This document shows positions 1 through 47,331 of a DNA stretch of 47,331 bases, one piece after another. The position numbers were made by a program, and so were the translations under genes. Source of the DNA: a virus; IMG/VR virus record IMGVR_UViG_3300046170_000212, positions 1-47,331 of that record. One strand, 5' to 3'. Under the pieces are notes generated by a model. That model was given only the letters and a program-made list of their open reading frames with translations, had not been told where the DNA came from and did not search any database. How positions within the stretch are numbered: position 1 is the stretch's first letter; every line of letters begins with the position of its first letter.

Positions 1-434
1 AATCAGCTAAAGGGACTTTCATAAGAAAAAACCCTACACTTTTAAAATTACTTAGAAAACTTAAAATCAATACAAATGAAACTTGGGATAAAATACTGGC
101 AGATGGTGGTAGTGTTCAAGGTCTATCTGAGCTTGACGGGGTTGTGGTTGGACCACACGATGTACCGGCTAAAGACGTTTTTAAAACGTTTAAAGAGATC
201 AATCAGCTCGAACTAGTAAATCAAGCTGGTATACGACAACAGTACATAGATCAGTCCGTTAGTTTAAACCTAGCGTTTCCTAGTGTGGCTACACCTAAAT
301 GGATCAATCAAGTTCATATGTCAGCATGGAAGAAAGGTATTAAGACCTTGTACTATACTAGAACTGAATCAGTGCTTCGCGGTGATATAGCACAACAAGC
401 TATGAGTGAAGATTGTATTGCCTGTGATGGATAA
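1..434 (+). CDS. nrdA: Ribonucleotide reductase class I large (alpha) subunit, C-terminal part, truncated by window start
   Basis: The frame is open from base 3 to the TAA at 432-434 (143 codons), with the 5' part outside the window. The family reduces ribonucleoside diphosphates to deoxy forms for phage DNA synthesis. The visible part holds the end of the barrel (IDQSVSLNL) and then AWKKGIKTLYYTRTES. The adjacent YY matches the two radical-transfer tyrosines of class I enzymes (E. coli KTLYYQNT). The C-terminus CIACDG has the C-x-x-C pair that re-reduces the active site. An ATG at 144 lies inside the conserved domain and is not the start. The gene converges with the minus-strand late block. 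The beta subunit is not in the window. Confidence 0.93.
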   Translation, partial: SAKGTFIRKNPTLLKLLRKLKINTNETWDKILADGGSVQGLSELDGVVVGPHDVPAKDVFKTFKEINQLELVNQAGIRQQYIDQSVSLNLAFPSVATPKWINQVHMSAWKKGIKTLYYTRTESVLRGDIAQQAMSEDCIACDG

Positions 435-442
435 AAACAATG

Positions 443-468
443 AAGGGGACCTCGTTTGAGATCCCCTT
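443..468. terminator. Bidirectional hairpin between convergent nrdA and late block
   Basis: The stem is AAGGGGACCTC, loop GTTT, then GAGATCCCCTT. On the plus strand it has one C-A mismatch. On the minus strand the same position is a U-G wobble, giving a full 11-bp stem, and the minus transcript then runs into a short U tract (CATTGTTTTTATCC). The hairpin sits 8 nt after the nrdA stop and about 50 nt after the last minus-strand gene, so it probably ends both transcripts. Confidence 0.75.
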
Positions 469-515
469 CGGTTACAGGAACTTTTGGGTATGGTACGCCC
501 AGTTATCTTTGTTCC

Positions 516-656
516 TTATTTTTTACAGACACACTCTGCTACTGGACAGTCTTTTACGTTAACAATTAATTTAGACACTAACCAGTTCCATTTACACATT
601 AGCTTGCACCAGCAAGCCTGCATCCATAATCCTAATTTTACTAATAATTTTCCCAT
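516..656 (-). CDS. Small Cys/Trp-rich hypothetical protein (46 aa)
   Basis: ATG at 656 to TAA at 516-518, reading MGKLLVKLGLWMQACWCKLM and ending in ECVCKK. It has six cysteines in 46 residues (CWC, one more Cys in the N-terminal half, DC, CVC) and a mildly hydrophobic N-terminus. It starts 3 nt after the stop of the upstream gene, as expected for the last gene of the minus-strand block. The spacing of the cysteines could allow metal binding or a disulfide-linked membrane-peripheral peptide, but no family is recognised. Translation start support is modest because no Shine-Dalgarno is visible. Confidence 0.5.
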   Translation of the reverse strand: MGKLLVKLGLWMQACWCKLMCKWNWLVSKLIVNVKDCPVAECVCKK

Positions 657-659
657 AAT

Positions 660-893
660 TTAATCGTTTTCTTCTTGTCTTAATTTAAGCTGCCCATTTA
701 CGCATTCATACTCTTGTATCTCCGCATTAAACTCTTTTAAGTTTTGAGCTGGAGTAATAGGCTTTTCATATTTTTGCATTTTACCATCAACTCTTTTTAC
801 TGATGTTTTTGATTTTCTTTTCATGTACTCAGCTTTTTTCTTTGCTTTTGCTTCTGCACATTTATCCTGATAAAACGGTGATCTACTTCTCAT
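660..893 (-). CDS. Lys-rich hypothetical protein (77 aa)
   Basis: ATG at 893 overlaps the stop of the upstream gene (ATGA), which suggests translational coupling. The N-terminal half is strongly basic (RSRSPFYQDK, then AKAKKKAEYMKRKSK). The C-terminal half is acidic and amphipathic (NLKEFNAEIQEYE). No domain is recognised. It belongs to a run of short basic proteins downstream of the giant virion protein and around the lysis cassette. Confidence 0.6.
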   Translation of the reverse strand: MRSRSPFYQDKCAEAKAKKKAEYMKRKSKTSVKRVDGKMQKYEKPITPAQNLKEFNAEIQEYECVNGQLKLRQEEND

Positions 894-1174
894 GATTTTT
901 TTGATTTATTTTTTTGACAAAAGTTTCTAGCTGCTTCTACGCTACCGAAACCCCACTTTTTTAGTGCCATTGCTTTTTTAGTTGGTTCGCCTTTAGCATT
1001 TTTCATTGCTCCAGCCATACCAGCAAATCTACAAGCAAATGACACTCTTCGCTTGTTAGTTCCTTTTGTAAGTCTCTTACCTAATTTCTTACCGGTTTCA
1101 GATGTATACTCTGACCGCATTTTTCTATTCTGCTTTTCGTAAGCTTTTTCTTTTATGTTTACTGGTGATTTCAT
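890..1174 (-). CDS. Small basic protein with a conserved FACRFAGM-type segment (94 aa)
   Basis: ATG at 1174 lies 1 nt after the restored end of the M15 endolysin (TAA at 1176-1178). The protein is Lys/Arg-rich. Its centre, RRVSFACRFAGMAGAM, and the later ALKKWGFGSVEAARNFC resemble short proteins of unknown function in marine phages and large DNA viruses, of the DUF6321/DUF5872-like kind (from memory, not checked). The two conserved Cys could bind metal. A role in DNA condensation or as a minor virion protein is possible but not shown by the sequence. Confidence 0.65.
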   Translation of the reverse strand: MKSPVNIKEKAYEKQNRKMRSEYTSETGKKLGKRLTKGTNKRRVSFACRFAGMAGAMKNAKGEPTKKAMALKKWGFGSVEAARNFCQKNKSKKS

Positions 1175-1175
1175 A

Positions 1176-1530
1176 TTAATATGTCCAAATTACATTTTGT
1201 GATTTATCTTTGTCGATGTCTACGTGTATAAAAGTGCTAGCAACACCTATACGATTAAAACCTACCTCTATCAACGCTGTAAGCATTTCAAATCTATCAT
1301 TAGATCTTACGCATGCCTACATCAATTGCTAAGCCTTTTAAATGCGAAGATGAATCAACACCACCAACTTTACGGTTGTGAGACTCAGTTCTGTATCCAC
1401 TAGTTACACGTATAGGCTTACCATATATCTCACGAGCTTTGTCTATCATATCTAAAAGCTCAGGATCCATAAGCTGACCACTACCTTGTATATCAGGTGA
1501 ATCAAATTCTTCGTAATTAAAGTATTTCAT
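1176..1530 (-). CDS. M15-family peptidase (endolysin), split by a one-base frameshift
   Basis: The family (VanY / L-alanyl-D-glutamate or D-Ala-D-Ala carboxypeptidase fold) cleaves peptidoglycan peptides and acts here as the lysin. Frame 1 (ATG 1530 to TAA 1300) gives SGYRTESHNRKVGG and SSHLKGLAIDV, with zinc ligands H63 and D70, and then stops. The next frame continues without interruption as CVRSNDRFEMLTALIEVGFN, then STFIHVD (third ligand, about H102), ending VIWTY at 1176. Removing one G of the GG at 1316-1317 gives DVACVRSNDRF and a 117-aa protein of normal family length. The ATG overlaps the holin stop (ATGA). As written, the 76-aa product lacks the last zinc ligand and should be inactive. 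Confidence 0.88.
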
Positions 1531-1685
1531 TCTTCTTCTTTTTTAATATTTATCCACTTAGAAATGGTATAGCCAATAGTTATTAGTAGTAATACAATTT
1601 TCAAACCGTCTTCTATTTGTGTAAAGGTTGTAACGCCTAACGCCCCTGCGTTCATAGCGTATAGTTTAATATCTGATAAACTCAT
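1527..1685 (-). CDS. Small holin-like membrane protein (52 aa)
   Basis: The chosen ATG at 1685 has GGAG six bases upstream and overlaps the stop region of the preceding gene. A longer frame from 1715 begins inside that gene and is less likely. The protein MSLSDIKLYAMNAGALGVTT has one or two hydrophobic segments (AMNAGALGVTTF and GLKIVLLLITIGYTI) and ends with the charged tail NIKKEEE, the plan of small phage holins. Its stop overlaps the M15 endolysin start, so the two form a holin-lysin cassette. The membrane-permeabilising role is inferred from size, topology and position. Confidence 0.72.
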   Translation of the reverse strand: MSLSDIKLYAMNAGALGVTTFTQIEDGLKIVLLLITIGYTISKWINIKKEEE

Positions 1686-1686
1686 T

Positions 1687-1872
1687 TTATTCTCCGCATT
1701 TTTTTGATGGATCATCTACTCTTCTCCAATCTTCTTTTTCAAACCAGTCTCTGAGTGTAGCTCCTTTTTTACGAGCGCCTTTGACATTTGTCTTAGACGA
1801 TCTTTTATATTTACCCTTTGCGCCAGCGGATTTTTTAGAGTTAACTAGCTTTTTTCTCTCCTCTTTACTCAT
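1687..1872 (-). CDS. Small basic protein (61 aa)
   Basis: It is Lys/Arg-rich (MSKEERKKLVNSKKSAGAKG) with the C-terminal motif LRDWFEKEDWRRVDDPSKKC. The DWF...DW...DDPSKKCGE pattern resembles short conserved proteins found in marine phages and large DNA viruses, function unknown. It lies directly upstream of the holin, whose ATG touches this stop. A nucleic-acid-binding role is possible from the charge only. Confidence 0.65.
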   Translation of the reverse strand: MSKEERKKLVNSKKSAGAKGKYKRSSKTNVKGARKKGATLRDWFEKEDWRRVDDPSKKCGE

Positions 1873-1877
1873 GCTTC

Positions 1878-2093
1878 TTATTTTAGAAGCAGGCTAAGCA
1901 AGGTTTTAGTTGTACCACCACCTTTTTGTTTATTAAGTGGAGATCTTTTTTCTTCTGCATGAGCTAAGCCTACTTTGTTACCATCTCCTTTACCAGAAAC
2001 AGCAGCAGTTCTATTGCGCATCTTATTCCAAGGTTTTGAGTGCATAACTGTAGCATCGCAATGCATCATAGGTGTTTTTTGTGAATATGCCAT
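1878..2093 (-). CDS. Hypothetical protein, Gly/Lys-rich (71 aa)
   Basis: It begins MAYSQKTPMMHCDATVMHSK and is rich in Met, His and Lys, with a GKGDGNKVG stretch and KGGGTTKTLLSLLLK at the end. Its ATG overlaps the TAA of the preceding small gene (TAATG). No domain is recognised. The style resembles the His/Met-rich small proteins around 34080-34830, so it may be a minor virion or packaging-associated peptide, but this is only a compositional analogy. Confidence 0.55.
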   Translation of the reverse strand: MAYSQKTPMMHCDATVMHSKPWNKMRNRTAAVSGKGDGNKVGLAHAEEKRSPLNKQKGGGTTKTLLSLLLK

Positions 2094-2251
2094 TACTTTT
2101 TCTTTTTACCTCCGAACTTACCAGGTCCACCAGCTTTAGTACATCTTACGCCCCAGCCTGAAGCATAAGCACTAGGCCAAACTTTAAATTTCTTTTTTGC
2201 AGCAGCTTTACATGCTGAACTTATTTTACCGTATAAAGGACTATTTGCCAT
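2093..2251 (-). CDS. Small basic protein with KVWPSAYASGWGV motif (52 aa)
   Basis: ATG at 2251, overlapping the last 11 nt of the giant virion gene, to TAA at 2093-2095. It reads MANSPLYGKISSACKAAAKK, then KFKVWPSAYASGWGVRC, and ends in GGPGKFGGKKKK. The WPSAYAS core is characteristic of DUF5872-like short proteins of marine viruses (recalled, not searched). Function is unknown. The start and the stop both overlap neighbours, so it is translated as part of the same operon. Confidence 0.68.
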   Translation of the reverse strand: MANSPLYGKISSACKAAAKKKFKVWPSAYASGWGVRCTKAGGPGKFGGKKKK

Positions 2252-5200
2252 CTTTTTTCTTTTTTTGTAATGCGATTATTTTTTTAACTCTGTCTTCTTC
2301 GTAACGAAGTTTTTTAATTTCAGCTCTTGTTAAACCTAAATCTAATAACATCTGTTTTTGTTGAACTGTACTTGTTTCTTTTTTCATATTAGAAACATCT
2401 AAATCATATTGCTGCCCTGGTGTTAAAGGCTTTACAGGATCAAATCCTCCGTAATAACCAAGCCCAACATCCCATGTTGACCAGCCTAAGGCTAAAGCTA
2501 CTTTTTGCCATTTTTCAGACTGCTCACTCATTATACCTCTAATATTGTTTAACTTAGATATAGCTCTGTCAAGAGGTAGATTAGTTAAACCAGATATAAC
2601 TTGAGCTCCTGCTAAATAAGCTGGATTATCAAGACTAAAACCTTTTTCGTCCATAGTTTTTCTTTCCCAAGTAAAAGTGTTAGCTGCTGATCTTAGTTTT
2701 CTAAATTTAGAATCTAGCGGAGGTGAAAAATCAAATAAATCATAAACAGCTTTTACAAACTTAGGTGATCTTTTATCGTTTTCTTTGGCTAAAGTTATTA
2801 AAGCGTTTTTCAAAGATAAAACAGCTTTACCTTGTATACCTAAACCTGACAATAATGAATCAGCCATGCCATTTGCTATTCTACCAGCTTTATCTTCTTT
2901 TTGTTCATCTTCTTCATCTTCTCCAAACGCCTCAGAAAATAAAGCGTTCTGTAAAGCACTAAATATAAGGTTTTGTGCAACACCATAAAAAGCTATAGTC
3001 CCTACATTTTTCTTCCAATCACCTCTACCAGCTTTTAAATCCTGTGCAGATCTTTTTATTATACGAGCATACTGCATTGGTGTGTTAGCAAAAGCTAAAA
3101 CAACACGACCTGCTCCACTTGCTTGCTGTTGTGATATTTTACTAGGATTACTTGACTGCTGATTTTTTTCTGCTATAGCATAAAAGTCTTCAAAAGCTTT
3201 TTCTTGAGCCATTTCAGCAGGTAAACCTTGTTTGGTATACATGTCTAATTGGTTTCTATAAAAAGCTGCACCACCAGTTGCTATTGCAAAACTATCAGCA
3301 AATCTAGTTAACAAAAAACCTTTATTAAGTAAGTAACTTAAAGCGGCTTTAGGTTTGTTAGAGCTTTCAGCAACAGCATCAGCTATTTCAGATTCACTTA
3401 CGTTTATTTTTAAACCATTTCTTCTTTCTACTAAATAAGGAGAGTTCATTAATGTATTAAAATCTTTCCAATATTGTTTTTGATTAGCTAAAGCTTTAGC
3501 TGAGTTTATGATACCGTTATTTCCTACACCTATAAAGTTAACCGCTGAAAGCGTCTGTAAAACTGCTGATCTAGTGTTAAGAAACATAATAGCACCAACT
3601 GAATTATTAAGCCAGTCTAGTAATTGATTAACAACTCTAGATCCGCCAATAGGTCTATTAGAACCACTCTTCATTCTACGAAGTTGATCTCGCAACGCTT
3701 CTACGTATTTAGGACCATACGCAGCCTCTAGCTTATTCATGTTCTTTTCAGAAAATATAATGTCTACATTTTCTTGCCACTCTTGTAAGTACTGTTTTCT
3801 ATTTACTTTGTTTATGTCATTTAATATATCACTAGTAATAGTTCCACCTAGCCAGTCTTTACTTGGAGCAGGATATGGTTTACCTTTTTGGATTTTAATA
3901 AGCTCATCAACAAAGGTATTCATTTCAGGATTATTGTCTATAAAATCATTAAGAGCTTTTAAGTCAGTTTTAGATAAACCAGGTACGTTTAAACCTTGTC
4001 TTGTCCAAGCTGCAACTCTAGCTGCTTGAGAAAAAGTAAAACCACCATAACCCATTTCTTTTGATAAACTTTTAGGTAGTGTTTTTAAATTCTTTTTTAA
4101 AGCTTTAAAATCATTAGCAGCCTGTATCTTAGCTTTTGTTACTGCTAATTCCGCTCTGTCGTATGTATCGATTAAATTTTTCTTGTAAAAATCTAGTTGA
4201 GCATCTCCTATTTTTCCTTTGCCTAGTGTTTTGTATAATAAACCTAAAAAATCTTCAGCAGAAGGACTTGTAAGAAAACTAAATCTACCTTTTTTCTTAC
4301 CTGTCATTTGACCTCTTGCTTTGGAATACTCTTTAAAAGTCTCAATACCAGTAGAACTTTCTATTATATCATTAAATATTTTATCAAAAGTTTTAACTTT
4401 ACTAAACTTAGCTATTTGCACTTCTGAATCAACATCTACTTGACTTAAAACTTCTTGCACAGCTTCTACGTTTTTATAAGCATCATCTGCAAAGTAAAAA
4501 TCATTATAACCTTGAGCGGCTTTACCTGCAACCCAATTACCTTTAGCCATTGGTGATCCGTCAGCTAAACCTGTTATATTTTCTATAGGTAAGTTTAAAC
4601 CAATGCCATCTAAAAACGTTTGTATAGCCTGAGCAGAAGCTTGTGGTCTTGCTGTTAAAACAAATATGTCTTTGCTGCCAAACTTATCTTGTCTGCGTAA
4701 AGCTAGATCAGCTAGTGGTCCTTTGGCAGTGCCTTTAGCAACGCCTTCAAAATTACTAAAATCAAATGTAGCGCCTTCAGATTCTAATTGAGTAGCTGTT
4801 TCAGCAAACTTAGCTGCAGATATTTCTGTACTAGTTCCATCTAGTTTATTTACTATAACTTTTTCTTTGGTCTTAGCAAGAGTGTCATCAAAATCAAATA
4901 CGCTAATACCTTTTTTAGGAGCGTCTAAAGCTCTAGCTTTTCTAGCAGCTTGATCATAAGTACCTAAAACTGTTAACTGTTCAGCTATAGTCATTTCAGG
5001 ATTTACTTTGCCACCATATGTTTTAGTATTTTTCTTACTAGATTTTAATTCTAAAGCTGCGATTGGCTCATAAGCTTTTATCCTGTCTTGAGCTAGTTTA
5101 GCTATATTTTTGCTAATCATTTCCGCTTGAACCTTTGCTTTTTGATTATCGTTTAGCTTAAAGTAATTTGCTTCACCAAATAATCTATTAGAAACAACTT

Positions 5201-8200
5201 CAACCATACCAAAAGTATCAAACTTTTTCATAGCAGTTTTATCCATTGTAACATCTACTTTAATATCACCAACTAATTGCTCATTTATTAATTTATTTTG
5301 AGCATATATGATATTTGGATTTTTCTTAGAAGCTTTTGATTGAACGCCAACATTGTTTATTTCAGCTAAAGTTTTACCCGTTTTAGCATCTATTATGTTA
5401 TTTAAGTTTATATTAGCCGTTGTAAATCTAACAACAGGATTATCAAATATACTATAACCTTCTGGCAGAGTAGACGCTAGTCCAGCTCTATCTAATTTAG
5501 TATCATCAATTTTTGAAAGCTGAGTTTGAGTATAGTTTTTTCTAATAGCTTCCATTACTGGGCCAGTGGCGTTATTCTTTAAACCCCATATAATACTAGC
5601 ACCTATAACAGAAGCAGGTGGATTATGTTCTTCTCTAAATTTAGCTCCTGTTTTATCACTTGCTTTTCCATCTGTAGCATAATCAAAGCTTGTTGAAACA
5701 TTAACAAATGGAGCAGCTATTTTTATTATACCTCTAGTAGCTTGATAACCTTGAGCTATAAATGTAGCTGCAATTTTCATTGACATGCCGTTGTTTACGG
5801 CTTCTTGAAGTTGATTAACAGTATTTTCTAAAATATCCATATTTATTTTAGACTGCTCAAGATTTTTATCTACAAAGTTTTTATCTATTTTTTGATCTTT
5901 CTTTATAGATATTCTTTTTGATTTTAAAGCGGGTTTTTTTGTGTTTAAAATAGCAGCTTCTTTAGCTAGTTTAAAAGCAGGATCTGTAACACCATAATAA
6001 AGTCTACCTCTTGCCGGTAGAAAAGTTCCATCTTTTACAGCTTTGTTATAGGCTTTTGTTCCTTCTTTTACTTTACTACCGTCTGTTAAAGTGAAAAACT
6101 TAACATCGTTTATTTTTTGATATTGTCTTCCTGAATTAGCAAATGCACTACCTAAGAAGGTATTTAAATCTAAACCATACTTTTCAATAGCTTGTAAAGT
6201 CTGTGCTTGAACTTCAACTCTATTTTCTGGAGTTATAGATATATCACCAATATCAGTTTTTTCTGTAACTTGATTTATATTTTTTAAATTAGAAACCTCT
6301 TTTACCTCATCAAGTTGCTTTTTGCTTAGTTTTTCTACCTTAGGTTTTTTACTAAACTTAACACCTGTAGTTTTTCTAGCTATAGCATCAGGTACTGCTT
6401 GTTCAAATACTCTGTTTCTAAGTGACAATGCTATTAAACCTTTTATTGTTTGAGCCTCACTAGCTCTATAAACAGGCTTTACCATGTCACCTAATAAATC
6501 CTTATAGTCTTTAATAGTTTTACTTTTATCTAAAACAAATTGACCTTTATCGTTTTTCTTATATAAAGCTTTCTTTACGTTTTCAGGTATAAATGTAGCT
6601 TTACCAGTTCCAGGAGCAAATGCATCAGGTAGATTATTAAAATCTCTTTGAGCATTAGTATCTAAATATTGTTTTACAGCGGTTAGAGCACCAGAGGTAG
6701 CATCCTTCTTTGATATGTTTTTAGTTTTATCTGTAAAAACCTTAGCCGGCATACCAGTTGCTTTTTCTATTAAAGCAGCTAGTGCAGGTCCTATGTTTTT
6801 AGTTTGACCGAAAGTTGTTACTGGTCCCATAGCCTCTAGATCTTTAGCTATAGCTTCGTCAAATTGTTTTTGAACGTCTTCGTTTATTTCTGCTTGAGTT
6901 TTGCCTTCTGTAGTGACATCAAGATTACCAACAAAGTCTGATGTAAACTTAGTTGTTTCTCTTGGTGATTGAGCTTTTCTAGTTTCAGTCTCTGCTGTTA
7001 CATCACCATCTGTTTTAGTTGTAACATTTGAAGCTGTATCTATGCTTTGATCAATACCTTGCTCAACAGATTTAATCCCTAGTCTTTCAGCTAAACTATT
7101 AGCTCTTAAAAAACCTCTACTTGTAATAAACTTTTCTAAAGGTTGTTTAGCTAGAAACTCATTGTTAACCATTGTAGTTATATCAGACTTCATGGATTCT
7201 ACAAAGTCTTGTCGTGTAACACCTTTTTTAGCATCTGGTGCTATAGGATCATACAGTGCTTTAGTTCTACTTTCTACAAAACTATCAACAGTGGGTTTTA
7301 TATCTGCGGCTAGTTCGGTTTCTAATCTTTGCTGCTTAACACTTTTTACAAAAGGTTTGTCAAACTTTTTAGCCAAGGCTTCACCTTCTTTTTGTAGCTC
7401 TTGTATTTCTTTTACTTTATTTTGAGCTTGTTGATCTTGCTCAGGCGTAAGCTTTCTAGACTCTTTAACAGTGCCTAAATCTACTTCTGTAGCTAGACCC
7501 ATATCTACCTCTGCGGTATCTAAAGTTTGTTGAGACAAACCTTTACCACTTATAACATCTGAATTAAATCCTTTTAAGAAGTCTAAAACTTGGTCACCAT
7601 CTTTAAAACTTTGCTTCCAACCTATTGTTTCTAAGAAATTATTTAAAAACGTTTTTAATTTTCCAGGTTTAGTTACTGTAATACCTGTATTTCCGTTAGC
7701 GTCTGGAGTAAGAGCATCGCTGGTAACCGCCATTACTTCTTCATAAAAAGTAGCTTCGTTTATTTTACCGTCTTTTAAATCAGCTTCATATTCATTTAAT
7801 AAAGATTGAGTTTCAGCGCTAACCTTTATATCAGGGTTGCTATCTAGACTGTTTTTCAAATCCATACCCATTTTAGCTAATTTAGCCGGATCCATTTTAG
7901 CAGCAAAAGCATGTAGTATTTCATGCTTGTCTGCGGGTAAAACCCCGTCAGCCTCACTTGAAGCGTTATTTATAATAACCTGTTGAGTACCATCAGGCAG
8001 AGTAGCTATTAAACCGTAACCCTGATCTTTAGCGTCTAAAGTTTCACCCGCTTCGTTAGTTGCTACTTCTACTTTTATGCCTTGAGCTTTCAATGTTTCA
8101 ATACCGCCTAAAAACTCTTCTGTAGTATCAAACCTAGATATACCAGTATCGCCTAACTGTTCAGCTACAACATCTGATCCCTCTCGAACTCTTTGTGTTA

Positions 8201-10829
8201 AGTCTACAGTTTGACTAGTGTCTATATCGCTATCAGCCTGTATATAAGGTTCTAGTATTTTATTTTTCTTTATATCTAGTTCTAGAATTTCATTTTGAAT
8301 TCTATTTATTTCAGCATCTTTGTCGGGAAAGTTAGGATCAGAATTGACATCATCAATAGCTTTTCTTTTTATATTTATACCTAGCTCTAAATCTGATAAA
8401 GCATCTATCTCAGATCTATCCATTTGGGTAAATCTATTTAGCGTTTTATTTATTTCATTACTAGAGTCTTTAACTAGATCAACTATTTGATTATTTAGCC
8501 TAGCAAGGTTAGCTTTGGACATTTTAGGACCTTTAGCTATTGTATTTTGTAGGTCTTTTATTTTTTGCTGATTGTTTGCTATCTTAGTGTTACTGTCTGG
8601 TCCTTGAACCATTTGAGATATATTAGCGAATAACGCAGGCGCTTTATAAACACCACCAGCCATAACAGCACCGCTGAAAGTAGCGTCTGCAACTCCTTCA
8701 AAAAGATTTACGTCTTTACCTAGTATTATTCTGTCAAATAAATTACTACCTAATTCAACGCCACCTTCAGACAAACCTTCTTTACTTACGTCTAAAGCAT
8801 AATAACCCGTAGCTTTAGCGGCTCTAGTGGCTCCTTTTCTACTAAGTAAACTACTAACTTGTTGAGCAAAACCTTGTTTTACGCTTGGACCCATAGCGTT
8901 AAAAGCAGCTCTAGATCTACTTATTATACCTAAAGATATTCTTTCAGAAGCATACTCTAAAACACCATTACCCATAGCTGTTGTATACATTTGAAAAGGT
9001 GAAAACGTTTCTAAATCTAAAGCTTCTCTTTTTTTATTTTCTTTTTCCATTTCACCGTAGCTAGAACCTACAGCTTGAGCCGTTAATATAGGTAGAGCAG
9101 CACCACCAGTTCCAAACATAACAGCGGTATTGAAAGTTTGACTACCAAGCATTGTTGAAAAATATCTACCCCAATCACTACCGTCTTTTAAGTCACTTAG
9201 TGTTTGAGAGTGAGCTATGCCTTGCATTGTTTGATTAACATAGTTCTCAACTTGAGCTTTCTTTTCTTTTCTATTTTCCTGGTAAGGTTGAGTTTTAACA
9301 AACTTAGCAGCTAACGAAGAAAGAGGAGAAACAATGCTAAGAGCTTTACTAGCGTAAGGATTTTCTTCTATACCAAAAGCATTAGGTGCGTCTGCTACCA
9401 TGTGTGCAAAATCTGCTAAAGCCACGCCAGCATTGGCTATACCTACTTTTACATTTTCGCTGTAAATAGCGGCAGGATTAAAATTTCTAGTTAAATAATC
9501 TAACCTTACGTCTAAGTTTTTATACTCAGGCTTTAACATCATTTCGTTAAGATCTTCAACTTTGCCTTCGTATAGACTAAAAATTTCATCTCTTTTTTTA
9601 CTTAGCTTTGCTAGCAGCGCTTGACCTTGTTTAGCTTCTTCTGGTGTTTGGTATTTAGCTTCTGAAATAAGCTTCATTTGAGATGTTAAACCTTCTAAGG
9701 TTTCTTTAGCGGTAGCAGCAAAATCATTAGCATTTTTAGAAGCGTTGTCTAGATTGAGCTTTCTAGTTTTTTGTATATACTCAACCTTCTTCTGCGTGTC
9801 ACCTTTATCAAAAACATCTTTAACTTTTATACCAGCACTTACAGGGCCACCACTAAACAACAATATGGCTTTTTTCCAATCAAAGCCACCTTCTTGAGAT
9901 TCTATCCAAGTTTCTAGTTTTTCTTTTTCCGCTTCAGCTTTTAATGAATTAGCATAATTGGATTTCATGTTTTGCTGAATCCATTCTTGCTCTGTAATAT
10001 CAGTTGGCTTAGGTTCTAAATTATCCCAAGCTTTTTTAGATTCTATTTCAGCTTGAACCCATTCAGGGTTTGGTATCATATTACCTGTCTCAACTTCTAC
10101 ATCACCACCTAATTTTGCAGATCTTTTTTTAGTTTTTGTTTCAGGTATCGTGCTTTTTTTAAACCAATTATCAGTATCTGTCTGTATTCTATTTTCATCT
10201 TCAGTTGTTAAAGCTGTTTCTTCTAAAAACTGTTTTTCTAATTCACGCGCATCTGGGCTTAAGGTTATTTCGTTTGCTTCACCAATATTTAAACCACCAT
10301 CAATTCCAATGTAAAGCTCTTCACCTTTTTTAAGTGTATCTTTTGTTTTATTGTATTCATCTAAATTAAACTCAGAATGTCCAAACTGACTAGCTATAGA
10401 TAAATTAGCCACACTTTGCTTGTCTTCGTAAGTTTTCCAAGATCCATTGTCAGATCCTTCAGGTTTATAATAATATTGACCAGTGTTATCATATTTCAAG
10501 TCATAACCATTTTTAGTTATAACCTCTTCTGGCTTAGCAACAGCTGTTATTTTCTCGTATTGAGCTTGCTGCTCTGGCGTTCTACCGCTATTTTCTACTT
10601 GCTGTGAAGGTCCACTTTCCAATTCGGACCCTGTATTGTTTGCCTGCTCCGCAACCGGATCCGGCGTCGTGGAGCTGTTTTGGTTTCCCACTTCAGTAGT
10701 TGGTTCTACGGCTTTAGGGTCTTGATAGTTGGTAGAGGCTTTCCACTCTTTTATCCTTCTATTTATCTCGTCAATATCTAAAGGCGGTTTAAGTGCTTGT
10801 AGCTCCTGTACTTTTTCTATTAATTGCAT
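2241..10829 (-). CDS. Giant internal virion protein (2862 aa) with metallopeptidase-like and HAD-like domains
   Basis: The frame is intact over 8.6 kb. Residues 1-120 are low-complexity and polar. About 450-750 is Ala/Gly-rich with hydrophobic stretches (AVMFGTGGAALPILTAQAVG), suited to membrane penetration. A zincin signature HEILH is at 969-973 with E1030/E1031 as the likely third ligand. A HAD-type domain spans about 1975-2130: motif I DFDDT at 1979-1983, motif II VLTAR with T2059, and acidic motif FADD with D2115-D2116. The C-terminal 700 residues are helical with more hydrophobic helices. Position after the tail genes and size match the ejected internal or cargo proteins of podoviruses. 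No RNA polymerase catalytic motif was seen. It probably enters the host with the DNA; the enzyme activities are inferred from motifs. Confidence 0.82.
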   Translation of the reverse strand: MQLIEKVQELQALKPPLDIDEINRRIKEWKASTNYQDPKAVEPTTEVGNQNSSTTPDPVAEQANNTGSELESGPSQQVENSGRTPEQQAQYEKITAVAKPEEVITKNGYDLKYDNTGQYYYKPEGSDNGSWKTYEDKQSVANLSIASQFGHSEFNLDEYNKTKDTLKKGEELYIGIDGGLNIGEANEITLSPDARELEKQFLEETALTTEDENRIQTDTDNWFKKSTIPETKTKKRSAKLGGDVEVETGNMIPNPEWVQAEIESKKAWDNLEPKPTDITEQEWIQQNMKSNYANSLKAEAEKEKLETWIESQEGGFDWKKAILLFSGGPVSAGIKVKDVFDKGDTQKKVEYIQKTRKLNLDNASKNANDFAATAKETLEGLTSQMKLISEAKYQTPEEAKQGQALLAKLSKKRDEIFSLYEGKVEDLNEMMLKPEYKNLDVRLDYLTRNFNPAAIYSENVKVGIANAGVALADFAHMVADAPNAFGIEENPYASKALSIVSPLSSLAAKFVKTQPYQENRKEKKAQVENYVNQTMQGIAHSQTLSDLKDGSDWGRYFSTMLGSQTFNTAVMFGTGGAALPILTAQAVGSSYGEMEKENKKREALDLETFSPFQMYTTAMGNGVLEYASERISLGIISRSRAAFNAMGPSVKQGFAQQVSSLLSRKGATRAAKATGYYALDVSKEGLSEGGVELGSNLFDRIILGKDVNLFEGVADATFSGAVMAGGVYKAPALFANISQMVQGPDSNTKIANNQQKIKDLQNTIAKGPKMSKANLARLNNQIVDLVKDSSNEINKTLNRFTQMDRSEIDALSDLELGINIKRKAIDDVNSDPNFPDKDAEINRIQNEILELDIKKNKILEPYIQADSDIDTSQTVDLTQRVREGSDVVAEQLGDTGISRFDTTEEFLGGIETLKAQGIKVEVATNEAGETLDAKDQGYGLIATLPDGTQQVIINNASSEADGVLPADKHEILHAFAAKMDPAKLAKMGMDLKNSLDSNPDIKVSAETQSLLNEYEADLKDGKINEATFYEEVMAVTSDALTPDANGNTGITVTKPGKLKTFLNNFLETIGWKQSFKDGDQVLDFLKGFNSDVISGKGLSQQTLDTAEVDMGLATEVDLGTVKESRKLTPEQDQQAQNKVKEIQELQKEGEALAKKFDKPFVKSVKQQRLETELAADIKPTVDSFVESRTKALYDPIAPDAKKGVTRQDFVESMKSDITTMVNNEFLAKQPLEKFITSRGFLRANSLAERLGIKSVEQGIDQSIDTASNVTTKTDGDVTAETETRKAQSPRETTKFTSDFVGNLDVTTEGKTQAEINEDVQKQFDEAIAKDLEAMGPVTTFGQTKNIGPALAALIEKATGMPAKVFTDKTKNISKKDATSGALTAVKQYLDTNAQRDFNNLPDAFAPGTGKATFIPENVKKALYKKNDKGQFVLDKSKTIKDYKDLLGDMVKPVYRASEAQTIKGLIALSLRNRVFEQAVPDAIARKTTGVKFSKKPKVEKLSKKQLDEVKEVSNLKNINQVTEKTDIGDISITPENRVEVQAQTLQAIEKYGLDLNTFLGSAFANSGRQYQKINDVKFFTLTDGSKVKEGTKAYNKAVKDGTFLPARGRLYYGVTDPAFKLAKEAAILNTKKPALKSKRISIKKDQKIDKNFVDKNLEQSKINMDILENTVNQLQEAVNNGMSMKIAATFIAQGYQATRGIIKIAAPFVNVSTSFDYATDGKASDKTGAKFREEHNPPASVIGASIIWGLKNNATGPVMEAIRKNYTQTQLSKIDDTKLDRAGLASTLPEGYSIFDNPVVRFTTANINLNNIIDAKTGKTLAEINNVGVQSKASKKNPNIIYAQNKLINEQLVGDIKVDVTMDKTAMKKFDTFGMVEVVSNRLFGEANYFKLNDNQKAKVQAEMISKNIAKLAQDRIKAYEPIAALELKSSKKNTKTYGGKVNPEMTIAEQLTVLGTYDQAARKARALDAPKKGISVFDFDDTLAKTKEKVIVNKLDGTSTEISAAKFAETATQLESEGATFDFSNFEGVAKGTAKGPLADLALRRQDKFGSKDIFVLTARPQASAQAIQTFLDGIGLNLPIENITGLADGSPMAKGNWVAGKAAQGYNDFYFADDAYKNVEAVQEVLSQVDVDSEVQIAKFSKVKTFDKIFNDIIESSTGIETFKEYSKARGQMTGKKKGRFSFLTSPSAEDFLGLLYKTLGKGKIGDAQLDFYKKNLIDTYDRAELAVTKAKIQAANDFKALKKNLKTLPKSLSKEMGYGGFTFSQAARVAAWTRQGLNVPGLSKTDLKALNDFIDNNPEMNTFVDELIKIQKGKPYPAPSKDWLGGTITSDILNDINKVNRKQYLQEWQENVDIIFSEKNMNKLEAAYGPKYVEALRDQLRRMKSGSNRPIGGSRVVNQLLDWLNNSVGAIMFLNTRSAVLQTLSAVNFIGVGNNGIINSAKALANQKQYWKDFNTLMNSPYLVERRNGLKINVSESEIADAVAESSNKPKAALSYLLNKGFLLTRFADSFAIATGGAAFYRNQLDMYTKQGLPAEMAQEKAFEDFYAIAEKNQQSSNPSKISQQQASGAGRVVLAFANTPMQYARIIKRSAQDLKAGRGDWKKNVGTIAFYGVAQNLIFSALQNALFSEAFGEDEEDEQKEDKAGRIANGMADSLLSGLGIQGKAVLSLKNALITLAKENDKRSPKFVKAVYDLFDFSPPLDSKFRKLRSAANTFTWERKTMDEKGFSLDNPAYLAGAQVISGLTNLPLDRAISKLNNIRGIMSEQSEKWQKVALALGWSTWDVGLGYYGGFDPVKPLTPGQQYDLDVSNMKKETSTVQQKQMLLDLGLTRAEIKKLRYEEDRVKKIIALQKKKKDGK

Positions 10830-10839
10830 TTAATTTAAT

Positions 10840-11934
10840 TTATAGTTGGTTATCTTCAATGAATTTTTGAGCTTTAGCTTTTTTAGCTTCTGCTAAATCA
10901 AACACAGCAGCATCTTCTTCTACTGTAGGTAGCTTATCTGTAATGAACTGGCTTAAGTAATTATTCATAAAATATTCTATATATTTACTTTCAAATAAAA
11001 CTTTTTTATCCTGCGACAATGGTAGGTCTTCTTCATAGCTCCAGCTTTCGTTAGCTGCATTCGCATTTTGAACCATTTGATCATCTTCTTCAACACTAGT
11101 GCCTTTAGCTATATAAACATTCCAGAGCGCTACAGCGTCTTGCTCTGAAGATAATATACCAGCAACCTCAGCGTTTATAAAAGGCATAACTTTTCTAGTT
11201 ATTCTATCCATATCAAATTTAAGTATATTTCTACCTTTTCCATTGCCTATATCTATTATTTCATAGTCGTAAGATCCATCTGGATTTTTTACTACAAATT
11301 CATCTGAAACAACAGCTGTGGGTGATAACTCACCATCTATTAATTGATCAGCAGTAAACAAACCTATGTTAGTAAGCAGTTTCATCATTAAAGTGTTTAC
11401 ATCAGGTGTTTCTGCAACAATGCCAACCCCTAATTGCTGTAAAGATTCTAAAGCAGAACTATTTAAAACTAAAGGTTCTTCAAACATAGGACCTGTAAAA
11501 GTTAATTCTAAAGATCCATTTTTTAGTATTTTTAAAACTATATCATAGCCATGTGATTTAGAAAATCCTGGCTTTTCTGTTAATATACTATTAGCTACTG
11601 TATACTTGAAATTATTATTAGGATCAAAGTTAGGATCTTCAACAACAGATAATTGTGAAATTATTTCAGATAAAAAATCTAAAGACTTTTGTGGAGCTTC
11701 TTGTAAAATATTTAATTGCTTTCTTTCATACTCGCAATTTTCAGAAACACATGTATTATTTTCAATAGCCATAGTGAGCTTGGCGTAAGCTCTACCGGTC
11801 CCTTCAAAAGCTTTGCCTAGTATATCAAAATTAACATCATAGCTAGTTGCTATAAAATCTTTATCAAAACCTAGCGCACCGCTTTCATTGAGCTGTTTTA
11901 AAAATAAATTTTTTTCTATGTTTTTATCTTCCAT
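10840..11934 (-). CDS. Putative virion-associated protein (364 aa)
   Basis: It begins MEDKNIEKNLFLKQLNESGA, is acidic, and has no signal peptide or clear membrane segment. The central part (about 110-170) looks beta-rich (GYDIVLKILKNGSLELTFTG). The C-terminal 60 residues are helical and charged. It lies between two internal-virion candidates, 11 nt upstream of the giant protein, so a role in the same ejected complex or as its chaperone is plausible. No family is recognised. Confidence 0.7.
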   Translation of the reverse strand: MEDKNIEKNLFLKQLNESGALGFDKDFIATSYDVNFDILGKAFEGTGRAYAKLTMAIENNTCVSENCEYERKQLNILQEAPQKSLDFLSEIISQLSVVEDPNFDPNNNFKYTVANSILTEKPGFSKSHGYDIVLKILKNGSLELTFTGPMFEEPLVLNSSALESLQQLGVGIVAETPDVNTLMMKLLTNIGLFTADQLIDGELSPTAVVSDEFVVKNPDGSYDYEIIDIGNGKGRNILKFDMDRITRKVMPFINAEVAGILSSEQDAVALWNVYIAKGTSVEEDDQMVQNANAANESWSYEEDLPLSQDKKVLFESKYIEYFMNNYLSQFITDKLPTVEEDAAVFDLAEAKKAKAQKFIEDNQL

Positions 11935-11942
11935 TATTATTA

Positions 11943-12656
11943 TTATTTACCACCCAAGCCCATCATTCCGCTGCCAAAGCTTGATAACATACCGGTTATA
12001 GCATTAGTAGAAGCGCTCTTAGCTTTGTTTTTAGCGCCTGTTAGCGCAGCTATTTTGTCTCTTTGATAATTTATACCATCTTGCTCTCTAGTTTCTCTCA
12101 TTTGCATTTGTATGTTTCTACCCATACCTTTTAACTGTTGAGTTCGACCAGCTTCAGACACTTGAACACCTTGCACTCTTACCGCTTCAGCTACTTGCTG
12201 AGCCTGCATGTTAGCTTCTCCTTCAGCTCTCATTTTTTCATTTTGAGCCTCCTGTTGTTCTATGTTTGCTGCTACACCTTGTTTGCTTTGTAAAGCCGCT
12301 TGAGCAAGTGCTGTAGCTCCACCCGCGCCAGCGCCTGTAGCTCTAAGAGTATCTAAAGTGTTAGCTAAAGCTAAATCACTTTGTTCCATTTGTATTTCAG
12401 ATGCTTTAGTCGCTACACTTAAATTAGCAAAAGGATTTGAAATTTTTTGAGCTTGTGAAACTGCTAAATTAGAAACATCTTTAACGTTACTATAAGGGTT
12501 TACAATTTGCTGTCTGTTATTTTCTAAGCTCTTTAATTTTTTAGTCTCAGCTTTTAATTGCCTGGCTAATCTTCTAGCTCTTTTTTTCGCTGCACTAGAT
12601 CCAAAAAGACCTCCTACAATTTGTAGACCTGCTCCTATTATTGATGCTGCTGGCAT
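11943..12656 (-). CDS. Internal virion / DNA-ejection-like protein (237 aa)
   Basis: The N-terminus MPAASIIGAGLQIVGGLFGS is a short hydrophobic, glycine-zipper-like segment followed by a very basic helix (AKKRARRLARQLKAETKKL). About 95-200 is Ala/Gln/Glu-rich helical sequence with coiled-coil character (QAALQSKQGVAANIEQQEAQ), and the end is Gly/Met-rich (MLSSFGSGMMGLGGK). This arrangement is that of small internal virion proteins of podoviruses (T7 gp14-like position and composition) that help form the trans-envelope channel. The assignment rests on architecture and location among tail and ejection genes. Confidence 0.68.
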   Translation of the reverse strand: MPAASIIGAGLQIVGGLFGSSAAKKRARRLARQLKAETKKLKSLENNRQQIVNPYSNVKDVSNLAVSQAQKISNPFANLSVATKASEIQMEQSDLALANTLDTLRATGAGAGGATALAQAALQSKQGVAANIEQQEAQNEKMRAEGEANMQAQQVAEAVRVQGVQVSEAGRTQQLKGMGRNIQMQMRETREQDGINYQRDKIAALTGAKNKAKSASTNAITGMLSSFGSGMMGLGGK

Positions 12657-12674
12657 AATTTTTTATTTTTATTA

Positions 12675-14135
12675 TTAATATCCACTTGAAAAAGTGTAAT
12701 TAGATGATACTGCAAAAAGCTCTTTAAAACCATTTGGATCAGTATTAGTGTCTGTAGATAATTTAACATTAGTAAAAAATCCTCTTATACCTGATATTTG
12801 ATTACCAAAGATTATTTCTCCTTGAGCCACAGGCGTGGTATTTATTAAATTAGCACAATATTTATTTTCTTTTCTATAGAAACCAGCTCTAAATATAGGT
12901 TGAACAACCGCATTAGAACCTGTGTTAGGTGGCACCGCTGAATCATAAGCGCCTTCGTTGTAGCTTAAAACCTGCGCAGTTGTATCTAAAACAAACCCAG
13001 CAGGATCACCAGCTCTACCAGGACCTGTTTCTCCAGATTTAAAGAAATCAACCTGCCAACCATTAGATCCTTCGTAATTTACAGTATTAAAAACCTTTAC
13101 ATTGCTAACTTGAGGATTAAACACAAACTCTATAGACGAAGGCGTAGATACTCCATAAAAGGTATTATAAATGTTATTTTGAGCATTGTGAAGATATAAT
13201 GAATCTCCAGATGTTGTATAGTGATTATTAGTTAAACTAAAAGATTGACTAGGTTTATAGCTAAAAAAGCTTATCCAACCTTGTGCTCTTTCGTCCCAAG
13301 ATAATGTGGGTTCATCTAGCTGAGCTGTTGATGAGACTGGTTGTAAAGATAATACATATTCTTTATTATATATATCCCAACCTCCAATAAGCTTACCTAG
13401 TCCAAACGCAGATGAATTAATGTTTAATATTTGATTTCTAAAAAATCCATTCATACCAGCTGCAGATATTTCAACTATTCCTTCAGGACCCAATTTTAAA
13501 ACTACGTTTTGATTTGAATCTACAAAATACTTATTATAACCATATACTGCAAAGCTCTCAGGGTTATTACCTATGCCATAATTACCTGGTATTGGTACTA
13601 TTTGTCCAATAACTGTTTTAAAAGAACTTACTGGCAAACCACCACCTTCAGCACTATATATAGCGTCTTTATCTATCAATGCTTTACTTACTTTAGCCTG
13701 CTGAAAAATAATTAAATTAGTATCTTCAGCGTATAGCTTTTGTATTGATCCTTGAGCTGGATCTAAGCTTTTAGTAATTTGTTCTGCTACACTAAATACA
13801 TTTGTTTGATTTACACCGGTTCTAGAGTTATATATTCCAGAATATATCATAGAATTTAATCTTATACTAGAATTAGGTTCTTGCTCTACTAAATAAGCTC
13901 TAACTCCAAAATCAACAGTGGTGTTATTAAAACCTCCTCTTATTCTAGATTCTTCTAAATACCAACAGTTCTTTAACTCTGCGTTATTTATTCTTGGATG
14001 TCCACCTATTTCTTCAGGTATACCAAAAGAGCCATTCCAAATTTGTCTAAGAAATGTTCCAACAACAGGATCTTCTGGTTCAAATCTTTTAAGCACATAT
14101 GTGTTAAAGTATTTTACTTCTAAAGTAGCAGCCAT
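12675..14135 (-). CDS. Putative tail structural protein (486 aa)
   Basis: It begins MAATLEVKYFNTYVLKRFEP and is rich in aromatic and Asn/Ser residues with predicted beta structure throughout (NGSFGIPEEIGG, YNKYFVDSNQNVVLKLG). There are no membrane segments. It follows the tail-stabilisation gene and the Gly-rich 137-aa protein and precedes the internal virion proteins. This fits a tail hub, nozzle or muzzle-type component of a short tail. No named family is recognised with certainty. Confidence 0.7.
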   Translation of the reverse strand: MAATLEVKYFNTYVLKRFEPEDPVVGTFLRQIWNGSFGIPEEIGGHPRINNAELKNCWYLEESRIRGGFNNTTVDFGVRAYLVEQEPNSSIRLNSMIYSGIYNSRTGVNQTNVFSVAEQITKSLDPAQGSIQKLYAEDTNLIIFQQAKVSKALIDKDAIYSAEGGGLPVSSFKTVIGQIVPIPGNYGIGNNPESFAVYGYNKYFVDSNQNVVLKLGPEGIVEISAAGMNGFFRNQILNINSSAFGLGKLIGGWDIYNKEYVLSLQPVSSTAQLDEPTLSWDERAQGWISFFSYKPSQSFSLTNNHYTTSGDSLYLHNAQNNIYNTFYGVSTPSSIEFVFNPQVSNVKVFNTVNYEGSNGWQVDFFKSGETGPGRAGDPAGFVLDTTAQVLSYNEGAYDSAVPPNTGSNAVVQPIFRAGFYRKENKYCANLINTTPVAQGEIIFGNQISGIRGFFTNVKLSTDTNTDPNGFKELFAVSSNYTFSSGY

Positions 14136-14169
14136 TTTTATTATTACTTTTTTTTATTATTATTTACTT

Positions 14170-14583
14170 TTACCCTGGAACTTGTTGAGCTAATAAACGA
14201 AGTCCCCAAGCAACCTCTGCTGATGAATTATTAAGAGCCGTTTGATCCCAATTAAGGTTAAGTGTATATTGCTCTCCACAAGGCGTATTATCTGGAGGAT
14301 TTATTTCAATAAAACCAGATTGTGTTGCTTGATTTACGGGCCAAGAGAAATTAGGTGATATAGATATATCGCCAGGTATTACAACTTTGCTTATCTGCTC
14401 ATTATCACCAGGATAATTACTATTATCTCCACTCACAAGCGTTAATTGAAATGTTCCAAAAGGTTGAACGGGACCATCATTACCACCAGCAGCACCTCCT
14501 CCCAGGTCTGGATCACCACCAACGCCAAATCCTCCGCCTGGTCCACCAGAAGGATCAAATTCAGTATTGCTACAATTATTCAC
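14170..14583 (-). CDS. Gly-rich tail-associated hypothetical protein (137 aa, GTG start)
   Basis: GTG at 14583 overlaps the restored TAA of the upstream tail gene (GTGAATAA), suggesting translational coupling. Residues about 10-40 are glycine/Asp-rich and flexible (GGPGGGFGVGGDPDLGGGAA). The rest is a single beta-rich domain with two Cys, ending in WGLRLLAQQVPG. It is probably a minor tail or tip component by position. No family is recognised. Confidence 0.6.
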   Translation of the reverse strand: MNNCSNTEFDPSGGPGGGFGVGGDPDLGGGAAGGNDGPVQPFGTFQLTLVSGDNSNYPGDNEQISKVVIPGDISISPNFSWPVNQATQSGFIEINPPDNTPCGEQYTLNLNWDQTALNNSSAEVAWGLRLLAQQVPG

Positions 14584-17500
14584 GCCAGCCTAATTTTAAA
14601 AATAATCTTATAGGTGCGTTATCTACTATTATAGGAATATTTATTGATTGTTGACAAGAGATAAAACCTTCAGGTTGTTGGGTGCAATTGTACTGATTTA
14701 TACAAGCAGCTCCGCCTATAGGAATCTACACCTTGAATACCAAATGCACCGCCATACCAAATAGTATTGCTGCCGCGTAGTGTCATGTTATAGAAATTAC
14801 TTGAATTGTATAAATTACTACCAGCTTCTTGCGTTACGGTTTCAAAAGGACTTTCACAAAAAACAGGACTAATAAACCAAGATATAAGAGGATCTGATAT
14901 AAATTGTACATAGTAATCAGCTGTAACGGCAAGAGCGTTAGGAGATCCACCGTCAGATATTTTTAATCTTATTAAATATTGTCTATTTGAAGTTAAACTG
15001 TTATTCTCTGGAATACTTATAATTGCATCAGCATCAGCATAAAGAGAACCTGCTGGTTCTTCGTTTGGTCCTACAGTAAAAAACTGATCACCTATGCCTT
15101 GAGCTGTGCGATCTTCACCAAGCGTTGTAACATAATCTATTATTTGTAATATTTCAAACTCTAAACCTAGCTTTTGCAAGCTTTGAGTTTTTGACCCATT
15201 ATTAGCTTTTACAGATAAAAAAGGTCCAGCGTTTTCTGTTATCTCAGCGTCATTTTTTACTAGAAAATTATTAGGAGCGGTGCCGTCTATATTTTCAGTT
15301 CCAAAACTTCTTACTAGTGTAGTAGAAGATGGTGTGTCTTGATTCCATCCTTCGTCTATAACTTCTATATCTGTAGGCAGTTCATTCTCTATTTCCGCAA
15401 AGAAAGTTGAAACAAAAGGCTGATCTGCTTCTGTATTGTTAAATTCAAAAGTAAATATTAAATTAAAAGGTCCGTCTTGAGGACTTACATCACTTTTATC
15501 AACAACCAAACCTGGAACAGATGGTTCAGAAGGCGTAGCACTACCTTCATATGTTAATATTACTCTAAATCTACCTGTAGGTACACCGTTTGAATCAAGT
15601 ATAGATTCTATTCCAAAAACACCTTGGCTTGGGTTTTCGTTGTTAAAGTAAGGAACACCGTCTTCGTTGACCGTACTTCCAGATTCGTTTTCTATAGAAA
15701 CTATTGTACAAGTGTTTGCAGCCGGATTTGAAAACTCACTACCATCGAACTGAAGAGGTTCAAAAGGACCGCTAGCATGTCTTTGGGTAGGTTCAGTGCT
15801 ATTTACGCCTCTTAAACTTTCTTTTAATAAAAATTCAAAATCACTAACTTGAGAAAAAATATCAGCGCCTGCTCCAGATGTTATAGCTGTATTTAATTCT
15901 GTTATTTTACCAGCTGTAGTAGTTTCATAGTATATATCTAATAAAGAAACTACAGGAGCTGTTTCAAAAACATTCAACTTAGGGGTTTGAGTGTAGAAAA
16001 AATCACCAGTACTTCCGTCTTCGGGTATAGGCACACCTATTTTAGTACCTTCAATTCTAGCTACTAAAGAACTTGAATCTGGATATGTATTTTCACTAGC
16101 ACCGCTAACATAATCAAAATTATAAAATATATAATCTCCTGTGCTTATTAGTGGAAAAGCATTATAATCAAATAAGTCTTTTATTGTACCAACAGAAGTT
16201 GAAAGACTAGCTGTTCTGCCTGGATAGAACTGATTAGTTCCATTGCCTCCTAATATTTTAGTAAGTCTATTATTAGAAACTCTACCAAAAAGTCTAACGC
16301 TACTTGGAAACTCTCTTTGAGTTGGACCTACTTCTGATAAATCTCTAGGTATTTTATTAATATTGTCTCCAAAAAGAACGACATGTGTTGTTGTGTCTAC
16401 TTCTTTAGTTGGATCTAAAGGATAACCAGCCATCGCAGTAGGTAGATAAACATTGTAGTAATCTTGCTCTGTTTGCTTAACAACTATTTTAAAAGAGTAC
16501 CATCCAAGAGGATTATAATTTTCAGATAAAACATCTCCATTGTAAATACCAGGAACTCCATTTATAGGATTAGGACTTTTAAAGCTTTGTATTGCGTCTA
16601 CAAATTCAACTTTTAAAGAATCACCATCATAATTTAACAAACCACCGTTAGGGTTGCTACTGTTTATATCTTCATTGTCAAATCTTGTTCTATATTGAGA
16701 ATATATAGAAGAAGCTATAAAACTTTGATCTCCAGATAATTTTGTTTTAGAAAATATAACAGTAGATTGTCTACCAAATCTATCAGCTAAAACAACACCC
16801 ACTTCATATGTTCTATTTTGTTTTAAACTAGCATTAGGATATTCTATAATACTAGTGTAATTCTCCACATTATTTTCACCAATTGTAAAAGTTGGTTGTT
16901 TAGACTCTGCAGCTAGTCTATAATTTAAAAATTTAGGTGGAGTGTGTTTGTCTTGATAATTTCCATATATTACTCTATTACTAGCAATTTCTTGAGCAAA
17001 AGCTTTTACAGGAACTTTATCTGAAACTCTAGTTGTTTCAGCTTGAGGAAGTGTTTTAAATGGAGGCTTAGATCCATATTCATATTGATAAAAAGGACTT
17101 GTTCCAAAGACGTTACCAGTAATTGGTATTGATTCTACTACTTTTATTGTAGTTTGATCAGACTCTTTGTATAATATGTCTATTTCAGTTATCTTAAAAT
17201 CACTATTTAAGTTGTTAGAAATAACTGGAAGAGGTATATTTAAAAGAACTTTATTTACTTTGTTCTCCATGAATTTAACCTCAGTAGACCTATAAGCGTT
17301 TTCTTCGTCTGTAGGAAATTCTTCATCACCTAAAGTTTGTCCTGCAATAACACCGTTTACTAAAAAATAACCATCTTGTTCAGGTATAAATGTTGGTTGC
17401 GTAAATGGAGCTATTAAAGAATATTCACCATCGTCAAACTTGTATCTATAAGAAAATCTAACAAATTTATCAGACAAAAAGTCTACATTAGCATTATCTT

Positions 17501-19433
17501 TAAAAACATCATCGTAATAAGGATTTGAAATTGCAAATAAAACTTCATCATCATTGCTAAATCCTAGCCCAGTTGAATTAATATCTGGTGATACAGTAAC
17601 ATTAAAATAAAATATACTACCATCTTGTATCACAGTCACTTGTGTAACCTCAGAACCAGTATCTTCAAACTCATCATTAGCATTTTTTAAATGAACATTT
17701 AAACCTTCTATTTCTGGATCACCGTTTAAGCTACTTAAGAGAATTACAAATTGACTTGGGGTTATTGGGTTTGAGGTTGTGGATTTTAAAAGCGCCTCGG
17801 CTTTAGGAGGTAAATATTCGCTTATAGCGTTTTGCATGTTAGTTTCAACCTGCACTATGCTTATTGTCATTCCAGCTGGAAGCGTCTGTGTTTGATTAAC
17901 TTTTATAACACCAATATTCCAGTCATCTACATTAGTTATAAATGTATTATCTTTAACAACACTTATTATAGCTTGAGCAGAATCGTCAGAACCCGCTTGA
18001 ATTATAGTAACTATATCTCCATTACTATAACCAGAACCAGCCTGTTCTACTTCTACTGTTTGAACAGCGTTTTGGGCGTCTACTGTTATATTAACAGTTA
18101 AACCAAATCCTGTTCCACCGGTAGTACTTAATCCGTTTTGATCTGAATACCCATCGCCCGTTGCTGCTGGTACTATTTCAGCAAAAGTTCCAATAACACC
18201 TAAGCCAGTAGGAGGATTTACACTTGTTCCAGAGTTTAAAGTTATTGTTTTACTATCAGAAACAGCATCTATTGTTCCAGACGTATAAACAGCTCCAGAT
18301 ATCTGACTTGGTTGATATAGCTGTATAGGATCAAAAGGATAGTATTTAGCAACTGATATTTGATCTTCTGTAGTGTAATAAGGATCTATTCTTGTTACAT
18401 TTACTTTTCTAGGTTGATTTCTATTGTCTGTAAAAAACAATAACTGCTCAAGAAGATTAATACCTGTAATTGGATTTAAAGTAGAAAAATTTAAAAAAGA
18501 ACCTTTTGCAATAGTCTTTAACTCACTTGGTCTTTCTACGTTAAACGAAACTATAAAATTATCGTTAGGTAGTATCGATGTTACAGTAACTTGAGCAGCG
18601 CTACCTGTTACAGCATCAAAACCATCAACTTCAACTATATCACCTACAGTATAAAGACTTCCAGAGTTTTTAACACTAGCACTCATTACAGCGCCCTGCG
18701 TGTTTACTGAAGTAACTCTTACTTGAGCAGCTGAAAGATTACCATTTACTTGTCCTTGTATTAATAAAACATCTCCAACTGCATATCCAAAACCTGCTTG
18801 ACCTCCAGGTGTTATAGTTAATATTTCACCAGCGCTGTTAGTGGTAAAATTAATAGTAGCTCCAGTCCCTGATCCTGTTACTGTAATCAGAGATAAATTT
18901 ATACCGCTGGAATTCTGTGGATATCCTTCGCCTGGTTGTATTAAATTATAACCAGTTGCGGCTGTTGTTTCAGAATTTATAGCTAAGCTAAGACCTGACG
19001 CTTCGGGGTTAAAAACAGTTACATTTGTAGTAGAACCAGTTACTGTATCAGAATATCCAGAGCCAGGTGATGTAACTCTTATTGGAGCGTCACTAGAAAA
19101 TGAATTTTGATTATTAGGATATGTGAGATTAAAGCCAACAGATCCTTTTGGTACGTATTTTTGTAGAATATTATTTGTTAAAAAAGAATAAATAGTATTA
19201 GAGTTGTCATCAGGTAAAACACCTATCACCTCTAGATTACTAGCACCCAAAGAGTTTCCATAATCCATTATTAATTGATTACCTAAAACAGTTTGAGCCG
19301 TACCTACATTTTCTCCAGTGGATTTATTTATTGAAACATTTACAGCGTTTCTGTATTCACCATTAGGAATTAATCTATCGTCTAAATCTTTATTCATTTT
19401 AGACGATATGAAACTATTCTTAACTTCTGCCAT
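14576..19433 (-). CDS. Tail-stabilisation-like protein, about 1618 aa, C-terminus out of frame by one base
   Basis: The N-terminus (ISSKMNKDLDDRLIPNGEYR, then NAVNVSIN) resembles the tail-stabilisation (P22 gp10-type) proteins annotated in crAss-like phages, which cap the connector and carry the distal tail. About residues 115-520 contain repeated Gly-rich beta units of the kind GSGYSNGDIV / GAGYSDQNG. The middle (about 650-1000) holds strongly conserved-looking sequence (DILYKESDQTTIKVVES). The uninterrupted frame ends at 14670 with an atypical Arg-rich tail. The adjacent frame continues as IGGAACINQYNCTQQPEGF to GWRE and stops at 14576, overlapping the next gene's GTG. Removing one T of the TT at 14723-14724 joins them. 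Identity of the N-terminal family is fairly sure; the exact tail role is inferred. Confidence 0.8.
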
Positions 19434-19439
19434 TAAATT

Positions 19440-20666
19440 TTAGTGTTTTATCCATTTAGATTTACCTCTCATAACTTGAACTATTTCAGTAAGCTTTATA
19501 TTTGATAATCTAATCTTTGCGTTTCTAAGTTTAGAACTTTTATCTCTTCTAAGTCTTTGAACTAAATATTCAGGTTGATTAGCTCTAGTAGATACTATGT
19601 AGTGTAGTATAGAAGCGTATAGAGCTTCTTCTGCTAACTTAGGCACTTTAGTGTCCTTATCATATGCTAAACCGTCAGATATGTATTCTAATACAATAAG
19701 TCTATCAGCTAAGTCGCTTGAAAAAGACATTTTGCCTTCTCTTTCATTTATAGTAAAATAACCATTTACATTAGCGTATTGAGGATCTGTTCCGTAGAAT
19801 TGACCTAAATTCCAGTTGCCGTTGTAACCATAAGCTTCACTAAAATAAGCCCAATCGTCTAGATTTAAGTTGTTGTTTAATAAATTTATATTAAGGTTTT
19901 TCCAGCGTTCTTCTGTTATAGAAGTTCCCTCTACATTTTCACCAAAGTTATCTTGAACTGGAACACCTGTTGCATCTTGAACTGGCGTATTATAAGGTAT
20001 TGTAGTTAAATTGTTAGTTGGAAACAAAGGTCTTTTAACTCCAGCGCTATCTATCCAAGAAACTTTAACATAGTTTACATAGTCTTGAGGAAGTACGATG
20101 CTTAAACTAGCAGGCACAGTTAGCTCTTGAGAGTGTATACTTTTTAACGTATCATAGCTAAATTCTTGTAAAGATCTTTTAGCAAAAAACAAAACATCAG
20201 ATTTTTTAGCTGTTTGTATTAGTTTACCATCACCAACATAACCTACCATAAAATTATCTATAGCATCGCTAAGTGTTATGTATTGATACCCGCCATAGTT
20301 ATCTTCAACAGTGTCACCGTAAGCGTCTTGGTTTCCATAGTTTCCACCACTTAGTGCTTTTAATTGAACAACAACATATGTGTTTTGAGGAAGAATAACA
20401 GGTACAGCCTGTGTTCCTATGTATATTGTATTATTGTTTACCTCATATTGGCTAGTGTATTCAGCAAAACTACCTGGCAATCCAGTTGTACTAGTATATA
20501 GTTTAAAGTTATTTAAAGCATAATTAGTTTCTGTGTTATCGTATGAACCAAAAACTAAGTTTGTGTTAAAATTAGTAACAAATGAGCTTTGTCCAGCCGC
20601 GTCTGAAACTAAAAAAGGCTGTGCACCTTGATAATATTGTTGGTTTGTTTCTGTTACTAAACTCAT
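19440..20666 (-). CDS. Head-tail connector / tail-tubular-like protein (408 aa)
   Basis: This is likely the ring protein bound below the portal (the tail-tubular protein of crAss-like phages, P22 gp4 / T7 gp11-like role). The C-terminal half carries the helical pattern of the family: LPQDYVNYVKVSWIDSAG, then EEALYASILHYIVSTRANQP and a basic end with LSNIKLTEIVQVMRGKSKW. The N-terminal half is a variable beta domain (about 20-150). It lies 6 nt upstream of the tail-stabilisation gene and 2 nt downstream of the broken gene, in the usual order after the capsid gene. Confidence 0.78.
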   Translation of the reverse strand: MSLVTETNQQYYQGAQPFLVSDAAGQSSFVTNFNTNLVFGSYDNTETNYALNNFKLYTSTTGLPGSFAEYTSQYEVNNNTIYIGTQAVPVILPQNTYVVVQLKALSGGNYGNQDAYGDTVEDNYGGYQYITLSDAIDNFMVGYVGDGKLIQTAKKSDVLFFAKRSLQEFSYDTLKSIHSQELTVPASLSIVLPQDYVNYVKVSWIDSAGVKRPLFPTNNLTTIPYNTPVQDATGVPVQDNFGENVEGTSITEERWKNLNINLLNNNLNLDDWAYFSEAYGYNGNWNLGQFYGTDPQYANVNGYFTINEREGKMSFSSDLADRLIVLEYISDGLAYDKDTKVPKLAEEALYASILHYIVSTRANQPEYLVQRLRRDKSSKLRNAKIRLSNIKLTEIVQVMRGKSKWIKH

Positions 20667-20668
20667 TT

Positions 20669-21404
20669 TTAAGATTTTTCGTTAACTTCGACTTTAGCGG
20701 CCTCTTGAGCTGCTGCTTGTATTATAGTAGGGTTGTTTATTATTATACCACAGTATTTTAATATATTTACTACTAAATTAGTTTGCTCTGAGGCGTCTAG
20801 CTCAAAATTAGTAGACGTACTAGGATTGTATATGTATTGTCCAAGACTTTGACCTACAGTGAAACCCCAAGAAGGATTTAAAGGAGTAACTATACAATTA
20901 GCTACCGCTATATCTGGCAAAGGATTTATTGTGATATAAGGACTTGTTGACGTGTAGCTTTGAATTGTAAAATAGTGGATAATTTTCTGTTGGTGCCGTT
21001 AATTTTGATCTAGATTATTTTTATAATCTTTTTCTACTAGTCTATTGAGCTATTGAGTGTATTGTAGGTTGACCAGATGTACGTAACTCTATTTCAGCCT
21101 ATAGTATATATATCTACTGTGTTATAAACCAACCAGTTAAGTAGGTTCTATGTAAAAGAAGTCTCTTGCTCAAAAGGGTTAACTTTATAGATATATCTTT
21201 AAACATATCAAAAAATTCAGTATCATTTTGTATTGTTTTGATTTACTCTATTGACTTGATTTCCATCTGGAAAATAAGAATTAAATATTTCGTTTTGAAC
21301 CTGTCGGCTAAACTATTAAATTCAGCAGGTGTAACATATCCTCTTTGCTCTTTGTTTAATACATACAAGACTGTTTGATATACTGTGTTTACGTTTACCG
21401 CCAT
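20669..21404 (-). pseudogene. Head/neck protein gene broken by many small indels (about 245 aa if restored)
   Basis: The start is ATG 21404 (MAVNVNTVYQTVLYVLNKEQ). Reading on needs repeated frame changes: VQNEIFNSYFPDGNQVNRVN, then NDTEFFDMFKDIS, KVNPFEQETSFT, RTYLTGWFIT, TVDIYTIG, EIELRTSGQPTIHSIAQ, LVEKDYKNNLDQ, KLTAPTENYPLFYNSK, and finally YTSTSPYITINPLPD joined to the last open stretch (GFTVGQSLGQYIYNPSTSTN to EVNEKS). The shifts lie near 21301, 21226, 21187, 21151, 21120, 21095, 21053, 21003 and 20957. The pieces read as one well-formed protein, so the gene was recently intact or the sequence is locally wrong. It lies between the capsid and connector genes where a head-completion protein is expected. 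As written, only fragments of up to 83 codons are open. Confidence 0.7.
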
Positions 21405-21429
21405 TTTTATATTTTTATTATAATACAAC

Positions 21430-21452
21430 GGAAGACCGCTTACGCGGCCTCC
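21430..21452 (-). terminator. Hairpin after the 276-aa gene
   Basis: On the minus strand GGAGGCCGC, loop GTAA, GCGGTCTTCC can form a 9-bp stem with two G-U wobbles. It lies between the stop of the 276-aa protein (21475) and the start of the broken gene (21404). The following sequence is A/T-rich but not a clean U tract, so it may be a weak terminator or a processing/stability hairpin. Confidence 0.45.
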
Positions 21453-21474
21453 ATCATATTAGTATCACTTGTTT

Positions 21475-22305
21475 TTATAGTTTTTTATCTATAGATTTAT
21501 AGATTTCAACACCTTCATCTGTTTTCAAGAAAGCAGCAAAGGCTGAATAAGGGTTTTCATCAAATGGAACGTTCATTAACTTTCTACCGTTTGATCCCCA
21601 AGTAAATGTTCTTTGATCTTGAGATAAGTTAATAATTCCAGCTTCAGTAGCTCTAATAGATAGATTTCTTAACTGAACATTATCGTCATTAGCTAAACTA
21701 ATAAATAACTGTGGATTACTTCTAGCAAAAAGAAGTAAGTCTCTTTTTATCTCTTTAGAACTCATGCTGTTTACCTTAGACCCTAACTCCACTCTTAGTA
21801 TAGCTTCTGCGTGATCTATATCTATATTTCTAGCTGCATTTAAAGCGTCAATTTGAAGATCTAGAATATCTAAATCATCAGAAGCTTCTTCAACAGCGCT
21901 AAATTCTTCATACGTTTTTCCTCTTAAAGGGTGGTATAAAGAAAGTAGTTTTTGTAGGTTTTGTTTTTCTTTTGAAACCTTTAAAGTTCCATCTCTGAAT
22001 GTAATATGACCAAGTGTTGCCTCTCCCTTTTGTTCTTCTACGAAAGGTGAAGACTGATTAGTTGCATATCTAATTTCTTTTTGATTACCTGTATTAGAAT
22101 CGAAATAAAGCAAGGAATGCTTAGACGTGTGCCTACTTGGTATAGTGTGTGTTAATGGAGTTTTATTACCTCTTAAATAATAAACCCTATCTTTTATCTC
22201 CCAGCTCGGTTTAGCTGGTTTTACTTCTTTTTTTACTGGTGCTTTTTGCACTACAGTTTCTTGAGGTGCAACCTCAATAGCTTCTGCTTTAGCTTTTTTA
22301 GCCAT
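21475..22305 (-). CDS. Hypothetical head-associated protein (276 aa)
   Basis: The N-terminal 30 residues are Lys/Ala/Val-rich and probably disordered (PVKKEVKPAKPSWEIKDR). A small beta-type segment follows (YYLRGNKTPLTHTIPSRHT), then helical sequence with acidic stretches (EEASDDLDILDLQIDALN). The gene sits immediately after the capsid gene and its terminator and before the connector genes. A capsid auxiliary or head-completion role is therefore likely but not proven. Similar proteins seem to accompany this capsid type in marine phages (recollection only). Confidence 0.65.
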   Translation of the reverse strand: MAKKAKAEAIEVAPQETVVQKAPVKKEVKPAKPSWEIKDRVYYLRGNKTPLTHTIPSRHTSKHSLLYFDSNTGNQKEIRYATNQSSPFVEEQKGEATLGHITFRDGTLKVSKEKQNLQKLLSLYHPLRGKTYEEFSAVEEASDDLDILDLQIDALNAARNIDIDHAEAILRVELGSKVNSMSSKEIKRDLLLFARSNPQLFISLANDDNVQLRNLSIRATEAGIINLSQDQRTFTWGSNGRKLMNVPFDENPYSAFAAFLKTDEGVEIYKSIDKKL

Positions 22306-22329
22306 AATATAATAAAATTAAATAGTTAA

Positions 22330-22362
22330 TGATAAAAATCCTGAGGCTGCAAAAGCAGCCCC
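22330..22362 (-). terminator. Rho-independent terminator downstream of the major capsid gene
   Basis: On the minus strand GGGGCTGC, loop TTTT, GCAGCCTC forms an 8-bp stem with one G-U pair. It is followed by AGGATTTTTATC, giving a U-rich stretch. It starts about 18 nt after the capsid stop codon (22380). Partial termination here would raise capsid expression over the downstream genes. Confidence 0.75.
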
Positions 22363-22379
22363 AAGAATTTTAATTTAAA

Positions 22380-23822
22380 TTATGCTCCTTTGAAAAGAAC
22401 AAAGTTGTTAGCAGCTTGAGTTACTAAACATCTTTCAGATAGGAAGTTTACTTCCATAGCATCAAGAGTTGAAGTAAACGCACCACCAGCAGAACCAGTC
22501 AACCAAGACTTCATACGACGATCGTCAGCTTGTGAAGCTCTGTATCGTACATGTAAAAATGGGCGACGAATATTAGTTCCTAACACTTGATCGTATACAG
22601 TTGACGTTCCAGCAGGTACTAATACACCTTCGATAGACTGAATTCCATCAATCGCACCACGAGTAGAAGCGTCGTTTAAGTATTTCCAATCAGTTTTGTA
22701 GAAATCATAAGATCCTCTACGGAAACCACTGAAACCTAAGTTCAATGCCATTTCTTCTGAATTTTCAAATAATCCATAAGCAGTACCACCAGATTGTCCA
22801 GCAGAAATAGCAGATAGCATATCGTCAAAATCCAAAGCAGTTTGTCTTTGTAAAAATAACATGTTTTCTTCAATAGCTCCTTGAGTGTCTAAGTTTTTCA
22901 AAATAGCATCAAAAGCATCAAGACCAGCAGCAGCTGTAAATCCAGTGTTTACATTACCACGATCTTCGATAGCGGCAAACAAACCTTCAGTACCAGCTAG
23001 CTTAGCAGTTGTAACAGCAGCTATTCCTTCATTCTTTTCACCTTCAACCATAGACATTTCTAAGTAATCTTCAAAACGTAAACGAGTTTCAGATTCAGCT
23101 TTTAAATACCATAAATATCCAGAAGTACCATCTTCGGTCGCAACTTCAACCCATCCAATTTGAGCCATGTCAGAACCATTAACTACGTACTGGCTTCTAA
23201 TAATGATTGGAGTGTTTGAGTACTGTGTGAACTGTGGCTCTACAGAAACTCTAGCGTTAGCACCGGTCATATCTACTCCTTTTTGATAAGCAGAACCGTA
23301 TACAAATACTTTTAAAGTAGCGGAACCAGTTGTAAGACCATTGTCTGCATTTTCTAAAGATTTGTTATTAAAAGGCTGTACAGTAATATTTTTAGGACCA
23401 GCGCCAGGAGCAGAAGCAGAAACAAGACATTTAGCTTCACCACCAGTTGAGGGATCTAAAACAACTACAGTATCATTTACAGAAATAACATTATCTACTC
23501 CAACTGGAATAGTAATAACGTTGGTATTTCCAACAGCAGGCGCAGCGCTACACCCATCATACGCAATATGTAATCTATTTTGTTCAGACCAAATAACTTG
23601 ATCAGATGTCATTGGCATTTCAGCGCCGACCATTCGTAAGAATCCAGATAACGTTCTGTTTCCATAACGCTCTACTTCTTGTTCGTAAATTTCAGGTAAG
23701 TACTGCTGAGCAAATGTATCAGTGTTTCCAGCGCCACCGTCGTTAAATTTTAGGTAGTTAGTATCTAGCAACTGTTGAGTTTGGCTAGGGATAATACTAC
23801 CAAATTGAGGAGTTAAACTCAT
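22380..23822 (-). CDS. Major capsid protein (480 aa)
   Basis: A HK97-fold capsid candidate that forms the icosahedral shell. The length (480) and the position after portal and scaffold match crAss-like capsids. N-terminal QQYLPEIYEQEVERYGNRTL is the usual start helix. The C-terminus contains RPFLHVRYRASQADDRRMKS and then NFLSERCLVTQAANNFVLF. A beta-rich insertion lies about 95-170. The leader upstream of ATG 23822 is A/T-only without Shine-Dalgarno. A terminator follows the stop. No delta-domain or protease site could be recognised by eye. Confidence 0.88.
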   Translation of the reverse strand: MSLTPQFGSIIPSQTQQLLDTNYLKFNDGGAGNTDTFAQQYLPEIYEQEVERYGNRTLSGFLRMVGAEMPMTSDQVIWSEQNRLHIAYDGCSAAPAVGNTNVITIPVGVDNVISVNDTVVVLDPSTGGEAKCLVSASAPGAGPKNITVQPFNNKSLENADNGLTTGSATLKVFVYGSAYQKGVDMTGANARVSVEPQFTQYSNTPIIIRSQYVVNGSDMAQIGWVEVATEDGTSGYLWYLKAESETRLRFEDYLEMSMVEGEKNEGIAAVTTAKLAGTEGLFAAIEDRGNVNTGFTAAAGLDAFDAILKNLDTQGAIEENMLFLQRQTALDFDDMLSAISAGQSGGTAYGLFENSEEMALNLGFSGFRRGSYDFYKTDWKYLNDASTRGAIDGIQSIEGVLVPAGTSTVYDQVLGTNIRRPFLHVRYRASQADDRRMKSWLTGSAGGAFTSTLDAMEVNFLSERCLVTQAANNFVLFKGA

Positions 23823-23838
23823 AATTAATAATTTTTAA

Positions 23839-25023
23839 TTAGTTAAATTTTTTTGTTTTAATTTTCAGTTTTGTAGAATCAGCACCAGAAATAGCTTTAA
23901 CTTTAAAACCGTTTAAAAACACTTCCCCTTGAGTTGACCTAGCTTTAGTGTCACTCACGTTTTTAGAACTGCTTACAACGTCCTTAACAGCGTCTGCTTT
24001 TCCTTGCTCATAGAAATGAGCTGCTATTTTATCTACATTTTCAGCGGCATACATAGCTTTGTGATAACCTTTATAGTCACTAACAGAACCGTTTTTATCT
24101 AGGAACTTCCCGATAAGGTTGTTAATGTCTGATTGCTTATCAGCTACACCGTCAGTGTTTTGTAGTTTATACCTATACTTCTTTTCACCTACACTAATAT
24201 CGAAACCTTCGAAATCTTCAGTAAAAAGTTTTTTAGTATTTTCTTGAAACACTTTACGGTTTTCTTCAGCTTGTTCTTGCTGCTTATTATATCGATTGAA
24301 AAAGTCCATAGCTTTTTGAGCTTCAGGGTTTACGTTTGATTTCAACTTGATATCAGCGTAATATTTTTCCTTGGTGCTTTCTAAAAAGTTTTTGGCTTTT
24401 GCAACTTCTTCTTTAAATGCAAGTTTCTTTTTGCGTATATCTCTATCTTCGTCTAAATCTTCGTCATATTCAAAATCTTCCAATAACAAATCAATATCTG
24501 AACTATCAAGATATGGTTTTTCTTTTTTATAATACTCTTTTAACAATGTAGTATCGTCTACGCTAGAGTAATCAGCGCTTAGTCTTACGTAGTCTTCTAC
24601 GCTACCACCAGTTTCTTCCATAAAAGAAACTAACTTTTCTATATTTTCAGGTAATTGTTTACCTAATACCTGCTCGTCTCTTACAGCTTCTTTTAATTCT
24701 TTTTCTACTTCAGTAACTTCTTCAATAATTTCTATTGGAGATTCTACTGCTTCTTCGGTGGTCCGTACTTCTTCAACCACTTCTTTGCTGTTGCCACTGT
24801 CTTTGGGCTCTTCGACAATAGCATTGCTATCATCTGTCTTTTGTGTTTGAACGGCATCTTCTTTTGGTATTTCAACTTTAATAACATCAGGTATAACCTC
24901 TCCTTGCGCTTCTGGCTTTGTTAAGTCTACTTTAGTTATTTCTTCTTTTTTGTTTAGTTTTTTAGGTGTTACTTTCTTTTTCTTAAGTTTAAACTCACCT
25001 TCTTGTTTTACTTCTGTTGACAT
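23839..25023 (-). CDS. Scaffold-like protein upstream of the capsid gene (394 aa)
   Basis: The first about 120 residues are Lys/Glu-rich and disordered (KLKKKKVTPKKLNKKEEITK, later VEEVRTTEEAVESPIEIIEE). The centre is acidic (DIDLLLEDFEYDEDLDEDRD) and helical, and the end is a compact segment with QGEVFLNGFKVKAISGAD. The charge pattern, coiled-coil character and position between portal and capsid are those of phage scaffolding proteins. The corresponding slot in crAss-like genomes is occupied by a similar poorly conserved protein. Assignment is by context. Confidence 0.75.
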   Translation of the reverse strand: MSTEVKQEGEFKLKKKKVTPKKLNKKEEITKVDLTKPEAQGEVIPDVIKVEIPKEDAVQTQKTDDSNAIVEEPKDSGNSKEVVEEVRTTEEAVESPIEIIEEVTEVEKELKEAVRDEQVLGKQLPENIEKLVSFMEETGGSVEDYVRLSADYSSVDDTTLLKEYYKKEKPYLDSSDIDLLLEDFEYDEDLDEDRDIRKKKLAFKEEVAKAKNFLESTKEKYYADIKLKSNVNPEAQKAMDFFNRYNKQQEQAEENRKVFQENTKKLFTEDFEGFDISVGEKKYRYKLQNTDGVADKQSDINNLIGKFLDKNGSVSDYKGYHKAMYAAENVDKIAAHFYEQGKADAVKDVVSSSKNVSDTKARSTQGEVFLNGFKVKAISGADSTKLKIKTKKFN

Positions 25024-25053
25024 AATATAATATAATTTAAAAAATTGTTTTGC

Positions 25054-27441
25054 CTACATAAAGGCACCAAGACCTTGGTCCGGTTGATTTTCAAAGTCTA
25101 TAGGTAAGCCGTCATTTTTTCTTTGACTTATCATTTCACTTTGTTGGGTCGCTTGTATTTTTGTTCTTTTATCTTTACGATCTTCTATAAACTGTTCTTT
25201 GTTTCTTTCTACTTGAATATCCATCTGCTTAAGTTGCATGTCGTACTGGAACTGTCTTTCCATCTCAGCTTGCTTTATTTGAGCTGCAACTTGCATTTTT
25301 TGCATTTCCATCTCTTGCTTAGCTTTTTCAATATCAACTTTAGTTGATGCCACGGCCTCTTGTTTTTGCACTTCAGCCATAGCTGTTCTTTCAGCTGTTT
25401 GAGCTTGAGCATCTGCTTGAGCGGCAATATTAGCTTGTTGAGCAGCTTGATCACGTTCCATTTTAACCTTACGCTTAATCTTTAGCATTTGATTAGCTAA
25501 CTTAAGGTTTTTAATTTGACGTATATCAATAGCGTCTTCTAAATCAATACCTCCAGACTGTAATGCAACTTGTATGTTTTGTTCTAATTGAGCTCTTTCC
25601 TCTTCATCAGGTTCTAACTCTAAGAATATACCGAAGTCATGAAGATTTAAATCTACAACTTCATCTAATGTTTTTATGTTGTATGTAGATATAGAGTTTT
25701 GTAACGATGCTCTAGTTAATGGAAAACGTAAAGCGTCAGCTACTTTTAATGAAACATTTTCTGCTAGTTTAAGGGTCAAATATAAACTAGACTGAACAAT
25801 ATGTCTAGTTGCTACATTTGAAGCGTTAGCGGCTAGTTTCTGTAAACCTACAAGCGTGGATTTATCAGGCGTACTACCATCTCTAGCTTCATTTAGCCCC
25901 GTAACGTCACGTATCATTTGTAAATAGTATTGATACGTAGTTATTAAACTTTGTATTTTACCACCACCACTAGAACTATTAAGTTCTTGAATAGGTACTT
26001 TACCGTGGTTTAATTCACCATCTTGCGTTAGCGATCTACCAACAATACTACCAGTTTGAAAATACATATTTAAAGCCTCGGCCGGGTTGTAGTTTGTTCC
26101 ATTACCTAAATCAACTTCTGCTAAACCGTCCATATCAAGATATACACCGTCTGGCACCATTCTTGATAATACTTGCTGCAATTTTAAATGCGTGATTTGT
26201 ATCATATCAGCAAATCCAACACACTTACTGACAACAGACTCTATTCTACCTTTATATATTCTAGGTGCACAAATAGCATAATTCATAGCAACCTTGGTTG
26301 TGTCAGCGTATGGTCTTGACATGTTTTCAGCCAACTCCCACTTAAGCATTGTATCTGTTCCTAAAACAACAGCTCCATTATAAAGAACTTCTATAGTTCT
26401 AGATACTCTTTCAAAGTTATCATTTTCTGGTGGATTAAATGTATCTGGCTTTTCAATAGCCTTCATTAATCCTTGATCAGTTTGCTTTATTTTAAATACT
26501 TGATTGTGGTATGTCTTATAATCAAAGTACATAACTTGTACAGTGTTTTCATCATAATCACCCCAACCTGTTATATAAGATCTATTTCCAGGCATATTTT
26601 GAATACGCTCTAATTCTTTTTCAGATATATGTGGAAACTCTTTTTTAAGCTCAGGTATAGTTATAGCTTTTACCTCACCAACATAGTATATGTCTTCAAA
26701 GTTTGGATCTTCAGAATACGAGTAAACCATATAAGCTGGATCAACGTAATCAACTTTAATACCTTCTGCAGTGTTAAAACTAGTTTTAGCAGCAGCAATG
26801 CCTAATACGGTTAAATCCATATTAAGTCTACGTCTAACTAAATCATATTTGTTTTGAGCAAAAACAGTGGATATACTTTCTTCTTCAGCTATCTCAATTG
26901 ATTGCTTATAACTTAATTGCATTTTAAGTTCTAGCTCTTCTTTGGATTCTGGTATAGTAGTTGGATCTGGCGATTGATATAAGTCAATACCTAATGTTTG
27001 CTTAACACTTTCTATATAATCTTTAGCAACCATATCCTCGTAAAGCTTAGAAGCATATTCTGTTCTTTTCTTTACAGACTGAGGATCTTGAGCATAAGCC
27101 TTAATATCATAAGACTTTTGAGATATACCGTTAACAACAATATCTACGAACTTAGATAAAATTGGTACTGGTTTCCAGTCTAAATTAAGATAAGACAAAT
27201 CGCCATTAATAGACAACTCATCTTTATATTTTTGTATAGACTGCTCACCTCTAGCATACAGTCTTAGATTATGAAAGTTATTCCAATTAGTTAAATATCT
27301 ATTTCCATTAGTTCTTCCTTGTCTAAACCACTCGAACTCTATGGCTTGAGCAACTTGCTTACCATATTCTAAAGTGCCTTTTTCTTCGTTGCTTACAACT
27401 TGACTAGGAAAAGAACTGTCATTATTAGTATAAACGTTCAT
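25054..27441 (-). CDS. Portal protein (795 aa)
   Basis: This is the dodecameric portal at the capsid vertex for DNA passage. The N-terminal half has the family pattern with NWNNFHNLRLYARGEQSIQK, followed by LDWKPVPILSKFVDIVVNGI and the stem/clip region MVPDGVYLDMDGLAEVDLG. Residues about 650-790 form a long Gln/Lys/Glu-rich helix (EMEMQKMQVAAQIKQAEMER), the barrel or coiled-coil tail seen in crAss-like portals, which are also about 800 residues. The gene follows terL with no gap. Confidence 0.9.
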   Translation of the reverse strand: MNVYTNNDSSFPSQVVSNEEKGTLEYGKQVAQAIEFEWFRQGRTNGNRYLTNWNNFHNLRLYARGEQSIQKYKDELSINGDLSYLNLDWKPVPILSKFVDIVVNGISQKSYDIKAYAQDPQSVKKRTEYASKLYEDMVAKDYIESVKQTLGIDLYQSPDPTTIPESKEELELKMQLSYKQSIEIAEEESISTVFAQNKYDLVRRRLNMDLTVLGIAAAKTSFNTAEGIKVDYVDPAYMVYSYSEDPNFEDIYYVGEVKAITIPELKKEFPHISEKELERIQNMPGNRSYITGWGDYDENTVQVMYFDYKTYHNQVFKIKQTDQGLMKAIEKPDTFNPPENDNFERVSRTIEVLYNGAVVLGTDTMLKWELAENMSRPYADTTKVAMNYAICAPRIYKGRIESVVSKCVGFADMIQITHLKLQQVLSRMVPDGVYLDMDGLAEVDLGNGTNYNPAEALNMYFQTGSIVGRSLTQDGELNHGKVPIQELNSSSGGGKIQSLITTYQYYLQMIRDVTGLNEARDGSTPDKSTLVGLQKLAANASNVATRHIVQSSLYLTLKLAENVSLKVADALRFPLTRASLQNSISTYNIKTLDEVVDLNLHDFGIFLELEPDEEERAQLEQNIQVALQSGGIDLEDAIDIRQIKNLKLANQMLKIKRKVKMERDQAAQQANIAAQADAQAQTAERTAMAEVQKQEAVASTKVDIEKAKQEMEMQKMQVAAQIKQAEMERQFQYDMQLKQMDIQVERNKEQFIEDRKDKRTKIQATQQSEMISQRKNDGLPIDFENQPDQGLGAFM

Positions 27442-29652
27442 TTAACTTATTATTTTTGATGTATATCCCCTGTTGTCATATCTTTTAATACCTATGTCAA
27501 CGGGTTCTGTTTTTCTTTTATTTACCGGTGTGTATCTATGTTTATTGCAAGCCATTAAAGCTAAACCTGAACTTATAGATGCATCGTGTGATGTTCTATT
27601 GTTTATATTAAATTTAGCCCAGTCTTCAAGCGTTCTTTGAAAATACATATCACCGTAGCCAGTTTCTTTTAATCCAACAAAGTTTTCTATATAAGATTCT
27701 ATAGCTGCAGCATGCGCTTGTTTAATATCTTCACTAGAGTTTGGTATTCCACCTATTTCTCTTTCTGTTACAGATAGCTTATTTCTACTTCTATCTGGTC
27801 TATTCATTGCAAAACCTCTATAACCTCTTTTTCTAAAATAATACAACAACCTAGGCTTATTGTTTTCTGCTAGTATCGGCATGCCATAAAAAGCACAGGC
27901 CATTAACACGTCTTCAAAAAATATTTCAGCAGTTTGTGGTCTTGCTATATATTCTAAGAAAAAATGATTAGGCGGCGCGTCTTCCATTGAAAACTTAGTT
28001 AAACCATGAAGAGACCCATTAGAACCTCTTTTATCTACTGTACCTGAAATATCATAAGGATCACATCCAAACGCACCTAAGTGTTCGTTTCCAGGGTAAA
28101 ACCTACCATTTTTACTGTATTTTTTATTTTGCAAATGCAAGGGTGGAATCCAAGATACTAGAAACCTACCGCTTTTGTTTGGTGTGAATATGACTCTACT
28201 GTCCTGCTGACCGTTCTCCCACTGAAAACTACCTTTTGTAACATTCGTAGAATTACGCATATCTTCGTTAAAATCTATTTGCTCGTATATCTTAGTTAGA
28301 TTAAATAAAGATTGTTTAGTTTCATCTCTAAACGCGTGCTTCTCTGTTCGCGGAAACTGTCTGTAAAATTCATTAAGACCATCTTGATCTTGCTTTAATC
28401 CTTCTACCTCGTTCTCCCAGTATTCTATTACACCTATTTTTATCTTTTCACCTTGAGGTCCTTCAACCGGTTTACTTGGTGTGTCGAATACAGGTAACCC
28501 ATAAGAGTCAATGTATCCTTCGTAGTTCCACTCCATAGGTATGAACAAAGAATATAATCCGCTGCGAGTCTGTCCATTGGCGTTTCTTTGGGTAACATCT
28601 GAGTCATCATAAAGTTTTTTAAAGTTTTTACCTCCTTTATCGTGCGAGTTTGATGTACTTCCCATCATGCATCTACCAATAATTCTACTACCTAATCTCA
28701 AACAAGTTTTTGTAACTCGCCAGTTGTTTAATATATTATTAGGTCTTTCCCACTTACCACTTTCATCGTGGACTAGTAGCTTTAGTTTCTCCCCGTCGTA
28801 CGAGTTGTCCCCCGTGTTTTTCCAGTCGATCGTTGTGTCGAGCCCGTCAAGCTCTTGAAGCTTTTCGTTTGTTTCAAGCTTACGCCTGGTATACTTGGTA
28901 GCTGGTACTCTATAGGCAAGCTCTGTTTTGGGCCTGTCCATACCGTCTTGGATCGGTTTGAAGAAGAACGGGTAGTTGACTGAGATCGGTACGACTTTAT
29001 CTGTGAACATTTTCTTAGCATCGGGACCAGACTTTGACAAGATACCGTACCGTGCATCTGACGTAATTGTTGCCACATTAACGGTTTCTGCTGAAGACAT
29101 AAACGAAAATCCTGAACGTCTGTTCTTAAGATAGCACATCCCATAAGACCGTGAGTCGGCTTTACAAGCCTCCCAGAATATAAAGAATAATCTGTTTGAT
29201 TCCCTAAAGTCTGGCTGCCCAACGTCAATTTTGCTCCACTGCAAGTACATATAATGAGAGCCAGTAACGTAAGTAGCCACACTCTTATTATAGAACCAAA
29301 ACCCTTGTTCTCTTTTATTAAATTCACTATCGATGTAATCATACCATTTTTCCTTAAAGTCCACTGGGTATTCCTCCCAATCGAACACAGACTTTATTTT
29401 TTTAAGTTCTTTAGGGTATTCTGTATATTGCCACTTATTACTTTCAAATTTTTTTACGTTATTAGCTTTAGGTAAGGCTATTTTAAGGTTTTGTATTTCA
29501 TATATTTCACCTATTTCACCAGTCTTGCTAATAACAATAATATCGTAATCTTCATTATATCCATACTCCCACTTTTTAGCTTTATTTATTTTAGCTACAG
29601 TATGTGGTTTTATATGATCATCTAATACTTTATATAATGTTTGTTCGTACAT
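27442..29652 (-). CDS. terL: Terminase large subunit (736 aa)
   Basis: The packaging motor: N-terminal ATPase and C-terminal nuclease. A Walker-A-like segment NRRSGFS (177-183) lacks the classical GKT, as in crAss-like terminases. Walker B is LLVHDESG (D296, E297), followed by the coupling motif MGSTSN. The nuclease acidic motif is FGCDPYD (D531), with later acidic patches (FFEDVLMACAFYGMPILAEN) and a final SHDASISSGLALMA. The start codon coincides with the stop of the small gene upstream, and the stop is adjacent to the portal start. Confidence 0.92.
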   Translation of the reverse strand: MYEQTLYKVLDDHIKPHTVAKINKAKKWEYGYNEDYDIIVISKTGEIGEIYEIQNLKIALPKANNVKKFESNKWQYTEYPKELKKIKSVFDWEEYPVDFKEKWYDYIDSEFNKREQGFWFYNKSVATYVTGSHYMYLQWSKIDVGQPDFRESNRLFFIFWEACKADSRSYGMCYLKNRRSGFSFMSSAETVNVATITSDARYGILSKSGPDAKKMFTDKVVPISVNYPFFFKPIQDGMDRPKTELAYRVPATKYTRRKLETNEKLQELDGLDTTIDWKNTGDNSYDGEKLKLLVHDESGKWERPNNILNNWRVTKTCLRLGSRIIGRCMMGSTSNSHDKGGKNFKKLYDDSDVTQRNANGQTRSGLYSLFIPMEWNYEGYIDSYGLPVFDTPSKPVEGPQGEKIKIGVIEYWENEVEGLKQDQDGLNEFYRQFPRTEKHAFRDETKQSLFNLTKIYEQIDFNEDMRNSTNVTKGSFQWENGQQDSRVIFTPNKSGRFLVSWIPPLHLQNKKYSKNGRFYPGNEHLGAFGCDPYDISGTVDKRGSNGSLHGLTKFSMEDAPPNHFFLEYIARPQTAEIFFEDVLMACAFYGMPILAENNKPRLLYYFRKRGYRGFAMNRPDRSRNKLSVTEREIGGIPNSSEDIKQAHAAAIESYIENFVGLKETGYGDMYFQRTLEDWAKFNINNRTSHDASISSGLALMACNKHRYTPVNKRKTEPVDIGIKRYDNRGYTSKIIS

Positions 29653-29927
29653 TATTTAGACCTCCCTTCTGCAAAACCTCTAAAAGTTTTTTCTTTCTTA
29701 ACTTCTTTAGGTTTGTCTTCTAGTAACTCTTGCTCGTTCTCTATTCTAGTTAATATTTCAAAAGCATCGAATATAGCAAGTTTTTTTGTAGCTGCAGCGT
29801 TTTTAAGTCTATCCGCAGAGATATCATCATCTGAATCTACAATTGGTTCTTTAGCTACTTTAATTAGCTCTTCAACCGCCTTGCGCCCAGCTTGGATTAT
29901 ATTCTTCTTCGTTTCCTTGGTATTCAT
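29652..29927 (-). CDS. Small helical protein before terL; possible small terminase subunit (91 aa)
   Basis: ATG at 29927, overlapping the last 56 nt of the tandem GroES-like gene. The whole sequence looks helical: KNIIQAGRKAVEELIKVAKE, then DRLKNAAATKKLAIFDAFEI and a basic tail with TFRGFAEGRSK. Its position directly upstream of terL, its size and its helical, charged nature fit a small terminase subunit. The typical helix-turn-helix DNA-binding domain is not obvious, so the assignment is tentative. Confidence 0.7.
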   Translation of the reverse strand: MNTKETKKNIIQAGRKAVEELIKVAKEPIVDSDDDISADRLKNAAATKKLAIFDAFEILTRIENEQELLEDKPKEVKKEKTFRGFAEGRSK

Positions 29928-30477
29928 ACTTAATTACAATATCATTAGATTTCATACAATAAAGTCTTTTACCTTCAACTAAAAACTCCCATTCGCCGTT
30001 TGGTTTATAACCTACAACATCGCCTGGGTTTATTTTTAGATCTTCTAAAGACTTATTACCATATTTTAATATACCAACAAGGCTACGCTCTTTATCAGGC
30101 GTTAGAGGATCATTGCTTTTGATAGGCGTTATAAAACATCTATCGCCAACAGTGTTCCAACCATCTTGGTTTTTATATAAATATATTTGTTCTAAAGAAC
30201 ATAAATGAGATTCGTCTTTTAAAAACGATCTACTTTTCTTTTTATTGCCTTTCATATCGTAGAAAGTTCTAAATACATTTTGATGTATAATAACTTTATC
30301 ACCCACGCTTATGCCGCTATTGAAAGCTAAAGGTACTTGAGTAACTTCAGCTAATCTATTTACAAACTTCCAGTTTTCAATTTTAGTATTAACAACTAAG
30401 TCTTTATCACCAACTTTTATTGTGTTTTTGTATTTATCACCAACAGGCTTTACGATAAAATCGTACAAGCTTTTCAT
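29872..30477 (-). CDS. Tandem GroES-like (Cpn10-fold) protein (201 aa)
   Basis: Two successive halves each follow the Cpn10 pattern. Half 1 (about 1-105) is LYDFIVKPVGDKY, a loop with DLVVN, NRLAEVTQV, ISVGDKVIIHQNVF, SLEQIYLYK. Half 2 (about 108-190) is GDRCFITPIKSND, SLVGILKYG, INPGDVVGYK, EWEFLVEGKRLYCMKSNDIV. Compare GroES: DRVIVK, GEVLAVG, VKVGDIVIF, EVLIMSESDIL. The ending EYQGNEEEYNPSWAQGG is a separate tail. A co-chaperonin-like or structural use of the fold is inferred. It precedes terL and overlaps the next gene by 56 nt. It is distinct from the single-domain GroES at 36809-37069. Confidence 0.7.
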   Translation of the reverse strand: MKSLYDFIVKPVGDKYKNTIKVGDKDLVVNTKIENWKFVNRLAEVTQVPLAFNSGISVGDKVIIHQNVFRTFYDMKGNKKKSRSFLKDESHLCSLEQIYLYKNQDGWNTVGDRCFITPIKSNDPLTPDKERSLVGILKYGNKSLEDLKINPGDVVGYKPNGEWEFLVEGKRLYCMKSNDIVIKYEYQGNEEEYNPSWAQGG

Positions 30478-30704
30478 TAATACTCTAAATCATACTCAAC
30501 AGATACAGCCATGTTAGAATTAAACTTCTTCCATGGCAATACCTCGTTGTTTTTCTTTATGTGAATATTATAAGATCCATCAGTTTCATTGAACAAAATA
30601 TAAGCTATTTCATGACCTCCATAAACTTGCTGACCTATAGAATAATGCATAGCGTCATTTTTGTAATCAGAACCTATACTGATTTTTCTTATAACTGAAT
30701 CCAT
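30477..30704 (-). CDS. Hypothetical protein, beta-rich (75 aa)
   Basis: It begins MDSVIRKISIGSDYKNDAMH and has short alternating beta-type segments (YSIGQQVYGGHEIAYILFNE, YNIHIKKNN). Start and stop both overlap neighbours (ATGA/TAATG type), so it is tightly coupled with the coiled-coil protein upstream and the GroES-like protein downstream. No family is recognised. It could be a small accessory of the packaging-adjacent operon. Confidence 0.65.
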   Translation of the reverse strand: MDSVIRKISIGSDYKNDAMHYSIGQQVYGGHEIAYILFNETDGSYNIHIKKNNEVLPWKKFNSNMAVSVEYDLEY

Positions 30705-30937
30705 TATGCTTCTTCAGTTATTTCAGTGTATTCACCGGTTTTTAGATCAATAGATATTTTGCCGTACTCTTGCTCTAATTCCTGCTTGTATTCTTCTAGT
30801 ACTTTATTAACCTCAGCAACCTTATGAAGTAATGCGTGTTTTTTACTTTCTAAAATACCTATTTCAATTACAGTGTCTTCTAGCTCTTTATTTTGAGTAG
30901 ATACTTTTTCTAGTTGTTCTTTTGTTATTTTTGCCAT
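30704..30937 (-). CDS. Coiled-coil protein (77 aa)
   Basis: MAKITKEQLEKVSTQNKELE continues as a heptad-rich helix (LESKKHALLHKVAEVNKVLE) to about residue 62, then a short beta-like end (KISIDLKTGEYTEITEEA). No enzyme motif is present. It is likely an oligomerising structural or accessory protein, and its stop overlaps the next start. Confidence 0.68.
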   Translation of the reverse strand: MAKITKEQLEKVSTQNKELEDTVIEIGILESKKHALLHKVAEVNKVLEEYKQELEQEYGKISIDLKTGEYTEITEEA

Positions 30938-30990
30938 TTTATTTAATTTAATTGTTTTATAACTTTATAGTTACACTATTATTTATAAGT

Positions 30991-32106
30991 TTACTTCTGC
31001 TTTTTTAACTCTTCTATTTCTTTTTTTAATTCTTTTATTATTTTGTAAAGCTCTTGAGTAGCTGATATATTTAACATAGATAAAGCGTCATAGTCTACTG
31101 TTTGATAATCATTTACTTCTTTACCATATACAACTACTTTGTCGTTTTTAATTGAATCAACTGTTACACTGTTTTCGTTTACATCAAGAACTTCTACTAT
31201 TTCATGTTGGTTATTTTGGTATATAAGTTTTATTTTATCACCAATAACGCAATCAATATTTAAATCTATTATACCATTTTTAATCTCTCCTTGTTGAAGA
31301 ATATTAGGAATAACATCAGTACCTTCTTTTACAGCTATAGGATAATGCTTTTTAACCTGTTGAGCTATTACTTTCTTTTCTTTATCACCTTTGACTGGAT
31401 CAATATATTTATAGTCAGATATTTCTATTTTAGATAATACCTCTAAGTCTTCTTTAGAATTACTTATTTCTATATCTTTTTTGATTCTTTCATCAGAATA
31501 TATATGTATACCTGATGCCATGAATCTCCCAGAAGCATGAACACTAATAGCAAACAAACCTGTTCCTGCAAAATTTAAAAAAGGTCCTCCAGATCCAGTA
31601 TATAAAAAATAGTCAAATGGCGATCCATCGTAATCAATAAACGAATCTATTTCAATAGCTCCTTTAGTGTTAGCAGCTCCACCTAAGCCAACACCTATAG
31701 TTGGTCCGCTAGAGCTTGAGCCACCAGTTAAATTAAAAGTAAACTCATTTGAGCTATTTACTGTGTTCGTGCCGTCTCCAAAAGGTATTTGACCACTACT
31801 CACAGAGCCTGTTATAATATTAGCTGGAACCGTAGGGATAGTTGGAAAAGCTTGTAAAGCGCCAGTTCCGTCTATATAATCTGTTACAGCACCTGATCCA
31901 GTTACGGTAAAAGTTCCTGTGCTTGTTATTGGAGAGCCCGCTACACTAAGTGCAGCTGGCATCGCTAGTCCTACGCTAGTAACACCTCCTGAATTTAAAT
32001 CTGAAGGACTAATCCTTACATTGTTTCCGCCAGCATAACCTACTATGAAATCTACTGACGAAGGATTTGATTCAGCTGTAAATTGTGAAAATTTAATATC
32101 TGCCAT
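30991..32106 (-). CDS. Fibre protein with C-terminal S74 self-cleaving chaperone domain (371 aa)
   Basis: N-terminal MADIKFSQFTAESNPSSVDF is a virion-anchor type shared in style with other fibres here. The middle (about 40-190) is Gly/Ser/Thr-rich trimeric-fibre-like sequence. The C-terminus starts at IYSDERIKKDIE. This is the intramolecular chaperone (Peptidase_S74) signature with candidate catalytic S204 and K209 (Ser-Lys dyad spacing as in phage endosialidases). The domain ends in a Lys/Glu coiled coil (ELYKIIKELKKEIEELKKQK). The chaperone trimerises the fibre, then cuts itself off at the Ser. An inserted beta segment lies about 250-330. Confidence 0.85.
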   Translation of the reverse strand: MADIKFSQFTAESNPSSVDFIVGYAGGNNVRISPSDLNSGGVTSVGLAMPAALSVAGSPITSTGTFTVTGSGAVTDYIDGTGALQAFPTIPTVPANIITGSVSSGQIPFGDGTNTVNSSNEFTFNLTGGSSSSGPTIGVGLGGAANTKGAIEIDSFIDYDGSPFDYFLYTGSGGPFLNFAGTGLFAISVHASGRFMASGIHIYSDERIKKDIEISNSKEDLEVLSKIEISDYKYIDPVKGDKEKKVIAQQVKKHYPIAVKEGTDVIPNILQQGEIKNGIIDLNIDCVIGDKIKLIYQNNQHEIVEVLDVNENSVTVDSIKNDKVVVYGKEVNDYQTVDYDALSMLNISATQELYKIIKELKKEIEELKKQK

Positions 32107-32116
32107 TTTTATTGTT

Positions 32117-32269
32117 TTATTCTCTGACCATTAGGTCTAAATTATTTTCTGTTAACATTCTATCAGTGCCGTTTTCTAATATAATAAAGTTGGTTATAGG
32201 CGCTGATCCAGTTCCTGGAGCGTTTGGTATTGCTAATATAGCATTTGCGTTTCCTAGTATAGTTGGCAT
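32117..32269 (-). CDS. Small hypothetical protein (50 aa)
   Basis: ATG at 32269 to TAA at 32117-32119, reading MPTILGNANAILAIPNAPGT and ending NNLDLMVRE. It fills the gap between the 171-aa virion protein (1-nt spacing) and the S74 fibre (10 nt). It looks like a small beta-structured capsid or fibre accessory but no family is recognised. Confidence 0.6.
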   Translation of the reverse strand: MPTILGNANAILAIPNAPGTGSAPITNFIILENGTDRMLTENNLDLMVRE

Positions 32270-32270
32270 A

Positions 32271-32786
32271 TTAATCTAAAGCTAATATGTCTGATGCAGT
32301 AGTATCTGTATTAAACACTCTTATTACTTGCAAAGGAACATATGAATTATTACTTACGTTTTTTAGTATTACAGGATTTGTACTTGAAGCCGGTAATACT
32401 TTTATATCACCACCTGTGCCTACAAATAAACTAAATCCTTCATTACCAGATTTTGTGTTTGAGCCTCCAACTCCTCTATATATATTGTAAGTAACGCCAC
32501 CTGTTAATCCAGGTGCTGATAAAGTAAGTTTAGTGTTACCGTCAACACTAACTACCTTTGCTGCAGTTTTAGTGCTAGGTTCGTATACTACATCTCCAGC
32601 TGCCACTCTATTGAAATATCCGGTTCCACCAGCATTGGTTTGACCATCTAAAAAAGTTGCGCCTGCGTCAGTTAATATTATTCCTGTACCTGCGTTAGTC
32701 CCGCTTATATAACTTCCTGGTTCAGGAATATTTATGCTGTCACTAGGAATTACCTGTATTGCTTTTGTTGGTTGATTACTTGCCAT
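32271..32786 (-). CDS. Putative virion decoration or fibre-base protein (171 aa)
   Basis: Beta-rich and Gly/Asn/Thr-rich: INIPEPGSYISGTNAGTG, KLTLSAPGLTGGVTYNIYRG, ending VPLQVIRVFNTDTTASDILA. There are no Cys and no membrane segment. It lies next to a fibre gene and upstream of the packaging block. A surface decoration or fibre-attachment role is inferred from composition and position only. Confidence 0.6.
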   Translation of the reverse strand: MASNQPTKAIQVIPSDSINIPEPGSYISGTNAGTGIILTDAGATFLDGQTNAGGTGYFNRVAAGDVVYEPSTKTAAKVVSVDGNTKLTLSAPGLTGGVTYNIYRGVGGSNTKSGNEGFSLFVGTGGDIKVLPASSTNPVILKNVSNNSYVPLQVIRVFNTDTTASDILALD

Positions 32787-32791
32787 TTTCT

Positions 32792-33190
32792 TTATTTATT
32801 ACTTATTGATTTATATTTTTCAAAACCGCGTGATCCAAAATAAGCCACGTATACAGTTGTTAATAGTTGTTTTAATAGTTCTATCCACTCTTGTTCTACA
32901 GTAAAAGATATCTCGTGATGACTATCCACCCAAATAAAAGCAATAGCCATAAAAGATAAAAATATCAAAGCCATTGGTCTAGTATTCTTACTAAGCCATG
33001 AGTCTGATGTCATATCGCTTTCCCAGCGTTTTGTTATTTGAATATCTGCTTCAGCTGTAGCTTTTTCAACTATAATCTGAATTTCTTTTTTAATCTGAAG
33101 CTTTTCTTCTTTTGTAGTTGTAAGTTTATCTATAGCATCTCCAACGTCTTTTATAACGTTACCGCTAAGCCATTGCCAGATTTTTTTCAT
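32792..33190 (-). CDS. 3TM-type holin-like protein (132 aa)
   Basis: The N-terminal half is a charged helix (EEKLQIKKEIQIIVEKATAE). Then comes RWESDMTSDSWLSKNTRPMA leading into a membrane segment at about 73-88 (MALIFLSFMAIAFIWV). A second hydrophobic stretch is at about 105-120 (LLKQLLTTVYVAYFGS). The arrangement and the SWLSKNTRP ... YFGSRGFEK motifs match the GTA_holin_3TM family. It would be a second holin, distant from the 52-aa holin beside the endolysin, and lies directly after a metallopeptidase-like gene. Confidence 0.78.
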   Translation of the reverse strand: MKKIWQWLSGNVIKDVGDAIDKLTTTKEEKLQIKKEIQIIVEKATAEADIQITKRWESDMTSDSWLSKNTRPMALIFLSFMAIAFIWVDSHHEISFTVEQEWIELLKQLLTTVYVAYFGSRGFEKYKSISNK

Positions 33191-33499
33191 TTAGCTATTT
33201 TTATAAGCCTCAGCTTCCCAAGGCAAGTTCTTAGCACCTTCTTGCATTTGTGCTCTTGAATATTTTTTACCTTTCCAGTATACGTATTTATCGTCGTAAT
33301 TAAGATCACCACGTTTCATTTGGTCTATATGAACCTTTTCGTGGTTTATAACATCCTGGATTTTATTTATTGGAACATCTTTATTTATAATAATAGTTCC
33401 ATTGTTATTGGCCTTACCCATAACCCCGTCTTCCATATCTACTTGATATATTGGAGTGTTGTCTATTTTGTATGGAGGATTATTAAGTTTAAAAGCCAT
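33191..33499 (-). CDS. Small zinc-metallopeptidase-like protein (102 aa)
   Basis: The zincin motif HEKVH is at 53-57 (NHEKVHIDQMKRGDL), followed by a glutamate candidate in WEAEAY (94-99), the minimal gluzincin arrangement. N-terminal GTIIINKDVPINKIQDVIN leads into the active helix. The KYVYWKGKKYSR segment is conserved-looking. At 102 aa it is a near-minimal metallopeptidase fold. The gene abuts the 3TM holin-like gene, so a cell-wall or lysis role is possible; prohead processing is an alternative. Activity is not proven. Confidence 0.72.
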   Translation of the reverse strand: MAFKLNNPPYKIDNTPIYQVDMEDGVMGKANNNGTIIINKDVPINKIQDVINHEKVHIDQMKRGDLNYDDKYVYWKGKKYSRAQMQEGAKNLPWEAEAYKNS

Positions 33500-33501
33500 A
33501 G

Positions 33502-33657
33502 TTATTTTTTATATGGAAACATTTTATTTAATGCTCCTTTTCTAGCAGCACAACCGCAAGGGATGTTTAACCCCTTGCTCATTGTGTCTACTACTTTTTT
33601 AATACCAGTAGCTTTAGTAAACTTTTCTATATCATCTCCTAAACCTTTTGATTTCAT
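33502..33657 (-). CDS. Small CxC-motif protein (51 aa)
   Basis: ATG at 33657 to TAA at 33502. It reads MKSKGLGDDIEKFTKATGIK, then NIPCGCAARKGALNKMFPYK. The C-G-C-x-x-R-K-x-x-L-N-K-x-x-P-Y pattern recurs in tiny phage proteins (recollection), function unknown. It lies 2 nt after the upstream stop and 2 nt before the metallopeptidase-like gene. The paired Cys could bind metal or form redox contacts. Confidence 0.65.
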   Translation of the reverse strand: MKSKGLGDDIEKFTKATGIKKVVDTMSKGLNIPCGCAARKGALNKMFPYKK

Positions 33658-33659
33658 AA

Positions 33660-34013
33660 TTATACTACGTTCTCGTATACTGAAGAAGTAAATGTTGCGT
33701 ATTCAGCTTGCTGAGTAATCTTAATACTTCCTTGTTGTCCTGATTGAGCAGCTGGTGCTTGAGCTGTTTTTAAAGCTGGTACTACTGTTGATACAACTCC
33801 TCCTGGATTTGCTTTCATAGCATCGTAAATAGCTAAAACAACTCCATTAGCAGCTAAAGGTGCTTCGTGAGTAATTGTGTATTTTTTAGCTCCATTAGCT
33901 AAGTCAATTTTAGTTGTTGTCGTAGTTACTGTTTCTACATTTGCAACTTCTGAAATTGGAATCAATAATTCCTCTTGTGCTCCTGTTAGTTCGAATTTTA
34001 AAAATTGTGCCAT
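33660..34013 (-). CDS. Hypothetical virion-type protein, Thr/Ala-rich (117 aa)
   Basis: It begins MAQFLKFELTGAQEELLIPI with a compact beta-rich domain (VETVTTTTTKIDLANGAKKY). The linker PALKTAQAPAAQSGQQGSIK follows, then a short ending with SSVYENVV. The start follows a six-base tandem repeat (34019-34050). It looks structural rather than enzymatic; no family is recognised. Confidence 0.62.
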   Translation of the reverse strand: MAQFLKFELTGAQEELLIPISEVANVETVTTTTTKIDLANGAKKYTITHEAPLAANGVVLAIYDAMKANPGGVVSTVVPALKTAQAPAAQSGQQGSIKITQQAEYATFTSSVYENVV

Positions 34014-34018
34014 TTTTT

Positions 34019-34050
34019 GTTAGTGTTAGTGTTAGTGTTAGTGTTAGTGT
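34019..34050. repeat. Tandem 6-bp repeat GTTAGT (about 5.3 copies)
   Basis: The plus strand reads (GTTAGT)n and the minus strand (ACTAAC)n, five full units plus GT, ending 5 bp before the ATG (34013) of the 117-aa gene. It therefore forms the 5' leader of that gene. It may be a slippage-prone, phase-variable leader that changes start-site spacing, or a neutral microsatellite. No other array of this unit was seen in the window. Confidence 0.9.
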
Positions 34051-34079
34051 TTGGCTGGGTTTTACAGATCCCTACTGTT

Positions 34080-34457
34080 TTACATGCTTCTAGCTATAGC
34101 TTTTCCAGCTTCAATTGTAGCTTTAACTTTTTTTCTTTTTTCGGCTGCTGCTTTTTGTGCGTCTCTTTTTTTCTGGCTACCACTTGCGTGAGAATGTATG
34201 TCTTGGTTTTTATGACCTACTTCTTCTTTATGTTTAGCGCCGTGTGCAGAGCCTACGTGCTTAGCTGGTGATTCATGATCCATTTTGTACGGACTCATTT
34301 CAGCTGGACTATGTCCCATGTGTAAAGCAGACTTTGAATGTTTTGACATCCATGATCCTCCACTAGCGTGTTTAGCTACTGGGTTATCATGCATTAAGTT
34401 ATATTTTTCTTGTTTTGCAGATTCCATTTTGTTTGGTGATCCTGTACAATGTCCCAT
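34080..34457 (-). CDS. His/Lys-rich small protein (125 aa)
   Basis: It begins MGHCTGSPNKMESAKQEKYN and has about sixteen histidines in the first 95 residues (SKHSKSALHMGHSP, KHVGSAHGAKHKEEVGHK). A Lys/Ala-rich helix follows (SQKKRDAQKAAAEKRKKVKA). The composition suggests metal or nucleic-acid binding. It belongs to a group of similar small His-rich proteins (34476-34604, 34636-34830) and the related 71-aa protein at 35482. No family is known. Confidence 0.6.
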   Translation of the reverse strand: MGHCTGSPNKMESAKQEKYNLMHDNPVAKHASGGSWMSKHSKSALHMGHSPAEMSPYKMDHESPAKHVGSAHGAKHKEEVGHKNQDIHSHASGSQKKRDAQKAAAEKRKKVKATIEAGKAIARSM

Positions 34458-34475
34458 AATTTTATTTTTTTAGTT

Positions 34476-34604
34476 TTAGTCGTGTTTATTCATTGCTTCG
34501 GCTTTACCTTTTTCCCAAGCATCAATTTTTTTATTTTTATTTATGTCTATAGCCTTAAAATGCTTGTGAGCCGGAGAACCATGATGTTTTTTATCATATT
34601 TCAT
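34476..34604 (-). CDS. Small protein with a single EF-hand-like loop (42 aa)
   Basis: ATG at 34604 to TAA at 34476. MKYDKKHHGSPAHKHFKAID is followed by the loop DINKNKKIDAWE, which matches the Ca-binding EF-hand spacing (D1, N3, N5, K7, I8, D9, E12). It then runs to EAMNKHD. The frame continues open upstream of 34604 to a TGA overlapping the previous gene, so a non-ATG start is also possible. A half EF-hand can bind calcium as a dimer or mimic dockerin/EhaA-like loops; seawater calcium is abundant. Function is unknown. Confidence 0.5.
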   Translation of the reverse strand: MKYDKKHHGSPAHKHFKAIDINKNKKIDAWEKGKAEAMNKHD

Positions 34605-34635
34605 ATCACCTGCTAATTTTGAAATATGCTTTTCA

Positions 34636-34830
34636 TCAGCAGGTCATTTTTTTGTCGCTATGCCCGTGGTGATCATCATAAAGAACATCACGCTTCAAAT
34701 AGTCGATATGAGCAGCGTCATCTCTTTCAGATGCTTTATAGTTTTCTTTAGTAACTTTTGTATCTGCATGATCCATACAACATCTAGCGTTACCCGTGTA
34801 TTTTCCGTAATGTCCTTTTTGGTATCCCAT
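34636..34830 (-). CDS. His/Asp-rich small protein (64 aa)
   Basis: It begins MGYQKGHYGKYTGNARCCMD and continues with HIDYLKRDVLYDDHHGHSDK. It is rich in Tyr, His, Asp and two adjacent Cys, with metal-binding potential. It starts 1 nt after the stop of the frameshifted gene at 34832. Style and position group it with the other small His-rich genes of this island. Confidence 0.6.
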   Translation of the reverse strand: MGYQKGHYGKYTGNARCCMDHADTKVTKENYKASERDDAAHIDYLKRDVLYDDHHGHSDKKMTC

Positions 34831-34831
34831 T

Positions 34832-35448
34832 TTATTTTTTTTGTGTTTTCATTATATCTAAAACAGCCTGAGAATCAAATACTTTTTTATGTTTATCTCC
34901 TGGTTTTGCTGAGTATATATTTCCTTTAATATCAACTCTTTGAAAACTACCTTCTGTAGAACCTTTAGAATTAGGTATCCATTTCATTTTAGTAGTATCT
35001 TGTATTGCTTTAGATCTTGTATTTTGACTTTTTAAATCAGTAATATTTTTTTCTATTTTAGCACTATGTGCTTCTATTGGATCAATTTTTTTTTTACTAA
35101 ATCTTTTAAATCATCTTTAGTTTCTTCATCTACAGGGGTAATAAGTTTACCTGCGACTTTACCAGCTCCTGATAAATCTGGAATATCAATATCACCTCCA
35201 TAAAAACTATCGGCACTAAAATACCTTTGATCTAATGGAGAGTTCATATTAGCAGGCGTTTCTGATCCGTGAGATTTATCTGCTTTCTTGGCTTGATCTA
35301 AAAGCTTAACTACTTTAGGATTATCATAATCAGGTGCATCGCTTCTACCACTAGATTCTTTAGAAAGTCTCATTGCTTCTTTTCTTAATTTTTCTCCATG
35401 CTCATAAAGCGGAGACTTATTCATAAATGCTGATTTAAATTTTGTCAT
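34832..35448 (-). CDS. Hypothetical protein interrupted at an A10 run (124 aa, or about 205 aa with a -1 shift)
   Basis: In frame from ATG 35448 (MTKFKSAFMNKSPLYEHGEK) the product ends three codons after a run of ten A (35086-35095 on the plus strand as T), giving KKKLIQ. The -1 frame, opened by a stop just upstream of the run and lacking any ATG there, continues through IDPIEAHSAKIEKNITDLKS to VLDIMKTQKK at 34832. A -1 slip on A-rich codons, or one missing A, yields about 205 aa. A separate 51-aa gene from ATG 34987 is the alternative. No domain is recognised; it lies in the small-protein island. Confidence 0.65.
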
Positions 35449-35481
35449 AACTTATTTATTTTTTAAATGGTGACTTATATA

Positions 35482-35697
35482 TTACTTATAAACTTTAGCT
35501 GTTTGTGTAATTGGCGCACCTTTGTAATAACTTTTAGCTTTAAGCACTTGCATGCCTGTGATACCAGAACTAGATCCAACCCCATGTGGTCTTCCAGTCT
35601 GATCTAATGGTCCGTCCCAAATAGCATTTTCTCCAACAACGCCATGAGCGTTTTTAGATGCCATTGTTTTATCGTAATTTGGATCTGTTTTATGCAT
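35482..35697 (-). CDS. Small hypothetical protein (71 aa)
   Basis: It begins MHKTDPNYDKTMASKNAHGV and is Gly/His/Lys-rich with no hydrophobic core visible (GRPHGVGSSSGITGMQVLKA). It lies between the Gly-rich 221-aa gene and the frameshifted gene. It is one of a set of short genes whose order suggests virion-associated or packaging-accessory peptides; the function cannot be told. Confidence 0.6.
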   Translation of the reverse strand: MHKTDPNYDKTMASKNAHGVVGENAIWDGPLDQTGRPHGVGSSSGITGMQVLKAKSYYKGAPITQTAKVYK

Positions 35698-35708
35698 AAT
35701 TTTTGTTT

Positions 35709-36374
35709 TTAATATTGACCTATTGTACTAAATAGGTTCGTGAAATTTCTATTTGAATTTACTTGTTCTTCTGTCAATCCAGCATGTCTAGCATCTACAC
35801 CTCCAACCAGCATACCTCTACCGTGCGTAGAAAGACTACCTCTGCCGTCCATAAAAGTCCCAACACCTGTGCTTCCGATTCTATAAGGATCCGGCGCGTT
35901 GCCAATAAAAGAACCTCTACCTCCAGTAGCGTAATCCAGTGTGGCTACAGCTCTTCTAGGCTCAACAGGTTTTGGAGCTCTTGAAGCAATTCTAGGATCC
36001 ATTAAAGAAGCATCAACGCTAGGCATTGAAAAGTTTTTAGAAAGCGTACTTGAATCTAAGTTAGATTGTACCGATCCAACTGCACCTTGCTCAATAACAG
36101 GTTTAACCATAGATTCTGAGGCACTTGGTTGCATTTGCGCTTTCATAGCTTGAACTTCTGCTTTGTTATAAGTTCCTTTTCTACCAAAATTGTTACCAAG
36201 GAGTGATGCTATTTTTGACATACCTCCACCCAATAAAGAACCAATTCCCTTTCCTCCGAATACACTTTGAAATGAATTTGCTTTTCCTAAAATGTCACCT
36301 CCGCCTATTCTAGAACCGGCTAAACCTGCCGCACCTGCTATAGCACCTCCAAAATTTACTGGACTTTTGCTCAT
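35709..36374 (-). CDS. Gly/Ser-rich hypothetical protein (221 aa)
   Basis: The N-terminus is a glycine-rich, hydrophobic segment (MSKSPVNFGGAIAGAAGLAG and then SLLGGGMSKIASLLGNNFGR), reminiscent of internal virion or membrane-inserting proteins. The rest is Ser/Arg/Gly-rich, low complexity, with TGGRGSFIGNAPDPYRIG and GRGMLVGGVDARH. The ATG overlaps the stop of the winged-helix gene (ATGA). A virion role is possible from composition only. Confidence 0.6.
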   Translation of the reverse strand: MSKSPVNFGGAIAGAAGLAGSRIGGGDILGKANSFQSVFGGKGIGSLLGGGMSKIASLLGNNFGRKGTYNKAEVQAMKAQMQPSASESMVKPVIEQGAVGSVQSNLDSSTLSKNFSMPSVDASLMDPRIASRAPKPVEPRRAVATLDYATGGRGSFIGNAPDPYRIGSTGVGTFMDGRGSLSTHGRGMLVGGVDARHAGLTEEQVNSNRNFTNLFSTIGQY

Positions 36375-36812
36375 CTGTTTTTATCTTTGTTTACGTTATA
36401 AATAGCTTTAGTCATAACCTTGTCAGTGTATGTTTCGCCATTAATTATCTTGTTTCGTCTACCTGTATTTATATCCTCTTCGCCAAGCATTATTCTGTAT
36501 ATTCTACTTATAAGTTGCTTGCCTTTAAAAGACACTTTATATATATGGTATTTCTGAGTGGTTCTGTTTCTATGTCTCCAGACTTTAATCCAGTCTTGTT
36601 TCAACAGTCTATTCCATCTGCGGTTGTCCCAACTATAAGAATAAACACCCATTTCAAAGTCTTTCTTAGTGAAAAAACTCCATACAATCAAGGTATATAA
36701 GAAGTTCTAGATCTGCATCGTTTAAATCATTATTACGACAGGCCCATTTTCTTATAATGCGGTAGTGTTTCAAGAGGTTTAGTTCTCTAATGTCACTAGC
36801 GGCTAATCTCAT
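36371..36812 (-). CDS. Winged-helix (MarR-like) regulator, frame broken at a T6 run (about 146 aa restored)
   Basis: Translation from ATG 36812 (overlapping the groES stop, ATGA) gives MRLAASDIRELNLLKHYRII, then LNDADLELLIYLDCMEF, and hits a stop after six T (A6 on the plus strand, 36672-36677). With five T it continues as TKKDFEMGVYSYSWDNRRWN, then VWRHRNRTTQKYHIYKVSFK and LISRIYRIMLGEEDI. Segment order (helices, then RWNRLLKQDW, then the hairpin RHRNRTTQKY) fits a winged-helix domain of MarR type, which binds DNA as a dimer. The 106-codon frame with its own non-ATG start is part of this gene. The control target is not visible. Confidence 0.72.
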
Positions 36813-37069
36813 AATACAACGACTATGTCACCTGATTTTATAACGTGATAAGATTCTTTATCAACTTCTATTTTGTGGCCAGCGTGACGATCAAAGTATA
36901 TTACATCATTTGGTTTAACACCTGCTACTTCGTCTCCTGCAGAAACTACTGTAGCCTGAATATAACGTATATCGTCTCTTTGGCTTTCAGCAAGTAAGAG
37001 ACCACCAGTTGTTTTGGTAGTCCCTTCTTTTGCTTTATTTATTATTAAGTTTCTACCTATTGCTTTCAT
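36809..37069 (-). CDS. groES: GroES-like co-chaperonin (86 aa)
   Basis: The Cpn10 fold caps GroEL. The sequence has [13 protein letters not shown], the mobile loop TTKTTGGLLLAESQ (hydrophobic tripeptide LLL where E. coli has IVL), VVSAGDEV, VKPNDVIYF, HKIEVDKESYHVIKSGDIVV. The roof loop between the last strands is short, as in T4 gp31. The ATG at 37069 is used rather than the in-frame TTG at 37072. It overlaps groEL by 17 nt, and its stop overlaps the winged-helix start. In bacteria groES precedes groEL; here it follows. Confidence 0.9.
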   Translation of the reverse strand: MKAIGRNLIINKAKEGTTKTTGGLLLAESQRDDIRYIQATVVSAGDEVAGVKPNDVIYFDRHAGHKIEVDKESYHVIKSGDIVVVL

Positions 37070-38609
37070 CAATTCTTAAATTATTAATTACACAATCAGT
37101 AGATAATATTGTTGTTGCTACAGAAGCTGCATTTTGAAGAGCGCTCTTGGTGACTAGTAGTGGATCTATAATACCCGACTTAATCATATTTACCATTTTT
37201 CCTGTAACCACATTGTAGCCTTGTCCTTTTCTAGTAGGTGTTTCAACATCTTGAACACCTGCGTTTTCAAGTATAGTTTCAAAAGGAGCTTTAATAGCTT
37301 CTAATAAAACTGCTTCACCTAGTGACTTAGCTGTTATATTTGTTGCAGCGTTTAATAGAGCAATACCACCACCAGGAACAATCCCTTCTTTGATAGCAGC
37401 TTTAGTAGCACAGATAGCATCTTCGACTCTATCTGTTTTTTCTTTTAATTCTATTTCTGAATTAGCACCTACTTTAACTATTGCTATTTTAGCAGATAGC
37501 ATGGCTAATCTTTTTTCAAGCTTTATAAGCTTATTAGGATTTTTTTCTTTTAAAAGCTTAGACTTAATTTCATCTATAACTTCTATAACCTCTTGCGGTG
37601 ATTCTTCTACTTGAAGTATCGTGTCTTCGTGTGATGTAACACTTTTAACACAACCACCCAAATGCTCAGGCTGTATCATTTCCATATCATCGCCCAAGTC
37701 TTCATTTATAATAGTAGCACCAGTAAGCAGTGAAAGGTCTTGAAGCATCTGTTGTTTATTAATTCCATAAGTTGGAGCATCAATAACATTTACTTTAATG
37801 TTGCCTTTCATTTTATTCATAGCTAGAGCTGATAAAACACCTTGTTCTAAATCGCCTATAATAAGCAAAGGTTTGTTGTTTTTTATTACGTACTCTAGCA
37901 CAGATTGAATCTGCCTTATTGTATCAACTGGTGATTCTAGTAAAAGCACTAATGGATTTTCTAGTTCAGCAGTTTTAGTTGCTTGGTTGGTTACAAAGTG
38001 TGAGTTCTTAAGACCTTTGTCGTATTGAACACCATCAACAACTTCTACATGTGTTTTGCCATCTGAAGCTGTTTCCATCATAACTACGCCTGTGTTATCT
38101 ACAGATCTAAAAGCATCTGCAATAATTTTGCCAAGCACAGGATCATTGTTTGTAGATATAGTAGCTATTTGATCTATCATGCTACCTTTTACATCTACTG
38201 TTAATGACTTTAGATATTTAACTGTTTTATCAACAGCTGAGTTAATACCGTCTTTTAACTCTCTTGAGTTTGTTTTATCAGCTACTTTATAAGCTTCTTG
38301 AAGTATTGCATGAGCAAGTACTGTAGCTGTTGTGGTTCCGTCACCGGCTTCTTGTACCGTTTTGCGAGCTGCTTCTTTTAAAAGCGTAGCACCCATGTTT
38401 TCTACTGGGTCTCGCAGTATTATAGAATCTGCCACTGTTACACCGTCTTTGGTTATAATTGGTCTTCCAGTGTGATCCTCTAACATAACGCATTTGCCGC
38501 TAGCACCAAGAGTGGAGCTAACAGCTTGCGTTAGTTTTTCAATTCCTTTAAATACATTAACCCTGGCATCTTCACCGAAGTTAAGGTTTTTGACTATTGC
38601 GTCTGACAT
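37053..38609 (-). CDS. groEL: GroEL-type chaperonin (518 aa)
   Basis: The ATP-driven folding machine. The frame is intact from ATG 38609. Residues [12 protein letters not shown] (about 88-99, E. coli D87 region), the hydrolytic D397 in [13 protein letters not shown] (E. coli D398), and [10 protein letters not shown] (G413-415) are conserved. The apical domain has [15 protein letters not shown], where Y199 and Y203 of E. coli correspond to L and H, so GroES/substrate contacts differ, and [18 protein letters not shown]. The protein ends at [10 protein letters not shown], without the Gly-Met C-terminal tail. Likely folds a phage virion protein in the host cytoplasm with the GroES encoded next to it. 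Confidence 0.95.
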
Positions 38610-38641
38610 ATTAGATTAGATTTAATTTAAGTGTATTGGTT

Positions 38642-38932
38642 TTATTTAAAGGTCTTAACTACTTTAGGTCCGTTTAAAAATTCAACTTTCTTTTTGTAGT
38701 GTTCAATAGTTTTATCTATTGAAGTTTCAGCGGCTTCCATTGTCTCTCGCCGCGTAACATCCTTCCAGGTTTCTTCATTGCGAAGATCTTGGTATTCTGT
38801 TTGGTAATAACCGTTTGGTAATTGAACTATTCTCCAGTTTGCTTTATCGGCTATATGGTTCCATAGTTTGATTCGGTTTTCATCTGGTTGTGGTTGACTA
38901 GTCCACGAATTAGTCTCGTAATAAAACGTCAT
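38642..38932 (-). CDS. Hypothetical protein (96 aa), first gene of the chaperonin operon
   Basis: It begins MTFYYETNSWTSQPQPDENR, with conserved-looking IVQLPNGYYQTEYQDLRNEE and TWKDVTRRETMEAAETSIDK, and a helical end (HYKKKVEFLNGPKVVKTFK). It lies 32 nt upstream of groEL. Short proteins of this type occur in marine phages (recalled), function unknown. Co-transcription with groEL/groES is inferred from spacing and strand. Confidence 0.65.
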   Translation of the reverse strand: MTFYYETNSWTSQPQPDENRIKLWNHIADKANWRIVQLPNGYYQTEYQDLRNEETWKDVTRRETMEAAETSIDKTIEHYKKKVEFLNGPKVVKTFK

Positions 38933-38969
38933 TGGTTTTGGTTTTTATGTTATTATTTGGTTTGCACTC

Positions 38970-38982
38970 ACCCGTGCCGGGT
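38970..38982. terminator. Short hairpin between fibre and chaperonin gene blocks
   Basis: ACCCG, loop TGC, CGGGT forms a 5-bp stem in the 85-nt gap between the fibre stop (39018) and the 96-aa gene start (38932). Neither side has a clear T tract, so it may be a weak terminator or an mRNA processing/stability element rather than a strong stop. Confidence 0.35.
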
Positions 38983-39017
38983 ATATTTATATACTCACTT
39001 GGTTTTAGTTATTTTTA

Positions 39018-40958
39018 CTATTGCGCTTTTGCTTGTATTACAATCCATTCAGATCCTGTTGAGTAAACAGCAACACCTTCGTATGATTTTGATATTTGAA
39101 AATCCGGATCACCATCTATAGTTTCTCCTCCGGTAGCTGTAATATTTATTTTGTCATTAGCTCCAGAGTTAAGTGATCCATCTGTTGTGATTCTTATAAA
39201 TCTATTAGTATTCGCAGATGCTAATGGTAAATTTAATGTATAAACCCCGTTGGTAGCAGGGCTCCAACTTAATAATACTAAATTATAATCAGGATTAACA
39301 GTGCCGCTTCCGCCTGCGCTTGCTGTTAACAGTTGCGGTGTTAGATATGCTAAACCTTCATTTCCTGAAGCTGCGGTATCATTAAAATTAATTTTAAGAT
39401 CATTACCGTCTCTGTACAAGCCGCCCGTTGGAACACCTCCAGCAGTAGCATCGGTATCAGAAGCAAACTCAAGCGTTTCTTGTTGAGGTAGTATAATTCT
39501 TGGTATTTGATCAACACCGCCACCACCTCTTGTTACACCGCCTTCTGTGATTATCATAGCGTTACTTTCGTCTACAGAACCTACACTTACTACAAACTTA
39601 GTATTACCTAATCCATTAGCATAGTCTGTAGCTGGGTAATCTCCAGTATCATTCCTAAACCCTAATACCATATTTCCATCTATACCCTCTAGATTACTAC
39701 CAAGCATAAAACTATTTTGACTAGTGTTGTCAATAGGACCTGTACAGTTTTCACCAAAAGCAAATTGAGAATCTTTTCCTCTTAAAAGATGTGAATAGCC
39801 TAACGCAAAAGCATTGTTAGGAGTTTGAACATTATTATCTCCTCCAGCTATAAAGCATGAATAACTACCAAATAATAAATTATCATATCCTAGAATTTGA
39901 GATCTAACGGAGTTTCCAAAAGGTACATTAGCCCCGTTTATTTCATTGCTTTGACCAATAACAAAACAGTTGTCAGCATTGTTTGTAATCTTATTGCCTT
40001 GACCTACAGCTAATGAGTTATCTGAATCATTTAGTATTTGATTATTATTACCAACAGTTAAACAATTATCAGAGCCAGATACAATATCATTATTACCAGC
40101 GCCAATAACCATCGATGTGTTATCAACCTGTACACCACCAGGATTATTAGATAATACAACTCCGTTTCTAAACCACGCGGCTGGATAAGTGTGATTAGAA
40201 TCACCGACATCTAGCGATGGATTACTACCGCCACTGTCTCTATCAACAGTTAATTTTGATTTGTATCTAAATCGCTCTGTATAAAAACCACCCTGGTTAC
40301 TTGTAATTCTAGCATATTCAGTTGTTCCAACGTTAAAGCTAACAGTTCCACCTGTTCCAAACTTAACGCTTAAAGGATCACTTGCACCAATTGTAGAAAT
40401 TAAAACGTCATTACCAAATCCATTATCCACTTGACTGATAGTTGAAGTATCAAGAACTCCATTAGGTCCATCTGACCATAGTGGCAAAAAGTTTGTTTGA
40501 CCTGTTCCTGTTACTGTTCCTGTAGCTGTATTATCAGTCCATTCAACTCCATTCCCTGTAGAACTTAAAACTTGACCTGCTGTTCCAGAAAGACCATTAC
40601 CGTCTTGTAATGGACAACTAACTCTAAGATATGGTCCACTAAACGCTCCACGACCAAAAACATTTAAATCCTGGCTTATTAAAAGTCTTTTAGAAATTAC
40701 AAAAAACTGGCTTGTGGGATTATATGTCATAAATGAATCACCTATCTTCTGGCCATCAGGCGTAAACATAGCCATAGTATTTAGAGTTCCACCCCCTGTT
40801 ATAACATTGGTTGAAGACACAACATACGATACTAAATTATCTATTGTTAAACTTCTTGTTCTATTTTTATTTTTGCCAGTTTCTTCAGAATCTGTAATTA
40901 TTAAAACATCTTCTCCTACAGGGCTTGATTTTTCTGGATAACTATATATTATTGCCAT
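39018..40958 (-). CDS. Fibre/adhesin with YadA-head-like beta-roll repeats (646 aa)
   Basis: The N-terminal anchor MAIIYSYPEKSSPVGEDVLI is shared with the 570-aa fibre at 44777. Shared modules follow (TMAMFTPDGQKIGDS and GTAGQVLSSTGNGVEWTDN). Residues about 283-435 contain ten repeats of the form xxxGxxNxI (MVIGAGNND, LTVGNNNQI, LAVGQGNKI, FVIGQSNEI, FALGYSHLL), the left-handed beta-roll pattern of trimeric YadA-type adhesin heads. The C-terminus (GSLNSGANDKINITATGGET) is beta-rich. It would bind host receptors as a trimer. No S74 chaperone or enzyme motif is seen. Confidence 0.8.
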   Translation of the reverse strand: MAIIYSYPEKSSPVGEDVLIITDSEETGKNKNRTRSLTIDNLVSYVVSSTNVITGGGTLNTMAMFTPDGQKIGDSFMTYNPTSQFFVISKRLLISQDLNVFGRGAFSGPYLRVSCPLQDGNGLSGTAGQVLSSTGNGVEWTDNTATGTVTGTGQTNFLPLWSDGPNGVLDTSTISQVDNGFGNDVLISTIGASDPLSVKFGTGGTVSFNVGTTEYARITSNQGGFYTERFRYKSKLTVDRDSGGSNPSLDVGDSNHTYPAAWFRNGVVLSNNPGGVQVDNTSMVIGAGNNDIVSGSDNCLTVGNNNQILNDSDNSLAVGQGNKITNNADNCFVIGQSNEINGANVPFGNSVRSQILGYDNLLFGSYSCFIAGGDNNVQTPNNAFALGYSHLLRGKDSQFAFGENCTGPIDNTSQNSFMLGSNLEGIDGNMVLGFRNDTGDYPATDYANGLGNTKFVVSVGSVDESNAMIITEGGVTRGGGGVDQIPRIILPQQETLEFASDTDATAGGVPTGGLYRDGNDLKINFNDTAASGNEGLAYLTPQLLTASAGGSGTVNPDYNLVLLSWSPATNGVYTLNLPLASANTNRFIRITTDGSLNSGANDKINITATGGETIDGDPDFQISKSYEGVAVYSTGSEWIVIQAKAQ

Positions 40959-40980
40959 TTATTACTTTTATAATTTGTTA

Positions 40981-41661
40981 TTAATCTATACAAGTTGCGC
41001 CTTGGTCACCTGGGCAACCAGGACCTGCTGGAATTGAGAAATCAAAATATCTCTGTATAGTTCCTGAATTACTTGTAGATATAATTCTAGCACATTTAGG
41101 ATTTAAATCAAATTGATTAATTTTAACTAAAAGTACGTCGTCTATTTGTAATTGATAATTACTTACCAGTTCTGGTGTTGTTCCTTTGTAACCATTAATT
41201 GGATCTACAAAAAATTCCTCACCTGTGGCGCACATTTGAACTTGAAAAGCATTAGAAGGCTGAGGACCGGGTGAAGGTGAAGGGCCTGGAGATCCACACC
41301 GCGTACAACTAGAATAAATATCGTTTACAAGATAATAATTATTTATAGCTGCAATAGAAGCATCATAACTTATTATTTGTACGCAAAAAGATGATTTGCC
41401 GTCGTCAGAACACTTTAAAACTGTATTATCAGGTATTATACTAGGGATATCTATTAAAACAGCAGGAACAACACTATTATCCCAATATTTTTTAGCTGTT
41501 ACTCTTGTCTGTTGTACTGATCCGCAAATTTGTATTAGGTAAGATCCAGGATCTGAAGGCCAAACTTGATCACTTCCTTTGTATATTTTAGATACATCAT
41601 CTCCACCTACTTTTATTTTTCCAAGAGCTGGGGTTTCGCTACCAAATTTTAAATCTGCCAT
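40981..41661 (-). CDS. Receptor-binding or fibre-tip type protein (226 aa)
   Basis: The N-terminus MADLKFGSETPALGKIKVGG, then KIYKGSDQVWP, is a fibre-anchor type sequence. Cys-containing beta domains follow, with a Pro-rich linker GSPGPSPSPGPQPS at about 120-135 separating two halves, and the end is GPGCPGDQGATCID. The spaced cysteines could make disulfides outside the cell. It sits between two large fibre genes. A tip or adaptor role is inferred. Confidence 0.65.
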   Translation of the reverse strand: MADLKFGSETPALGKIKVGGDDVSKIYKGSDQVWPSDPGSYLIQICGSVQQTRVTAKKYWDNSVVPAVLIDIPSIIPDNTVLKCSDDGKSSFCVQIISYDASIAAINNYYLVNDIYSSCTRCGSPGPSPSPGPQPSNAFQVQMCATGEEFFVDPINGYKGTTPELVSNYQLQIDDVLLVKINQFDLNPKCARIISTSNSGTIQRYFDFSIPAGPGCPGDQGATCID

Positions 41662-41662
41662 A

Positions 41663-44600
41663 TTACCCTATTATAACGTACATTATGTCTGAATCAGGAG
41701 GTGTTAAAGCATCGTACTGCGCCTGAGTAAGTGTTCTTATTTCTGTTACAGCTGTGTTTGAGCCTCCAGCTGTAGTTCCCTTTACAAAATTAGCAGTAAA
41801 ATTAGTTACATATTTTTTATTTACAGCGCTTGAATCAAAGGCTGGAATACTAGGATCACCTAGATTATCTACAAGTGTTACATCATCTGTAAATTTAGCT
41901 CCTTTAGCTGTTATATTTCCAGAAACAGCAATGTCACCAGAAGCATTTTGAGATATAGCACTATTTTCTAATTGAGAATCGTCTTCATTCCATTTTAATA
42001 TTTGGCCATCTGTAAAATTAGAGTTATTTTTAAGGAATATATCTTGAGTTCCTACATTGGTTAAATCCTGTAAACCCCCGCTTGTACTTATATTTTTTAC
42101 AACTCCAGCGTTTGGATTAGCCCAAGTACCATCACCTCTTAAAAACGTAATAGAGCTACCACCTGTTGGTACATGACCTACGTTAGCCGCTCCATTATAT
42201 GGAAAAGATTCTATAGTAACAGAACCTGTAGCGTTTGTATTAGATGTTACTGCATTTCCTGTGGAAGCAGTTGCGGAAGTTGATGAAGTTAAAGCGGCTA
42301 CACCTTGTTCTGATTGAACAATAGACCAGTTTGCTTCTGTAGATGCATCAGCTAAAGCTGAGGTTACACCAATAACAGAATCACCTACAGATAAAGAAGT
42401 TCCAATACAATAAAAAGATCCTGCTGTAGCTACTGCGTAATAGTCTCCTACAGCAACAGCTATTCTAGTACCTGTTCCACCTGGGCAGTTATATAAAAAT
42501 GATCCAGAGTTTGCTCCAGAAAGAATTTCACCGGTAGTAGCATCAAAAGTTCCTTTAAAAGTTAAACCACCCGCAGCGACATTATCAACGTAATCTTTTG
42601 TTGTAAGAGTCGTAGCGCCATCACCTCCATCAGTTGAAGCAGAAGTTGCTTTACCAGTTATAGCTACATTAGATGCTATACTTACAACAGCGCCGTTGTC
42701 TGTAATATTTGAATCGCCTATAGTATTGCCATCTGGTGTGAACTTAGCTATTTTATTTAAATTACCACTACCACCTATGCTACCAGAAGAAGGATTGATC
42801 CACTCTACGTTACTTCCATCAGAAGAAAGAATTTGACCGACAGTACCCATATTGCCACCACTATCAAATAGCTTTTCATTAACTGTTATGTCATCGTTAA
42901 AAACTGAAGTGCCTTCTACTACTAAATTATTTTCAATAGTCGTGCTACCTGATTGTATTACGATTTTATTTGCAGCATTGGCCTGCAATACCATAGTTTG
43001 AACAGCGTGAAAATATTTTATTGCCCCATCTCCTACGCCAGGTCCATCAAAGTTAAGTATGCTTTGTGATGATCCGTTTGTTGTTGTTATTCTGATTTCT
43101 GAATTACCAGAACTAGTAACGTCTAATTCACTTAAAGGTGTAGAAGTTCCAATACCTAAGTTACCGTTGTTATTATCCCAATATAAATCAGCGCTGCTAC
43201 TTAGTGAAGATGTAGTGTTCCAAAAAGCTACTCTAGTTGCTTGACCACTTCCACTTACTGGAGTAACAGCAGGAACCCATGCTGTACCTGTGGCATTTCC
43301 ACTACCATCGTTTCCAGTAGCTGATAAATAATACTGAGCTACTCCTGGGCTGGCGTTGCTATCTAAGAAAGCACCATCTACTTGTAGGTCGCAGTTATAA
43401 AAACGACCTCCAGCGCTTGTTAATGTTAATTTTAAATTAGATAAACTAGGAGGAGCATTATTAAGATCTGCGTACAAATTAAGACCTTGAGATGTGGTAT
43501 AATTTAAAGCAGCATTAATCCCGTTTTGATCTCCAAAAATAATATTATCTCCAAAAATAGCTTGAGATTCAAAACTACTTGTAGCATTGACTAATAATGA
43601 ATCAGATGACGTTGTACCTATTGTTGCGTTTTCAGATGCGGTTAAACTCGCAACGCTAAAATCTGCTGTAGTAGAGTATTCTCCAGGGTTTTGCCCGTCA
43701 AATATTATAGTTGAATCACCTATTGTTTGAGCTCCAGTGAAAATTGGTAGAACATTGTTAGTCCCAGCAGCGGATGTAGTCACACCGTTTGCAGCAGTGC
43801 TACCGTCTATTGTTAAAGTATTCCCACTAGTAGTTAGGGTTATATTACCAGTTCCTTCTATGTTTAAAGTAGAAGGTGTTACCACTTGCTATTATGCTTG
43901 ACTGCGTAGGCACTGCTATAGTGTTGAATATATCTTGAGAAGAGCCAGGATCTGTATTAGTTAGTGTAGCAGTTCCATTTGAATATGATACTGAAATACC
44001 AGTTCCGCTATTATCTATATTACCAATTCCAGGTGTTGTTAAATCAGCTAAACCAGTGGATACTTCTACAACTAAGAAGTTAGCTTGAACCGCGGGGTCT
44101 GCTGTTGTTTGAACTATAACAGAGTCACCTGGCGTAAGAGGAACAGAAGGATCTCCAAAGAAGTCACCAGCGGCGGTTACAACATAGTAATCTCCAGCTG
44201 TTACTGGTGTGTCTGTATATAAATCAGTTGTTAATGGAGAGTCTAAAGCTCCAGTGCTTGCATTAAAGCCTCCAACTAAAGTAGTTGCACTTGATAAAAC
44301 GCTTTGTACAAAAGCTGTAGTGGCTAGAGTATTATCGTTGTTATTTGGAGCAGAGGTAGCTGTTTCAGCATAAGCAAAACCATTATTATCTCTAGCTACT
44401 AGTTTGTCTTTATCTGTAGTAGCATTAGTCCAAGAGTCTGTAGCATCTGCTTTTATAATAGATTCTCCAGGCGTTGTTGTTGTGTCTATTATTATATAAT
44501 CTCCTTGCGTAAAGTTAGGCGCGTCTCCAACTCCAAACTTAGTCCATTCAGACACACCCGGACCTGTTTTAAGGTACGCACCGTTTAAAGAAGGGGTAGT

Positions 44601-44762
44601 ATCACCAGTTACAGCAACTATCATACCTTCGTATACGTTAGGAATTGATCCATCACTTAATTGCGAATGCTCTGGTGTTGTTAACCTCGCGTCTAAAGGA
44701 GCTGATTTAAGTACTTCAAAATTTTGAGAGAAATTAAAACTACCTGTGTCTCTTATTGCCAT
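41663..44762 (-). CDS. Large tail fibre, about 1032 aa, split by a one-base frameshift
   Basis: Part A runs from ATG 44762 (NFSQNFEVLKSAPLDARLTT) and part B to the stop at 41663. Part A ends out of frame at GNTFYFKHRRNW. Removing one T of the TT at 43873-43874 gives SGNTSTLNIEGTGNITLTTS in frame with part B, whose nominal GTG start is then not needed. Both halves hold the same duplicated module (GDYYVVTAAGDFF in A and GDYYAVATAGSFY in B), supporting one protein. Part B also has the shared modules NLNKIAKFTPDGNTIGDSN and GTVGQILSSDGSNVEW. The end is LTQAQYDALTPPDSDIMYVI, a common fibre-tip sequence in Bacteroidota phages. Attaches the virion to the host surface. Confidence 0.85.
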
Positions 44763-44776
44763 TTTTTATTTTTTTA

Positions 44777-46489
44777 TTATACGAAAACTACTCTGTAGTT
44801 AACTGGTCCTGTTGTTGGACCGTTTTTTGTTAATCTTGTATAGGATATACCTGGTACAGTAACACCACCACCAGCATCAATATTTCTAGTCACAGTAGTA
44901 TCTATATCCCATGTAAAAGTATTTGGATTTTGGTATGTTTCTGTATCTGTTCTAAACTCCCAAACCTGTATTGTTCTTCCGTCTACCATACCTGTTGGAA
45001 GCTCAATTCTATGACGGATAGTATCTGTTTCATCGTAATTTTGATTACATTGAATACCATTGTTTATACTAGTTCCAGCGCTATAAGACGCTAATGTCCC
45101 TGCATCATAGTCGTTAGCTCCAGAAGATAATCCTAAAAAGTAAGGGAAAACACCTTCAAAGCTTATAGACTTGCTAGCGCTTCCGCCTAAATATTGATCT
45201 GTAAGATCCTGAGCACCACTTGGAAATAAAAGAGGAATTGGGCCTACGTCAAAATTTAAGTTCAAAGTCCATGTGTTGCCTGATGTACCTTGTACAACCT
45301 CGTAGTTTGATACTGTTGGATTTGAAATAACAGGTTGAGATGCAGTTCCGCTTCTAGTTAAAACAGGTGTAGTAGCTCCAGTTATAAATGCCTGAAGAAG
45401 TTGACCTGCATAGGGACCTGCTGGTGCAGTATAGCCTCCAAAAGGATTTCCATCTGCATTAGACAAAAATCCTGGGTTAGCACCTGTTGTTAAGGTGAAA
45501 GTTTGAAAAGAACCTATAATATATAAAGCCTGAAGTCCAGTAGATGTCAAAGTAGCAAATGGATTTGTAAATGTTGGTTCTATTGTTGGGAATAAAAGAA
45601 CATCAAACATTTCACTGAAGGTTCTATTAGCATTGTTTAATTGACTAACTGTAGTTCCTTGTTCAAAACCACCTATATCAAAAGGTATTTTAAGTGTGTC
45701 TGGTAATATAGAAGAAACATATACGTCAGATCCGCTTCCGCCACCAGCGCCTAATTCCACCCAGTTACTGCCATCATATACATAAGTAGCATTTACATCT
45801 GAGTCATATACAATAAGACCCGCTGCCGGGTTTGATATCCCAATTCTTTGAGTAGATGTCATTCGTGGAGGTAGTAAACCTCTATCTATAGATCTAACTT
45901 CTAATGCAGCCGAAGCTTCAGCACTAGCGTTTGACTGGCTATATACAGTATCATCAATAGCAACAGTGCTTGATAAAAGCATAGCAGCAACACCTGCGTT
46001 ATTAGGTCTTATAGTTACTGCATCGAAGTCTCCATTAAAACCTGCAGCTGATATTTTAAAAACTCCATCAGTGGGACTAGGGCTTAAACCTACATTCCAT
46101 AAAGATGACGAGCCAGCAGATGTTATATCTTGAGTGAATCTAATAGCAGAACCTGTTATACCGTCTGTTTGATCTACTGTTATTTGTGGAAATCCACCAT
46201 CTTGTATATGTATTGGTGTTAATGGCGCTGTTGTGCCTAAGCCAACTCTAAGTGTATTTGAGTCAAAGAAAAAACCATCAGAACCAGATAGTCCGGTTGC
46301 TGAGGTCCAGAAAGTAACTTGACCAGTTGCTCCTGATCCTGATAAACCACCGCCTCCGCCTGAAGCTAGACTAAGTACATCTGCTATACTCGCTGTCTTT
46401 GTAGGCTTTTGACCATCTGAAACGTCCGATATAATAAGTAGATCCTCTGCTTTTGGCGTTATCTGTGGATAGGAATAAATTATTGCCAT
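44777..46489 (-). CDS. Tail fibre / adhesin (570 aa)
   Basis: The N-terminus MAIIYSYPQITPKAEDLLII is paralogous to that of the 646-aa fibre, implying the same docking site. A shared module is GATGQVTFWTSATGLSGSDG. The central YDSDVNATYVYDGSNWVELG is a repeat-style beta element. The C-terminal half (about 265-570) is a distinct beta-rich domain (PFDIGGFEQGTTVSQLNNAN to VNYRVVFV), probably the receptor-binding region. No catalytic motif is seen. Confidence 0.8.
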   Translation of the reverse strand: MAIIYSYPQITPKAEDLLIISDVSDGQKPTKTASIADVLSLASGGGGGLSGSGATGQVTFWTSATGLSGSDGFFFDSNTLRVGLGTTAPLTPIHIQDGGFPQITVDQTDGITGSAIRFTQDITSAGSSSLWNVGLSPSPTDGVFKISAAGFNGDFDAVTIRPNNAGVAAMLLSSTVAIDDTVYSQSNASAEASAALEVRSIDRGLLPPRMTSTQRIGISNPAAGLIVYDSDVNATYVYDGSNWVELGAGGGSGSDVYVSSILPDTLKIPFDIGGFEQGTTVSQLNNANRTFSEMFDVLLFPTIEPTFTNPFATLTSTGLQALYIIGSFQTFTLTTGANPGFLSNADGNPFGGYTAPAGPYAGQLLQAFITGATTPVLTRSGTASQPVISNPTVSNYEVVQGTSGNTWTLNLNFDVGPIPLLFPSGAQDLTDQYLGGSASKSISFEGVFPYFLGLSSGANDYDAGTLASYSAGTSINNGIQCNQNYDETDTIRHRIELPTGMVDGRTIQVWEFRTDTETYQNPNTFTWDIDTTVTRNIDAGGGVTVPGISYTRLTKNGPTTGPVNYRVVFV

Positions 46490-46495
46490 GTGTGT

Positions 46496-46741
46496 TTAAA
46501 TTTTTTGTAATCTGTTTGTTTCTGGGTTATAATCGTGAGTATGCACGCTTTCACCAGCTCTGTCGAATGCACGTTCTTCAGCTGTCATTTGGTTTCTTTT
46601 CTCACCTTCTGCAGTAAGTGTGCCATCTGGGTTCATATGCCCGCGTTTTTTAAGTAAGTTCTTGGCAAATGCTTCGTTTCCAACCTGAGCTATCAGTCTT
46701 GGAACAAGCTCGCCACGACCCATAAACTGTAGTGTGCTCAT
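46496..46741 (-). CDS. Small conserved phage protein (81 aa), first gene of the minus block
   Basis: Sequence ELVPRLIAQVGNEAFAKNLL, then RGHMNPDGTLTAEGEKRNQM and TAEERAFDRAGESVHTHDYN. This short helical protein is common in marine podoviruses, including pelagiphage-like genomes (recalled), with unknown function. It starts after the 330-bp non-coding region, so it is the promoter-proximal gene of the minus block, although no consensus promoter was found. Confidence 0.7.
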   Translation of the reverse strand: MSTLQFMGRGELVPRLIAQVGNEAFAKNLLKKRGHMNPDGTLTAEGEKRNQMTAEERAFDRAGESVHTHDYNPETNRLQKI

Positions 46742-46923
46742 ATATCTCTATATACTTACATATAAAGCGAGAAAGTTACAAAGTAGGACATAAGCCCCTT
46801 ACTTATATACCTTATAAGGCTAATGTCACTATATAAAACTAGGCCCCATAGCGTATATCGAGAGGTTGTGCTACTCCTTCTAGATTTTTTTCCTATAGTT
46901 TTGTAAGATTGATTGTTTTTATC

Positions 46924-46941
46924 CAGCCCCGGCTGTTTTTT
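46924..46941 (+). terminator. Terminator-like hairpin upstream of the plus-strand gene
   Basis: CAGCC CC GGCTG is followed by TTTTTT. On the plus strand this has the form of an intrinsic terminator. It lies about 130 nt upstream of the 75-aa gene, between it and a TAGTTTTG box, so it may attenuate early transcription or end a short leader RNA. The minus direction has no U tract. Confidence 0.55.
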
Positions 46942-47039
46942 ATAGTTTTTTTTTGTTATATATTTACGTTTTTGATTGAAAATATTTTAACATTTTTACA
47001 AACAAAACAAATTGCTAATTGGATAATATAAATGTAAAC

Positions 47040-47070
47040 TAAATAATAATAAATAATAAATAATAATAAC
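47040..47070 (+). promoter_or_regulatory. (AAT)n / A-T-rich 5' leader of the 75-aa gene
   Basis: The leader is an A/T-only repeat of AAT and AAAT units ending just before ATG 47072. There is no Shine-Dalgarno. This type of leader supports initiation in Bacteroidota, where the anti-SD is little used, and is the best host hint in the window. Confidence 0.7.
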
Positions 47071-47071
47071 T

Positions 47072-47299
47072 ATGCAAAATTTACAATCAAAAAGATTTGT
47101 TGTACGCAAATCACTAATCGGAAAAAATCAAATCATTGAAGTAACTTTCAAAAATGGTAAGTCATTCACTTACAATCATGATAAAGTATATGAAATCATG
47201 AAAGATAAATTGTCTTCTATGAATTGCTTTGAAAAGTACAAATCATACACTTCATCAACAAGTGTGCCTGTAATACTACGTGACAAAGTAGTATTATAA
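47072..47299 (+). CDS. Small early-type hypothetical protein (75 aa)
   Basis: It begins MQNLQSKRFVVRKSLIGKNQ. A short KTSC-like core (IIEVTFKNGKSFTYNHDKVY) precedes a helical C-terminus (EIMKDKLSSMNCFEKYKSYT). It is the first gene of the divergent plus-strand arm, which presumably continues with early or replication genes toward the nrdA side of the genome. Function is unknown; a host-takeover role is only a positional guess. Confidence 0.65.
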   Translation: MQNLQSKRFVVRKSLIGKNQIIEVTFKNGKSFTYNHDKVYEIMKDKLSSMNCFEKYKSYTSSTSVPVILRDKVVL

Positions 47300-47331
47300 C
47301 TACTTGTCATGACATACTGTCACATTCTGTG

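What the first reader, a model, noticed from the sequence alone, without database searches (positions are those of the whole stretch)
20957..21304. Gene shredded by about nine closely spaced frame changes
Between ATG 21404 and the end near 20669 the reading frame must switch repeatedly near 21301, 21226, 21187, 21151, 21120, 21095, 21053, 21003 and 20957. Yet each segment reads as conserved protein, in a gene expected to be needed for head completion, while flanking genes are intact. This density of indels without matching substitutions is not normal pseudogene decay. Local low-quality sequence is most likely; a genuine indel hotspot or a strain mixture is less likely.
Basis: partly seen in the sequence, partly recalled or inferred. 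Interest (0 to 1): 0.6.

Follow-up and report, generated by a model that had tools for sequence, protein, structure and literature searches.

The report
Sequencing-error patch in phage gene
A phage tail-ring gene appears broken by about ten small insertions and deletions, but relatives carry it intact and this same record has stray frame errors in four or five other genes, so the break is almost certainly a stretch of poor sequence rather than biology.

Summary
On the minus strand the gene 21404..20669 changes reading frame about ten times (7-12 depending on the penalty) between about 21305 and 20935. The pieces are true fragments of one protein: they score 521 against a homologue profile, versus 189 +/- 10 for shuffled sequence. 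The gene encodes a head-and-packaging virion protein (PHROG 14543) with the fold of the phi-crAss001 tail-barrel ring proteins. At the same place 79 of 80 related contigs have one open frame; the other has a single stop codon. In the best-conserved half of the cluster, codons show the same purifying pattern as intact relatives, so this is not pseudogene decay. The genes next to it are intact, but the same record has isolated frameshifts in at least four other genes (about 1310, 1893, 34641, 36672, perhaps 43872). By an equal test, 329 related loci have 6 in 3,548 kb. This fits an incompletely corrected long-read consensus with one roughly 370-nt stretch of near-raw quality. No hairpin, striking repeat or RNA family is there. 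Verdict: sequence or assembly artefact. No reads are available here, so the platform and the final proof remain inferred.

The parts
20669..21404 (-). Ring/head-tail connector protein gene (PHROG 14543 family) with its frame broken in the middle
   Evidence: Homologues in 80 contigs at the same place, 79 open; PHROG match of the intact homologue, E 2.7e-27; fold match to 7qoj chains D, E, F
20935..21305 (-). Cluster of about 10 frame-changing indels (7-12) with one or two in-frame stops; about 370 nt
   Evidence: Frameshift-aware alignment and shuffle control
1176..1530 (-). Peptidase-like gene with one isolated frameshift near 1306-1316 (same kind of error elsewhere in the record)
   Evidence: Homologue in L166, 117 aa, continuous in one frame; two frames in the window
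1687..1967 (-). Small gene with an isolated frameshift near 1893-1896
   Evidence: 10 loci give collinear matches in two frames
34590..34830 (-). Small gene (89-aa homologue) with an isolated frameshift near 34641
   Evidence: 37 loci
36371..36812 (-). 146-147-aa gene with an isolated frameshift near 36672, beside a run of six T
   Evidence: 65 loci
41663..44762 (-). Two overlapping fibre-like ORFs (305 and 740 aa) that look like one gene with a frameshift near 43872 (weaker case)
   Evidence: 2 loci give collinear matches in two frames; reading across the junction

Best explanation
The gene is intact in the real virus. The deposited record carries a stretch of about 370 nt whose bases come from uncorrected or hardly corrected sequence, most likely one or few noisy long reads, or a stretch that polishing skipped because of low coverage or strain variation. 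The rest of the record is a better but imperfect consensus with stray small insertions in four or five other genes. Shown: the indels, the intact homologues, the undiminished codon constraint in the conserved half, the extra frameshifts and the low base rate in relatives. Inferred: the long-read origin and the reason that this stretch was left uncorrected.
For: About 10 indels in 370 nt, yet the fragments are conserved protein. 79 of 80 related contigs, and five contigs in bacterial bins, have an open gene. In the conserved part of the cluster the amino-acid-changing fraction is 0.24 for the window and 0.26 on average for relatives, rank 12 of 38. Isolated frameshifts near 1310, 1893, 34641 and 36672, perhaps 43872, in unrelated genes. 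By one equal test the window has 3 frame-broken places in 32.2 kb, and 329 related loci have 6 in 3,548 kb (P 3e-5; 1e-3 without the cluster). [quoted passage not shown] here about 11-13 per 100 kb outside the cluster. No hairpin (z 0.10), no striking repeat, no Rfam element.
Against: No reads, coverage or platform information can be seen. No second copy of the same virus was found to show the intact sequence directly (two 35-mers, no match). The isolated errors are mostly insertions while most in the cluster read as deletions, so two error processes may be involved. In the variable half (21150-20935) the amino-acid-changing fraction is higher than in 36 of 38 relatives, so substitutions or misplaced frames may be present there too.
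Confidence: 0.94

Rival explanations
1. A mixture of strains that differ in the variable part of this gene made the consensus caller produce an indel-ridden hybrid. This is still an artefact, a special cause within the best explanation, but one driven by real diversity.
For: Nucleotide identity among relatives falls to 56-69% over about 21200-20800, among the least conserved parts of the region compared.
Against: Three of the indels (21305, 21231, 21191) lie in the well-conserved part, where identity among relatives is 80-83% and lengths hardly differ. It does not explain the stray frameshifts elsewhere.
Confidence: 0.2
2. A true pseudogene: the ring protein gene has been lost in this lineage, its role taken over by another protein or a helper.
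For: The frames are broken in the sequence as deposited.
Against: Codon constraint in the conserved half is as strong as in intact relatives. About 10 indels without matching excess substitutions there is not neutral decay. Only one of 80 relatives shows a defect, a single stop (L037). Other genes of the record are broken as well.
Confidence: 0.03
3. A recoded gene in which the ribosome changes frame or skips bases many times, as with translational bypassing elements.
For: The fragments are conserved protein.
Against: No relative has the interruptions; shifts are of mixed sign and size with no shared motif seen; no structure above chance; one or two in-frame stops remain even after the frame changes.
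Confidence: 0.01

Closest known systems
Indel errors of long-read (viral) metagenome assemblies, e.g. VirION, PMC6487183
   Same: Frame-breaking small indels, shortened gene calls, stray errors left after polishing; the rate outside the cluster (about 11-13 per 100 kb) lies between polished long-read (22.8) and short-read-based (under 2) assemblies
   Different: One 370-nt stretch has about 2,700 per 100 kb, near single-read quality; the platform of this record is not known
Crassvirus tail-barrel ring proteins (phi-crAss001 gp43, gp40, gp35, gp34; PDB 7qoj)
   Same: Predicted fold of an intact homologue matches chains D, E, F (E 4e-7 to 7e-7; TM-scores 0.53-0.61); helices and a beta-rich domain; similar length
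   Different: Sequence identity only 12-14%; no sequence match in the PDB; which ring it would form is not known

Membership tests
Sequence/assembly artefact (unpolished indels) | Intact homologues in independent assemblies | tested here: met
   79 of 80 loci open at the same place, plus five contigs in bacterial bins
Sequence/assembly artefact (unpolished indels) | Codon constraint preserved between the indels | tested here: met
   0.24 versus 0.26 amino-acid-changing codons in the conserved half; inconclusive in the variable half
Sequence/assembly artefact (unpolished indels) | Similar errors in other genes of the same record | tested here: met
   About 1310, 1893, 34641, 36672, perhaps 43872
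Sequence/assembly artefact (unpolished indels) | Low coverage or disagreement of reads over the stretch | not testable with these tools
   No reads available
True pseudogene | Relaxed constraint: raised amino-acid-changing fraction | tested here: not met
   Conserved half at rank 12 of 38 relatives
Programmed frameshifting or bypassing | Interruptions conserved in relatives, or a shared signal or structure | tested here: not met
   None in 79 relatives; fold z-score 0.10
Crassvirus-type tail ring protein | Ring-protein fold of 7qoj | tested here: met
   Foldseek E 3.9e-7, probability 1.00, TM-scores 0.53-0.58 on a model of an intact homologue (pLDDT 79)
Crassvirus-type tail ring protein | Assembles as a dodecamer between portal and tail tip | not testable with these tools
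   Needs a virion structure

The most novel reading that the evidence does not exclude
The indels are real and the gene is read through by repeated frame changes, or the virus tolerates a shattered ring protein because another protein replaces it.
Probability: 0.02. Interest if true: 0.8.

Novelty: not a real feature. Interest (0 to 1): 0.05.

Why it matters
It matters for curation only: one deposited virus record has a poor stretch and several stray frameshifts, so gene losses, split genes or pseudogenes called from it should not be trusted. Counting frame breaks against relatives is a simple test that could flag such records in viral contig collections.

Tried and rejected
Another copy of the same virus was sought with exact 35-mers in viral contigs: none found, and none in genome contigs beyond a 92% relative, L331. 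Hairpins, repeats, Rfam families and tRNAs gave nothing. A stop-codon reassignment was considered and dropped: long genes in the same window are open under the standard code, and frames, not only stops, change. Sequence search of the PDB found no relative of the ring protein; fold comparison did. L037, the one relative whose ring gene is not open, has a single stop and no indel cluster, so it is not a second case.

Full report
WHAT WAS CHECKED. The window is a 47,331-base virus record of a tailed phage related to many uncultured viral contigs and more distantly to Flavobacterium, Cellulophaga and Maribacter phages. Its genes lie mostly head to tail on the minus strand. Between an intact 276-aa gene (21475-22305) and an intact 408-aa gene (19440-20666) lies the stretch in question. 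The three-frame translation shows an open start (21404 to about 21305), an open end (about 20935 to 20669) and a patchwork between.

THE BREAKS. A profile was made from 38 intact homologues and the window's DNA was aligned to it with frame changes allowed. At a middle penalty there are ten indels and one in-frame stop between 21305 and 20963. With penalties from mild to severe the number runs from 12 to 7, and those at 21305, 21231, 21191, 21099 and 20963 are always there. When only the 21305-20937 stretch is shuffled, keeping dinucleotides, the score falls from 521 to 189 +/- 10. Between about 21150 and 20935 the protein is variable among relatives, so the exact places there are uncertain.

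WHAT THE GENE IS. Intact homologues belong to PHROG 14543, head and packaging, virion structural protein. A predicted structure of the homologue in L034 (pLDDT 79) matches the phi-crAss001 tail-barrel chains 7qoj D, E and F (E 4e-7 to 7e-7, probability 1.00). The barrel consists of dodecameric ring proteins stacked between portal and muzzle (PMC10172136). A head-to-tail ring or connector role is therefore likely; the assembly state is inferred.

RELATIVES. At the same place, just upstream of the 408-aa gene, 79 of 80 related loci (73 distinct open-frame sequences) have one open frame of 231 to 408 aa; the other, L037, has a single stop. Five of eight further contigs found in bacterial genome bins also show an open homologue; the other three gave no call with the simple motif used.

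NOT DECAY. Codon by codon against relatives, the conserved part of the cluster shows 0.24 amino-acid-changing codons for the window and 0.26 on average for intact relatives (rank 12 of 38). Before and after the cluster the window is equally ordinary. In the variable half it is at the high end, 0.59 versus 0.51, above 36 of 38 relatives, which could be misplaced frames or extra base errors. A pseudogene that had gathered ten indels by drift should carry many substitutions in the conserved part too.

NOT THE ONLY BREAK. A scan of the whole window with 7,108 ORFs of related contigs (44.8 kb covered) found the cluster and isolated frame changes near 1306-1316 (2 loci), 1893 (10 loci), 34641 (37 loci) and 36672 (65 loci), with a weaker case near 43872 where two overlapping fibre-like ORFs look like one gene. 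Those that can be read closely look like small insertions, one of them beside a run of six T. The same kind of scan, on a smaller query set and with at least three supporting loci, gives the window three broken places in 32.2 kb and 329 related loci six in 3,548 kb; the chance of three or more is 3e-5, and of the two isolated ones alone about 1e-3. Some related loci overlap because they come from the same contig, so the base rate is approximate.

EXPLANATION. A virus with a broken ring gene and four or five other broken genes, with constraint intact where it could be tested, is much less likely than a record with indel errors. [quoted passage not shown] Here the rate outside the cluster is about 11-13 per 100 kb and inside it about 2,700. 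The likeliest picture is a long-read or hybrid assembly, partly polished, with one stretch of near-raw sequence. Why that stretch was left is not known; low coverage or strain variation (part of it is poorly conserved) are the candidates. The deletion-rich cluster and insertion-rich stray errors hint that two processes may be at work.

ALTERNATIVES. Programmed frameshifting or bypassing has no support: no relative has the interruptions, signs and sizes are mixed, no motif was seen and folding is no better than shuffles. Repeats, Rfam families and tRNAs offer nothing. No second copy of the same virus was found, so the intact sequence of this very virus was not seen, and reads could not be inspected.

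Noticed in passing
window 1306-1316, 1893-1896, 34641, 36672, 43872: Isolated frameshifts in other genes of the same record, mostly looking like single extra bases; the last is a weaker case.
   Followed up: yes
L079 (contig IMGVR_UViG_3300047157_000162, 129,537 bases), near 210 and 2310: A relative with two frame breaks, at least one in a neighbouring structural gene; perhaps another record with consensus errors.
   Followed up: partly
L194 near 13620-13710; L253 near 18060; L056 near 3090: Other single or paired frame breaks found in the base-rate scan of relatives.
   Followed up: no
L037 4571-4573: Ring protein gene with one in-frame TGA and otherwise open; real stop or single base error not decided.
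   Followed up: partly
window 37053-38609: The phage carries a GroEL-like chaperonin gene (PHROG 5725, E 6e-134), with relatives up to 98% identical in other viral contigs.
   Followed up: no
L331: A contig 92% identical in the neighbouring 276-aa protein lies in a bin named Aliivibrio sp.; probably a phage contig placed in the wrong bin.
   Followed up: no
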